A DNA stretch of 46,128 nucleotides, from contig JAFZDQ010000129.1 of assembly GCA_017561085.1 (NCBI GenBank), positions 1 to 46,128 of the forward strand, read 5' to 3'. Each line of letters begins with the position of its first letter. Position 1 is the first letter of the stretch. This document shows, piece by piece, positions 1-46,128 of the stretch. Source of the DNA: Lachnospiraceae bacterium (lineage in GTDB: Bacteria; Bacillota; Clostridia; Lachnospirales; Lachnospiraceae). The notes under the pieces were generated by a model, which searched no databases, was not told the DNA's origin, and saw only the letters and a list, made by a program, of their open reading frames with translations. A program made the position numbers and the translations under genes.

Positions 1-55
1 TCCCAGAACCGCCAATGGTAAGGTTCAGCGGAAAAAACTGATTGTAGAGGAGTAA
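1..55 (+). CDS. C-terminal end of an AMP-forming acyl-CoA synthetase (ANL superfamily), partial
   Basis: Reading from base 2, the frame gives PRTANGKVQRKKLIVEE and then TAA at 53-55. The pattern PRT..GK..RK.L is the A10 motif at the extreme C terminus of ANL adenylating enzymes, where the Lys contacts the acyl-adenylate. Only 17 codons are inside the window, so the acid substrate cannot be told. The next gene starts 6 bases after the stop, and its ribosome binding site (GAGGAG) lies within the last codons, so the two genes are very probably one operon. The ligase may therefore activate whatever acid the downstream importer brings in; that is inference. Confidence 0.72.
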   Translation, partial: PRTANGKVQRKKLIVEE

Positions 56-61
56 AAGGAA

Positions 62-1063
62 ATGAAAATGAAAATCGGAATGAAGAGAGCATTTGCGCTT
101 GTACTGAGTAGTGTTATGCTTTGTATGAGTCTTGCAGGATGCGGCGGCGCAGCAGGAAGTACGGGAGACGGAACATCTCAGGTTAATATAGCCTACCAGT
201 ACGGACTTGCATATGCGCCCGTTATTATTGCCAAAGAGCAGGGCCTGATTGAAAAGGCTTATGAAGAAGCAACCGGCAAACAGCTTACCGTTACCTGGAA
301 TCAGATGAGTTCAGGTGCGGATATTAACACAGCATTTGTTTCCGGCAGTATCAATGTAGGTTTTATGGGAATTGCCCCTGCAATTACCGGTGTTGCCAAT
401 CAGGTTGGTTACAAAGTATTTACAGGTCTTTCCGGACAGGAGCATGGCATGATGACCAGCAACCCTGACATTAAGACCATCGGTGATTTGGTAGGAAGCG
501 ACAAGCAGATTGCACTTGTGAATATCGGTTCCATCCAGCATATTATTTTGGCGAAGGCACTGGCCCATGCAGGCTTTGATGCCCATAGTCTGGATTCCAA
601 TATTGTAGCAATGAAGCACCCTGACGGAATGAGTTCCTTGGTGTCGGGAAGTATCCCCTGTCATCTTACCAGTAATCCTTATTTATACCAGGAGCAGGAC
701 AATGAAAGCCTTTATCCTGTAGAAGGAATTGCGGATGTTTGGAGCGTGGAGAGTTCTTTTATCGTAGGAATTGCAAGTCAGGATTTGAAGGACGGCGATC
801 CCCAGGCGTACGAAGCAGTTTGTAAGGGAATTGCACAGGCCATTGAATATATCAAGGCGAATCCGGAAGCGGCTGCACAGCTGACCTGTGAGTTTAACGG
901 AAATACGCCGGAAGACGAACTGAAGTATATGCAAAAAGGAAATTATTCCGTAGAAACAACCGGAATCTTTGATTTAGCGACCTTTATGTCTGAAAACGGA
1001 TTTGTTGATAAGTCTTTTGCAGGCTATGGCGACTTAGTATTTGATAATGTGAAGGGTAACTAA
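62..1063 (+). CDS. ABC transporter substrate-binding lipoprotein (NitT/TauT/SsuA-THI5 type)
   Basis: Extracytoplasmic solute receptor of an ABC importer. The N terminus has basic residues, a hydrophobic stretch and the lipobox LAGC near residues 24-27, so it should be lipidated by Lgt (a gene at 42,840 encodes one) and anchored outside the membrane. The body has the SsuA/THI5 signature: an early segment like YQYGLAYAPVIIAKEQGL, then GADINTAFVSGSINVGFMG. About 333 residues is usual for the family. The start at 62 has GAGGAG about 9 bases upstream; ATGs at 68 and 80 are also possible. It is the first of three transporter genes. The family takes up nitrate, sulfonates, taurine, pyrimidine precursors or aromatic acids; the substrate is not resolvable here. 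Confidence 0.9.
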   Translation: MKMKIGMKRAFALVLSSVMLCMSLAGCGGAAGSTGDGTSQVNIAYQYGLAYAPVIIAKEQGLIEKAYEEATGKQLTVTWNQMSSGADINTAFVSGSINVGFMGIAPAITGVANQVGYKVFTGLSGQEHGMMTSNPDIKTIGDLVGSDKQIALVNIGSIQHIILAKALAHAGFDAHSLDSNIVAMKHPDGMSSLVSGSIPCHLTSNPYLYQEQDNESLYPVEGIADVWSVESSFIVGIASQDLKDGDPQAYEAVCKGIAQAIEYIKANPEAAAQLTCEFNGNTPEDELKYMQKGNYSVETTGIFDLATFMSENGFVDKSFAGYGDLVFDNVKGN

Positions 1064-1073
1064 GGATTAACAC

Positions 1074-1880
1074 ATGAAAAAGCAAAAAGTAGATGTATCA
1101 GGATTAATTGTAAAAATTATATTTGTCATTGCAGTCTTAATACTTTGGGAGGTAGTGGCCAGAGCGAACCTGTTCGGTAGCCGTTCCAGGCTGATTTTCC
1201 CTACCATCGGAGATGTGCTGCAGGCATTTGTGAATAACTTTAAGACAGGGTATGCGGGAAGCTCCTTCTGGGTATACATTATGAATTCCATGAAGCTTCT
1301 GGTGCTCGGTCTGTTTATCGGAATCGTGCTGGCATTCCTGTTTTCAGGACTGTCCATCGTAAGCAAGACGTTCCACAGTATTTACAATCTGGTAGTATCT
1401 GTTTTTGACTTATTGCCCGGTGTGGCATTGCTTCCCGTTGTAATTGTAATTTGTGGTGTAACTCCCGGTGTTATTGTCTTTTTGGTAGTGCACGCGGTAA
1501 TCTGGCCTATGTCAAGAAGTGTCCTTGATGGATTTTTGGCAGTACCGAAGATTTACGTGGAGTCCGGCCTTAATATGGGACTTTCCGGTTTTTCCTTATT
1601 AACCGGTGTCTATATTCCGGCAGCGACCTCTTATATTGTATCAGGGTTAAAGGTAGGCTGGGCGAGAGCCTGGAGAGGACTTTTAAGTGCCGAAATGATT
1701 TTCGGTCTGGCGAATTGCCCCGGTATCGGTTTATATATTAACCAGATGCGTACCAACATGAAAAATGCGGAAATGTACGCAACCTTAATCGTAATTATTA
1801 TTATTGGTGTGGTAGTACAGTACGGAATTCTTGCACCGATTGAAAAATGTACAGTAAAAAGATGGGGGATGTCAAAATAA
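1074..1880 (+). CDS. ABC transporter permease (SsuC/TauC type)
   Basis: Inner-membrane permease of the importer, 268 residues with about six hydrophobic segments (e.g. residues 11-28, 70-92, 104-130, 235-252). The segment from about residue 161 (ESGLNMGLSGFSLLTGVYIP) is in the position and style of the EAA coupling loop that docks on the ATPase, and it is followed by the family-typical GLKVGWARAWRGLLSAEMI. It lies 10 bases after the binding-protein gene, and its TAA overlaps the ATG of the ATPase gene by one base, so translation is probably coupled. Confidence 0.9.
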   Translation: MKKQKVDVSGLIVKIIFVIAVLILWEVVARANLFGSRSRLIFPTIGDVLQAFVNNFKTGYAGSSFWVYIMNSMKLLVLGLFIGIVLAFLFSGLSIVSKTFHSIYNLVVSVFDLLPGVALLPVVIVICGVTPGVIVFLVVHAVIWPMSRSVLDGFLAVPKIYVESGLNMGLSGFSLLTGVYIPAATSYIVSGLKVGWARAWRGLLSAEMIFGLANCPGIGLYINQMRTNMKNAEMYATLIVIIIIGVVVQYGILAPIEKCTVKRWGMSK

Positions 1881-2641
1881 TGGAAAACAGAGAAATAATT
1901 CTTGAAATCAATCATCTTACCAAGGTGTTCCAGGATGAACCGGATGTAAATGCCGAACCGATTTTAGAAGATTTAAACCTGCAGCTTCACAGAAAGGAAT
2001 TTCTTAGTATTTTAGGACCTTCCGGCTGCGGTAAGACCACTATGCTCCGCTGTATCGCGGGTTTTGAGTCCTATGAAGGAGAAATTTTGGTAGGCGGCGT
2101 ATCCACCACCAAGCCGGGAACTGACCGTATCATGGTGTTCCAGGACTTTAACCAGATTTTCCCCTGGCAGACAGTAGAAAAGAACATCCAGTATCCCTTA
2201 AAATTACAGGGAATCAAGGATAAAGATCAGTTGAAGGCTATTTCTGATGAGTATTTGAAGAAGGTAAACTTAGACGGTACCCAGAAGAAGTATCCCCATC
2301 AGTTATCAGGCGGTATGAAGCAGCGTGTAGCGATTGCCAAAGCGCTTGCACAGAAGCCCAAGATTATTCTGATGGATGAGCCCTTTGCGGCGTTAGATGC
2401 TATGACCAGAAATAAATTACAGGCAGAGCTTCTGAACATTTCCAGACAGGAAGATTGTACCTTTATCTTTATTACTCATAACATCCAGGAGGCGATTGTA
2501 CTGGGAGACCGTATCATTGTCATGAGTAAGAAGGGTAAAATTAAGATTGATAAGCAAAACACCTTGGCGCGTCCCATTACACCGGCTTCACCGGGCTATG
2601 GCGATATGTGGACATTGTTCCATGACGCGATTGAGGAATAA
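1880..2641 (+). CDS. ABC transporter ATP-binding protein (SsuB/TauB type)
   Basis: Cytoplasmic ATPase driving the importer. It has Walker A (GPSGCGKTT), Q-loop (FQDFNQIFPW), signature (LSGGMKQR), Walker B (IILMDEPF) and the switch His (ITHN). I chose the ATG at 1880, which shares its A with the permease stop (TAATG) and has GGGGGAT about 10 bases upstream. Longer versions starting at 1847 or 1862 would run through that ribosome binding site. The 253-residue product is normal for the SsuB/TauB branch. The gene ends 14 bases before the SGNH gene. Confidence 0.9.
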   Translation: MENREIILEINHLTKVFQDEPDVNAEPILEDLNLQLHRKEFLSILGPSGCGKTTMLRCIAGFESYEGEILVGGVSTTKPGTDRIMVFQDFNQIFPWQTVEKNIQYPLKLQGIKDKDQLKAISDEYLKKVNLDGTQKKYPHQLSGGMKQRVAIAKALAQKPKIILMDEPFAALDAMTRNKLQAELLNISRQEDCTFIFITHNIQEAIVLGDRIIVMSKKGKIKIDKQNTLARPITPASPGYGDMWTLFHDAIEE

Positions 2642-2655
2642 AGAGATTGACGCAA

Positions 2656-4077
2656 ATGAAAATACAAAAAAAAGGCTTTTGGAATTTTATTAGTATAATA
2701 GTATTTATTGCCTGTTTTATTGGAATCTATATGTGTCTGAATGCAGTATTTATAAGAAAAGATACATATATTAAGAATGGCGAATTTTTAAATGAAGAAA
2801 ACAATTTTGATGTGTTATTTTTTGGTAATTCACATGCATTTGATGCTATTTATCCGATGGAGTTGTGGAATCAATATGGGATATTTTCCTATAATCTGGC
2901 AGGCGCAAGTAATGAAATTGCAGTATCCTATTGGGAGATAGTAAATGCGCTTGATTATTCAGAGCCGGAACTGGTTGTTTTTGATTGTACTGCTTTAAGC
3001 AGTAATGTCAAAGTTCCCCAAAAGAATATGAATAATATTCATAAGTCATTGGATTTTTTCCCGTTAACATTAAACAAAATTAAGGCAGTAAATGATTTGA
3101 TAGAGCCGGATGAAAGAATCGCTTTTCTTTGGATGTTTTCTTTGTACCATTCCAGATGGAGTGAATTGACTGAAGAGGACTTTAAGTGGGATTTTGCATC
3201 TGACAAAGGCGCTGAATTACATGTGGGTGTTGCTGTCCCGAATGAAAAGGCGGTTCTGGATAAGAGTGAAAAGTCTCCTATGGATACAGTGGGGGTAGAG
3301 TATTTACGAAAAATTATTGAGTCATGTCAAGAACGGGATATTGAAATTTTATTAACTTATGTTCCCTTTCCGGCTAATGAAAAGAAGGTGAGAGAAGCAA
3401 ATCTGGTATATGATATTGCAGAAGAATATCAAGTGAATTATATCAATTTTTTGGACATGGATGGAATTGTGGATTTTGATACAGATTGTTATGATAATTA
3501 TTCTCATTTGAATCCTTCCGGTGCGCGGAAAGTAACAGAGTATTTAGGAGCCTATATTCAGGAAAAGTATAAGATAAAGGATAGAAGAGAAGATGCAGCA
3601 TATGCATCTTGGCATGAAGATTATGAAGAGTATACAGCGCATAAAATAAGTGTAATTAATAAACAGGAGAGTTTGGATCGTGCGTTGGCGTTGTTATATG
3701 ATAAGAATCTAAACACTTATATTTTTATTAAACAAGGCTCTGAAATTCTGCAGGATGAAAGAATGGTCAAGCTGATTAAGAATGTGTCTCCTTATGCAGA
3801 GTTAGAAAAAATTGAGACCGCAATTCGGCAAAAAAGTGACTATTTATTTGCCGTAAATAATGACTTGCGAGATGTTGAAGAATATTTAGCAGATAAAGCG
3901 TTTGAAAAGTTGGGTGCTGTATTGGAAAATTCGATGCATAATGTAAATGAAGAAATGCCTGACGTACAAATCATTACCATAAATAGACTGACAGGTGAAA
4001 TTGTTAATCAATCCGCCTATGTAACAGATGGGTATGATGAATATGGAAATATAGTAGCCGAAAAAGTGAAAGAATAA
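2656..4077 (+). CDS. Membrane-anchored SGNH/GDSL-fold protein
   Basis: About 473 residues. One N-terminal membrane segment (residues ~8-30, FWNFISIIVFIACFIGIYM) is followed by an extracellular domain. The sequence FFGNSHAF places a Ser at about residue 59 in an SGNH block I (G-N-S-H), and DNYSHLNPSGA near residues 280-290 supplies the late Asp/His block. This arrangement resembles DltD/AlgX-like O-acyl transferases and esterases acting on surface polymers. The last ~170 residues match nothing I recognise. A TTG at 2647 is in frame, but ATG 2656 is preferred; the ribosome binding site is weak (AAGAG). The gene is visibly more AT-rich than the transporter genes before it, and it ends at a strong terminator. 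Enzyme activity is inferred from the motifs only. Confidence 0.7.
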   Translation: MKIQKKGFWNFISIIVFIACFIGIYMCLNAVFIRKDTYIKNGEFLNEENNFDVLFFGNSHAFDAIYPMELWNQYGIFSYNLAGASNEIAVSYWEIVNALDYSEPELVVFDCTALSSNVKVPQKNMNNIHKSLDFFPLTLNKIKAVNDLIEPDERIAFLWMFSLYHSRWSELTEEDFKWDFASDKGAELHVGVAVPNEKAVLDKSEKSPMDTVGVEYLRKIIESCQERDIEILLTYVPFPANEKKVREANLVYDIAEEYQVNYINFLDMDGIVDFDTDCYDNYSHLNPSGARKVTEYLGAYIQEKYKIKDRREDAAYASWHEDYEEYTAHKISVINKQESLDRALALLYDKNLNTYIFIKQGSEILQDERMVKLIKNVSPYAELEKIETAIRQKSDYLFAVNNDLRDVEEYLADKAFEKLGAVLENSMHNVNEEMPDVQIITINRLTGEIVNQSAYVTDGYDEYGNIVAEKVKE

Positions 4078-4111
4078 ATGCGGTAGCCGTATAGCTACCG
4101 CATTTTGTTTT
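4078..4111 (+). terminator. Intrinsic terminator of the ABC-transporter operon
   Basis: A perfect 10-bp stem, ATGCGGTAGC (4078-4087) pairing with GCTACCGCAT (4094-4103) around a 6-base loop, is followed by TTTTGTTTT. It begins one base after the TAA of the SGNH gene. The minus-strand gene ends at 4136, so the hairpin may also slow transcription from that side, although the minus-strand T-tract is poor. Confidence 0.9.
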
Positions 4112-4135
4112 GCATTTATGACGGATATCATTCTG

Positions 4136-5032
4136 TCACCTCGTCAACTGCCAGAATGCAACCGCGCTGGCAGCTGCTACATTTAAAGAATCCACCCCAT
4201 GGGACATGGGGATACAAACTGTATAATCACAGTCAGCGATGGTTTCGGATGATAAACCATCACCTTCTGTACCGAGAATGATGGCAAGCTTTGGCTCTGC
4301 CATTATTTTTTGGTCATCAATACTGTAGGCATCATCAGAAAGTGCCATGGCAACAGACTTAAAGCCAAGATCCTTTAACTGGTTAAGCCCCTGCGCCGGC
4401 CAGGATGCTTCCCCTTTCGGGAAAAAGGTCCAGGGAATCTGGAACACGGTGCCCATGCTGACTCTGGCAGCCCTGCGGTAAAGCGGGTCACTGCAGCCGT
4501 TTGTTAAAAGGACCGCATCCATATGTAAGGCAGCGGCACTGCGGAAAATAGCTCCCACATTGGTAGGATTTACCACGTTTTCCAGAATGGCAATCCGGCG
4601 TGCGCCTGCGCAGATATCACTTACGGAAGGGAGCGTGCGGCGCTTCATGGCGCACAAAAGCCCACGGGTTAATTGAAAGCCCGTAAGATTCGTCAAAACT
4701 TCCTTGGAAGCCACATAAACAGGTACCTGCGGGCAACGGGCCAGCAGTTTGGCTGTCTCGCCCTGCGGACCATTTTCAACCGGTAAAGCAGAAGTCTCTG
4801 ATGCCAAGGGATCTTCCGATAGAGCGGCACATTCCGGCACCATGATATCCTCGCACAAAAAGGAAATGGGTTCATATCCTGCATCCAGCGCACGGGTGAT
4901 GACCTTGGGACTTTCCGCGATAAAAATACCGGGTGCCGGTTCGTTGTAATGGTATAACCCGTTTTCGGAAAGACGGGCATAGATATCTAACTCTTTATGA
5001 TGAAAATCTTCGATTTTAATGATGTTTTGCAT
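4136..5032 (-). CDS. TrmH/SpoU-family RNA 2'-O-methyltransferase
   Basis: SPOUT-class SAM-dependent methyltransferase of rRNA or tRNA, 298 residues. An N-terminal substrate-binding region (to ~140) precedes the knotted catalytic domain. Motif 1 is NPTNVGAIFRSAAAL with its Arg, motif 2 is ILGTEGDGL, and motif 3 is IPMSHGVDSLNVAAASAV, which forms the SAM-binding knot. The exact RNA target cannot be read from the sequence. The ATG at 5032 has AAAGGGAT just upstream; that ribosome binding site sits inside a palindrome (AAGGGATCCCTT, 5034-5045), which could modulate access. It is transcribed alone from the consensus promoter at 5116-5144. Confidence 0.88.
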   Translation of the reverse strand: MQNIIKIEDFHHKELDIYARLSENGLYHYNEPAPGIFIAESPKVITRALDAGYEPISFLCEDIMVPECAALSEDPLASETSALPVENGPQGETAKLLARCPQVPVYVASKEVLTNLTGFQLTRGLLCAMKRRTLPSVSDICAGARRIAILENVVNPTNVGAIFRSAAALHMDAVLLTNGCSDPLYRRAARVSMGTVFQIPWTFFPKGEASWPAQGLNQLKDLGFKSVAMALSDDAYSIDDQKIMAEPKLAIILGTEGDGLSSETIADCDYTVCIPMSHGVDSLNVAAASAVAFWQLTR

Positions 5033-5115
5033 AAGGGATCCCTTTCAGCGCCGCATAAGAAGTGTAAAAGTGATTACGCGGTTTTTCCTGTACTAAAACT
5101 TTTGTTTACAAAATT

Positions 5116-5144
5116 ATTATAAATTGCTCCCGTTACTGTGTCAA
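5116..5144 (-). promoter_or_regulatory. Consensus housekeeping promoter for the RNA methyltransferase
   Basis: On the minus strand the sequence reads TTGACA, a 17-base spacer, then TATAAT: a perfect match to the sigma-A consensus at optimal spacing. Transcription would start near 5109, giving a leader of about 75 bases. The plus-strand promoter for the next gene lies about 60 bases away, so this is a divergent promoter region. Confidence 0.85.
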
Positions 5145-5205
5145 ATTCCGGAAAATTGCCGATATAGTAAAAAGAGGCGGCTTTTTGTACTGCAAATTAC
5201 TCTTT

Positions 5206-5231
5206 TTGAAAAGTGGCAGATATGTTATACT
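5206..5231 (+). promoter_or_regulatory. Probable extended -10 promoter for the Cys/His-repeat protein
   Basis: TGTTATACT at 5223-5231 is an extended -10 element (TGnTATACT). A TTGAAA at 5206-5211 lies upstream, but its 14-base spacing is too short for a normal -35, so the extended -10 probably carries most of the activity. The leader contains a small hairpin (CGGGG...CCCCG, about 5277-5298) before the ribosome binding site GGAGAAGG. Confidence 0.5.
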
Positions 5232-5316
5232 TAAGAAAAGCATCAGCAAAAAAGATGTGGGAATAAGCAAGAGGTCGGGGAATGTTAAGAAACCCCGGAT
5301 TTAACGGAGAAGGAAA

Positions 5317-6429
5317 ATGAACGGTGTTGTAAAGGTTCTTACAAGTATATTAGGCGTGATGGCGGTAGTGGCCGCTTTGGCAACCATCGGAATTATTATT
5401 TATTCCATGTCAGGCGCACCTGCCAAAAACAGACCGGCAGACTACGAGGAAACGGTGGATGCGGTGGTTCTAGGCGGAGAAGAGGCAGGAGATACAACGC
5501 AGGTGCCGGATGCAAGTCCGGAGCAAAGCGAAGAAGAGGAAAGTCACATCCATTCCTATAAGGAGTCCGTGGATGTGAAGGCAACCTGCTATCAGCCCGG
5601 CAGACTGAAATATACCTGTGCCTGCGGAGATTTTTATTTTGCGGACGTACTTTCTACGGGACATGTGCCGGATGAGTGGGAGCAGATTAGGACTGCAACC
5701 AAGGATGAGGACGGTCTGAAGGTTAAGAGATGTATTTATTGTGATGAAATTGTAGCCAAGGAAATTCTTCTTTTTCAGCCGGAAACAAGCGGCGGAAACG
5801 GCGGTGATGAGACGCCCCATTATCATCAGTATACTGCCTCCGTAGAGCGGGAAGCCACCTGTATTTTGGCAGGACTTCGCAAGTTTACCTGTAGTTGCGG
5901 TAGTTTTTATACGGAGAAAATTGCAGCCCCCGGCCACGTGGCAACCGATTGGGTGACGGTAGAAGAGCCTACCACCAAATACATGGGGAGAATGCAGAGG
6001 ACTTGCACTGTTTGTGGTGTGATTTTGGATTCCAGACCGATAAATGCCTTAAAGGAAAAACCTACGGCTTCTCCCGGTTCGACTCCCGGTACGGGTGCTA
6101 CGGCAACGCCGTCTCCGACACCGAAGCCGACAGCGTCGCCTACTCCGGCGACGACCCCTTCCGCGTCTCCAAGCACAAGCCCTTCTAAGGAGGAGCACAG
6201 CCACAGCTATACTTCTTATGTGTTAAAGGAACCCAACTGTACAGAGAAAGGAATCCGCTCCTTTGTTTGTAATTGCGGCAGCAGTTATGCGGAGAGTATT
6301 GAACTTGATGCTAACAGACATTCCTTCCGGATGACCAATATTCCGGCTACTAATACGACACCGGGGTATACCCTTTATACCTGTACCAGATGTAACTACA
6401 GCACACAGGACAATTACACGACGAATTAA
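5317..6429 (+). CDS. Membrane-anchored surface protein with three Cys/His repeats
   Basis: 370 residues. An N-terminal hydrophobic segment (about 5-29) acts as signal or anchor, followed by an acidic spacer. Three ~60-90-residue repeats begin near residues 78, 168 and 291, each of the pattern H-x-H-x-Y...(A/N)-x-C...G...C-x-C-G-x-x-Y. The first two continue into a CxxC half (CIYC, CTVC) and the third into CTRC. A Pro/Thr/Ser-rich linker (about 247-290) separates repeats two and three. The Cys/His spacing suggests a metal-binding or disulfide-stabilised fold. Such repeats occur in many clostridial secreted proteins, but I know no function for them. There is no sortase motif or enzymatic domain. 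GGAGAAGG precedes the ATG. The gene stands alone between two promoter or terminator regions. Confidence 0.75.
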   Translation: MNGVVKVLTSILGVMAVVAALATIGIIIYSMSGAPAKNRPADYEETVDAVVLGGEEAGDTTQVPDASPEQSEEEESHIHSYKESVDVKATCYQPGRLKYTCACGDFYFADVLSTGHVPDEWEQIRTATKDEDGLKVKRCIYCDEIVAKEILLFQPETSGGNGGDETPHYHQYTASVEREATCILAGLRKFTCSCGSFYTEKIAAPGHVATDWVTVEEPTTKYMGRMQRTCTVCGVILDSRPINALKEKPTASPGSTPGTGATATPSPTPKPTASPTPATTPSASPSTSPSKEEHSHSYTSYVLKEPNCTEKGIRSFVCNCGSSYAESIELDANRHSFRMTNIPATNTTPGYTLYTCTRCNYSTQDNYTTN

Positions 6430-6493
6430 CCCGGCGAATGAATCCGGCGAATGAGCAGTTCCTGAAATTTTATCAGTAAAGTAAGAGAATATT

Positions 6494-6537
6494 CCCTTCT
6501 GTCAATGCATATAAACATATGACAGGAGGGATTTTTT
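6494..6537 (+). promoter_or_regulatory. Terminator-like hairpin that contains the ribosome binding site of the Ca2+ ATPase gene
   Basis: CCCTTCTGTCA (6494-6504) can pair with TGACAGGAGGG (6520-6530): 11 base pairs with one G.U wobble and a 15-base loop. The 3' arm is itself the ribosome binding site (AGGAGGG), and ATTTTTT follows directly before the ATG at 6538. A competing small stem (CATAT/ATATG, 6508-6521) would free part of the 3' arm. The element could end transcripts from the gene upstream, block ribosome access to the ATPase mRNA, or both. Just upstream, CCGGCGAATGA is repeated at 6431-6441 and 6444-6454. Confidence 0.6.
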
Positions 6538-9360
6538 ATGGACAAGACGAATATGCCAAAAGGAAGTCCGGAAATGGGACTTGCCCACTATCAGGTGGTA
6601 GAATTGCAAAAAGAATACGGAGAAAACAGATTAAAGGGGAACCGGGAAAAAAGTGTCGCCGCTTTGTTTTGGGAGCAGCTGAATGACCCGCTTATTTACA
6701 TATTAATGGCAGCCATTGCAATTTCTTTGTTTTTGAAAGAAGGCTCCGATGCTGTGATTATTGCGGTTGTGATTTTGTTAAATGCCACGGTTGGCGTCAT
6801 TCAGGAGGGAAAGGCCCGGAAAGCCATAGATGCTTTGCAAAAACTGACGGCACCCAAAGCGCTGGTAAAAAGGGACGGGGTAAAGGTAGAGATATCCGGT
6901 ACGGAACTGGTCCCCGGCGATTATGTGTATTTGGAAGCAGGGCGTGCAGTGCCGGCGGATATCAGGCTCCTTACCGCGACCAATCTGCAGGTACAGGAAG
7001 CCGCACTTACGGGAGAATCGGTACCGGTGGCGAAAAGTGCGGCAATTCACGCCGGCAGAACTGCGGACCGGGCAGGCATCAGCGGTGTACAAGGAAGCGG
7101 CACAGAGACTGATAGTGTACCGGCAGGCAGTAATCTTCTGGAGAGAAGTGATTTTGTGTTTATGACCACCCTGGTTACCACCGGGAAAGGCGCAGGGGTG
7201 GTGGTTGCCACCGGAATGAATACCCAAATCGGCAAAATTGCAGATATGATTGAACAGGGAGAGGGAGAGTTAACCCCCTTGCAAAAGCGTTTAGCGGAAC
7301 TGGGGAAGCTTCTCAGTATCGTAGCGGTCCTTGTTTGCGGCCTGTTGTTTATGATTGCCCTGCTGCAAAAACGTGATGTGGGAGATATGCTGCTTACCGC
7401 AATTTCCCTGGCGGTAGCTGCTGTACCGGAAGGTCTTCCGGCGATTGTCACCATCGTACTGGCACTTAGCGTTTCGCGGATGGTGAAGGTGGGGGCCATT
7501 GTAAGGAAACTGCCTTCCGTAGAAACCTTGGGAGCCGTGAATGTGATTTGTTCCGATAAGACAGGTACCCTGACCCAGAATAAAATGACGGTGAAGAAGG
7601 TTTATCTGGATGGAGTTTTGGAGGATGCAGCGGAAGCGGACATAGGGAAAGTACATCCTCTTTTACTTGCCTGTGTGCTTTGTAATGATGCCACTTTAGG
7701 AGAAAGCAGATTAGGGGATCCTACGGAGTTAGCACTGCTTGACTTTGTCGGTCAGCGCGGAGTAATCAAAGAAACGTTACAAAACAGTTATCCAAGGGTG
7801 AATGAAATTGCCTTTGATTCTACCCGCAAGCGGATGACCACCATTCATAGGCTGGCAAAGGGGATTGCGGAGGGACCGGTTTCGGAAACGGACACAGTCT
7901 CCGGTAGCGAGAAGCGTGAAATTGCCTTTTGTAAGGGCGCGGCGGACGGATTATTGGATAGATGCGATAAAATCCTGTACGGCGGCAGGGAACTTTCTTT
8001 TACGGAGATGCGAAAGGCAGAGGTCCGGAAGGCCATCAGTCAAATGGCGGGGGAGGCCCTTCGCGTACTTGCCTTTGCTTATAAAAAGAAAGGGGAATTG
8101 ACGTCCGAAGAGGAAATGGTTTTTGCCGGAATGACGGGAATGATTGACCCGCCAAGACCGGAGGCGAAAGCGGCAGTAGAAAGCTTTCGGGCTGCCCATG
8201 TGGATACGGTAATGATTACCGGTGACCATGGGGATACAGCCTTTGCCATTGCTTCCCAGCTGGGAATTACGGATAAAAAGGAGGCATGCCTTACCGGAGC
8301 ACAGATTGACCAAATGAGTCGGACGGATTTCCTGGAAGCGGTAGATGACGTACGGGTTTATGCCAGGGTGACACCGGAGCATAAGGTGATGATTGTGGAT
8401 GCCTTGAAGCAAAAGGGCAAAATCGTAGCCATGACCGGTGACGGGATTAACGATGCGCCTTCTTTAAAAATTGCGGATGTGGGAATTGCCATGGGAGAAG
8501 GCGGCACGGACGTGGCCAGAAATGCAGCGGATTTGGTACTTACCGATGATAATTTTGCCACCATTGAAAAAGCCATGCGGGAAGGTCGCGGTATTTTTGA
8601 AAATATCCGGAAAACCATTCTCTTTTTACTATCCTCCAATTTCGGGGAAATTATTACCATGCTGGTGGCGGTCATTGCAGGATTTCCGTCGCCGCTGAAA
8701 GCAGCACATATTCTGTGGGTGAATCTGATTACGGATTCCCTGCCGGCCCTTGCCCTGGGGGTTGATAAAAATGATGGGGATGCCCTTATGAAGGAACCGC
8801 CAAGGAAAAGTAAGGACAGTCTTTTTGCCCATGGAGGCCTGGCGTGTATGATTTGCTACGGTGCGGTAATCGGGGCAATCAGTCTGCTGGCATATCTGAC
8901 AGTGCCCTATCGGGAACTTTTGGATATGCACCTGCCGGTGACGGTCGGTAATCTGATTCAGATGCTGGAGCGAGGGGAAGTACTTAGCAAGGCCCAAACC
9001 CATGCGTTTACGGTACTGGGAATGAGCCAGCTGTTTCATGCGGTAGGGATGCGGGATGTGAATAAATCGGTATTCGGAATGAAGCATCTGGAAAATCCGG
9101 CCATGCTGGGCGCCTTGGGAATTGGAGTGTTTTTACAGGTGCTGGTGACAGAAATTCCGTATTTTGTGGAGTTGTTCGGAACCAGCAGGCTTACAATGGA
9201 AGAATGGGGTATGCTGGGAATTTTAGCCTCCGTCCCGCTTTTGGTTCATGAAATCTTAATTGTCTCCGATTTTTTAGTAAAAGGAGAAAACCGGGAGGAA
9301 AGCATAGGCAGCAAGAAGGTAGTGGAAGGACTGCGTGAGGATGGGGAAGTTTCCGCATAA
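6538..9360 (+). CDS. P2-type calcium-transporting ATPase
   Basis: P-type ATPase that pumps cations, most likely Ca2+, out of the cytoplasm; 940 residues. It has an N-terminal cation-ATPase domain, an actuator domain with TGES (about 158-161), DKTGTLT with phosphorylated Asp near 340, and a hinge GDGINDAP. Ca2+-site residues match the SERCA/PMCA pattern: PEGLP in M4 (about 297-301), a Glu in SSNFGEII of M5, and NLITDSLPALALG in M6 with the Asn and Asp ligands. A ~35-residue hydrophilic insertion (about 169-203) lies between TGES and the following VTTGKGAGVV segment. It stands alone, and its ribosome binding site sits in a hairpin (6494-6530). Ca2+ specificity is inferred from the M4-M6 residues. 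Confidence 0.92.
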   Translation: MDKTNMPKGSPEMGLAHYQVVELQKEYGENRLKGNREKSVAALFWEQLNDPLIYILMAAIAISLFLKEGSDAVIIAVVILLNATVGVIQEGKARKAIDALQKLTAPKALVKRDGVKVEISGTELVPGDYVYLEAGRAVPADIRLLTATNLQVQEAALTGESVPVAKSAAIHAGRTADRAGISGVQGSGTETDSVPAGSNLLERSDFVFMTTLVTTGKGAGVVVATGMNTQIGKIADMIEQGEGELTPLQKRLAELGKLLSIVAVLVCGLLFMIALLQKRDVGDMLLTAISLAVAAVPEGLPAIVTIVLALSVSRMVKVGAIVRKLPSVETLGAVNVICSDKTGTLTQNKMTVKKVYLDGVLEDAAEADIGKVHPLLLACVLCNDATLGESRLGDPTELALLDFVGQRGVIKETLQNSYPRVNEIAFDSTRKRMTTIHRLAKGIAEGPVSETDTVSGSEKREIAFCKGAADGLLDRCDKILYGGRELSFTEMRKAEVRKAISQMAGEALRVLAFAYKKKGELTSEEEMVFAGMTGMIDPPRPEAKAAVESFRAAHVDTVMITGDHGDTAFAIASQLGITDKKEACLTGAQIDQMSRTDFLEAVDDVRVYARVTPEHKVMIVDALKQKGKIVAMTGDGINDAPSLKIADVGIAMGEGGTDVARNAADLVLTDDNFATIEKAMREGRGIFENIRKTILFLLSSNFGEIITMLVAVIAGFPSPLKAAHILWVNLITDSLPALALGVDKNDGDALMKEPPRKSKDSLFAHGGLACMICYGAVIGAISLLAYLTVPYRELLDMHLPVTVGNLIQMLERGEVLSKAQTHAFTVLGMSQLFHAVGMRDVNKSVFGMKHLENPAMLGALGIGVFLQVLVTEIPYFVELFGTSRLTMEEWGMLGILASVPLLVHEILIVSDFLVKGENREESIGSKKVVEGLREDGEVSA

Positions 9361-9363
9361 GAT

Positions 9364-9420
9364 ACATAAGATGCGGCCGAAGAAATGGTAGTTTCCCTTA
9401 TGTACTTTTTGTGTTATAAT
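9364..9420 (+). promoter_or_regulatory. Possible weak terminator overlapping an extended -10 promoter
   Basis: The 97 bases between the ATPase and beta-CASP genes hold TACATAAG/CTTATGTA arms (9363-9370 and 9397-9404) followed by CTTTTT, a weak AT-rich terminator candidate with a long loop. After it comes TGTTATAAT (9412-9420), a perfect extended -10 element with no convincing -35. Transcription of the beta-CASP gene would start near 9427, about 30 bases before its start codon and just upstream of AAAGGAGGT. Confidence 0.45.
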
Positions 9421-9457
9421 TTTACTGTTGGGAGAAAGGTAAAAGGAGGTATTCTTT

Positions 9458-11053
9458 ATGAAACTGATTTTTGTGGGGGCTGCCCATGAGGTAACAGGAA
9501 GTTGTCATTATTTAAATGTCTGCGGAAAGAATATTCTGGTGGATTACGGTATGGAGCAGGGCGTCAATTACTTTGAGAACTGCGGATTGCCGGTTGCGGA
9601 AGCTGACGTGGATTATGTGCTTTTGACCCATGCCCATGTGGACCATTCCGGTATGCTGCCGCTTCTTACAGCCAGAGGCTTCAGGGGACAGATTCTGATG
9701 ACCAAGGCAACGGCGGACCTTTGCAGTATCATGCTTCGTGACTGTGCCCATATCCAGATGCAGGAAGCGGAATGGAAGAACCGTAAAGCAAAGAGAAGCT
9801 CTGACGGTTTGGTAGAGCCTTTGTACGATATGGAAGATGCGGATGCTACCATTAAGAAAATCGTACCCTGCCCTTATGATGAGAAGATTGACCTGTGTGA
9901 AGGCGTGCAGGTGCGTTTTACCGATGTAGGACATCTCCTTGGCTCATCCAGTATTGAAGTATGGGCGACGGAAGAAGGACAGACCAGAAAAATGGTATTT
10001 TCCGGCGATATCGGAAATAAGAACCAGCCTTTATTAAAAGACCCAAGTAAAGTAGAGTCAGCGGATTATGTTATCATGGAATCTACTTACGGTGACAGAC
10101 TGCATGCAGCTGAAAGACCCGATTATATCAGAGAACTGACCTCTATTATTCAGACCACCTTTGACAGGGGCGGTAATGTGGTGATTCCTTCCTTTGCAGT
10201 AGGAAGAACCCAGGAAATGCTTTATTTTATCCGTAAGATTAAAGAAGATAATTTAGTAAAAGGACACGGTAATTTCCCTGTTTATGTGGATAGTCCCATG
10301 GCAGTGGAAGCCACCGGTGTTTTCCATAAAAATGAATATGCATGCTTTGATGACGAAGCGATGAAACTGGTGCAAAAAGGAATCAATCCGATTGCGTTCC
10401 CGAACCTGCGTCTTTCCATCACCAGCGATGAATCCAAAGCAATTAACTTTGAAGATACACCGAAGGTAATTCTTTCTGCCTCCGGTATGTGTGAAGCCGG
10501 ACGTATCCGTCATCATTTGAAGCACAATTTGTGGCGGCCTGAGAGCACCATCCTTTTTGTAGGATATCAGTCTGTAGGTACCCTGGGACGTGTGCTGGTA
10601 GAAGGCACCGACGAAGTGAAACTGTTCGGGGAGCCCATTCAGGTGCGTGCCGAAATCAGGACATTAACCGGTCTGTCAGGTCATGCGGACAAAGACGGAC
10701 TGTTAGAATGGGTCCATGGCTTTAAAGAAAAACCCCGCAAGGTATTTGTGGTGCATGGCGAGGATGCGGTTTGTACATCCTTTGCGGAGTGTCTGCAGGT
10801 TGAGCACGGCATCAAGGCCTATGCGCCTTACAGCGGCACGGTATTTAACCTTCTTTCCGGCAAGGTGGAATACGAGGGACTTCCCATTCCGATTAAGAAG
10901 AAAGCGAAACAGCCCTCTACCGTATTTGCCAGATTACAGGCAGCAGGACAGCGTCTGCTTGCGGTTATCCGTAAAAACGAAGGCGGTGCCAATAAAGATT
11001 TGGCGAAGTTTGCAGACCAGATTAATTCCCTTTGTGATAAGTGGGACGTATAA
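9458..11053 (+). CDS. Beta-CASP metallo-beta-lactamase-fold RNA nuclease
   Basis: Zinc-dependent hydrolase of the CPSF73/RNase J-like beta-CASP group, 531 residues. The metallo-beta-lactamase core has HAHVDHSG (about 57-64), then FTDVGHLLGSSSIEV and SGDIGN. The beta-CASP region has the motif-A-type GNVVIPSFAVGRTQEML, SASGMCEAGRIRHHL, and later LSGHADKDGLLEW and VHGEDAV. The last ~70 residues are a Lys-rich helical extension beyond the usual core. Bacterial members are RNA endo- or exonucleases; which kind this is cannot be read. It is followed 30 bases later by thyA, so it may be cotranscribed with the folate/thymidylate genes. Confidence 0.88.
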   Translation: MKLIFVGAAHEVTGSCHYLNVCGKNILVDYGMEQGVNYFENCGLPVAEADVDYVLLTHAHVDHSGMLPLLTARGFRGQILMTKATADLCSIMLRDCAHIQMQEAEWKNRKAKRSSDGLVEPLYDMEDADATIKKIVPCPYDEKIDLCEGVQVRFTDVGHLLGSSSIEVWATEEGQTRKMVFSGDIGNKNQPLLKDPSKVESADYVIMESTYGDRLHAAERPDYIRELTSIIQTTFDRGGNVVIPSFAVGRTQEMLYFIRKIKEDNLVKGHGNFPVYVDSPMAVEATGVFHKNEYACFDDEAMKLVQKGINPIAFPNLRLSITSDESKAINFEDTPKVILSASGMCEAGRIRHHLKHNLWRPESTILFVGYQSVGTLGRVLVEGTDEVKLFGEPIQVRAEIRTLTGLSGHADKDGLLEWVHGFKEKPRKVFVVHGEDAVCTSFAECLQVEHGIKAYAPYSGTVFNLLSGKVEYEGLPIPIKKKAKQPSTVFARLQAAGQRLLAVIRKNEGGANKDLAKFADQINSLCDKWDV

Positions 11054-11083
11054 TTTTCGAGAGAGAAAGGCAGGATACCTGTT

Positions 11084-11932
11084 ATGAGTATGGCAGATCA
11101 GATATTTATTTCCATGTGTAAGGATATTTTGGAGAACGGAACCAGCACCGAAGGCGAAAAGGTCCGTCCCCGTTGGGAAGACGGAACGCCCGCGTATACC
11201 ATCAAGAAATTCGGGGTGGTGAACCGTTATGATTTGTCCAAGGAATTTCCGATATTAACACTTCGTAAAACGGCTTTAAAGAGTGCTACGGATGAGATGC
11301 TTTGGATTTGGCAGCAGAAGTCCAATAATATTAATGACCTTCACAGCCATATTTGGGACGAATGGGCAGATGAGGACGGCTCCATCGGAAAGGCATACGG
11401 GTATCAGCTTGGTGTGAAGCACCAGTACAAAGAAGGCATGATGGACCAGGTGGACAGGGTGATTTATGACTTAAAGAACAATCCCTTCAGCCGCAGAATC
11501 ATGACCAATATTTATGTACATCAGGATTTGCATGAGATGAATCTTTATCCCTGCGCTTACAGTATGACCTTTAATGTAACCCAGAAGGCGGGCGAGGATA
11601 AACTGACACTGAATGCGATTTTAAACCAGCGCTCCCAGGACGTGCTTGCAGCCAATAACTGGAATGTGGTACAGTATGCGGTGCTTGTGCATATGCTGGC
11701 GCAGGTTTGTGATATGAATGTGGGTGAACTGGTGCATGTGATTGCGGATGCCCATATCTATGACAGACATATTCCGATTATTAAAGAACTGATTGAAAGA
11801 GAACCTTTGCCGGCACCTGCTTTTTGGCTGAATCCGGAGATTAAGGATTTTTATCAGTTTACCAGAAATGATGTAAAGGTTGAAAATTACGTAACCGGCG
11901 AGCAGATACTGAATATTCCCATCGCGGTTTAA
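11084..11932 (+). CDS. thyA: Thymidylate synthase (Bacillus/phage-type variant)
   Basis: Converts dUMP and methylene-tetrahydrofolate to dTMP and dihydrofolate. The nucleophile is Cys157 in YPCAYSMTF, followed by NQRSQDVLAANNWNVVQYAVL and ADAHIYDRHIPI. The usual PCH context is PCA here, and the usual RSCDV is RSQDV, as in the divergent branch I associate with Bacillus ThyA and some phages. 282 residues is normal. It precedes the dihydrofolate reductase gene by 11 bases, so the dihydrofolate it makes is recycled by the next gene's product, a common pairing. The ribosome binding site is modest (GGCAGGA). Confidence 0.93.
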   Translation: MSMADQIFISMCKDILENGTSTEGEKVRPRWEDGTPAYTIKKFGVVNRYDLSKEFPILTLRKTALKSATDEMLWIWQQKSNNINDLHSHIWDEWADEDGSIGKAYGYQLGVKHQYKEGMMDQVDRVIYDLKNNPFSRRIMTNIYVHQDLHEMNLYPCAYSMTFNVTQKAGEDKLTLNAILNQRSQDVLAANNWNVVQYAVLVHMLAQVCDMNVGELVHVIADAHIYDRHIPIIKELIEREPLPAPAFWLNPEIKDFYQFTRNDVKVENYVTGEQILNIPIAV

Positions 11933-11943
11933 GGAGGAAAAGA

Positions 11944-12441
11944 ATGAATTTAATCGTAGCAGTAGATGAAAATTGGGCAATCGGCAGTAAAAATGATTTA
12001 CTGGTGAGAATTCCCGCAGACCATAAGTTTTTCAGGGAAGAGACTACCGGTAAAGTAGTAGTGCTTGGCCGTAAGACCTTAGAGACCTTCCCTCAGGGAA
12101 TGCCCCTTAAGAACAGAACCAATATTATTCTTTCCAAGGACCCTTCCTATCAGGTGAAGGATGCCATCGTGGTAAACAGCGTGGATGAGCTTTTGGAGGA
12201 ACTGAAGAACTATCCGGAGGAAGATATTTATATCATCGGTGGTGAAAGCGTATACCGTCAGATGCTTCCTTATTGCAAAGTGGCCCATGTGACCAAGATT
12301 GACCATGCTTATGATGCGGACGCTTATTTCCCGAATTTGGACGAAATGCCTGAATGGGAGATTACGGCAGACAGTGACGAACAGGTTTACTTTGACCTTA
12401 CTTATCATTTCCTGAAATATGAGCGGAAAGAAAAGGCGTAA
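11944..12441 (+). CDS. folA: Dihydrofolate reductase
   Basis: NADPH-dependent reduction of dihydrofolate to tetrahydrofolate; 165 residues. Family signatures are MNLIVAVDENWAIGSKNDLL at the N terminus, IPADHKFFREET with the active-site acid, VVLGRKTLETFP, and IYIIGGESVYRQMLP. It has a strong ribosome binding site (AAGGAGG) and sits 11 bases after thyA in the same operon. Its N-terminal loop reads VRIPADHK where LP.D.. is more usual; the catalytic Asp is kept. Confidence 0.94.
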   Translation: MNLIVAVDENWAIGSKNDLLVRIPADHKFFREETTGKVVVLGRKTLETFPQGMPLKNRTNIILSKDPSYQVKDAIVVNSVDELLEELKNYPEEDIYIIGGESVYRQMLPYCKVAHVTKIDHAYDADAYFPNLDEMPEWEITADSDEQVYFDLTYHFLKYERKEKA

Positions 12442-12457
12442 GCAGTCACGGATTTAT

Positions 12458-12478
12458 CATAAATATGGCATAAATATG
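12458..12478 (+). repeat. Tandem 10-bp repeat upstream of the ilvE promoter
   Basis: CATAAATATG occurs at 12458-12467 and again at 12469-12478, an 11-bp period of about one helical turn. The pair lies just upstream of the -35 region, where an activator or repressor could bind on one face of the DNA. No regulator is identified. Confidence 0.5.
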
Positions 12479-12491
12479 CAGTCATATACTA

Positions 12492-12520
12492 TTGACTTTT
12501 CTTAAGAAAAGTATAATAAT
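12492..12520 (+). promoter_or_regulatory. ilvE promoter with an 18-bp perfect palindrome as probable operator
   Basis: TTGACT (12492-12497) is followed after 17 bases by AATAAT (12515-12520); an alternative -10, TATAAT (12512-12517), is only 14 bases away. The perfect palindrome ACTTTTCTTAAGAAAAGT (12495-12512) fills the space between the elements. Its half-sites (TTTTC/GAAAA) recall CodY boxes, but the central spacing is longer than the CodY consensus, so CodY control is only a suggestion. The rest of the 146-base gap holds the tandem decamers. Confidence 0.6.
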
Positions 12521-12587
12521 AGAAAAAGATTTTATTACTTTAATCCGATGAATTGATTCGGATAAACTGAAGAGGGAGCGTAAAGCT

Positions 12588-13613
12588 ATGGAAAAAAAGA
12601 ACATTGACTGGGCAAATCTCGGATTTGGCTATATCAAAACAGATTATCGTTATGTATCTAACTATAAAAACGGTGCATGGGATGAAGGCGTTATCACAGA
12701 AGATGATAAAGTAGTTATCAGTGAATGTGCCGGTGTACTGCAGTATGCACAGACCGTATTTGAAGGAATGAAGGCTTATACCACTACTGACGGACGTACC
12801 GTTGTATTCCGTCCTGACTTAAATGCCAAGAGAATGGCAGAGAGTGCAGCACGTCTTGAAATGCCCGTATTCCCGGAAGACAGATTTTTAGACGCAGTAA
12901 AGCAGGTTGTTAAGGCAAATGAAGCATATGTGCCTCCTTTCGGAAGCGGCGCAACCCTTTATCTTCGTCCTTATATGTTTGGTAGCAACCCGGTAATCGG
13001 TGTTAAGCCTGCGGATGAATATCAGTTCCGTATTTTTGCTACACCGGTAGGACCTTACTTCAAAGGCGGCGTAAAGCCCCTGACCATCCGTGTCAGCGAT
13101 TTTGACCGTGCGGCACCGAACGGAACAGGACACATCAAAGCAGGTCTTAACTACGCAATGAGCTTACATGCAATTGTAGATGCACATAACCAGGGTTATG
13201 ATGAAAATATGTATCTTGATGCAGCAACCAGAACCTATGTTGAAGAAACAGGCGGAGCGAACTTCCTGTTCGTAACTAAGGATGGCAAGGTGGTAACTCC
13301 TAAGTCAAACAGCATCCTTCCTTCCATTACCAGACGTTCCTTAATCCAGGTTGCACAGGAATACTTAGGCTTAGAAGCAGAAGAGAGAGAAATTCCTTTA
13401 GAAGAAGTAAAGGATATGGCAGAATGCGGACTTTGCGGTACAGCTGCTGTTATCTCTCCTGTTGGTAAGATTGTAGATCATGGTAAAGAAATCTGCCTGC
13501 CCAGCGGCATGACAGAGATGGGACCGATTACCAAGAAACTGTATGATACCTTGACAGGTATTCAGATGGGTACTATCAAGGCACCTGAAGGATGGGTTGT
13601 TGAGATTAAATAA
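12588..13613 (+). CDS. ilvE: Branched-chain amino acid aminotransferase
   Basis: PLP enzyme of fold type IV interconverting Val/Leu/Ile with their 2-oxo acids; 341 residues, the longer branch of the family. The PLP Lys is K184 in GTGHIKAGLNYA. Other signatures are FEGMKAY, RPDLNAKRM, RPYMFG, VEETGGANFLF and CGTAAVISPVG. A strong ribosome binding site (GAGGGAG) is present. It stands alone between its own promoter (12492-12520) and terminator (13649-13683), with AT-rich operator-like sequence in front, consistent with nutrient control. Confidence 0.95.
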   Translation: MEKKNIDWANLGFGYIKTDYRYVSNYKNGAWDEGVITEDDKVVISECAGVLQYAQTVFEGMKAYTTTDGRTVVFRPDLNAKRMAESAARLEMPVFPEDRFLDAVKQVVKANEAYVPPFGSGATLYLRPYMFGSNPVIGVKPADEYQFRIFATPVGPYFKGGVKPLTIRVSDFDRAAPNGTGHIKAGLNYAMSLHAIVDAHNQGYDENMYLDAATRTYVEETGGANFLFVTKDGKVVTPKSNSILPSITRRSLIQVAQEYLGLEAEEREIPLEEVKDMAECGLCGTAAVISPVGKIVDHGKEICLPSGMTEMGPITKKLYDTLTGIQMGTIKAPEGWVVEIK

Positions 13614-13648
13614 TTTCATAGTACAGAGAAAGATATGGACTGAAAACG

Positions 13649-13683
13649 AAACGGCACTTCTGTAAAGGGAAGTGCCGTTTTTT
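13649..13683 (+). terminator. Intrinsic terminator of ilvE
   Basis: A perfect 12-bp stem, AAACGGCACTTC (13649-13660) with GAAGTGCCGTTT (13669-13680) around an 8-base loop, ends in TTTTTT. It separates ilvE from the sensor-kinase genes that follow. Confidence 0.93.
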
Positions 13684-13723
13684 GATACTTGATGAACGCT
13701 TACAATAAATAAGGGGGAGAAAT

Positions 13724-14647
13724 ATGAACTGGTTAATGACCGTATGTGCAGAAAGTATATATATCATAGAAAATTTTATGATTGTACTGGCTTTCGTGAT
13801 TTTAATGAAGTATAAAGGGAAGCATCTGAAAATCAGTGTGATAGGTCAGGTGCTGTTTATCTATTTGTTTCAGAAAATATCTACACCTCTCAGTATCGCA
13901 TTAACGGGAGAAAACTCCTTAAGTGTAATTGCGAATATTTTGGTAGAAGTAATAATTTCTATTATTTTTTACAAAGGTACCTTTTGGCGAAGAACCTTTG
14001 CTATTATCAGTTATTTACTACCGGCACTGTTGTCAGAGGCACTTGTTTGGCCGCTGATACACAAAATCATTATGCGTATAGAGGGTATTGATGCAACTTA
14101 TCAGATGATTTATGAGGTTGTGGAATACCGGAATCTGGCCACGATTTTGTGCGGACAGATTATCCTTATTTTGTGGGTAATGATGCTGCTCCTTTGGAGA
14201 GTAACCATCGATAATAAGTGGATAAAAGAATATCTTTTGTTCATGATAATTCCGGTTTATCAGTTGGTTATCTTTTTCATCTATTACAATTCCTGCGAGA
14301 AAATTAATGTTCCAAGTATCGTGACCGGCTGGTTTTTATATATCTTTGGGATCGGGATTGATGTAGCGATTTTATATTTGATTTCCGGTATGTTAAAAAG
14401 GGTGAGACTGGAAAAAGAGTTAAGCGAATTGTACCAAAAGCGAAAAGAAGAATTAGAATATTATGTACAGGTAAACGGTCATATGGAGAATGTCCGCGAA
14501 TTACGTCATGAATTTGCGAATCAGTTGCAGGTTATCTATGGTCTGATGGAGGAGAAGGATACAGATAAGGTACGAATGATGCTGGATGCAATTCATGAAA
14601 ATATGGAACATGTTTTTGCTGATGTAAGCGATGAGGTGAAGGTATGA
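13724..14647 (+). CDS. Truncated AgrC-like sensor: membrane domain plus phospho-accepting His, no ATPase domain
   Basis: 307 residues. Residues ~1-235 form a polytopic membrane domain of about six or seven hydrophobic segments. A helical linker and the dimerisation/phosphotransfer helix follow, with H262 in RELRHEFANQLQVIYGLM, matching the RH(D/E)xxNxL motif of AgrC/ComD-type (HPK10) kinases. The protein stops about 45 residues later, before any N, G or F box. The stop overlaps the start of the next gene (ATGA, 14644-14647), so the two are translationally coupled. The next product is homologous along its whole membrane domain (compare YLLFMIIPVYQLVIFFIYY with YLLYIIVPFYQLILILIYY). GGGGGAG is the ribosome binding site. 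Probably the phospho-acceptor half of a heteromeric kinase. Confidence 0.8.
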   Translation: MNWLMTVCAESIYIIENFMIVLAFVILMKYKGKHLKISVIGQVLFIYLFQKISTPLSIALTGENSLSVIANILVEVIISIIFYKGTFWRRTFAIISYLLPALLSEALVWPLIHKIIMRIEGIDATYQMIYEVVEYRNLATILCGQIILILWVMMLLLWRVTIDNKWIKEYLLFMIIPVYQLVIFFIYYNSCEKINVPSIVTGWFLYIFGIGIDVAILYLISGMLKRVRLEKELSELYQKRKEELEYYVQVNGHMENVRELRHEFANQLQVIYGLMEEKDTDKVRMMLDAIHENMEHVFADVSDEVKV

Positions 14648-15987
14648 GAATAGAAATTCTTTTAAAAATTTGTCAGGCGGGCATGTTTTTGGTGCAATGG
14701 GTTATTATGGCAGTAACCTCGCTAAACCTGTTAAAAACGAAAATAGAAAGTAAACGAAAGACTTTTGTATTTTATATTATTTTAGGAATGGGTTCTGCGG
14801 CAATCAGCAGAGTTATATTGTCGGTGACCAAAAGTGTCCTTCTGAATGTAGTATTATGTGCCGGAATTGTAATCATGGTTCATGTTTTGCTGTTTGCCGA
14901 TTCTCTAAAAAAGAGAATCGGATTAGGGGCAATAGAGATGATGATATCTTTAATCGGAGAATCAGGAACAGCCTATTTGCTTTTAACTACGGCCCATAGC
15001 AGAGGAATAGATATGCTTTACGGATACGACAGTATGTATGCACATACAGAGTATGTGGTATTGTCCAGTATTTATTCCACATTGATATTCTTTGTACTCT
15101 TCATGATTCTCTTGGTTTTGTGGAAGGGAATTGTGGACCGGTTCTGGATGAAGGCTTATTTACTGTATATAATTGTACCTTTTTATCAATTGATACTGAT
15201 TTTGATTTATTACGCGACATGTAAAAATCTGGAAGAAATCGAGTTGACAATTGGTGTTATTTTGGTTGTATTCAGTCTGATTATTGATTTTAGCCTGATT
15301 TATCTCGTAGGAGGAATGCTGAAAAAGGAACAGGTAGAGAAAGAACTGACAGCCTTGTATGCCCAGCGTCAGACAGAGCAGCAATATTATGAAATGGCTG
15401 TAAATAATATGACGGAGTTAAAAGAAATCAAGCAGAATTACACCGGGCAACTGCAGAACATATATGATCTTTTGGAAAACGGAGAAAATAATTCAGAAAT
15501 AAAGGATTTATTGGATCGTTCGTCACAAAAACTTCAGGCAACCGCGCTGAAAAGATATTGCGAGAATGCGATTGTGAATGCGATTTTGACGATTAAGAGT
15601 GCTGCTGCTTTAGAAAAGGGGATTGATGTGGATTGTGCCTGCGGCGTACCGGAATCGGTTGGAATTGAAGCGATTGACTTGTGTAGTCTATTTGCCAATC
15701 TTTTGGATAATGCAATAGAAGCCTGCGAAAAAAGCGAGGATACCATGCAGAAAGCGATTTCCATTCATGCAGGGGTCCGTGGCGGCTACCTTACCATTAA
15801 GACTGAGAATACCTATTCCCAGCCGGTAGTCAGGGAAAAGGGTAAGTTCCTAACCAGCAAATCGGATAGCGCAAATCACGGGTATGGCTTGAAGCTGATT
15901 GATGATATTATCCGAAAATACGACGGTAATCTAAAAATAGATGCGGAAGCGGGAATTTTTAAGGTGGTTGCGTCACTAAAAGTATAA
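14644..15987 (+). CDS. AgrC-like sensor kinase with intact ATPase domain but the phospho-accepting His replaced
   Basis: 447 residues: polytopic membrane domain (~1-235), linker, a degenerate phosphotransfer helix and a complete HATPase domain. At the position of the neighbour's H262 there is Q264 (KEIKQNYTGQLQNIYDLL); the following acid and Asn are also lost. The ATP-binding domain looks functional: CENAIVNAIL and ALEKGIDVDC, N box SLFANLLDNAIEAC (N352, N356), FLTSKSD, and G box HGYGLKLIDD (412 onward). It therefore cannot phosphorylate its own His but could phosphorylate the partner encoded just upstream. No peptide-signal or AgrB-like gene is adjacent, so the stimulus is unknown. Confidence 0.82.
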   Translation: MRIEILLKICQAGMFLVQWVIMAVTSLNLLKTKIESKRKTFVFYIILGMGSAAISRVILSVTKSVLLNVVLCAGIVIMVHVLLFADSLKKRIGLGAIEMMISLIGESGTAYLLLTTAHSRGIDMLYGYDSMYAHTEYVVLSSIYSTLIFFVLFMILLVLWKGIVDRFWMKAYLLYIIVPFYQLILILIYYATCKNLEEIELTIGVILVVFSLIIDFSLIYLVGGMLKKEQVEKELTALYAQRQTEQQYYEMAVNNMTELKEIKQNYTGQLQNIYDLLENGENNSEIKDLLDRSSQKLQATALKRYCENAIVNAILTIKSAAALEKGIDVDCACGVPESVGIEAIDLCSLFANLLDNAIEACEKSEDTMQKAISIHAGVRGGYLTIKTENTYSQPVVREKGKFLTSKSDSANHGYGLKLIDDIIRKYDGNLKIDAEAGIFKVVASLKV

Positions 15988-16007
15988 AATAAGCAAAAAA
16001 CTGCATT

Positions 16008-16070
16008 TATTTTACAATTTTTGTACTAATCAACTCAAAAGCAAAAACTTAATGTAAAATACGATATAAT
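16008..16070 (+). promoter_or_regulatory. Probable promoter and inverted repeat upstream of the response regulator
   Basis: TATAAT lies at 16065-16070 with a weak -35 candidate. A perfect 9-bp inverted repeat, TATTTTACA (16008-16016) and TGTAAAATA (16053-16061), flanks the region with centres about 45 bp apart. CAATTTTTG at 16015-16023 is identical to the first half-site of the two LytTR-type sites downstream, but I see no second half-site 21 bp away. Autoregulation is possible but unproven. Confidence 0.45.
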
Positions 16071-16107
16071 GAAACAATGAATGAAATTATGAGTGGAGTG
16101 AGATAAA

Positions 16108-16818
16108 ATGACCAGGCTTGGAATTTGTGATGACGATGCTAAAGTTCTTGATATTTTACATAATATGATTGACAGTCAGTATGGTGAACAAATACAGGTA
16201 CAGACTTGGAAGTCGCCCCAGGAGCTTTTGTTCTGGTGCGAAGAAAATGAGTGTGTTCCCCTGGATATTATTATCATTGATATTGTGTTGCAGCGCGAAA
16301 GCGGCATTGAACTGGCAAAGAAGTTGCAGAAGCTGTCCCGCAGGGTAAAGATTATTTTTATCACGGGTCATATCGAGTTCGCCGCAGATATCTTTCAGAT
16401 AGAGCCTGTTTATCTTTTGAAAAAGCCGGTGAGCGTTTTGAAGCTGGTAGAATCAATTGACAGAGCTATCGAAAAGATTACGATGGAAGAAAGCCAGGTG
16501 ATTACCCTGCAGTCCAAGGGCATGGTTTACAGGGTCAATATTAATTATGTCTCCCACGTAGAATCACAGGAGAGGAAACTGCTGATTTATCAGAATGAAG
16601 GCGTAATCAGCGTGTACATGAAAATGGACGGGCTGGAAGAAAAACTGGGCGAAAATTTTTTAAGATGCCATCATAGCTATCTGGTAAACATGGCGTATAT
16701 CAAGAATTTTTCTTCGCAGGAAATCGAACTGATTGACGGAACCCAGATTCCTGTCAGCAGGCCTAAGAGCAAGTCGGCGAAGAATCGGTTTTTGGCGTAT
16801 CTGGGGGAGAAGATTTAG
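16108..16818 (+). CDS. LytTR-family response regulator (AgrA/ComE-like)
   Basis: 236 residues. The receiver domain (1-120) has the acidic pocket CDDDAK, phosphorylated Asp58 in IIIIDIVL, and the conserved Lys in YLLKKPV. The LytTR DNA-binding domain (about 138-234) has YVSHVESQERKLLIY, a central FLRCHHSYLVNMAYIKNF and the terminal IPVSRPKSKSAKNRF. This is the usual partner of AgrC-type kinases. It lies 120 bases after the second sensor gene, with its own probable promoter and a terminator immediately after. LytTR proteins bind pairs of ~9-bp direct repeats; two such pairs lie just downstream in front of the next two genes. Confidence 0.9.
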   Translation: MTRLGICDDDAKVLDILHNMIDSQYGEQIQVQTWKSPQELLFWCEENECVPLDIIIIDIVLQRESGIELAKKLQKLSRRVKIIFITGHIEFAADIFQIEPVYLLKKPVSVLKLVESIDRAIEKITMEESQVITLQSKGMVYRVNINYVSHVESQERKLLIYQNEGVISVYMKMDGLEEKLGENFLRCHHSYLVNMAYIKNFSSQEIELIDGTQIPVSRPKSKSAKNRFLAYLGEKI

Positions 16819-16870
16819 AGGATTTAATAAAGACTATATAAGAAAAATAAATATTAAGGAAGTTTTATAG

Positions 16871-16914
16871 GTCCGTGTTTGTGCGTGAGGGGGCGTGCAG
16901 ATGCGGGCTTTTTT
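16871..16914 (+). terminator. Terminator of the split-kinase/response-regulator genes
   Basis: GTCCGTGTTTGTGCG (16871-16885) pairs with CGTGCAGATGCGGGC (16894-16908) over all 15 positions, counting several G.U wobbles, around an 8-base loop, and is followed by TTTTTT. The many wobbles make it easy to miss in DNA. It lies upstream of the operator at 16926 and so marks the end of the regulatory transcript. Confidence 0.75.
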
Positions 16915-16925
16915 ATTTGGAATAA

Positions 16926-16955
16926 CAATTTTTGACAAGAAAGAGGCAGTTTTTG
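16926..16955 (+). promoter_or_regulatory. LytTR-type operator A, upstream of the acyltransferase gene
   Basis: CAATTTTTG (16926-16934) and CAGTTTTTG (16947-16955) are direct repeats separated by 12 bp, a 21-bp period that puts both on the same face of the helix. This is the geometry of AgrA/ComE-type sites. A TGCATGAT sequence about 15 bases further on could be the -10. The block 16925-16966 is 34/42 identical to operator B at 17934-17975. Confidence 0.7.
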
Positions 16956-17047
16956 CAAATCAGAACAAGTGCATGATGTTAGGTGTTAGCATGTTATTTA
17001 GCTATAGAAAAGTATTTAAATTGAGCTGGAAATCTGTGGGGGTATAT

Positions 17048-17929
17048 ATGATATTAACAGAAAAAGATACGTGGGCTAATCGTTATATAAGGATGAAAAT
17101 CAAACAGTATAAAAAGAAAAAAGCTGAACTACTTTTTTCTGACAAACCAATAAGAGGTGTTACTGTCAGAAAGCGAATTCATCCCATATTAATCAAAGTA
17201 TTGCAAATTAAGAGTATATTATCCGGGTTGACCTATGAATTTGTCAGTAAAGAAAATAATATGCCAAAGGAACAGCCAGTTATTTATGCAATCACACATA
17301 TTGGAAAGTATGATTATGAAATGCTGGTAGAGGCTTGCGATATTTTTGCATATCCTTTTGCCGGGGATTGGGAACTAATGTATGCGACGGTAGATGACTT
17401 TTTCCTGCGTGCAAATGGAGTACTATGGGTAGATACCGGTGATAAAGAAGATAGACAAAATAGTTTCCGATTTATGAAAAAAGCATTAAAGCAGGGAATA
17501 TCTATGTTGATTTATCCGGAAGGCATCTGGAATTTAACAGAAAGTTTACCAGTTATGAAGATATTTCCAGGGGCCGTACAAGCAGCAAAAGAATGTAATG
17601 TCCCAATAATACCCATAGCAATAGAGCAAAAAGGGAAGCACTTTTTGATTAATGTGGGAGAAGCGTTGGATGTTTCAGAAATGGAAGAAAAAGAGGCTGT
17701 GGAGGTTTTGCGGGATAATTTGGCAACACTTAAGTGGAAAATTTGGGAAACGTTTCCAATGGAAAGAAGAAAGGATATTCCGCGAGGATATCATGATGTA
17801 TTTGTACAAGAACGTCTTGCTGAATGTGCCGGATTTACCAAGGAACTGGTAGAAGGAAGAATGTTCAGAGATAAGACAGATAGAGAAATTTTGGCTATTG
17901 AAGAAGATTTAAAGAAAATCCATGCTTAA
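17048..17929 (+). CDS. PlsC-like lysophospholipid acyltransferase
   Basis: Glycerolipid acyltransferase-fold protein, 294 residues from this start. The H-x4-D catalytic motif is AITHIGKYDYEM; it is followed by NGVLWVDTG, MLIYPEGIWNL (the FPEGTR-type acyl-acceptor motif) and VPIIPIAIEQKG. It probably acylates a lysophospholipid or another hydroxyl at the inner membrane face. The frame is open further upstream (to GTG 16895), but that stretch contains a terminator arm and operator A, so I chose ATG 17048, which has GGGGG 6 bases upstream. The gene is AT-rich compared with the core genes. Its control region is nearly a copy of the one before the giant surface-protein gene, suggesting joint control by the LytTR regulator. 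Confidence 0.8.
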   Translation: MILTEKDTWANRYIRMKIKQYKKKKAELLFSDKPIRGVTVRKRIHPILIKVLQIKSILSGLTYEFVSKENNMPKEQPVIYAITHIGKYDYEMLVEACDIFAYPFAGDWELMYATVDDFFLRANGVLWVDTGDKEDRQNSFRFMKKALKQGISMLIYPEGIWNLTESLPVMKIFPGAVQAAKECNVPIIPIAIEQKGKHFLINVGEALDVSEMEEKEAVEVLRDNLATLKWKIWETFPMERRKDIPRGYHDVFVQERLAECAGFTKELVEGRMFRDKTDREILAIEEDLKKIHA

Positions 17930-17934
17930 ATTGA

Positions 17935-17964
17935 CAATTTTTGACAAGAAAACAGCAGTTTTCG
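17935..17964 (+). promoter_or_regulatory. LytTR-type operator B, upstream of the giant secreted protein gene
   Basis: CAATTTTTG (17935-17943) and CAGTTTTCG (17956-17964), again with a 12-bp spacer and 21-bp period. The spacer start ACAAGAAA is also identical to operator A. TGCATATAC at 17981-17989 is a plausible extended -10. The acyltransferase stop is at 17929, so this 135-base gap is almost wholly control region; the ribosome binding site GGAGGGA follows at 18052. Confidence 0.7.
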
Positions 17965-18064
17965 CAGGTTTGAACATGGATGCATATACGAGTGGTAAAA
18001 TGGTACTAATTCTTGCAGAAAAAGGAATGAAAGCAAGAGAGATTATGTATTGGAGGGAAGTATA

Positions 18065-21000
18065 ATGAGAAAACGATTATTGAGTGGTTTTCTGGCATTT
18101 TTATTAGTGGTGCAAATGTTCACACCACAGGTTTATGCTGCAGAAGTATCACCTCAACTTACGCAGGAAATTCAGAGTGAAACTCCGAGTCCTGAAGTAG
18201 AAGCAGAGGAAGATACTGATGAAACCACACTGGCAGAAGAAGTAGAAAGTACACAGGCACCGGAAGAAGAGGTGATTCCTGAGGCGACAGAAGAACCTGA
18301 AGCGGAGGCAACGCCGGAGGCTACAACTATGCCTGAGGAAGAGGAAACACCCGAGGTGACACCTACTCCTGAAGGGGAAAATGCGCCTGAGGCAGAAGAA
18401 ACTCCGGAGGTGGAAGCAACACCTGATGTAGAAGAGGTATTGGAAACGGAAACTTCTAATGATTTTTTAGAGAATGATGATAACCTGATAGAAATGGCTG
18501 AAGAACCAATTAAAGAAAATGAAAAGAGTTTAGAACAGTCATCACAACTAATTACCGTAAATTATACTCCAGAGTTAATTGCACAAGTGGGACCACAGGG
18601 CAAAGATATGTGTATGGCATATACATTAGCATATTGTAGAACTATAATTGATGGAATTGTACATAAGGGGCGAGAATATTGGCAGGATAATGTAGGTGGT
18701 ATGTATAGCTGGGCTGATTATACAAAAACCGGTACTAATGATAAGCAAAGTTTTCTGAAAATGATAGTTAATGAAATAAATCAAGGAAAACCAGTAGGAA
18801 TGTGGGTTACAAAGCATTATCGTGCAAATCAGGCATGGAATGCGAATGGTGATCATTGGGTAGCTGTAATTGGATATCGAAGTACTGCAGATATTAACAA
18901 TTTAAAGACAAGTGATTTTTATATAATTGATCCAGGAAATTGTGGATATGACTATTTATCAGATAATGAAGATTCATTTAATTTTACGACGTACAATTTA
19001 CTATTGTACAAATATCAAGTAAAGGATGAACCCCAAGTATCCAAGCTTACACTTACAGCAAACAAACCAGAAGGTAATTTGCCCAGAGGATCTAGCTTTA
19101 CTGTTACCGGTACAGCGCAATCTAATGTAAAATTAAAAAAAATAGAAGTATCAATAACCGAGATTGATGCAAATGGAAATCCTTCAGGTAAAATGTTACC
19201 TCCTGCAAATATAGATTTAGATTGCTACAATTATAGTTGGGGAGCACACTCAGAAATTGATGAAAAGATGACCTTCAAGGAACTGGGAGAAGGAACTTAT
19301 TTATACAAAGTCAAAGTAACCGACGCGGCAGGTAAAACCAAAACGATTACGAGTAAATTTACAATAGTTCCTAAGGCTAATGAAAATAAAGTCATTGCGC
19401 CTACATTGATATTACATACCGATAAAAACACCTTAGATGAAACCAGTGCAACCAGAACAGCATTGTTAACTAATCCCGGTAATTTAAGAGTTACTGAGGC
19501 AGGTATGATTCTTTATGATGAAAGTCGCAATGCAATTGCCAGATGTTCGGAAAAGTTAAATGATTTCCGAGGACAGATATGGATATATTATGCGACCAAT
19601 TCCAATACCAATGTGAATTTGAACATAAACCTTACGCCCGGAACCAAGTATTATTATGATATTTATGCTTATGTAAATAATGAAAAATATGTAGTAGAGG
19701 GTGAATTTACCACCAAGGGCAGTTCTAAACCGCAAACTCCTGTGTTAAATGTTGACCAGGTAGAGTATGCAGCAGGAGATGTCGCAACAATTACATGGAA
19801 CAGTGTAGACCATGTAAAGGATGGATATGAAGTAACTCTTTTTGCTAAGGACGGAAGCTATACCAAAACCGTAGATACTAAGCTTACCAATGCCAGCTTT
19901 GTATTACCTACAGGCGGAGAATATGATGTTTCCATCATTGCCAAAGGATATAGCAATAGTGATACGGGATACCTCGACAAAACATTAAAAGCATATGATG
20001 ATTGTAAGGTTACCTTTGTGGAAGAAGCGGAAGACGGTACAATTACTGTTTTAAAAGAGGAAGTGGTAAAATATAAGAGAACTGCAACTCCTCCTTCTGC
20101 ACCTACAAGAACCGGTTGGATATTCCAGGGATGGGATAATTCCTTTACGACAGTTACTAAGGATGTTACAGTAAAAGCTATTTTTGTTAGAAATACATTC
20201 AAAGTAGTGTTTTTTGATATTGACGGAAGCGTCTTGAAGCAGGAAAGAGTTCCTTATGAAGGTTACTTAGAACCGCCTGCAGATCCGATTCCTGAACCGG
20301 GATTTGTATTTGTAGGTTGGGATAGCGATAAATATAAATATGTAACAGAAAATACAGAAATTCATGCAAGTTATGTTTATGAAAATATAGATCTTCCGTT
20401 ACAGTTAAATGTAGATAGTTGTGAGTTTGATAGTGATGCAACTGGATATGCAGTTTACTATGATGTTTCCAATTATGATAAAGGAGTAACGCAAGGGCGC
20501 GCAATAGTATCCTTGATGACTTCTGATGGTAGATTGGTTTATACTACGGAATCCAATGCCTTTTCCTTAAAAGCTTCTCAAAAGAAAAATAATGTAGAAG
20601 TGTTTGTTCCGTATACAGGTGAAGCTGCTTATGCGGAAGTAGTTATTGTGGCAAGCTTTAATAACAGTATTCCGCTTTCTGAAAAGAAAACGATTGATGT
20701 AATCAGAACTTGGAGTGGCTGGAAGACAACTGCACCTCCTGCGACAGCAACAGAAATTGAGAGTCGTGTTGAATATCGTTATCAGGACAAAGATACTTAT
20801 GTTAGTTCTTCACCTAATCTTAGTGGTTGGCAATTGGAGAGAACAGAAGGTTATTGGGGGGACTATGGAGCATGGAGTGGTTGGTCCCGTAATCAGTATT
20901 GGGCATCTGATAGCAGACAGGTACAAAGTCGTACAGTTACAGACCAGGCAGCATATAATCTTCAGCACTATTATTTCTGGAAATATCATAAATCAGGTGT

Positions 21001-24000
21001 AGGCTGGATGTATTCTTATGCAAACCGTTCCGGAGGAGCAGGAGTATCTGGTGTAGAGTATCATGAGACATGGATAAATACAGCGGGTGATAATAAGACT
21101 ATGGTACATGATGGATATGATGATGGTTATGACAGATATATCTGTGTGCCTTGGCAAGTTTATGAAGTAGAGTTTTGGTATAGAGGAACAGGGGATAGGT
21201 ATGTCCCTGCAGTAACCCATACCGAATGGCAATGTCGTGACAGACAGTATTTGTATAGATATCATTTCTACAAATGGAGTAATTGGTCTGAATGGTCCAC
21301 CACACCATATACTGCTAGTGCAACTAGAAGGGTAGAGAAGCAAACCGTATACAGATATAAGACAGATGCTGCTCCAGTGGATGAGTGGCATGGAGAATTA
21401 CGAACCGTTAGCGGTAAAGTAAGTGAAACTTTAGCCGGTAAACAGGCATTATTGGTTGTATATAAGAACGAAGAACCTTCTGACTTTAATAACGAATATT
21501 TAGGTCAGACTACTATTGGTGAAGATGGTTCCTATAGTTTTACCTTCTTTACAAGAGAAGTGCCTTCCGTTGAGACAGGTGATTTTACAGTTAAGTTAGG
21601 TATTGAAGGCGCAAGTGAGTTGCTTTACTTAAGTACAATTGAAGCTCCTAAGCCGGAATATAGTGTGAAGTTTGTAGACTGGGACGGAACCATTTTGAGT
21701 GAACAGACTGTAACAGAAGGAAATTCAGCTGTTGCACCGACAGAACCTGTAAGAGCAGGACATCGCTTTATTGGTTGGAGTACCGGACTTACAAATGTAC
21801 ATGATGAACTTTCAATTATGGCAATGTATGAAAAGGAACAGTGTACGGTTGTCTTTGTAGACTGGAGCCAGGATACTTTTAAGACAGAGCAGTATGATGT
21901 GGGTGCCGATATTATTTATCCTGTTTGGAAAGAAGTAGAAGGCTACGATTTCATGGGCTGGTTTGACGAAGCAGGAAACGTTGTAACCAAAGCTGAAAAG
22001 AATCTGGTTCTCACTGCACATTATGAAGTGAAAGAGTATAACGTAGTATTCTACAATCAGAGTGGTGAGCCTATCAGTGAACAGGTAGTGCGCTACGGAC
22101 AGTCTGCGTTACCTCCTGAAGCTCCTGCGATAGAGGGACAAAGCTTTAGTAGCTGGAGTACCTACGATTATTCTTCCGTAAAGAGTGATTTACATATTTA
22201 TCCGAACTACAGATATTATGAAACGACCCAAAATCCCAGTGCGGATATTAAGTCAAAGACATTAGAAGAGCCGACGGCTATAACACTGAGTTGTCCCGAT
22301 AAAGATGCAACAATTTACTATACTTTGGATGGAACAAGACTGGATATGTTTGCTACAGAATATACAGGTCCGATTACCATTGATAAGAACGTAGTATTAC
22401 AGTTCTATGCAAGATCAGAAAACAAGAACGACAGTGAAATTATATCAGAAGCATATCTGATGATGAATGCGGAAGATGATTCGGGAGCAGTGGTAATTAA
22501 GAAGGATAAGCTGAATTTATTATTGGGAGAGGAAGCCCCTCAGATTACGTATTTCCTTTACCATGAAAATCAGAATATCGGAGTTGAGTTCCATGCACTT
22601 AACGACTCTATCGTTTCTGTAGATGAAGAAGGACAGTTGACGGTTAATAACGTTGGTGAAACTCAGGTATTTGTTGTAACAAAGGATTATCGTTATGCGG
22701 ATTATTGTGATATTACAGTAACCTCCAACGAAGTAGAAATTGAAACCTTAGATATTTCCAAGAAGAATGTTGACCTGTTTGTGGGAGAAGAAGCTGATTT
22801 GGCTACAAGAATTACACCTGAAGATGCAACTTATCAAGATGTAATTTGGAACTCCGCAGATACAGATATTGTAAGGATTAATCAGGATGGACATCTGGTT
22901 GCGGAAGGTGTAGGTGGTGCATATATCACGGCGTATTCTCATGCAGGTAAAAACATTGCATATTGTTATGTAAATGTAGAAGACACAACTCTGAATTTAA
23001 GCGAGCAGGAAATTGTAATTGCAATGGGACAGAAATACCAGTTGAATGCAAGAATACCAGGAGCTGAACAGACACTGACTTGGAAATCAGATGATAAGAG
23101 TGTGGCAACCGTAAGCGCGGAAGGTCTTGTAACAGGTGTAATCCCCGGAATGGCAACCATTCTTGTGACTGCTGAAAATGGTGAGTTCAGAACCTGTACC
23201 GTAAGGGTTACCAGAGGTCAGATAGCAGCAGAACCTCCACAGGCACCGCAGGTAGAAGATGTTACCGACACAAAGATTGTATTGGTAAAACAGGAGGGCT
23301 GCGAATATAGTTTAGATGCCAAGGTATGGCAGGACAGTAATGAATTTTTAGGTTTGACACAGGATACGGAGTATGTTGCATACAGTCGAGTAAAAGCAAC
23401 AGAAGAAACGCTGGCAAGTTCTGCAAGTAAGGGAACAGTAATTAGAACAGAAGAAACGAAGATTGTAATTGCTGAAATTCCTGAACAAATTTATACCGGC
23501 AAAAAAGTTAAACCTACTGTAACGGTAACTTATAAAGGGGAAGAGTTAGTAGCCGGAAAGGATTATACAGTAGCGTATACTAACAATACCAAGGCTTCCG
23601 CAACGGCTCCTAAAGTGACTGTAACAGGTAAGAATTTCTATACAGGTTCAGTAAGTAAGAAGTTTGTAATCAATAAGAAAAATATTGCAGAGAGTGACAT
23701 TATCTGTAATGAATTAATTACTGCACCAAGTAATAAAAAGCAGCAATTAAAGCCTACGCTAAAATATGGAACCATTACATTGACAGAAGGAAAAGACTAT
23801 AAGCTTAGTTATCCGGATTTAGATGATGGAGCCTACAAAAATGCTGGCGAATGGAGCATTACGATTACCGGTATTGGTAGTTTTGAAGGTTCACGTACAG
23901 TGACTATGCAAATTACTGAACTGAAAAAGATAAGTAAAACGAAGATAAGTATTCCTAAGGCAGTGACGTATGATGGTGAAATGCATAAGCCTGAAGTGGG

Positions 24001-25186
24001 TGTTTCCTACAATAATAAAGCATTGGTTAAAGGAACTGATTATGAAATATCCTATCCTTCAGAAGAAAATGGTGCTTATGTAATGCCGGGTACTTATTTA
24101 ATTAAGATTACTGGTATTGGTGATTATACCGGAAGCAAGACAGTTAATTATAAAATTAATGGTATTAAGATTGACGAAGCAGCCGTTAGCGGAATTGTAA
24201 GTGAAGTAGAATATATTGGGGAAGAAATAACCCAAGATGAAATGGATGTTAGTTTAGAAAGTATAGGTTCATTAGTTATAGATAGAGATTACGAAGTGGC
24301 CTATGCAAAAAATACCAATGTAGGAAAAGCAACCATTACAATTACCGGTATCAATACCTATACAGGAACCATCAAAAAGTCATTTAAAATTATTCCTTAT
24401 AATTTAAAGAATGATGAAAGTGGTTTGGTAACATTTGTAAGTGAACCCGAGACAGTGGCATTTACCAAAGGCGGTTGTAAGCCGGTATACGAAATTTTGT
24501 TTGATGGTAAATTACTGGTAAGTGGTAAAGATTATACCATTAAGTACAAGAATAATACGTCTGTAAATGACGGAACCAATAAGAAGACAATACCTACAGC
24601 AACGATTACCGGTAAAGGTAATTATTCAGGTACATTGACACGGACATTTGTAATTGAAGAACAGGATTTAGAAAACCTGAATATTACAGTAGCAGATGTA
24701 GCGTATAAGAAAAATGCGTCTTATTATAAGGTGGTACCGACTTTATATGATCTTGATGGCAAGAAATTAGTAGCAGGAAAAGACTATGATAAAAAGTATG
24801 TCTATTCCTATGCCGATGGAAGTAGTATTGGTAAGAATGAAGTGCCTGAAGCCGGCTCGGAATTACAGGTAACCGTAAAAGGTAAAGGCAGTTATGCGGG
24901 TGTGATTTCTGCGACATATCGTGTGGGCGAGAAACTGATTAATAAGGCTCAAATCAGTAAAATAAAGAAGAATTACACGGGAGACGAGATTACATTAAGT
25001 GCAAGTGAAATTGTCGTTAAAATTGGTAAAACAAGACTAGTAGCCGGAAGGGATTATGTAATTGAAGAAGATACTTATGCTAAAAATACAAATCCCGGAA
25101 CAGCGACTGTGATGATTAGAGGCGTAGGTGATTATGCCGGAACCGTAAAAGTAAAATATACGATTCAAAAGAAACGCTTTTTCTAG
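18065..25186 (+). CDS. Giant secreted multidomain protein with C39-like peptidase, InlB-like, BIG2 and C-terminal repeats
   Basis: 2,373 residues, starting at ATG 18065 behind GGAGGGA (an upstream TTG lies in that site). In order: signal peptide (1-27, ending VYAAE); Glu/Pro/Thr-rich stalk (~30-150); papain-like C39-family domain (~165-320) with C183 in GKDMCMAY, H264 in GDHWVAVIGY and D289 in IIDPGN; Ig-like domains (~325-640); InlB/Flg_new-type repeats (~647-772 and ~1199-1382, five in all, each with a GW/SW core such as GWIFQGWD); a Trp/Tyr-rich segment (~879-1109); a chitobiase-like CHB_HEX_C domain (~1392-1472); three BIG2-like domains (~1476-1717); an Fn3-like stretch; and seven ~80-residue repeats (~1799-2371) with cores like LVAGKDYTV and ITGxGxYTG. 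It has no LPxTG, SLH or other anchor at the C terminus. Likely a surface-associated or released adhesin/protease; substrate unknown. AT-rich; preceded by LytTR-type operator B. Confidence 0.85.
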   Translation: MRKRLLSGFLAFLLVVQMFTPQVYAAEVSPQLTQEIQSETPSPEVEAEEDTDETTLAEEVESTQAPEEEVIPEATEEPEAEATPEATTMPEEEETPEVTPTPEGENAPEAEETPEVEATPDVEEVLETETSNDFLENDDNLIEMAEEPIKENEKSLEQSSQLITVNYTPELIAQVGPQGKDMCMAYTLAYCRTIIDGIVHKGREYWQDNVGGMYSWADYTKTGTNDKQSFLKMIVNEINQGKPVGMWVTKHYRANQAWNANGDHWVAVIGYRSTADINNLKTSDFYIIDPGNCGYDYLSDNEDSFNFTTYNLLLYKYQVKDEPQVSKLTLTANKPEGNLPRGSSFTVTGTAQSNVKLKKIEVSITEIDANGNPSGKMLPPANIDLDCYNYSWGAHSEIDEKMTFKELGEGTYLYKVKVTDAAGKTKTITSKFTIVPKANENKVIAPTLILHTDKNTLDETSATRTALLTNPGNLRVTEAGMILYDESRNAIARCSEKLNDFRGQIWIYYATNSNTNVNLNINLTPGTKYYYDIYAYVNNEKYVVEGEFTTKGSSKPQTPVLNVDQVEYAAGDVATITWNSVDHVKDGYEVTLFAKDGSYTKTVDTKLTNASFVLPTGGEYDVSIIAKGYSNSDTGYLDKTLKAYDDCKVTFVEEAEDGTITVLKEEVVKYKRTATPPSAPTRTGWIFQGWDNSFTTVTKDVTVKAIFVRNTFKVVFFDIDGSVLKQERVPYEGYLEPPADPIPEPGFVFVGWDSDKYKYVTENTEIHASYVYENIDLPLQLNVDSCEFDSDATGYAVYYDVSNYDKGVTQGRAIVSLMTSDGRLVYTTESNAFSLKASQKKNNVEVFVPYTGEAAYAEVVIVASFNNSIPLSEKKTIDVIRTWSGWKTTAPPATATEIESRVEYRYQDKDTYVSSSPNLSGWQLERTEGYWGDYGAWSGWSRNQYWASDSRQVQSRTVTDQAAYNLQHYYFWKYHKSGVGWMYSYANRSGGAGVSGVEYHETWINTAGDNKTMVHDGYDDGYDRYICVPWQVYEVEFWYRGTGDRYVPAVTHTEWQCRDRQYLYRYHFYKWSNWSEWSTTPYTASATRRVEKQTVYRYKTDAAPVDEWHGELRTVSGKVSETLAGKQALLVVYKNEEPSDFNNEYLGQTTIGEDGSYSFTFFTREVPSVETGDFTVKLGIEGASELLYLSTIEAPKPEYSVKFVDWDGTILSEQTVTEGNSAVAPTEPVRAGHRFIGWSTGLTNVHDELSIMAMYEKEQCTVVFVDWSQDTFKTEQYDVGADIIYPVWKEVEGYDFMGWFDEAGNVVTKAEKNLVLTAHYEVKEYNVVFYNQSGEPISEQVVRYGQSALPPEAPAIEGQSFSSWSTYDYSSVKSDLHIYPNYRYYETTQNPSADIKSKTLEEPTAITLSCPDKDATIYYTLDGTRLDMFATEYTGPITIDKNVVLQFYARSENKNDSEIISEAYLMMNAEDDSGAVVIKKDKLNLLLGEEAPQITYFLYHENQNIGVEFHALNDSIVSVDEEGQLTVNNVGETQVFVVTKDYRYADYCDITVTSNEVEIETLDISKKNVDLFVGEEADLATRITPEDATYQDVIWNSADTDIVRINQDGHLVAEGVGGAYITAYSHAGKNIAYCYVNVEDTTLNLSEQEIVIAMGQKYQLNARIPGAEQTLTWKSDDKSVATVSAEGLVTGVIPGMATILVTAENGEFRTCTVRVTRGQIAAEPPQAPQVEDVTDTKIVLVKQEGCEYSLDAKVWQDSNEFLGLTQDTEYVAYSRVKATEETLASSASKGTVIRTEETKIVIAEIPEQIYTGKKVKPTVTVTYKGEELVAGKDYTVAYTNNTKASATAPKVTVTGKNFYTGSVSKKFVINKKNIAESDIICNELITAPSNKKQQLKPTLKYGTITLTEGKDYKLSYPDLDDGAYKNAGEWSITITGIGSFEGSRTVTMQITELKKISKTKISIPKAVTYDGEMHKPEVGVSYNNKALVKGTDYEISYPSEENGAYVMPGTYLIKITGIGDYTGSKTVNYKINGIKIDEAAVSGIVSEVEYIGEEITQDEMDVSLESIGSLVIDRDYEVAYAKNTNVGKATITITGINTYTGTIKKSFKIIPYNLKNDESGLVTFVSEPETVAFTKGGCKPVYEILFDGKLLVSGKDYTIKYKNNTSVNDGTNKKTIPTATITGKGNYSGTLTRTFVIEEQDLENLNITVADVAYKKNASYYKVVPTLYDLDGKKLVAGKDYDKKYVYSYADGSSIGKNEVPEAGSELQVTVKGKGSYAGVISATYRVGEKLINKAQISKIKKNYTGDEITLSASEIVVKIGKTRLVAGRDYVIEEDTYAKNTNPGTATVMIRGVGDYAGTVKVKYTIQKKRFF

Positions 25187-25220
25187 TCATATATATTTTT
25201 TGATTAAACTATTTACTAAA

Positions 25221-25256
25221 AAACAGCTATGACGATATACATCGCCATAGCTGTTT
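25221..25256. terminator. Bidirectional terminator between the giant gene and the Rpn-like gene
   Basis: AAACAGCTATG-A-CGAT (25221-25236) pairs with ATCG-C-CATAGCTGTTT (25241-25256) with one mismatch and a 4-base loop. On the minus strand the stem is followed by TTTTTT, making a strong terminator for the gene ending at 25270. On the plus strand the tail is TTTCACTTT, weaker but usable for the giant gene. Confidence 0.88.
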
Positions 25257-25269
25257 CACTTTCCTTCAA

Positions 25270-26406
25270 TTATATCAAATCACTTAACAACTCTTCAATT
25301 TTCTGCAAAGGAATATCCAGCATAGAAGCAATCTCTTCCTTAGATTTTCCCTGCAAAAGAAGCTTATACACTGTACATGCTTGCTGAGCAGAAGTCAGTT
25401 CATTCTGAGCAGAAGTCAATTCATTCTGGGTAGAGGTCAATTCATCCTTCGCCGAATCAAGTGCTGCTTTCGTAGCTTCCATTTCTTCCTGCCATTCTGC
25501 AATCATGAGTTTTTCCATGTTTCGGTCCATAATATACAATTCTTTTGACAACATATTAATCAACTCCTCCGGTTGCCTGGTGAAATCCTTGAGTTCCTGG
25601 TAAAGTTCTGCAAAAGAAGGAAATGCGCTAATAAGTGAAAGGATGGAAGATACATCCGTACAACATAAAAAGGTAAGCCATGCTTCCTGCAGAGAACTGT
25701 CTTTGGTTATAGTATGTGGGATTTTATTGAAACTGTCAAGGCAGATAAAGATATCTTCGTGAAGTCCTGCATCATGCGGATAGATACCGGTTTCAAAGCA
25801 GGAATAACGCCTGTGTACATATTTGTTTGGAACTGTATGAAAGGGAGCAGGACTACGCTCCATGAGAATGATGCAATAGACTTTATTTAAGGATTGGAAG
25901 GAAAATTGGTCTTTAGAATTGGCCTTTTCTTTTACATATTGCCGCATAATAATATCGGAAGCGTAGCAATCGGCCCGTGCCAGCGGAAAACTGTAACCTA
26001 CCTTTTGCATTTCGATATTGGCGTAAGAACCGTCATCTAATTGCACCAGAACATCCATGATAACAAAGGAGCCTTGTTCAACCAACTGGGTACCTTCCCG
26101 TGGAATGACCGATATAATCTTTACATTACGGTTTAGCAGAGCAAAAAGTAATGATTCCAAGCGTTCCTTGTGAATGTCCGGGCGGAAAAGTTTTTGAAAT
26201 ATCGAATCGTATGTAACCCGTAAGCCTTGTTTCCCGGTATAAAAATCAAGAAGCTCTTGCTGGATTTTATACGGTAAATCCAGAAAAACTGACCAGGTAT
26301 CCGGGTTCTGGGCCAAATAGTGGTTTGCTTCTTTGTAAGAAGTAAGAGAAGGGAGTATCTGCGCATGGGCAGACTCCGAGTGGTTAAGACGTGTGTGTTT
26401 GTTCAT
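25270..26406 (-). CDS. Rpn-family PD-(D/E)XK nuclease-like protein with coiled-coil tail
   Basis: 378 residues. The N-terminal PD-(D/E)XK nuclease domain is of the recombination-promoting nuclease/transposase_31-like type: TYDSIFQKLF, then D118 in IMDVLVQLDDGS and E132-x-Q134 in ANIEMQ as the catalytic D...ExQ. The C-terminal half ends in a heptad coiled coil (NELTSAQ repeated three times, from a 21-bp tandem repeat in the DNA) and a short helix-turn-helix-like end (KSKEEIASMLDIPLQKIEEL). Members occur in variable copy number in Clostridia and are linked to RecA-independent recombination or phage defence; the role here is unknown. AAGGAGG precedes the ATG. It has its own promoter (26469-26497) and may also be read through from the thioesterase gene. 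Confidence 0.8.
   Translation of the reverse strand: MNKHTRLNHSESAHAQILPSLTSYKEANHYLAQNPDTWSVFLDLPYKIQQELLDFYTGKQGLRVTYDSIFQKLFRPDIHKERLESLLFALLNRNVKIISVIPREGTQLVEQGSFVIMDVLVQLDDGSYANIEMQKVGYSFPLARADCYASDIIMRQYVKEKANSKDQFSFQSLNKVYCIILMERSPAPFHTVPNKYVHRRYSCFETGIYPHDAGLHEDIFICLDSFNKIPHTITKDSSLQEAWLTFLCCTDVSSILSLISAFPSFAELYQELKDFTRQPEELINMLSKELYIMDRNMEKLMIAEWQEEMEATKAALDSAKDELTSTQNELTSAQNELTSAQQACTVYKLLLQGKSKEEIASMLDIPLQKIEELLSDLI
25385..25447. repeat. Three 21-bp tandem repeats inside the Rpn-like gene
   Basis: Units start at 25385, 25406 and 25427. The first two differ by one base and the third by a few. On the minus strand they encode the heptad NELTSAQ/NELTSTQ, so copy-number change would lengthen or shorten the coiled coil by whole heptads without breaking the frame. 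Confidence 0.85.
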
Positions 26407-26468
26407 AGAAAACCTCCTTAGAAAAAATGAGATGTGTAAATAGATATCAGATTTTTAGAATGGTTTTC

Positions 26469-26497
26469 AGTATAACACAGAGGGAATGGACACGCAA
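26469..26497 (-). promoter_or_regulatory. Promoter of the minus-strand Rpn-like gene
   Basis: On the minus strand: TTGCGT, 17 bases, TATACT, with a TG one base before the -10 (TGTTATACT). Transcription would start near 26462, about 55 bases upstream of the ATG. Confidence 0.6.
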
Positions 26498-26506
26498 GGG
26501 AAAGAT

Positions 26507-26995
26507 TTAATACCCCTCCCCCTGCCGCATCTTCCTTAGTTCAATCCTTTTCAGGGCGCTTTCATAGTCTCCCTGCTGTGCGGTAGTTTCAATCTTGATT
26601 CCGTAAGGAATCCGGCAGGGATTGTTAGCCTCATCCAGTGTGACCAGGGTAATAAACGCCCGGTTAATGGGCTGTCTCTGGCCTGTAGAGTCTTCGAGAT
26701 AAGTGTCAACCCTTACTTCCATGGAGGTGTTGCCTACATAGGTCAGACGGCCGATGATCACAATCAAATCATCCAGAAATGCAGGCTGCTTGAATTGCAA
26801 ATGATCAATGGAGGCGGTTGTAACCTTCATACCGGAATGGCGCTTGGCTACGACGCCGGCTACTTCGTCAATCCAGGAAACCAGCTTGCCGCCAAAAAGA
26901 CGGTTTTCACCGTTGATATCTTCATATCTAAGCAGGTGAATCTGCTCGGTTTGGGATGATTCAATTGATTTTAAAGGGCGATTTTGTTCAGACAT
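26507..26995 (-). CDS. Hotdog-fold acyl-CoA thioesterase
   Basis: Hydrolyses acyl-CoA to free acid and CoA; YciA/BACH-like single hotdog domain, 162 residues. Key segments are the N-(x)n-LFGGKLVSWIDEVAGVVA helix with the catalytic Asp region, ASIDHLQFKQPAFLDDLIVI, and VGNTSMEVRVDTYLED. ATG 26995 (MSEQNR) has AGAGAGG about 8 bases upstream and is preferred over an in-frame ATG at 27025. It diverges from iorA. The 123-base gap between them holds control sequences I cannot resolve; a weak plus-strand TTGGGC-16-TATACG lies at about 27051-27078. Confidence 0.85.
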   Translation of the reverse strand: MSEQNRPLKSIESSQTEQIHLLRYEDINGENRLFGGKLVSWIDEVAGVVAKRHSGMKVTTASIDHLQFKQPAFLDDLIVIIGRLTYVGNTSMEVRVDTYLEDSTGQRQPINRAFITLVTLDEANNPCRIPYGIKIETTAQQGDYESALKRIELRKMRQGEGY

Positions 26996-27118
26996 AGAAA
27001 AATCCTCTCTTTTTGCTTGTATCATTGCTTACTCTCATGTTACAATACAGTTTGGGCAAAAGCAACCCGACTTTATACGAATAAAATATATTTATAAAGA
27101 TAGAAAGGTGGAACTACT

Positions 27119-28879
27119 TTGAAAAAGGAACATGCAGGCGAAGCGGTAGTTATGCTGGGTAATGCCGCAATTGCAAGAGGTGCATATGAAGCAGGTGTGA
27201 AAGTTTCTGCAGCATATCCCGGAACTCCCAGTACGGAAATCAGTGAAAATATGGTGAAATATAAAGATGAGGTTTACGCAGAATGGTCACCCAATGAAAA
27301 GGTTGCCATGGAAGTGGCAATCGGTGCATCCATCAGCGGTGTGAGAGCCCTGGTATCCATGAAGCACGTTGGTGTGAACGTAGCGGCTGACCCTCTTTTT
27401 ACCATTGCTTATAGTGGCGTAAACGGCGGACTTGTACTTGTGGCAGCAGACGACCCGGGTATCTACAGCTCCCAGAATGAGCAGGACTCCCGTATGGTGG
27501 CAAGATCAGCCATGGTACCCGTAATTGAACCCTCCGACAGTGAAGAAGCCAGAGTTTTTATCAAGCGTGCTTTCGAGCTTTCCGAGGAATATGATACCCC
27601 CATTATTTTCCGTGAAACAACCAGACTTGCCCATTCCCAGGGACTTGTGAATCTGGAAGAGAGAGTAGTACCGGAAGATAAGCCTTATGAAAGAAATATT
27701 GCAAAGAATGTTATGATGCCCGGTAATGCCATCAAGCGTCATCTGGTAGTAGAAGACCGCTTAAACAGAATGGCAGAAGATGCATGCACCATGGACATCA
27801 ATAAAGTAGAGTACAAGGATACCAAAATCGGTGTGATTACCAGCGGTATTCCTTATCAGTATGTAAAAGAAGCACTTCCTGAAGCTTCCGTACTGAAGCT
27901 TGGTCTGGTTCATCCCCTTCCCAAGAAGCTGATTGAAGAATTTGCTTCCAAGGTAGATACCCTTTATATTGTGGAAGAATTGGAACCGGTGATTGAAGAA
28001 CAGGTGAAATCCTGGGGCATCAAAGCCATCGGTAAGGAAATCTTTACCGTACAGGGCGAATACAGTGCCAATATGTTAAGAAAGGCAATTTTAGGACAGG
28101 AGCTTGATTTAGAGGCAGCAGCACAGGTGCCTGCAAGACCTCCGATTCTTTGTCCCGGTTGTCCTCACAGAAGCGTATACTCCGTACTGAAGAAACTGAA
28201 AATGCATGCAGCCGGCGATATCGGTTGCTACACCCTCGGTGCAGTAGCACCCCTTGGCGTAGTAGATACTACTGTTTGTATGGGCTCCTCTATTTCCACC
28301 CTTCACGGTATGGAAAAAGCGAAAGGCAGCGAATATATCAAAAACTGGGTAGCTGTAATCGGTGACTCCACCTTTTTACATACAGGTGTAAACTCCCTGA
28401 TGAATATGGTTTACAATAAGTCCACCGGAACCGTGATGATTTTGGATAACTCCACCACAGGTATGACAGGTCATCAGGATCATGCTGCAACCGGTCAGAC
28501 ACTGATGGGCGATACCACTTATATGATTAATCTTTACAAGCTTTGTAAAGCAATGGGTATCGAGCATGTATATGAAGTGGATGCCTTTGATATTGAAGAA
28601 ATCGAAAGACTGGTAAAACAGGAAACCGCAAGAGACGAAGTTTCCGTAATTATTACCAAGTCCCAGTGTGCGCTCCTTAAGACCTTTGTACCGAAGGGCA
28701 AATGTGTGGTAGACCCCGAAAAATGTAAAAAGTGCGGACTTTGTCTGGTAGCAGGCTGTCCTGCAATTAAGAAGGCAGAAGACGGAACGGCAGTGATTGA
28801 TGAAAGCATGTGTAACGGCTGCGGTCTTTGCATGAAGAACTGTAAGTTCGGTGCCATCAGCCTGATTGAGAATAAGTAG
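27119..28879 (+). CDS. iorA: Indolepyruvate:ferredoxin oxidoreductase, alpha subunit
   Basis: Oxidises aryl-2-oxo acids (indolepyruvate, phenylpyruvate) to aryl-acetyl-CoA, reducing ferredoxin; 586 residues. The N-terminal pyrimidine-binding domain carries YPGTPSTEIS. The TPP domain has GDIGCYTLGAVAPL and GDSTFLHTGVNSL...NSTTGMTGHQDH. The C-terminal ferredoxin domain has two 4Fe-4S motifs (CKKCGLCLVAGCP and CNGCGLCMKNC). The start is TTG at 27119, chosen because AAAGGTGG lies 7 bases upstream; the ATG at 27152 has no good site. It is 13 bases from iorB. Oxygen-sensitive enzyme, fitting an anaerobe degrading aromatic amino acids. Confidence 0.95.
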   Translation: MKKEHAGEAVVMLGNAAIARGAYEAGVKVSAAYPGTPSTEISENMVKYKDEVYAEWSPNEKVAMEVAIGASISGVRALVSMKHVGVNVAADPLFTIAYSGVNGGLVLVAADDPGIYSSQNEQDSRMVARSAMVPVIEPSDSEEARVFIKRAFELSEEYDTPIIFRETTRLAHSQGLVNLEERVVPEDKPYERNIAKNVMMPGNAIKRHLVVEDRLNRMAEDACTMDINKVEYKDTKIGVITSGIPYQYVKEALPEASVLKLGLVHPLPKKLIEEFASKVDTLYIVEELEPVIEEQVKSWGIKAIGKEIFTVQGEYSANMLRKAILGQELDLEAAAQVPARPPILCPGCPHRSVYSVLKKLKMHAAGDIGCYTLGAVAPLGVVDTTVCMGSSISTLHGMEKAKGSEYIKNWVAVIGDSTFLHTGVNSLMNMVYNKSTGTVMILDNSTTGMTGHQDHAATGQTLMGDTTYMINLYKLCKAMGIEHVYEVDAFDIEEIERLVKQETARDEVSVIITKSQCALLKTFVPKGKCVVDPEKCKKCGLCLVAGCPAIKKAEDGTAVIDESMCNGCGLCMKNCKFGAISLIENK

Positions 28880-28892
28880 GAGGTTTGCAAGG

Positions 28893-29465
28893 ATGGAAAC
28901 AAAGAATATTATGATTGTAGGTGTCGGCGGACAGGGAACCCTTCTTACCAGCCGTATTTTGGGCGGTATCACCAGAGCAGCCGGCTATGATGTTAAAATT
29001 TCAGAAGTACACGGAATGGCACAGCGTGGCGGTAGTGTGGTAACCTTTGTACGTTACGGTGAAAAGGTAGCAGAGCCTATCGTAGAAGAGGGCCAGGCAG
29101 ATGTGCTCATTGCTTTTGAAAAGTTGGAAGCACTGCGTTATGCACATTTCCTCAAAAAAGACGGTGTACTGATTGTGAATGACCTTCGTATGGATCCCAT
29201 GACAGTTTCCGTAGGTCTGGCACAGTATCCTGAAAATATTATTGAAACTCTTAAGGCAAACCACAAAGTAGTTGTGGTGGATGCCAAGAAGACAGCTCTT
29301 GAACTTGGTAATTCCAGGGTATTCAATACCATTATCATCGGTGTGGCTGCGAAGCAGATGGATTTCGCAAAGGAAGAATGGATTAAGGTAATTGAAACAA
29401 CCGTTCCGCCCAAAACCATTGATATTAATATCAAAGCTTTTGAGGCCGGCTGGAATTTACAGTAA
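28893..29465 (+). CDS. iorB: Indolepyruvate:ferredoxin oxidoreductase, beta subunit
   Basis: Gamma-type (pyruvate/ketoisovalerate oxidoreductase) domain partner of IorA, 190 residues. It has the glycine-rich start MIVGVGGQGTLLTSRILGG, then EVHGMAQRGGSVVTFVRYG and FEKLEALRYAHFL. ATG 28893 has AGGAGG 9 bases upstream; the frame is open further upstream into the end of iorA, but that start lacks support. It forms a two-gene operon closed by the terminator at 29483-29515. Confidence 0.94.
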   Translation: METKNIMIVGVGGQGTLLTSRILGGITRAAGYDVKISEVHGMAQRGGSVVTFVRYGEKVAEPIVEEGQADVLIAFEKLEALRYAHFLKKDGVLIVNDLRMDPMTVSVGLAQYPENIIETLKANHKVVVVDAKKTALELGNSRVFNTIIIGVAAKQMDFAKEEWIKVIETTVPPKTIDINIKAFEAGWNLQ

Positions 29466-29482
29466 AAATAAAGCAATAAATA

Positions 29483-29515
29483 AAGAGATTGCGCATTTGC
29501 ACAATCTCTTTTCTT
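29483..29515 (+). terminator. Terminator of iorAB
   Basis: AAGAGATTG-C-GC (29483-29494) and GC-A-CAATCTCTT (29499-29510) form a stem with one C/A mismatch and an ATTT loop, followed by a T-rich tail (TTCTTTC). Confidence 0.8.
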
Positions 29516-29536
29516 TCATGAATGGTGAGGTGACAG

Positions 29537-30208
29537 ATGAACCGGAATTATTCGAAGGAACTGGAAAAAATATTAAAGAATACCGAAAACAGAGGAAAAC
29601 GATTGTTTTTGCACAGCTGCTGCGCGCCCTGCAGCAGTTATGTGCTGGAATATCTGCGTGCTTTTTTCCGGATTACGGTATTTTATTATAATCCCAATAT
29701 TACGGAGGATGAAGAGTATTTTAAGCGTGTAGAAGAGCAGAAACGGCTGATTTTTCGGATGAATTCAGAATTGACTGATGTGGACAATGGAGAGAACGCT
29801 ACGGATGACACCACGGAAGCCTATCCCATCGACATTGTGGAAGGTAATTATGAAAAAACGCTCTTTTTCGATAGCGTGAAAGGCCTAGAGCAATGTCCGG
29901 AAGGCGGAGAGAGATGTTTTATCTGTTATGAAATGCGCCTTAGGGAAACCGCCAAAAGAGCGAAGGAAACCGGTGCGGATTATTTTACCACGACGCTTAC
30001 CATCAGCCCCCTTAAGAATGCAGCAAAGCTAAATGAAATCGGTGAACAGTTAAGCGTAGAGTATGGGATTGACTTTTTACCCTCTGACTTTAAGAAAAAG
30101 GGCGGATATCAGAGAAGTATCGAACTGTCCAAGGAATATGATTTGTACAGACAGGATTATTGCGGCTGTATTTATTCCAAGGTAGAAAGAGAGAAACAGA
30201 AGAAATAG
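29537..30208 (+). CDS. queH: Epoxyqueuosine reductase QueH
   Basis: Last step of queuosine biosynthesis: reduction of epoxyqueuosine to queuosine in tRNA by the non-B12 QueH (DUF208) enzyme. 223 residues. The Cys motifs of the family are present: LHSCCAPCSSY near residue 28, ERCFICYEMRL near 132, and DYCGCIYS near the C terminus, the set that ligates the 4Fe-4S cluster and nearby metal. Also FYYNPNI and DYFTTTLTISPLKNAAKLN. The ribosome binding site is GGTGAGGTG. It lies between the iorAB terminator and its own terminator, so it is monocistronic. No other queuosine gene is in view. Confidence 0.93.
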   Translation: MNRNYSKELEKILKNTENRGKRLFLHSCCAPCSSYVLEYLRAFFRITVFYYNPNITEDEEYFKRVEEQKRLIFRMNSELTDVDNGENATDDTTEAYPIDIVEGNYEKTLFFDSVKGLEQCPEGGERCFICYEMRLRETAKRAKETGADYFTTTLTISPLKNAAKLNEIGEQLSVEYGIDFLPSDFKKKGGYQRSIELSKEYDLYRQDYCGCIYSKVEREKQKK

Positions 30209-30223
30209 AGAACGGAATGGGCG

Positions 30224-30259
30224 AGGGATTACCTGTAAAGATGCGGGTAATCCCTTTTT
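30224..30259 (+). terminator. Terminator of queH
   Basis: A perfect 10-bp stem AGGGATTACC (30224-30233) / GGTAATCCCT (30246-30255) with a 12-base loop is followed by TTTTT. Confidence 0.9.
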
Positions 30260-30273
30260 GGATAAATTGTATA

Positions 30274-30302
30274 TTGTACATTTAGGATAGGTATGTTATG
30301 CT
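30274..30302 (+). promoter_or_regulatory. Promoter of the plus-strand Rpn-like gene
   Basis: TTGTAC, 17 bases, TATGCT, with an extended -10 TG. The segment TTAGGATAGGTATGTTATGC (30282-30301) recurs in near-identical form at 31417-31434 upstream of argS. The leader to the ATG at 30433 is about 125 bases with no clear structure. Confidence 0.55.
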
Positions 30303-30432
30303 AACCGCATCTTAAAGCATATTGGAAAATCTTTTGTCTGTATCTTACGCAGAGTCTGATGGCATCATCGCCGGGCATTTCGCCATATTTCCAATAGTTT
30401 TTATATAGTTCATAAGGAGGATACAAGTACAA

Positions 30433-31344
30433 ATGCAAAATGAAAACAAAGGAAACCGGGAGGTAAAGGCAAGTGCGTTTACTGCTTTTTTCAGTATGCC
30501 GGAAAATGCGGCCAAGTTGTATGGAGCACTGAATGAAAAAGAGGAAGTGTCACCGGAGGATATCACTTATCAAACATTATCGGGTGTGCTGTTTATGGCA
30601 CGGAAAAATGATTTGGCATTTCAGGTACAAAACAGAGTGTTGGTGATTAGCGAGCATCAATCTACAATTAATGCCAATATGCCGCTGAGGGATGCGATTT
30701 ATTACGGAAGAACAATGGAAAAAATAATCAGTGACAAGGCATTATACAAGTCATCATTGATTAAAATACCGACGCCGGAATTCTTCGTATTTTACAATGG
30801 GAAGGAGGATTTTCCGGCTGAAAAAACGTTAAAACTTTCAGATGCCTATCTTGAAGAGACGGATGCGCCTATGCTAGAATTAACAGTGAAAGTGATTAAT
30901 ATCAATTTTCCTGTGAATCATCCCATTTTGGAAAAATGCAGACCATTATATGAGTATTCTTGGTTTGTTCAAAAAATACGGGAATATCAGGAGATTGGAG
31001 AATCCCTTTCGGAGGCTGTTACACATGCCATAGAAGCCTGTAATGAGGAAGATATTATGGCAGAGTTTTTGAGAGAACATGGTTCGGAGGCGGTTAATAT
31101 GTTATTTACGCAATTTAACATGGAAGATGCTTTGGAAGTCAGATACGAGGAAGGAATAGAAAAAGGAATAGAAAAAGGAATAGAAAAAGGAATGGAAAAG
31201 GGAATAGCTGAGGGTAGTAAAAAGGCGGCAGAGCAGACAGCCATGCGCATGCTTTCTGCAGGGAAATTATCTATAGAAGAAATTGCCGAATATGTAAAAG
31301 AACTTACGGTAGAAGAAATACAAGCACTACGGTCCGGCCGATAA
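30433..31344 (+). CDS. Second Rpn-family PD-(D/E)XK nuclease-like protein
   Basis: 303 residues. The nuclease-like core has D60 in RKNDLAFQVQ and E74-x-Q76 in VLVISEHQST, followed by MPLRDAIYYGRTMEKII and PTPEFFVFYNGKED, as in Rpn/transposase_31-type proteins. The C-terminal segment has an (EKGI)n run made by 12-bp tandem repeats and ends in a helix-turn-helix-like SIEEIAEYVKELTVEEIQAL, the same general plan as the minus-strand protein at 25,270. An AAGGAGG is present but 12 bases from the ATG, longer than ideal. Function unknown; nuclease activity is inferred from the motif. Confidence 0.78.
   Translation: MQNENKGNREVKASAFTAFFSMPENAAKLYGALNEKEEVSPEDITYQTLSGVLFMARKNDLAFQVQNRVLVISEHQSTINANMPLRDAIYYGRTMEKIISDKALYKSSLIKIPTPEFFVFYNGKEDFPAEKTLKLSDAYLEETDAPMLELTVKVININFPVNHPILEKCRPLYEYSWFVQKIREYQEIGESLSEAVTHAIEACNEEDIMAEFLREHGSEAVNMLFTQFNMEDALEVRYEEGIEKGIEKGIEKGMEKGIAEGSKKAAEQTAMRMLSAGKLSIEEIAEYVKELTVEEIQALRSGR
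31153..31200 (+). repeat. 12-bp tandem repeats in the second Rpn-like gene
   Basis: GGAATAGAAAAA is repeated from 31153 in four units (the fourth is GGAATGGAAAAG), giving EKGI/EKGM repeats. In-frame expansion or loss is expected; the protein tolerates four-residue steps. Confidence 0.88.
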
Positions 31345-31503
31345 GTTATGATACCGGATAAGTTATACTATAAATATAAACTAACCTTTAAGCCTTGCGA
31401 AAAACAAATTATAGTGTTAGGATAGATATTATGCAAAAATTGGTTTAGCGAAGGCGCTTATAAAAGATATATAAAAGCGCATAGGAAAGAAGTGAGGTCT
31501 AAA

Positions 31504-33273
31504 ATGATTAAGTTTTTGGATATGATTTCAGAAGAAGTAAAAAGTGCATTTGAGGCGGCCGGTTATGACAGGGAGCTTGGTAAGGTGACTTTATCCAACC
31601 GTCCGGACCTTTGTGAATATCAGTGTAACGGTGCCATGGCAGGTGCCAAGCTTTATAAGAAGGCGCCCATTATGATTGCCAATGATGTGGCTGAAAAGTG
31701 TAAGGAAAGCAATATTTTTTCCGAAGTGACTGCAGTTGCACCGGGCTTTTTGAATTTCAGGATTAGTGATGCCGTGATTGCCCGGTTTTTGAATGAGATG
31801 GCGGCAGATGACAAATTCGGACTTGCCATGCCCGAAAATCCGCTGAAGATTATCATCGATTACGGCGGCCCTAACGTGGCGAAGCCTCTCCATGTAGGAC
31901 ATTTACGTTCTGCAGTTATCGGTGAAAGTATTAAGAGAATTACCAGATATGCCGGCCATGATGTGATCGGTGATATCCATTTGGGAGACTTTGGTCTGCA
32001 GATGGGTCTTGTAATTACCGAAATGCAGTGCCGTCAGCCTGAACTTGTTTATTTTGATGAAAATTACACGGGTGAATACCCCGAAGAAGCGCCCTTTACC
32101 CTTTCCGAATTGGAGGAGATTTATCCTACGGCATCCGCCAAATCCAAGGAAGATGAATCCTACAAAGAAAGAGCACTGGAAGCAACCTATAAATTACAGA
32201 TGGGACAGCCCGGACATCGTGCCCTTTGGAAGCATATTATGAATGTTTCCCTGCCCGATTTAAAGAGAAACTACGAGAACTTAAGCGTGGAATTCGACCT
32301 TTGGAAAGGGGAATCCGACGTCCATGATATCGTACCCGGTATGGCGCAGCAGATGAAAGACGGCGGCTTTGCTTATATGAGCGAAGGTGCGCTGGTAGTA
32401 GATGTAAAGGAAGAAAGCGACAGCAAGGAAATTCCTCCTTGTATGATTTTGAAGTCAGACGGAGCGGCACTTTATACCACTACGGATTTGGCTACCATTT
32501 TGGAACGTATGGAGCAGTATCATCCGGACAAGATGATTTATTTAACCGATAAGCGTCAGGAACTGCATTTTGAGCAGGTGTTCCGTTGTGCAAGAAAGAC
32601 AGGACTTGTTGATGCGGATACACAGCTTATGCATATCGGCTTCGGTACCGTAAACGGCAAAGACGGAAAGCCCTTTAAGACAAGGGATGGCGGTGTCATG
32701 CGTTTAGAGTCTTTGATTACGGAAATCAAGGAAGAAATGTACCGTAAGATTACCGATAACCGCGAGGTAGAAGAAGCAGAAGCAAGAGCTACCGCAGATA
32801 TCGTGGCCCTTTCTGCAATTAAGTATGGTGACCTGTCCAATCAGGCAGCAAAGGATTATATTTTTGATATTGATAAATTTACTTCCTTTGAAGGCGATAC
32901 AGGTCCGTATATTCTTTATACCATCGTACGTATTAAGTCAATTTTGAACAAGTACAAAGAAAAAGAAGGTAAGCAGATTGCAGAACTTTCCGTAAATGAT
33001 ATGACAAACGCATCTGAAAAGGCACTGATGCTTGAACTTGTTAAGTTCAATGCCATGATGGAAAATGCCTGCGAAGAGTCTGCACCGCATAAGGTATGTG
33101 CATACATTTATGATTTGGCTAATGCATTTAACCATTTTTATCATGAAACCAAGATTCTCACAGAAGAGGATGAAAAGAAGAAGGAAGGCTTTATTGCACT
33201 CCTGAATCTGACAAAGGATATTCTGGAAACCTGTATTGATGTACTTGGTTTTGCAGCACCGGAGAGAATGTAA
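31504..33273 (+). CDS. argS: Arginyl-tRNA synthetase
   Basis: Class I aminoacyl-tRNA synthetase charging tRNA-Arg; 589 residues. An N-terminal Add-1 domain (~1-110) precedes the Rossmann core with the HIGH-type signature GGPNVAKPLHVGHLRSAV. The core continues with HLGDFGLQMG and the FGTVNGKDGKPFKTRDGG region that replaces KMSK. A C-terminal helical DALR anticodon domain contains AYIYDLANAFNHFYHET. ATG 31504 is chosen; a GTG at 31492 lies inside the ribosome binding region (AGAAGTGAGG). The 159-base gap before it contains the promoter-like repeat at 31417 and a GCGCTT/AAGCGC hairpin (31454-31480). No T-box is visible. Confidence 0.96.
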   Translation: MIKFLDMISEEVKSAFEAAGYDRELGKVTLSNRPDLCEYQCNGAMAGAKLYKKAPIMIANDVAEKCKESNIFSEVTAVAPGFLNFRISDAVIARFLNEMAADDKFGLAMPENPLKIIIDYGGPNVAKPLHVGHLRSAVIGESIKRITRYAGHDVIGDIHLGDFGLQMGLVITEMQCRQPELVYFDENYTGEYPEEAPFTLSELEEIYPTASAKSKEDESYKERALEATYKLQMGQPGHRALWKHIMNVSLPDLKRNYENLSVEFDLWKGESDVHDIVPGMAQQMKDGGFAYMSEGALVVDVKEESDSKEIPPCMILKSDGAALYTTTDLATILERMEQYHPDKMIYLTDKRQELHFEQVFRCARKTGLVDADTQLMHIGFGTVNGKDGKPFKTRDGGVMRLESLITEIKEEMYRKITDNREVEEAEARATADIVALSAIKYGDLSNQAAKDYIFDIDKFTSFEGDTGPYILYTIVRIKSILNKYKEKEGKQIAELSVNDMTNASEKALMLELVKFNAMMENACEESAPHKVCAYIYDLANAFNHFYHETKILTEEDEKKKEGFIALLNLTKDILETCIDVLGFAAPERM

Positions 33274-33280
33274 GAACAGA

Positions 33281-34261
33281 ATGGATAAACAAAGTTACAA
33301 AGCAAAATCCAAAAAGAGATATCGTAGTAAAAAGCAGAAGTTTCTTCTGCTTTTTCTTGTGCTTGCAGGGATTCTGGCCCTTGGTATTTGGAGCCAAAAT
33401 AAAAAAGCGGGAGAAAGCGGACAAAATCTAAATTCTTCAGAAACCATAAAACCGCTTGAAAATGCAGGACTGGAAATTCATTATATTGATGTAGGTCAGG
33501 GGGACGCCACGCTGCTTTTGTGCGGAGAGGAAGCAATGTTGATTGACGGCGGCGGTAATGAGATGGAAGGCAGAATCCGGCGTTACTTAAAGAACCTTGG
33601 GATAAAAGAACTTGCCTATGTGGTAGGAACCCATCCGGATGCAGACCATATCGGCGGCTTAGATGAAGTAATCAGCGTGTTTGATTGTAACCGTGTGATT
33701 TTACCGGAAATAAAAAGAGATAATGTGACCTACCGGGATGTGACGGATGCCATCAGATACCGCCGGGCGGAAGAACTTACGGCGAAGGTGGGAGAAGTTT
33801 ATCCTTTCGGGGAAGCGTCTTTTACCATTGTGGCACCGGAAGGCAGTTATGAAGAATTCAATAACCATTCGGTGGGACTTCTGTTTACCTACGGAGAAAC
33901 CAGATTTTTATTTGTGGGAGATGCGGAAGGACCTGCAGAAGAGCAAATGCTTGGAAGCGGGATTGATTTACATGCGGATGTGTTGAAAATCGGGCATCAC
34001 GGAAGTAGTGACTCAACAAGTCAAGCGTTTTTGGATGCAGTAAAGCCGACCCATGCTGTGATTAGCTGCGGAAGAGCAAACGAACATGGGCATCCCCATA
34101 CGAGAGTACTGAATTTGCTGAAAAAACGTGATATTTCCGTATATCGGACGGACTTGCAGGGGACAGTTGTTTTGCAAAGTGACGGTCGTGTCATAAGGTT
34201 TTTGACCGAACCGACCTTGGATTTTACAAGCGGTTGGGATTTGCAAGCCGGTGAAAATTAA
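33281..34261 (+). CDS. ComEC-like metallo-beta-lactamase-fold hydrolase with N-terminal membrane anchor
   Basis: 326 residues. A basic N terminus and one membrane segment (about 21-37) precede a ComEC/Rec2-type MBL domain: HYIDVGQGDATLLL, MLIDGGG, THPDADHIGGLD (metal ligands), FVGDAEGPAEEQ, KIGHHGSSDSTS and VISCGRANEHGHPH. It lacks the competence membrane domain of ComEC, so it is a stand-alone extracellular hydrolase; members of this type have been linked to DNA or nucleotide degradation outside the cell. ATG 33281 lies 7 bases after argS, with a poor ribosome binding site, so coupling to argS is likely. The frame is open further upstream, overlapping argS. Confidence 0.85.
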   Translation: MDKQSYKAKSKKRYRSKKQKFLLLFLVLAGILALGIWSQNKKAGESGQNLNSSETIKPLENAGLEIHYIDVGQGDATLLLCGEEAMLIDGGGNEMEGRIRRYLKNLGIKELAYVVGTHPDADHIGGLDEVISVFDCNRVILPEIKRDNVTYRDVTDAIRYRRAEELTAKVGEVYPFGEASFTIVAPEGSYEEFNNHSVGLLFTYGETRFLFVGDAEGPAEEQMLGSGIDLHADVLKIGHHGSSDSTSQAFLDAVKPTHAVISCGRANEHGHPHTRVLNLLKKRDISVYRTDLQGTVVLQSDGRVIRFLTEPTLDFTSGWDLQAGEN

Positions 34262-34327
34262 TATAAAAACAGGAAGATAATTTGACAATAAATAAAAAGG
34301 TTTTTTCTATTACTTTTCACCTCTCTG

Positions 34328-34336
34328 TGGTATAAA
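34328..34336 (+). promoter_or_regulatory. Probable extended -10 promoter of the MATE gene
   Basis: TGGTATAAA is an extended -10 element about 55 bases before the ATG. A TTGACA at 34282-34287 is too far away to serve it (43 bases), and no good -10 lies at 17 bases from that TTGACA. Confidence 0.4.
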
Positions 34337-34389
34337 TTTTACTGATAAGTATTTTACTTGGTAAGTAGAAGAATTGATGGGAGAGTAAG

Positions 34390-35739
34390 ATGAAAAAATA
34401 TGTAAAAGATATGACACAGGGAAAACCCGCAGGGCTGCTTTTGTCCTTTATGCTTCCCATGATTATCGGGAATGTTTTCCAGCAGTTTTATAATATGGTA
34501 GACTCTATGATAGTGGGACGATACGTGGGGGCTACCGCGTTGGCGGCAGTAGGTGCCACCGGTTCCCTGAACTTTTTTATATTTGCGGTATGTAACGGTT
34601 TATCAAATGGTGTGGGAGTAGTGGTTTCCCAATATTTTGGTGCCGACAATGAAAAGCAGGTAAAAAAGGCCATCGGTAATGCGATTTATATTATGTTAAC
34701 CTCGGCCCTGATTATGGGTTCCCTGGGCGTGATATTGGCAAGACCGCTCCTTACGCTATTGAAAACACCTGCCGATATTATCGGAAATTCAGTTGTTTAC
34801 ATGCAGATTATGTGCGGTGGTGTATTTGCTGTTGCCCTGTACAATGGTGTAGCAGCCATTCTTCGAGGAATCGGGGATTCCAAGACACCATTATACTTTT
34901 TGATTGTATCCAGTATTTTAAACGTGGGACTGGACCTTTTGTTTGTCCGCGTATTTCATATGGGTGTGGCCGGAGCCGGAATTGCAACCATTATTGCCCA
35001 GTTTTTATCCGGTATCGGCAGTTTGTGCTTTGCCCTGAAAACAAATCCCTATTTCAGGTTGCAGCGGGAGCATATGCGTGCCCGGGCAGATATTATCCGT
35101 CAATGTGTCCGTATCGGTATTCCTTTGTCCTTCCAGATGTCCCTGATTGCGATATCCTGTATCGTGTTACAAAGTGTGGTAAATACCTTTGGTTCTGTTG
35201 TGGTAGCAACTTATACCGCAACAAACAGAATCGAGCAGCTGGTACAGCAGCCCTATAACTCCCTTGGTATGGCAATGTCAACCTATACAGGACAAAATGT
35301 AGGCGCAGGCAAGTTAGACCGAGTAAAGAAGGGGTACCGCACCGGTCTTGTAATGATGGGTATTTTCTCCATGTTGATGCTGCCCCTTGCACAGTTTGGC
35401 GGAGAGTTTGTTATGCGTCTTTTTGTAAATGAAGCAGACGTAATTGCCATGGGAAGTCAGGCGATTAAGATAACCAGTTATTTCTATTTCTTCCTGGGAC
35501 TGATTTATGTATCCAGAGGTACCTTAAACGGAGCCGGAGATGCAACCTTCTCCTTTATTAACGGTATCGTGGAAATGATCGGAAGAATTTGTTTTGCAAA
35601 GCCCTTTACCATGATTCCCGGCGTAGGCGTATGGGGAATTTGGGGTGCAACCGCATTTACCTGGTTTATCACGGGAATTGTCAGTGTAATCCGCTATATG
35701 CAGGGAAAATGGAAAAGAGTCATGATAAAGAGCGAATAA
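34390..35739 (+). CDS. MATE-family multidrug/sodium efflux protein
   Basis: 449 residues with about 12 membrane helices in two homologous halves, as expected of MATE (NorM/DinF-like) cation antiporters. Signatures include the start GKPAGLLLSFMLPMIIGNVF, FYNMVDSMIVGRYVG, GVVVSQYFGA, and in the second half NRIEQLVQQPYNSLGMAMST and YTGQNVGAGK. It exports organic cations or metabolites; the substrate is unknown. The ribosome binding site is GGGAGAG. It stands 129 bases after the ComEC-like gene and 60 bases before the small GTG-start gene. Confidence 0.93.
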   Translation: MKKYVKDMTQGKPAGLLLSFMLPMIIGNVFQQFYNMVDSMIVGRYVGATALAAVGATGSLNFFIFAVCNGLSNGVGVVVSQYFGADNEKQVKKAIGNAIYIMLTSALIMGSLGVILARPLLTLLKTPADIIGNSVVYMQIMCGGVFAVALYNGVAAILRGIGDSKTPLYFLIVSSILNVGLDLLFVRVFHMGVAGAGIATIIAQFLSGIGSLCFALKTNPYFRLQREHMRARADIIRQCVRIGIPLSFQMSLIAISCIVLQSVVNTFGSVVVATYTATNRIEQLVQQPYNSLGMAMSTYTGQNVGAGKLDRVKKGYRTGLVMMGIFSMLMLPLAQFGGEFVMRLFVNEADVIAMGSQAIKITSYFYFFLGLIYVSRGTLNGAGDATFSFINGIVEMIGRICFAKPFTMIPGVGVWGIWGATAFTWFITGIVSVIRYMQGKWKRVMIKSE

Positions 35740-35799
35740 AGACTAGGCATAGAGTGCCGGATGTAGTAAAATAAATAAAAAGACTACGGAGGAAATGCT

Positions 35800-36087
35800 G
35801 TGGAAGATACGAGAATTAAGTTAAATGAGCAGGAGTTAGTGTATAAAAAGAGTCTCAAATGGCATATGCTTTCTTATCAGGATATTAAGCAGGCCTATCT
35901 TCGCATAGAAGAAGCAAGAGGAAAACTTTGCTGTGGTGTTGCACTCTTCGAAACTTATTATTTGATGCTGAAAACCGTGGATGAAGAACTTTTAAAGATA
36001 GAGGTGTCATCAAAGGAGATTGCAAAGCGGATGTTGGATCTGTTAAAAGAAAAAAATACGGAAATAGAAATCGGACTAAAAAAATAA
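35800..36087 (+). CDS. Small protein of unknown function
   Basis: 95 residues from GTG 35800, which has CGGAGG 8 bases upstream. The sequence alternates short strands and helices (YLRIEEARGKLCCGVALFET, LLKIEVSSKEIAKRMLDLLK) with a final amphipathic helix, resembling a small PH-like fold, but I do not recognise a family. It is cytoplasmic, with no signal or membrane segment. It follows the MATE gene by 60 bases and is closed by the terminator at 36095, so it may be the last gene of that transcript. Confidence 0.65.
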   Translation: MEDTRIKLNEQELVYKKSLKWHMLSYQDIKQAYLRIEEARGKLCCGVALFETYYLMLKTVDEELLKIEVSSKEIAKRMLDLLKEKNTEIEIGLKK

Positions 36088-36094
36088 AAAGAAT

Positions 36095-36130
36095 AGCCGT
36101 CCAACCGCATAGGAAGGACGGCTTATTTAT
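36095..36130 (+). terminator. Terminator after the small unknown gene
   Basis: AGCCGTCC (36095-36102) pairs with GGACGGCT (36116-36123) around a 13-base loop, followed by TATTTAT. Confidence 0.7.
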
Positions 36131-36148
36131 TAAAAAAGTCTGAAAAAC

Positions 36149-36176
36149 TTGAAAACAAACCTATTATTAGTATAAT
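36149..36176 (+). promoter_or_regulatory. Promoter of the RNase H gene
   Basis: TTGAAA, 16 bases, TATAAT: a good sigma-A promoter. Its start point near 36183 leaves a 22-base leader carrying CGGAGG before the ATG at 36205. Confidence 0.75.
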
Positions 36177-36204
36177 TATAATAGAGAAAGAATCGGAGGT
36201 TTTC

Positions 36205-36819
36205 ATGGCAGCAAAATTTTATGCAGTAAAGAAGGGTTCATTAACAGGGATTTTCCGTACATGGGATGAATGCAGAGCCTGTGTGGAAGGATATCCCGGT
36301 CCCATATACAAAAGTTTTACCACCTTGGAAGAGGCGGCCCGGTTTATGGGCTGGGTCAGTGAGCCTTCCGAAGTGAAAAATACGCAAGCAGCATTGGAAA
36401 GTGATGTAGTACCAATCTATGTAGACGGCAGTTTCCACAGCGCAACCGGAGAATTTTCTTACGGAATGGTGGTACTGGTTGATGGCGCAGAGGAAACATT
36501 CAAGGACAAGTTTGATGATCCGGAGCTTGCCACCATGCATAATGTGGCCGGAGAAATCAAAGGCGCGCAGGCCGCCATGCAGTATGCATTAGATAAAGGA
36601 ATTGGTAAAATTGCTATTTTCCATGATTATGAGGGAATTGCCAAATGGTGTACCGGTGAATGGAAAACGAACAAAGAAGGTACGAAAGCATACAAGGCAT
36701 TTTACGACGAGGTCCGTCAAAAAATAGAAATACAGTTTGTAAAAGTAGCCGGACATACCGGTGATAAGTATAATGAAATGGCGGATAAACTGGCCAAAGA
36801 AGCGCTTGGAATTATATAG
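36205..36819 (+). CDS. rnhA: Ribonuclease HI with N-terminal hybrid-binding (viroplasmin-like) domain
   Basis: Cleaves RNA in RNA-DNA hybrids. 204 residues: an N-terminal hybrid-binding domain (1-50; KFYAVKKGSLTGIFRTWDEC ... GYPGPIYKSF) like that of eukaryotic RNase H1, then the RNase H fold with D74 (IYVDGSF), E117 (AGEIKGA), D141 (HDYEGI) and D194 (MADKLA), and the His loop VAGHTGDKYN. The two-domain form is common in Firmicutes. It has its own promoter and lies 14 bases before the flavoprotein gene. Confidence 0.93.
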   Translation: MAAKFYAVKKGSLTGIFRTWDECRACVEGYPGPIYKSFTTLEEAARFMGWVSEPSEVKNTQAALESDVVPIYVDGSFHSATGEFSYGMVVLVDGAEETFKDKFDDPELATMHNVAGEIKGAQAAMQYALDKGIGKIAIFHDYEGIAKWCTGEWKTNKEGTKAYKAFYDEVRQKIEIQFVKVAGHTGDKYNEMADKLAKEALGII

Positions 36820-36833
36820 AGGAGAAGCAAATT

Positions 36834-37454
36834 ATGAAAGTATTATTAATTAACGGAAGTCCGCGTCAGAAGGGTTGTACTTATACCGCACTTACGGAAG
36901 TAGCAAAAACATTAAACGCGTGTGATGTAGAAACAGAAATGATACAGATTGGCAATCAGGCAATCCGTGGCTGTATCGCCTGCGGAGGATGTGCGGGAAA
37001 AGGACGTTGTGTATTTGATGATGATGCGGTCAATGAAATCATTGCCAAGATGGAAGAGGCAGACGGTCTTGTAATCGGTTCCCCTGTATATTTTGCATCA
37101 CCTAACGGTAATTTAATCAGTTTATTGGACAGACTTTTCTATGCAGGCACCTGTTTTGCACATAAGCCGGCAGCAGCAGTTGTATCTGCCAGAAGAGCAG
37201 GTACTACAGTGACATTAGATGACTTAAATAAATATTTTACAATCAGACAGATGCCGGTGGTATCATCAACTTATTGGAATATGGTTCACGGTAGCTGTCC
37301 GGAGGACGTGTTACAGGATAAAGAGGGTTTGCAAACCATGCGGAATCTTGGAAGAAATATGGCATGGCTTTTAAAATGTATTGAAAGCGGCAAGAAGAAT
37401 GGGATAGAAGCACCGACAGCAGAATCCGGAAGTTGGACGAATTTCATCCGATAA
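36834..37454 (+). CDS. NAD(P)H-dependent FMN reductase / iron-sulfur flavoprotein-like
   Basis: Flavodoxin-fold oxidoreductase, 206 residues. The N-terminal MKVLLINGSPRQKGCTYTAL is the FMN phosphate loop, and IGSPVYFASPNGNLISLLDR contacts the flavin ring. A Cys cluster (C47, C50, C53, C59 in GCIACGGCAGKGRC) has the CX2CX2CX5C spacing of the compact 4Fe-4S motif in iron-sulfur flavoproteins. It may shuttle electrons between ferredoxin-like donors and acceptors. It follows rnhA by 14 bases with AGAGGAG as ribosome binding site. Confidence 0.82.
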   Translation: MKVLLINGSPRQKGCTYTALTEVAKTLNACDVETEMIQIGNQAIRGCIACGGCAGKGRCVFDDDAVNEIIAKMEEADGLVIGSPVYFASPNGNLISLLDRLFYAGTCFAHKPAAAVVSARRAGTTVTLDDLNKYFTIRQMPVVSSTYWNMVHGSCPEDVLQDKEGLQTMRNLGRNMAWLLKCIESGKKNGIEAPTAESGSWTNFIR

Positions 37455-37499
37455 AGACCATACCGGTTAAGAGAATGAGTATACAGGGAGGAATCAGAC

Positions 37500-38459
37500 G
37501 TGATTCACTATTTGTTAAATAATAATACACCAATGCTTGCGGCAATCGGGCTGCTTGTTGCATTTACAGGGACATGCCTCTTTTTGACGAAGTTAAGTCC
37601 CTATCTGCCTAAGGACGGCGGCAGGGAATTTGCCCACGACGGAAAATTATCGGCAGGAAAGCCCCGTGGGGCCGGTATTATTTTTATTCTGGTATTTACC
37701 TTTGCGGCACTTTTGTTTGCACCGGTCAGTATGGAGATGATTATTTATCTGGTACTTGTGGTAGCAGAGATGCTTACCGGCTATATGGATGATGCTTCGG
37801 AGAAACCCTGGGGCGAGTACAAAAAAGGATTACTGGATTTAATCGTGGCAGTGGTGCTTGCGGTGACCTTTTTACATTACAATTCCAGTACCATTGAAAT
37901 TGCCACTTGGGGTCTTAACCTTACGGTGCCTCCTGTGGTATTCGGTATTCTGACCGTTATTTTGGTTTGGACTTCCATCAATGTAACCAACTGTGCAGAT
38001 GGTGTGGACGGACTTTCCGGCACGCTGGCGATGATTACGCTGATGACAATTTATATCATTAATCAAATCAAAGAAATCCCGGAGAGTTTTTCTTATTTGA
38101 TTTTGTTATTTGTGATTTGTATCCTTGGTTATCTTTGGTACAATGCCACTCCCAGCAGACTTATGATGGGAGACGCAGGCTCCAGGGCCATGGGGATTTT
38201 TATCAGTATTGCGATTTTAAAGACAGGTTGTCCGGTTTTGTATATTCCGGTTGCTATTGTACTGATTCTGGACGGAGGTTTGGGACTTCTTAAGGTATTT
38301 TTACTCCGTTTTTGCAAAATCCGTATCCTGAAAAATATACGCACCCCCCTGCATGACCAAGTGAGAAAGAATATGGGCTGGTCCAATACCCAGACGGTAT
38401 TTCGATTTGCCATTATTCAGATTGTTGTCTCGACGGCAATTATTTATATGCTACTTTAA
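37500..38459 (+). CDS. MraY-like phospho-sugar transferase (glycosyltransferase family 4 type)
   Basis: Polyprenyl-phosphate phospho-sugar transferase, 319 residues with about nine or ten membrane helices. Motifs in MraY order: DGKLSAGKPRGAGIIF, GYMDDASEKPWGEYKKGL, TNCADGVDGLSG with the catalytic acids, MMGDAGSRAMGI, and TPLHDQVRKNMGWSNTQTVF in place of the PxHHHFE motif. It resembles MraY more than TagO/WecA, but the HHH motif is altered, and it sits away from murein genes, so it could be a paralogue for another envelope glycan. GTG start at 37500 with GGGAGG 9 bases upstream. Confidence 0.8.
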   Translation: MIHYLLNNNTPMLAAIGLLVAFTGTCLFLTKLSPYLPKDGGREFAHDGKLSAGKPRGAGIIFILVFTFAALLFAPVSMEMIIYLVLVVAEMLTGYMDDASEKPWGEYKKGLLDLIVAVVLAVTFLHYNSSTIEIATWGLNLTVPPVVFGILTVILVWTSINVTNCADGVDGLSGTLAMITLMTIYIINQIKEIPESFSYLILLFVICILGYLWYNATPSRLMMGDAGSRAMGIFISIAILKTGCPVLYIPVAIVLILDGGLGLLKVFLLRFCKIRILKNIRTPLHDQVRKNMGWSNTQTVFRFAIIQIVVSTAIIYMLL

Positions 38460-38478
38460 TTTATAGGAGGGTGAAATT

Positions 38479-39315
38479 ATGCGTATTGGAGGAGCAGTAG
38501 AAAGACCTTATTCAGGTCCGGATGAATGGTACAAGTGGGTAGAAGAATTAGGATATCGTGCAGTGCTTGCACCGGTTTCGGCGGATGCACCGAAATCCGA
38601 AAAAGAGGCATATCTTGCCTGTGTAAAGGAACACGACCTGGTGATTAGTGAAGTGGGTGCATGGTGCAGTCCCATTGCCTTTGATGAAAAGGCACGGAAA
38701 GAAGGGATTGCATATTGTAAAAAGCAGCTTGCCCTTGCAGAAGAGCTTTCTGCCAATTGTTGTGTAAACATCGCGGGAAACAGAGAAGCAAAGTGGGACA
38801 GCTATTGTGCGGCCAACTATGAGCCGGATACGTATGCGCTGATTGTGGATACCGTGCGTGAAATTATTGATGAGGTACAGCCCGAGAAGACTTTTTATAC
38901 ATTAGAGCCCATGCCTTGGATGCTTCCTACATCTCCCGAAGAATATTTACAGCTGATCAAGGACATTGACCGTAAGGCATTTGCCGTGCATATGGACTTT
39001 ATCAATATGATTAACTGTCCCGAGCGCTTTGTGAAAAGGGATGCCTTTATTGAGCATTGCTTTAAGACCTTAGGACCGTATATCAAGAGTATTCATGGGA
39101 AAGATATTAATATGGGACATCAGTATCCCTGCGTACTGGAAGAAACCATGCCGGGTAAGGGTGTGGTAGATTATGGTAAGGTGATGAAGCTTGTCAGCAA
39201 GCTGGATGTGAATATGCCTTTTATGGTAGAGCATCTGCCTGACCATGAAAGCTATATGGAAGCAGCATCCTACGTAAGAAAGCAGGCAATTCAGGCAGGC
39301 GTAGAACTGCCCTAA
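38479..39315 (+). CDS. TIM-barrel sugar phosphate isomerase/epimerase-like protein
   Basis: 278 residues of the xylose isomerase-like/AP endonuclease 2 TIM-barrel superfamily. Metal-binding segments include TFYTLEPMPWMLPTSPEEY (Glu), FAVHMDFINMINCPERF (His, Asp), KSIHGKDI (His) and PFMVEHLPDHESY (Glu). Substrate unknown; relatives isomerise keto-sugars or inositol derivatives. It has a strong ribosome binding site (AGGAGGG) and lies 19 bases after the MraY-like gene. After its stop, the same frame continues with a Lys/Ala/Ser-rich stretch interrupted by one more stop (see the repeat at 39314). Confidence 0.83.
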   Translation: MRIGGAVERPYSGPDEWYKWVEELGYRAVLAPVSADAPKSEKEAYLACVKEHDLVISEVGAWCSPIAFDEKARKEGIAYCKKQLALAEELSANCCVNIAGNREAKWDSYCAANYEPDTYALIVDTVREIIDEVQPEKTFYTLEPMPWMLPTSPEEYLQLIKDIDRKAFAVHMDFINMINCPERFVKRDAFIEHCFKTLGPYIKSIHGKDINMGHQYPCVLEETMPGKGVVDYGKVMKLVSKLDVNMPFMVEHLPDHESYMEAASYVRKQAIQAGVELP

Positions 39316-39391
39316 AGCCGCGCAAAGTAAAGCGGAAAGCAAAAGCAGAAAGCAAAATCGGAAAGTAAAGCGGAAAGCAAAGCCGCGCAAA
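39314..39391 (+). repeat. Degenerate purine-rich repeat in the 140-base gap after the epimerase-like gene
   Basis: AAAGCCGCGCAAA occurs at 39314-39326 and 39379-39391; AAAGTAAAGCGGAAAGCAAA occurs at 39324-39343 and 39362-39381. In the epimerase frame the gap would read as a Lys/Ala/Ser/Glu-rich tail with stops at 39313 and 39328. No promoter or terminator is evident in the gap; the next gene has AGAAGGGG as ribosome binding site. Confidence 0.7.
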
Positions 39392-39455
39392 ATAAAACTG
39401 CGAAGTTTAAGCTGACGCAGAGTGAAAGTTATCAACAAAGAGAAGGGGACGAAAG

Positions 39456-39947
39456 ATGAAGGAAAGAAGAGATAAGGTGAATTATTACCTGGATTTGGCG
39501 GAGAGCGTATCCCAGAGAGGTACCTGCCTTAGGAGAAATTACGGTTCCGTAATCGTAAAGAATGATGAAGTAATTTCTACCGGCTATGTGGGCGCGCCCA
39601 GAGGACGTAAGAACTGCAGTGACGTAGGAAGCTGTATCAGGGAAGAGATGAATATTCCCAGAGGCGAGAGATATGAGCTTTGCCGCAGCGTACATGCGGA
39701 AGCCAATGCCATTATCAGTGCTTCCAGGGACAAAATGATCGGAAGCAGTATTTACCTGGCAGGCACCGATGCCAAAACAGGAGAGTACATCGCCAACTCC
39801 AACAGCTGTTCCATGTGTAAGCGAATGATTATCAATGCGGGAATTGAGAAGGTTTATGTCCGTGACGACAAAGACAATTACCGCATGATAGAAGTAAAAG
39901 AATGGATTGAAAATGATGAATCCTTAAACGGAGCCAAAGGATATTAA
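39456..39947 (+). CDS. dCMP deaminase-like zinc enzyme (ComEB family)
   Basis: Cytidine/deoxycytidylate deaminase fold, 163 residues. Zinc and proton-transfer residues are in RSVHAEANAI (His, Glu) and SNSCSMCKRMIINAGI (two Cys); the usual PCxxC is SCSMC. The N-terminal RGTCLRRNYGSVIVKNDEVI and the inserted GRKNCSDVGSCIREE fit dCMP deaminases such as ComEB/Dcd. It would make dUMP, the substrate of ThyA, from dCMP. It begins a run with the VWA and AAA+ genes (10- and 27-base gaps). Confidence 0.87.
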   Translation: MKERRDKVNYYLDLAESVSQRGTCLRRNYGSVIVKNDEVISTGYVGAPRGRKNCSDVGSCIREEMNIPRGERYELCRSVHAEANAIISASRDKMIGSSIYLAGTDAKTGEYIANSNSCSMCKRMIINAGIEKVYVRDDKDNYRMIEVKEWIENDESLNGAKGY

Positions 39948-39957
39948 AGGAAATTTC

Positions 39958-41241
39958 ATGGAATTAAACAGACAGGAAAAAATTGAGTCTCTGGCAGGGC
40001 AGATTATGCGCCATGCCAGAGACAGTATTCTTGTGAATATGCGCTTTTTGGACGTGGCACTTTCGGCACTTACGCCGGTAAGCAGACCACAGACCGGGCA
40101 GTTTAGCTGTGACGGCAGCCATCTGTATTATGACCCGGAGCTGTTACTGAAGGAATACCAAAAGGATTCTGCCATTGCCCTGCGGATTTATCTGCATTGT
40201 CTATTCCACCAATTGTTTTATCATGGTTCCTTTGCGGACCGGGTGGTGAAAGAGTTGTGGGATGTGGCAACGGACATTGCCGTGGAAAATACCGTATTGG
40301 AGCTTGGGATTCCCGGAAGCAGTCTCGCATCCGACGAGGCCAAAAAACGGAGTCTTCGGGCTCTTAGTCAGGAAATCAGTGTACTCACAGCCGAAAAAAT
40401 ATATCGCTATTTCAAAAATACGGGCATTACCGGAAAGCTTATAGAAGAATACGGAAACTTGTTTTTCGTGGATACCCATCTGACCGTTACGGAGCCTGAA
40501 AAACTGGAAATCTCCCTGGAACAATGGAAGAAAATCAGTGAACGTGTACAGGCAGACTTAAAATCCTTTTCCAAAGGAAAAACGGACGCGGAGAGTCTTA
40601 CTCACAATCTGGCAGAGGCACTGCGGGACCGGTATGATTATGCGGAGTTATTACGGCAGTTTACGGTGATGAATGAAGATATCCAGATTAATGAGGATGA
40701 GTTCGATTATATTTATTATACCTACGGACTGACCCGATACGGTAACATGCCTTTGGTGGAGCCGCTGGAATATAAGGACGCCAAGAAAGTTAAAGAGTTT
40801 GTGATAGCCATTGATACATCGGCCTCCTGCAGAGGAGAGCTTGTGGCTTCCTTTTTGAAAAAGACTTACGGAATTTTAATGTCCGAGGAGACCTTTTTCA
40901 AAAAAATGAATGTGCACATCATCCAGTGTGACAATGAAGTGCGCAGTGATGTCAAAATCACCTGTAAGGAAGATTTTGATGCTTTTTTAAAAAACGGGAA
41001 ATTAACCGGTTTTGGTTCTACGGATTTCAGGCCGGTATTTACACATATAGATAAACTTCTTTCGGAAGGTGAGTTCGAGAATCTGAAGGGACTGATTTAT
41101 TTTACCGACGGTTATGGCGTGTATCCCCAAAGAATGCCACCCTATGATGTCATGTTTGTTTTTGTGGGAGAGAGCATCGGACAGCCGCCGGAGGTGCCGC
41201 CATGGGCCATCAGGGTGGTACTGGAGGATGAAGAAGTTTAG
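39958..41241 (+). CDS. DUF2201-like protein: metallopeptidase-like and VWA-like domains
   Basis: 427 residues. The N-terminal domain carries H80-CLF-H84-QLFY-H89, the place of the HExxH zinc motif in this family, but without the Glu. The C-terminal VWA-like domain (from ~285) has the MIDAS-like AIDTSASCRGE, GFGSTDFRPVF and YFTDGYGVYP. Such proteins are encoded next to MoxR-type AAA+ ATPases and are thought to act with them as chaperone-like remodelling complexes. That pairing holds here (ATPase gene 27 bases downstream). Targets are unknown. Confidence 0.8.
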   Translation: MELNRQEKIESLAGQIMRHARDSILVNMRFLDVALSALTPVSRPQTGQFSCDGSHLYYDPELLLKEYQKDSAIALRIYLHCLFHQLFYHGSFADRVVKELWDVATDIAVENTVLELGIPGSSLASDEAKKRSLRALSQEISVLTAEKIYRYFKNTGITGKLIEEYGNLFFVDTHLTVTEPEKLEISLEQWKKISERVQADLKSFSKGKTDAESLTHNLAEALRDRYDYAELLRQFTVMNEDIQINEDEFDYIYYTYGLTRYGNMPLVEPLEYKDAKKVKEFVIAIDTSASCRGELVASFLKKTYGILMSEETFFKKMNVHIIQCDNEVRSDVKITCKEDFDAFLKNGKLTGFGSTDFRPVFTHIDKLLSEGEFENLKGLIYFTDGYGVYPQRMPPYDVMFVFVGESIGQPPEVPPWAIRVVLEDEEV

Positions 41242-41268
41242 GGAATACGGAAAAAGGAAAGACGAAAT

Positions 41269-42810
41269 ATGAATATTAAACAGGCAAAGGACTATATTGA
41301 AAATACGGTCCGTTTGTACTTAAAGAAAAATGAATTCGGGGAATACCGCATTCCGGTGGTGCGCCAGAGACCAATCTTTTTGCTGGGAGCACCCGGAATC
41401 GGAAAAACCGCCGTTATGGAACAGATTGCGCAGGATTTAAATATTGCGCTGGTTTCTTATTCCATGACCCATCATACCAGACAATCGGCATTGGGACTGC
41501 CTTTTATTGCCCATAAAGAATATGAAGGGATGTCCTATGATGTGTCTGAATATACCATGAGTGAAATCATTGCCTCTATTTATGAGGTGATGGAAGCAAG
41601 CGGAATCAAGGAAGGAATCCTGTTTCTGGATGAGATTAACTGTGTATCGGAGACGCTGGCACCCTCCATGCTGCAGTTTTTGCAGTACAAGGTATTCGGC
41701 AAGCACAGGGTTCCCGAAGGCTGGGTGATTGTAACGGCAGGAAATCCGCCGGAATACAATAAATCCGTCAGGGAATTTGATGTGGTGACCATGGACAGAC
41801 TTAAAGTACTTTCCGTGGAAGCGGATTATCAGGTATGGAAGGAATATGCCAATGTGCGTGGCCTGCATCCTGCCGTTACCAATTTCCTGGAACTGAAAAA
41901 AGAGTATTTTTACAAAATAGAAACCACCGTAAACGGGCGGACCTATGTCACTGCCAGAGGTTGGGAAGACTTGTCCGAAATCTTAAAGCTCTATGAAGAA
42001 GAGGGCATGAAGGTGGATGAGAACCTGGTAGAGCAGTACCTGCGTAATGACAAAATAGTAAGGGAATTTGCCGCTTACTATGACCTGTTCTTAAAATACC
42101 GCAGGGAATATCAGGTAGAAGAAATCCTGACAGGTACCATGGAAGCCAAGACGGTGGAAAGAGCCCGTATCGCAGCCTTTGATGAGCGGCTTTCCCTGCT
42201 TGGTATGCTGATGGATAAGGTACTTTCCGAAATCCGTGAAAATATGGAAACAGCCGATTATCTGACAGAGTTATTTAAAGGGTTAAAGGCCATCAAGGAA
42301 TCCCTTACAAAGAGACGTGAAAAAGAAACTTCCGGCGAAAACTACCGGGAGCAGGAAGTGCTTGCAGACCTTTTGGAGAAGCTGGCAGCAGGCCGTAAGA
42401 AACAGATTGAAAATCTGCAGATGGCGGGTAATTTAAGAGAAGAAGACAGACGTAAAAATAACCGTGTCATCCGTTTCCTGGAAGCGGCCAAAAAGGAAGT
42501 ATATCTCCTTTCTGCAGATACCGATGCCTTTGTGCGGGTGAAGGAAGAATTTGACAGGGAACTTGCAGAAATGAAGAAGGAAACCGAACGGGTTTCAAAG
42601 CGCCTTTGTCATCTCTTTGATTTCGTGGAAAATGCTTTTGCGGAAGGCAATGAAATGTTGATTTTGGTAACCGAGCTTACGGTAAATACCTACAGTGCGG
42701 GCTTTATCAGCAGATTCGGTTGTGAACCGTACGTAAAATACAGCAGCCGTCTGATGCTGACGGAGCGGGAAGCACTGCTGAAACAGGAAATAGAAAATCT
42801 GGACTTATAA
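41269..42810 (+). CDS. MoxR-type AAA+ ATPase
   Basis: 513 residues. The AAA+ core (~30-250) has Walker A GAPGIGKT (40-47), a YSMTHHTRQSALGLPFI insert, Walker B ILFLDEINC, sensor-1 IVTAGNPPEYN and an arginine-finger region (FDVVTMDRLKV). The C-terminal half is long and helical with charged coiled-coil stretches (~330-460). The partner VWA protein is encoded immediately upstream. Role inferred: ATP-driven maturation or remodelling of an unidentified client. Confidence 0.87.
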   Translation: MNIKQAKDYIENTVRLYLKKNEFGEYRIPVVRQRPIFLLGAPGIGKTAVMEQIAQDLNIALVSYSMTHHTRQSALGLPFIAHKEYEGMSYDVSEYTMSEIIASIYEVMEASGIKEGILFLDEINCVSETLAPSMLQFLQYKVFGKHRVPEGWVIVTAGNPPEYNKSVREFDVVTMDRLKVLSVEADYQVWKEYANVRGLHPAVTNFLELKKEYFYKIETTVNGRTYVTARGWEDLSEILKLYEEEGMKVDENLVEQYLRNDKIVREFAAYYDLFLKYRREYQVEEILTGTMEAKTVERARIAAFDERLSLLGMLMDKVLSEIRENMETADYLTELFKGLKAIKESLTKRREKETSGENYREQEVLADLLEKLAAGRKKQIENLQMAGNLREEDRRKNNRVIRFLEAAKKEVYLLSADTDAFVRVKEEFDRELAEMKKETERVSKRLCHLFDFVENAFAEGNEMLILVTELTVNTYSAGFISRFGCEPYVKYSSRLMLTEREALLKQEIENLDL

Positions 42811-42839
42811 GCACCGGATGAGAATTGGAGGAAACAAAG

Positions 42840-43661
42840 TTGCATAACGAATTATTTTCAATAGGACCCATTACCATATACGGATACGGACTGATGATAG
42901 GAATCGGCGTGCTTGTCTGCATTTTTATGGGAATGTACCGTGCAAAGAAATACGGACTGAAAGAGGACGTGGTACTGGATATTGCCATTTACGGTCTTTT
43001 GTTCGGATGGGCAGGAGCAAAGGTTTTGTATGTCATTGTGGAGTGGAAGGCTTTCATGCAGGATCCGCTCAGTGTCCTTGGCTCAGAAGGGTTTGTAGTA
43101 TACGGCGGTATTACGGCAGGTGTATTGGCAGCCATTGTTTATTGTAAGAGAAAAGGTCATGTCTTTATCGAATATTTTGATATTTTATGTGCTTCCATTG
43201 CAGTGGCACAGGGCTTCGGAAGAATCGGCTGCTTTTTGGCGGGTTGCTGCTATGGTAGAGAAACCACTTCCCCCATCGGTGTGGTGTTCCCGGCCGGCAG
43301 TATTGCACCGGCAGGCGTAAAGTTGCTTCCCACCCAGCTGTTTTCTTCAGCGGGAGACTTCGGAATTATGTTTGCCCTTTTGTGGCATTACAAGAGAAGA
43401 AAGCATGTGGGTGACACCGGTTACCTTTATATGCTGCTCTACGGAATCGGACGGTTCCTGATTGAAATGCTCCGAAATGATGACAGAGGAGATGTGGGAA
43501 GTCTTTCTACCTCACAGTTTATCTCTATCTTTATCGTGGCGGCAGCAGTGCTTTTGTTATGGAATAACAAAAAACGCGGCCGTAAAGTGGAAGCGGCCAT
43601 AAGTGAAGATACCAAGGAGCAGGAGCCCGGACAGACAGCAAATGAGGAAGGAATGGCTTAA
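42840..43661 (+). CDS. lgt: Prolipoprotein diacylglyceryl transferase
   Basis: Transfers diacylglycerol from phosphatidylglycerol to the lipobox Cys of pre-lipoproteins. 273 residues with about seven membrane helices. Family motifs: LFSIGPITIYGYGLMIG, GFVVYGGITAGVLA, GRIGCFLAGCCYG (signature), LLPTQLFSSAGDFGIMF, and YGIGRFLIEMLRNDDRG. I chose TTG 42840 (giving MHNELFSIG) because GGAGG lies 8 bases upstream; the in-frame TTG at 42825 falls at the edge of that site. The C-terminal ~25 residues are charged and cytoplasmic. The LRR gene starts on the base after its stop. Confidence 0.94.
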   Translation: MHNELFSIGPITIYGYGLMIGIGVLVCIFMGMYRAKKYGLKEDVVLDIAIYGLLFGWAGAKVLYVIVEWKAFMQDPLSVLGSEGFVVYGGITAGVLAAIVYCKRKGHVFIEYFDILCASIAVAQGFGRIGCFLAGCCYGRETTSPIGVVFPAGSIAPAGVKLLPTQLFSSAGDFGIMFALLWHYKRRKHVGDTGYLYMLLYGIGRFLIEMLRNDDRGDVGSLSTSQFISIFIVAAAVLLLWNNKKRGRKVEAAISEDTKEQEPGQTANEEGMA

Positions 43662-44555
43662 GTGGAATTACAGGTAAAAGGCGGAAGTGTGTCTTTTCAA
43701 ATTCAAAAGGATAAGGTTTGCATTACGGATGTGCATGTGGAAAAGGATTACCTGGAAATTCCGGATTTCATGGAAGGATATCCGGTTGTATCCGTCGGGA
43801 AAAAGGCATTCCTTGGCCAAAAACTGCTTAGGGAAGCTGTGCTTCCGGGTTCCGTAGAAGAAATCGGAGAGTGGGCTTTTGCCCATTGCAGCAATTTAAG
43901 CAGGGTACACATTCCGGAAAGGGATATCTTTTTTGGCAAGGGTGCTTTTAAGGATTGTGTTTCGCTGAAGGAATTTGTCCTGACAAAGCAGGAAGCGGCA
44001 AGTGCAAGAGGAAACGGCCATATAGGTGCTCTTTTGGCGGCAGTTCCCGTACTTTTGGATGCCCCTTATTTACTTACGCCCACGGAAGCGGGAGAAATAA
44101 ACTGGCTTAAAAAGTGGGATGCAAGATTACTGGATTTGCTCGAAAAACCGGACCGGGAAGGGTATTCCAAACAGGTTCTTTGCGGCGAAGAGGATTTGAT
44201 GGCAAGTATTGATGTGTATCTGGCAGAGAGAAGGCGCCAAAAGGCCTTTCTTTGTTATGTGCGCTTGCAATATGACCTGGGACTTTCCGAAGAATTGAAG
44301 GAAATCCTGCAAAAAAGACTGCGGGATCACACCAAGGGCTGTGAATCCGAAGCGGCCTGGGAGGTTTTACTGGGACAGGAGGCTTCCGGGGAACTACTTC
44401 AAATTTTTGCGGATGCAGGCTGTATTACGGAAGCAAATTTTGAGGATTTATTATCTGACCTTCCGGGAGAGGATGCAGAAAAGAGGGCGTGGCTGTTAAG
44501 GTACCGTGACGCTCATATGCAAAAGATGAATTTTTTTGATGAGATGGATTTATAA
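43662..44555 (+). CDS. Leucine-rich repeat (LRR_5/BspA-like) protein
   Basis: 297 residues from GTG 43662, directly after the lgt stop, with AGGAAG 11 bases upstream. Residues ~1-110 hold about three BspA-type LRR units (YLEIPDFMEGYPVVSVGKKA, AVLPGSVEEIGEWAFAHCSN, FGKGAFKDCVSLKEFVL). The remainder is a helical region I do not recognise. Unlike surface BspA proteins it has no signal peptide or anchor, so it should be cytoplasmic. Tight spacing suggests coupling with lgt; function unknown. Confidence 0.75.
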   Translation: MELQVKGGSVSFQIQKDKVCITDVHVEKDYLEIPDFMEGYPVVSVGKKAFLGQKLLREAVLPGSVEEIGEWAFAHCSNLSRVHIPERDIFFGKGAFKDCVSLKEFVLTKQEAASARGNGHIGALLAAVPVLLDAPYLLTPTEAGEINWLKKWDARLLDLLEKPDREGYSKQVLCGEEDLMASIDVYLAERRRQKAFLCYVRLQYDLGLSEELKEILQKRLRDHTKGCESEAAWEVLLGQEASGELLQIFADAGCITEANFEDLLSDLPGEDAEKRAWLLRYRDAHMQKMNFFDEMDL

Positions 44556-44557
44556 AT

Positions 44558-44630
44558 AGAATCCTGTTACAAGCAGGATTCTGCGTGCGAGCGGGTCGTA
44601 AAGCGACAGATTCCGCTCCGTGAGCTGCGC
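44558..44630. repeat. Nested hairpins, possible dispersed palindromic element
   Basis: AGAATCCTG (44558-44566) pairs with CAGGATTCT (44574-44582). Directly after, GAGCGG...CCGCTC (about 44589-44617) encloses TCG-TAAAG-CGA, and flanking TGCG...TGCGCA arms can close the structure. No T-tract follows, so it is not a simple terminator. It fills the gap between the convergent LRR and AraC genes. Confidence 0.55.
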
Positions 44631-44636
44631 ATAATA

Positions 44637-44667
44637 AAAGAACCTGCACTAAACGTGCAGGTTCTTT
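44637..44667. terminator. Terminator at the 3' end of the AraC-type gene, partly inside its last codons
   Basis: AAAGAACCTGCAC (44637-44649) pairs perfectly over 13 bp with GTGCAGGTTCTTT (44655-44667), 5-base loop. The right arm encodes the last residues of the minus-strand gene. Minus-strand tail is TTTTATTAT; on the plus strand it could also stop the LRR transcript. Confidence 0.8.
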
Positions 44668-45485
44668 CTTAGTTTGTGGGGGGTAGTATGATAAGTGTCT
44701 TTAAACATACGCATAAAGACCTTATAATTCTTAATTCCGTTTGCTTCCAGCAAGTCATTGACACTGTAGCCGGTACTGATTAAATCCTGATAAAAGTGCA
44801 GGAGCCTTACCGCATTCAGATACTCGGTAAAGGTTTGTCCGGTGTGCTTTTTGAACAAGCGGCAAAAGTATTCGTTGCTGACATTCAGCCGGCCGGCGAT
44901 TTCGCTTAAGGAAATATCGTTCCGGTAATTCTTCCGCACGTATTGGACCGTTTCTTCGATACGGGAAAAGTTTCTGTTCTCCCCGGCATCCGGGGAAGCA
45001 GTGAGAATCTTGGTATGATTCCGGTATAAGATATATAAAAATTCATATATGACAGAGGAAAACATCAGCTGGTATCCGTCTTCCTTCTCCTCGTACAGCC
45101 GGTACAGGGTAAGTAATAGCTCCCGCAATTTCTTTTGGGTGGCATTCATGGTAATGGAGGGAAAGTAGGCCTGGAACTGCAAAAGAGGAAACTGCTCTAA
45201 GCTGCGTGCCAGATAATCATAAGGAATCTGCAGCAAAATATAATCCAGCTGCCCGTAAGCACGGGTAGAATGTAAATCCCTGGGACTGATTAAGAGCATA
45301 TCGTCCCTGCGCAGGGTATATTTCTTTTCATTGACAAAAGCCGTCATATAGCCGCTCCTGACATAAAGAATCTCCAAGTGGCTGTGCCAGTGAAGCGGAG
45401 AATACAGATTGTCAACATGGACAGGCAGGAATAAAAGCTGCAGGCTGCTGTCATCATGAATAATTTCGTGTGCATATGTATTCAT
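44649..45485 (-). CDS. AraC-family transcriptional regulator with cupin sensor domain
   Basis: 278 residues. The N-terminal cupin-like sensing domain (~20-100; HWHSHLEILYVRSG, DMLLISPRDLHS) binds a small effector, often a sugar. The C-terminal pair of helix-turn-helix motifs (~180-275) reads ISLSEIAGRLNVSNEYFCRLFKKHTGQTF and YSVNDLLEANGIKNYKVFMRMFKDTY with TPHKLRK at the end, each quoted only in part. It diverges from a GH3 beta-glucosidase gene with a ~200-base shared control region, so it probably controls that gene in response to a plant or host glycoside. Confidence 0.92.
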   Translation of the reverse strand: MNTYAHEIIHDDSSLQLLFLPVHVDNLYSPLHWHSHLEILYVRSGYMTAFVNEKKYTLRRDDMLLISPRDLHSTRAYGQLDYILLQIPYDYLARSLEQFPLLQFQAYFPSITMNATQKKLRELLLTLYRLYEEKEDGYQLMFSSVIYEFLYILYRNHTKILTASPDAGENRNFSRIEETVQYVRKNYRNDISLSEIAGRLNVSNEYFCRLFKKHTGQTFTEYLNAVRLLHFYQDLISTGYSVNDLLEANGIKNYKVFMRMFKDTYHTTPHKLRKNLHV

Positions 45486-45532
45486 AGATGAAAACCTTTC
45501 AAAAAGTCAAAAATAACCGCTGAATTTAAGTA

Positions 45533-45562
45533 ATTATAATCAAAAAAAGAAACAAATGTCAA
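45533..45562 (-). promoter_or_regulatory. Promoter of the AraC-type gene
   Basis: On the minus strand: TTGACA, 18 bases, TATAAT, both hexamers at consensus. Start near 45526, 41 bases before the ATG. The plus-strand GH3 promoter in the same gap is less clear; TACAAT at 45618-45623 is a possible -10 with no good -35, as expected of an activator-dependent promoter. Confidence 0.8.
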
Positions 45563-45685
45563 TATCGACCTATTATTTGATTAATAAGAAGTCTATCCTA
45601 AAGGAAGGGAGGCAGGTTACAATAAAAACAGTGAGAGTAAGGAAAAAGACCGCTTTTGCGGCAACTTTCTGACAGGAGGTATCAG

Positions 45686-46128
45686 ATGACAAACAGAGTA
45701 CTTGATTTAACAAAGTATGTGGATGTGGCAAGACAGGCAATTGCGGAAGGACAGGTCCTTTTGCGCAATGAAAATCAGGCACTTCCGTTAGCGGGAGGCA
45801 GTCAGGTAGCAGTTTTTGGCAGAATCCAGTTTAACTATTACAAGAGCGGTACCGGCTCAGGCGGTATGGTAAATGTAAACAAAGTAACCGGTATCCTGGA
45901 TGCCCTTCAGGAATCTGACAGGGTAACCGTAAACGAAACGCTTTTGGATGTGTATAAAAAGTGGGTGGGAGAGCATCCCTTTGATGAAGGAATCGGTTGG
46001 GGACAGGAACCCTGGTCCCAGCTGGAAATGCAGGTTGAGGATGAACTTGCGAAGAAGATAGCAGGGGAAACCGATACGGCCTTGGTGATTATCGGACGTA
46101 CTGCAGGCGAAGACAAGGACAATTTAAA
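45686..46128 (+). CDS. GH3 beta-glucosidase, 5' part (runs off the window)
   Basis: From ATG 45686, behind ACAGGAGGT, an open frame runs to the window end (147 codons). It reads ARQAIAEGQVLLRNENQALP, then VAVFGRIQFNYYKSGTGSGG, KWVGEHPFDEG and TALVIIGRTAGEDKDN. The VLL.NE...LPL block followed by VAVFG and the ALVIIGR.AGE segment is characteristic of the (alpha/beta)6 sandwich domain of GH3 glycosidases. Here that domain comes first, so the enzyme has the permuted domain order seen in some bacterial GH3 members. Divergent from the AraC-type regulator, which likely controls it. Confidence 0.88.
   Translation, partial: MTNRVLDLTKYVDVARQAIAEGQVLLRNENQALPLAGGSQVAVFGRIQFNYYKSGTGSGGMVNVNKVTGILDALQESDRVTVNETLLDVYKKWVGEHPFDEGIGWGQEPWSQLEMQVEDELAKKIAGETDTALVIIGRTAGEDKDNL

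Follow-up and report, generated by a model that had tools for sequence, protein, structure and literature searches.

The phospho-acceptor histidine and the ATPase domain of a proposed AgrC-type sensor kinase lie on two adjoining genes in a Lachnospiraceae bacterium

Sensor kinases are usually taken to be homodimers, and a locus at which two overlapping receptor genes each encode only a part of a histidine kinase raises the question of whether it holds a broken gene, or one kinase built from two proteins. Such a locus lies in the window (the whole stretch of DNA analysed in this study, 46,128 nucleotides of contig JAFZDQ010000129.1, assembly GCA_017561085.1, from a Lachnospiraceae bacterium), where the two genes, here called P1 and P2, had been interpreted in a sequence-only reading as homologous membrane sensors with reciprocal defects that form an obligate heteromeric kinase. 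Our analysis supports that interpretation as a whole. With a probability of roughly 0.8, P1 and P2 together make up a single AgrC-type (HPK10) histidine kinase that is obligately heteromeric, in which phosphorylation would occur in trans and phosphorylated P1 would pass its phosphate to a regulator, the pair having arisen when a gene was duplicated in tandem and the copies underwent complementary loss. During annotation, a pair of this kind can readily be misread as a broken kinase and a hypothetical protein.

P1, the His-bearing and ATPase-less subunit (307 aa; 13724-14647, plus strand; identified by open reading frame, Pfam and an AlphaFold2 model), consists of a multi-helix membrane sensor, a coil and a DHp hairpin with H262 and an HExxN motif. 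H262 (codon CAT, 14507-14509, plus strand) sits within RELRHEFANQLQ and gives P1 the phospho-acceptor of an AgrC-type (HPK10) kinase, with the C-terminus following only 45 residues later. The ATPase domain of such a kinase is absent; SPOB_a (34.1 bits, cut-off 28.1) was the sole Pfam domain above its cut-off, with no HATPase, and the AlphaFold2 model (18-row alignment, mean pLDDT 82, pTM 0.64) stops after the DHp hairpin, with helices predicted within residues 2-190, a long helix at 196-276 containing H262, a hairpin helix at 280-299, and nothing beyond. No ATPase remnant was found 3' of P1 when three frames were read across 14601-14900.

The reciprocal state is found in P2 (447 aa; 14644-15987, plus strand; open reading frame, Pfam and motif alignment), which has a membrane sensor, a DHp region with Q264, and, at residues 341-441, an intact HATPase_c_5 domain with N and G boxes (HATPase_c_5 79.3 bits, cut-off 22; HATPase_c 27.0 bits, cut-off 26.4). 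Q264 (codon CAG, 15433-15435, plus strand) lies within KEIKQNYTGQLQ and aligns with H262 of P1, so P2 has the ATPase domain of an AgrC-type kinase with its DHp His replaced. A profile of P2 and 23 relatives matched the kinase structure of AgrC (6e52, E 7.2e-19), with the His column falling on the DHp His of AgrC. P1 and P2 align with 34% identity over 178 aa (E 4e-36), and a simple hydropathy count gave seven hydrophobic segments in P1 and six in P2. The start of P2 overlaps the stop of P1 in an ATGA (14644-14647, plus strand), and P2 is opened directly at its N terminus by a membrane segment of its own; a frameshift or sequencing error is rejected for this locus on account of the overlap, the separate N terminus and the lack of an ATPase remnant. 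The two reading frames, their homology, the overlap and the state of both motifs are as first described, and the division of His and ATPase over P1 and P2 is confirmed.

The pair also has the LytTR neighbour of an AgrC-type kinase, a response regulator of 236 aa (16108-16818, plus strand; Response_reg 58.3 bits, LytTR 67.9 bits, Pfam), which by its position is the presumed phosphate acceptor. 5' of P1, past a gene at 12588-13613, an inverted repeat at 13649-13680 (no strand assigned) is terminator-like on the minus strand as a consensus match, and a T run follows on the plus strand also; a promoter scan of the window returned 16 sites with 16.0 expected and is thus uninformative. The AgrB of an agr quorum-sensing system was not found at this locus, and the single AgrB match of the genome lies on another contig (C118). 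Ten of the genome's 11 HATPase_c_5 matches were read; five have a DHp recognised by profile, and P2 alone among these is without the His, which the remaining four AgrC-type kinases retain.

Similar half-and-half pairs occur in eleven other genomes, so the locus looks like a real two-receptor switch and not a broken gene. The suggested check of related genomes showed the same division at 11 other loci, where His-less and ATPase-less proteins adjoin, and a single full-length kinase with a frameshift at this locus was not seen in related genomes. We use "His-only" for proteins that keep the DHp His and are without an ATPase domain, and "His-less" for those in which an ATPase domain is present and the His replaced. 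A search with P1 across 299 genomes of the family returned five genomes at E 1e-10 or better, its own among them. Locus L020 (genome G111) holds a regulator, a His-only protein of 292 aa, a Q-type ATPase protein of 439 aa and another His-only protein of 292 aa; L021 (G241) a regulator, a His-only protein of 148 aa and two Q-type ATPase frames of 459 and 447 aa; and L022 (G150) a regulator, a His-only protein of 165 aa and a frame whose Q-type DHp and ATPase domain come after an N terminus that Pfam identifies as flagellin. Five ordinary His-bearing kinases stand in tandem at L023 (G124).

The other loci came from searches with alignments of these proteins and from an ATPase-side scan of genome contigs. 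They include a Q-type protein of 386 aa with two His-only genes (L131, G250), Asn-type proteins of 293 and 430 aa with His-only partners of 289 and 259 aa, respectively (L132, G183; L161, G068), one Arg-type ATPase gene with four His-only genes (L133, G246), and divided pairs in Blautia sp. MSJ-9 (L065, with Phe in place of the His) and Olsenella uli An820 of the Actinomycetota (L097, with Glu). At L238 (G295) the site is occupied by Asp, and the ATPase frame, which has no Pfam domain, is apparently interrupted ahead of the G box. Genome G426, of whose 18 HATPase_c_5 matches 11 were read as loci, has one His-only gene without an adjoining kinase (L135), and a kinase (L257/L269) in which Asn replaces the His and the ATPase domain is intact. 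Next to this His-less kinase, L269 has AgrB (72.1 bits), then a frame of 60 aa, then another kinase, which keeps its His but has an N box reading NLLDYALELA, has no G box, and reaches 19.7 bits for HATPase_c_5 (cut-off 22); L269 is a reciprocal pair formed through residue loss, not whole-domain loss, in an agr-like locus. Two His-only genes without an adjoining kinase were found in G749, where all nine HATPase_c_5 matches were read and the three with a recognisable DHp keep their His. An intact kinase is followed by an ATPase-less copy at L134, and L137 is a tandem of two AgrC-type kinases, both intact. Two degenerate membrane proteins were left out of the pair counts, each having a complete kinase in its locus (245 and 243 aa, respectively): L146, of 442 aa, has Lys at the site and an ATPase score of 20.9 bits, and L136, of 408 aa, has neither the His nor an ATPase match.

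Altogether, 12 loci (ten from genomes with our own G numbers, two from named records) contain 13 His-less AgrC-type ATPase proteins and 17 His-bearing partners, of which 16 stop after the DHp and one has a degenerate ATPase domain. The residue at the His site of the 13 is Gln in six, Asn in three, and Arg, Phe, Glu or Asp in one each. Every one of the 13 adjoins a His-bearing partner with an absent or degenerate ATPase domain, and 17 of 21 His-bearing ATPase-less proteins adjoin a His-less one. The suggested check whether His-only and ATPase-only forms always co-occur gives a yes from the His-less side, but not from the other, where four His-only proteins in three loci are without a His-less neighbour (L134, next to an intact kinase; L135 and two at L208, with no kinase adjoining). 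Genes were counted as beside each other when on the same strand and less than 1500 bases apart, after removal of ATPase matches below 35 bits, frames shorter than 150 aa, duplicates, and partner frames cut at the locus end (including L031 and L074). The list of His-bearing ATPase-less proteins had 26 rows, some of them duplicates; the fragments L195, L196 and L217 were removed from it, and the degenerate kinase of L269 was added. The DHp profile missed the His-less protein of L257, so ATPase frames without a DHp match were listed too, giving three rows, two of them cut at the locus end (one being L224, re-read as L238) and the third L257.

Because the queries behind most loci had themselves been derived from such proteins, counts outside the ATPase-side sample lean towards pairs and that sample is the fairer count. 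It comprised 80 loci found by ATPase motifs, the best 80 of 492 confirmed stretches, with 83 ATPase frames. A His-only neighbour was present for 3/3 His-less kinases versus 0/80 ordinary ones (Fisher 1.1e-5), a comparison with only three His-less cases in which some loci stop near a contig end, so that a neighbour could be missed; with L051 removed, which is the G111 locus and part of the query, the counts become 2/2 versus 0/80. In the wider locus set, taken before the last finds, the site could be read in 188 unique ATPase frames. Of these, 176 have the His but no His-only gene next to them, one has both (the L134 locus), and 11 are His-less, all with a His-only neighbour.

This regular presence of a His-bearing neighbour bears on a reading in which P2 is a pseudokinase of the DivL kind that steers other proteins without phosphotransfer, with P1 as a separate receptor fragment or decoy. 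A His-less kinase that does not act as a kinase has a precedent in DivL itself, described in PMC4211667 as having Tyr at the site, weak ATP binding and, in the Y550H form, no autonomous autokinase activity. P2 and its kin, however, retain their ATP-binding motifs, and the missing His is supplied by an adjoining protein in 13 of 13 cases; we regard this reading as unlikely. Slightly less probable still is that P1 acts on the cell's other kinases as a phosphotransferase or phosphatase resembling Spo0B, with P2 as a modulator. Spo0B is a soluble phosphorelay protein with a DHp hairpin and a degenerate, non-working ATPase-like domain. The SPOB_a match of P1 fits this idea, as do the His-only proteins that occur without an adjoining kinase (L135, L208), and a search with the His-only profile gave weak matches to Spo0B structures (E 0.014 to 0.023), behind AgrC (1.1e-5). 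Yet P1 is membrane-bound and has a full sensor, its gene overlaps that of P2, and the four other AgrC-type kinases read in its genome have a His of their own.

The divided arrangement is rare and patchy. No close orthologue of the window pair was found among the 36 further genomes searched in its genus (22 of the 37 reach 90% completeness with contamination of 5% or less), and the genus matches in three other genomes of the 37 are complete kinases (frames of 417-421 aa, E 1.4e-8 to 1.2e-7). The G111 pair likewise had no match in the other ten genomes of its genus (5/11 at least 90% complete, at most 5% contamination), the genus of G241 has no second genome to compare, and P2 alone as query gave no match against the genome contigs. 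Among the matches listed from 80 family genomes, 25 frames are shorter than 340 aa, and two of these are His-only (that of the window's genome, G000, and that of G068); the other 23 have both His and ATPase, 15 of them at 219-246 aa, as have 17 of 17 full-length frames taken from the same listing as controls. A set of 96 genomes of the order gave 33 short frames, of which 21 were examined (19 newly fetched and two already known, the 12 others being 197-253 aa long), and only that of the window is His-only, L195 and L196 aside. The 19 newly fetched frames included no split pair; 17 are complete, L195 resembles a single kinase spread over two overlapping frames, and L196 is a fragment of 73 aa. 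Across 391 genomes of the class, with up to ten candidates scored in each, seven had a match, and the two genes of G749 were the only new His-only ones. Nine relatives were found on viral contigs, of which seven are His-bearing kinases, one is cut ahead of the site, and one (L217) has its His in an 81-aa frame without ATPase; 11 plasmid records gave partial kinase matches, and phages two weak matches to P1.

The motifs of both halves carry signs of function. All 14 aligned His-only proteins, which were chosen for their His, have an acidic residue directly after it, and 13 of them have Asn at +4; of the 13 His-less proteins, two keep the Asn at +4, all keep the N box and 12 keep the G box. At other loci, His-only paralogues are under purifying selection. 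By the Nei-Gojobori method, the L020 pair has dN 0.18 and dS 0.64 (0.08 and 0.67 in the last 90 codons), and the six L133 pairs have dN/dS of 0.24 to 0.40 overall and 0.13 to 0.30 in the last 90 codons, each pair below its remainder. The L208 pair (dN 0.29, dS 1.65) runs opposite to this trend, with its last 90 codons looser than the remainder (0.27 vs 0.12), and dS is saturated in the L131 pair.

The sensors are reduced on one side or the other at several loci. By simple hydropathy count, the His-only proteins of L021 and L022 have two and three segments, and the L021 partner six; the ATPase proteins of L132, L065 and L097 have two, two and three, and their His-only partners seven, seven and six. 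With sensors divided between partners in this way, the signal must cross subunits, and an ATPase protein with little sensor and no His, next to a partner with sensor and His and no ATPase, would be of little use outside a complex.

A single clade (SH-aLRT 98) unites the Q-type proteins of the window, G111, G241 (two) and G150, so the Q is old within this group. That the window holds a decaying duplicate, or a sequencing or assembly error, is very improbable; the interrupted-looking ATPase frame of L238 and the two overlapping frames of L195 indicate that errors or decay occur in the family, but the two genes of the window are open and share an ATGA, with no trace left of what is missing, and the same division recurs at 11 other loci, with Q in all five proteins of this clade. 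In a DHp plus ATPase tree of 156 kinases the His-less state needs at least five changes, two of them forced by well-supported branches, and in an ATPase-only tree at least seven, one of them so forced; both trees leave out the later finds L238 and L269. A third tree of 130 rows, covering the last membrane part and the DHp, has long branches and some unsure placements. The proposed origin by duplication and complementary loss fits part of its topology: same-locus partners are mutually nearest in L132 and L161, and the four His-only neighbours in L133 are the nearest rows of the His-less protein, but at L065, L097 and L131 the same-locus partner is not the nearest row. The row nearest to P1 is the His-only protein of L022 (1.94), with P2 next (1.97). 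The ATPase-less copy of L134 lies nearest to its adjoining intact kinase (distance 0.93) and is possibly a half-way stage between duplication and division. The intact tandems of L023 (five kinases) and L137 (two) indicate that duplication alone is no route to a split. Taken together, these trees suggest that local duplication with complementary loss probably occurred more than once.

Under the heteromeric reading that we prefer, P1 and P2 would both be anchored in the membrane by their multi-helix sensors and would pair through their DHp helices. AgrC autophosphorylation is reported to occur in trans (PMC10482373), which is the mode that a divided kinase needs, so on binding of a signal the ATPase domain of P2 may phosphorylate H262 of P1 within a P1:P2 dimer, after which phosphorylated P1 would donate its phosphate to the LytTR regulator. 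P1:P1 dimers, having no kinase, and P2:P2 dimers, having no acceptor, would be silent as kinases. The HExxN of P1 corresponds to a phosphatase motif named HE/DxxN/T in PMC3591291 and may also serve dephosphorylation, so that both transfer to the regulator and removal of phosphate could reside in P1, as in CheA3. The pair itself would descend from tandem duplication of a full kinase, each copy then losing what the other kept.

We lean, with less confidence, towards a wider reading in which AgrC-type systems gave rise to obligate heteromeric receptor kinases several times in Bacillota, and no fewer than one time in Actinomycetota, through tandem duplication and complementary loss, giving combinatorial receptors that would also occur inside an agr-like locus with AgrB (L269). 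If so, one ATPase subunit may serve several His donors (four to one in L133, two to one in L020 and L131), and one His donor several ATPase sensors (one to two in L021). A natural heterodimer of His and ATPase subunits fixes the direction of phosphoryl transfer as trans, and would let two receptors act as one gate; theory presented in PMC3591291 indicates that split bifunctional kinases can give switch-like responses. Divided pairs would thereby offer a natural test of cis versus trans transfer, as well as a repeated case of duplication with complementary loss.

Split kinases are already known, CheA3/CheA4 being an example, and the AgrC-type receptor version is new in the literature searched; the claim that no AgrC-type system with such a division had been described agrees with that search, which found none and covered few subscription papers, so that absence is unproven. 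George Cisar et al. reportedly made laboratory mixed dimers of AgrC in 2009, in which a His-dead and an ATPase-dead AgrC complement each other within one dimer; in contrast to those artificial mutants, the defects here are natural and lie in two genes. Like AgrC, which is described as an HPK10 kinase (PMC10482373), the pair has a multi-helix membrane sensor, a DHp, a HATPase_c_5 GHKL ATPase and a LytTR regulator, whereas AgrC is one polypeptide with its own His and here His and ATPase are on two proteins. In Rhodobacter sphaeroides, neither CheA3 nor CheA4 autophosphorylates alone and the mixture does (PMC3591291), and Hik36/Hik43 of Synechocystis is described as a split kinase with His and ATPase on separate proteins (PMC7656254). 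P1 and P2 share this separation of His and ATPase, but those systems are CheA-type with whole domains missing, whereas P1 and P2 are membrane receptors of another family (Pfam found no CheA domain in either, only SPOB_a and HATPase_c_5/HATPase_c), and the ATPase subunit here still has its DHp, with replacement of the His and mostly also of the Asn at +4. In SMART, 1556 of 42417 HisKA proteins have no HATPase domain (PMC3591291). P2 resembles DivL in the replacement of its phospho-acceptor His; its ATP-binding motifs are intact, and DivL is reported in PMC4211667 to bind ATP weakly and to have no autonomous autokinase activity even with the His restored. P1 shares with Spo0B the match to SPOB_a, and is set apart from it by seven hydrophobic segments, the lack of a C-terminal domain, and an adjoining ATPase protein.

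Downstream of the response regulator and an acyltransferase gene (16895-17929) in the window sits the gene for a secreted-looking protein of 2378 aa (18050-25186), which carries Peptidase_C39_2 (24.1 bits, cut-off 24), Flg_new repeats and Big_2 domains, and which is a possible target of the P1/P2 system. Elsewhere in the same genome, on contig C118 (12210-24503; loci L005, L218, L249 and L252), the AgrB match adjoins a His-bearing AgrC-type kinase, and a second such kinase lies approximately 11 kb off.

Among related genomes, an ATPase-less copy follows an intact AgrC-type kinase in G373 (locus L134, 6463-8661), an arrangement that is a possible intermediate on the way to the split. A different layout was observed in G036 (L136, 6346-9146) and G028 (L146, 1995-4057), where a complete kinase of approximately 245 aa shares the locus with a degenerate membrane protein, its DHp degenerate and its ATPase match weak or absent.

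Four tandem genes for His-only receptors, more divergent in their sensors than in their DHp parts, precede a single His-less ATPase gene in G246 (L133, 2321-7386). The tandem His-only pair of G749 (L208, 5531-8086) has no kinase adjoining, and the neighboring LytTR-like regulator appears in two overlapping frames; the three kinases with a recognizable DHp in this genome are short (frames of 188-222 aa), and all three keep the His. In G150 (L022, 4339-5631), the N-terminal part of a flagellin (Flagellin_N, 143 bits) leads, within a single frame, into a DHp with Gln at the His site and an ATPase domain, possibly through recombination or an assembly join. In G487 (L195, 3248-4365), a 253-aa frame that bears the His overlaps a 125-aa ATPase frame, and the two together appear to be a single kinase.

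The twelfth locus in our count of split pairs, L269 of G426, merits separate study, because its peptide signal may be identifiable. In this agr-like locus (5850-9251), two reciprocal kinases flank AgrB and a 60-aa frame; one kinase carries Asn in place of the His but has an intact ATPase, and the other keeps the His but has a degenerate ATPase.
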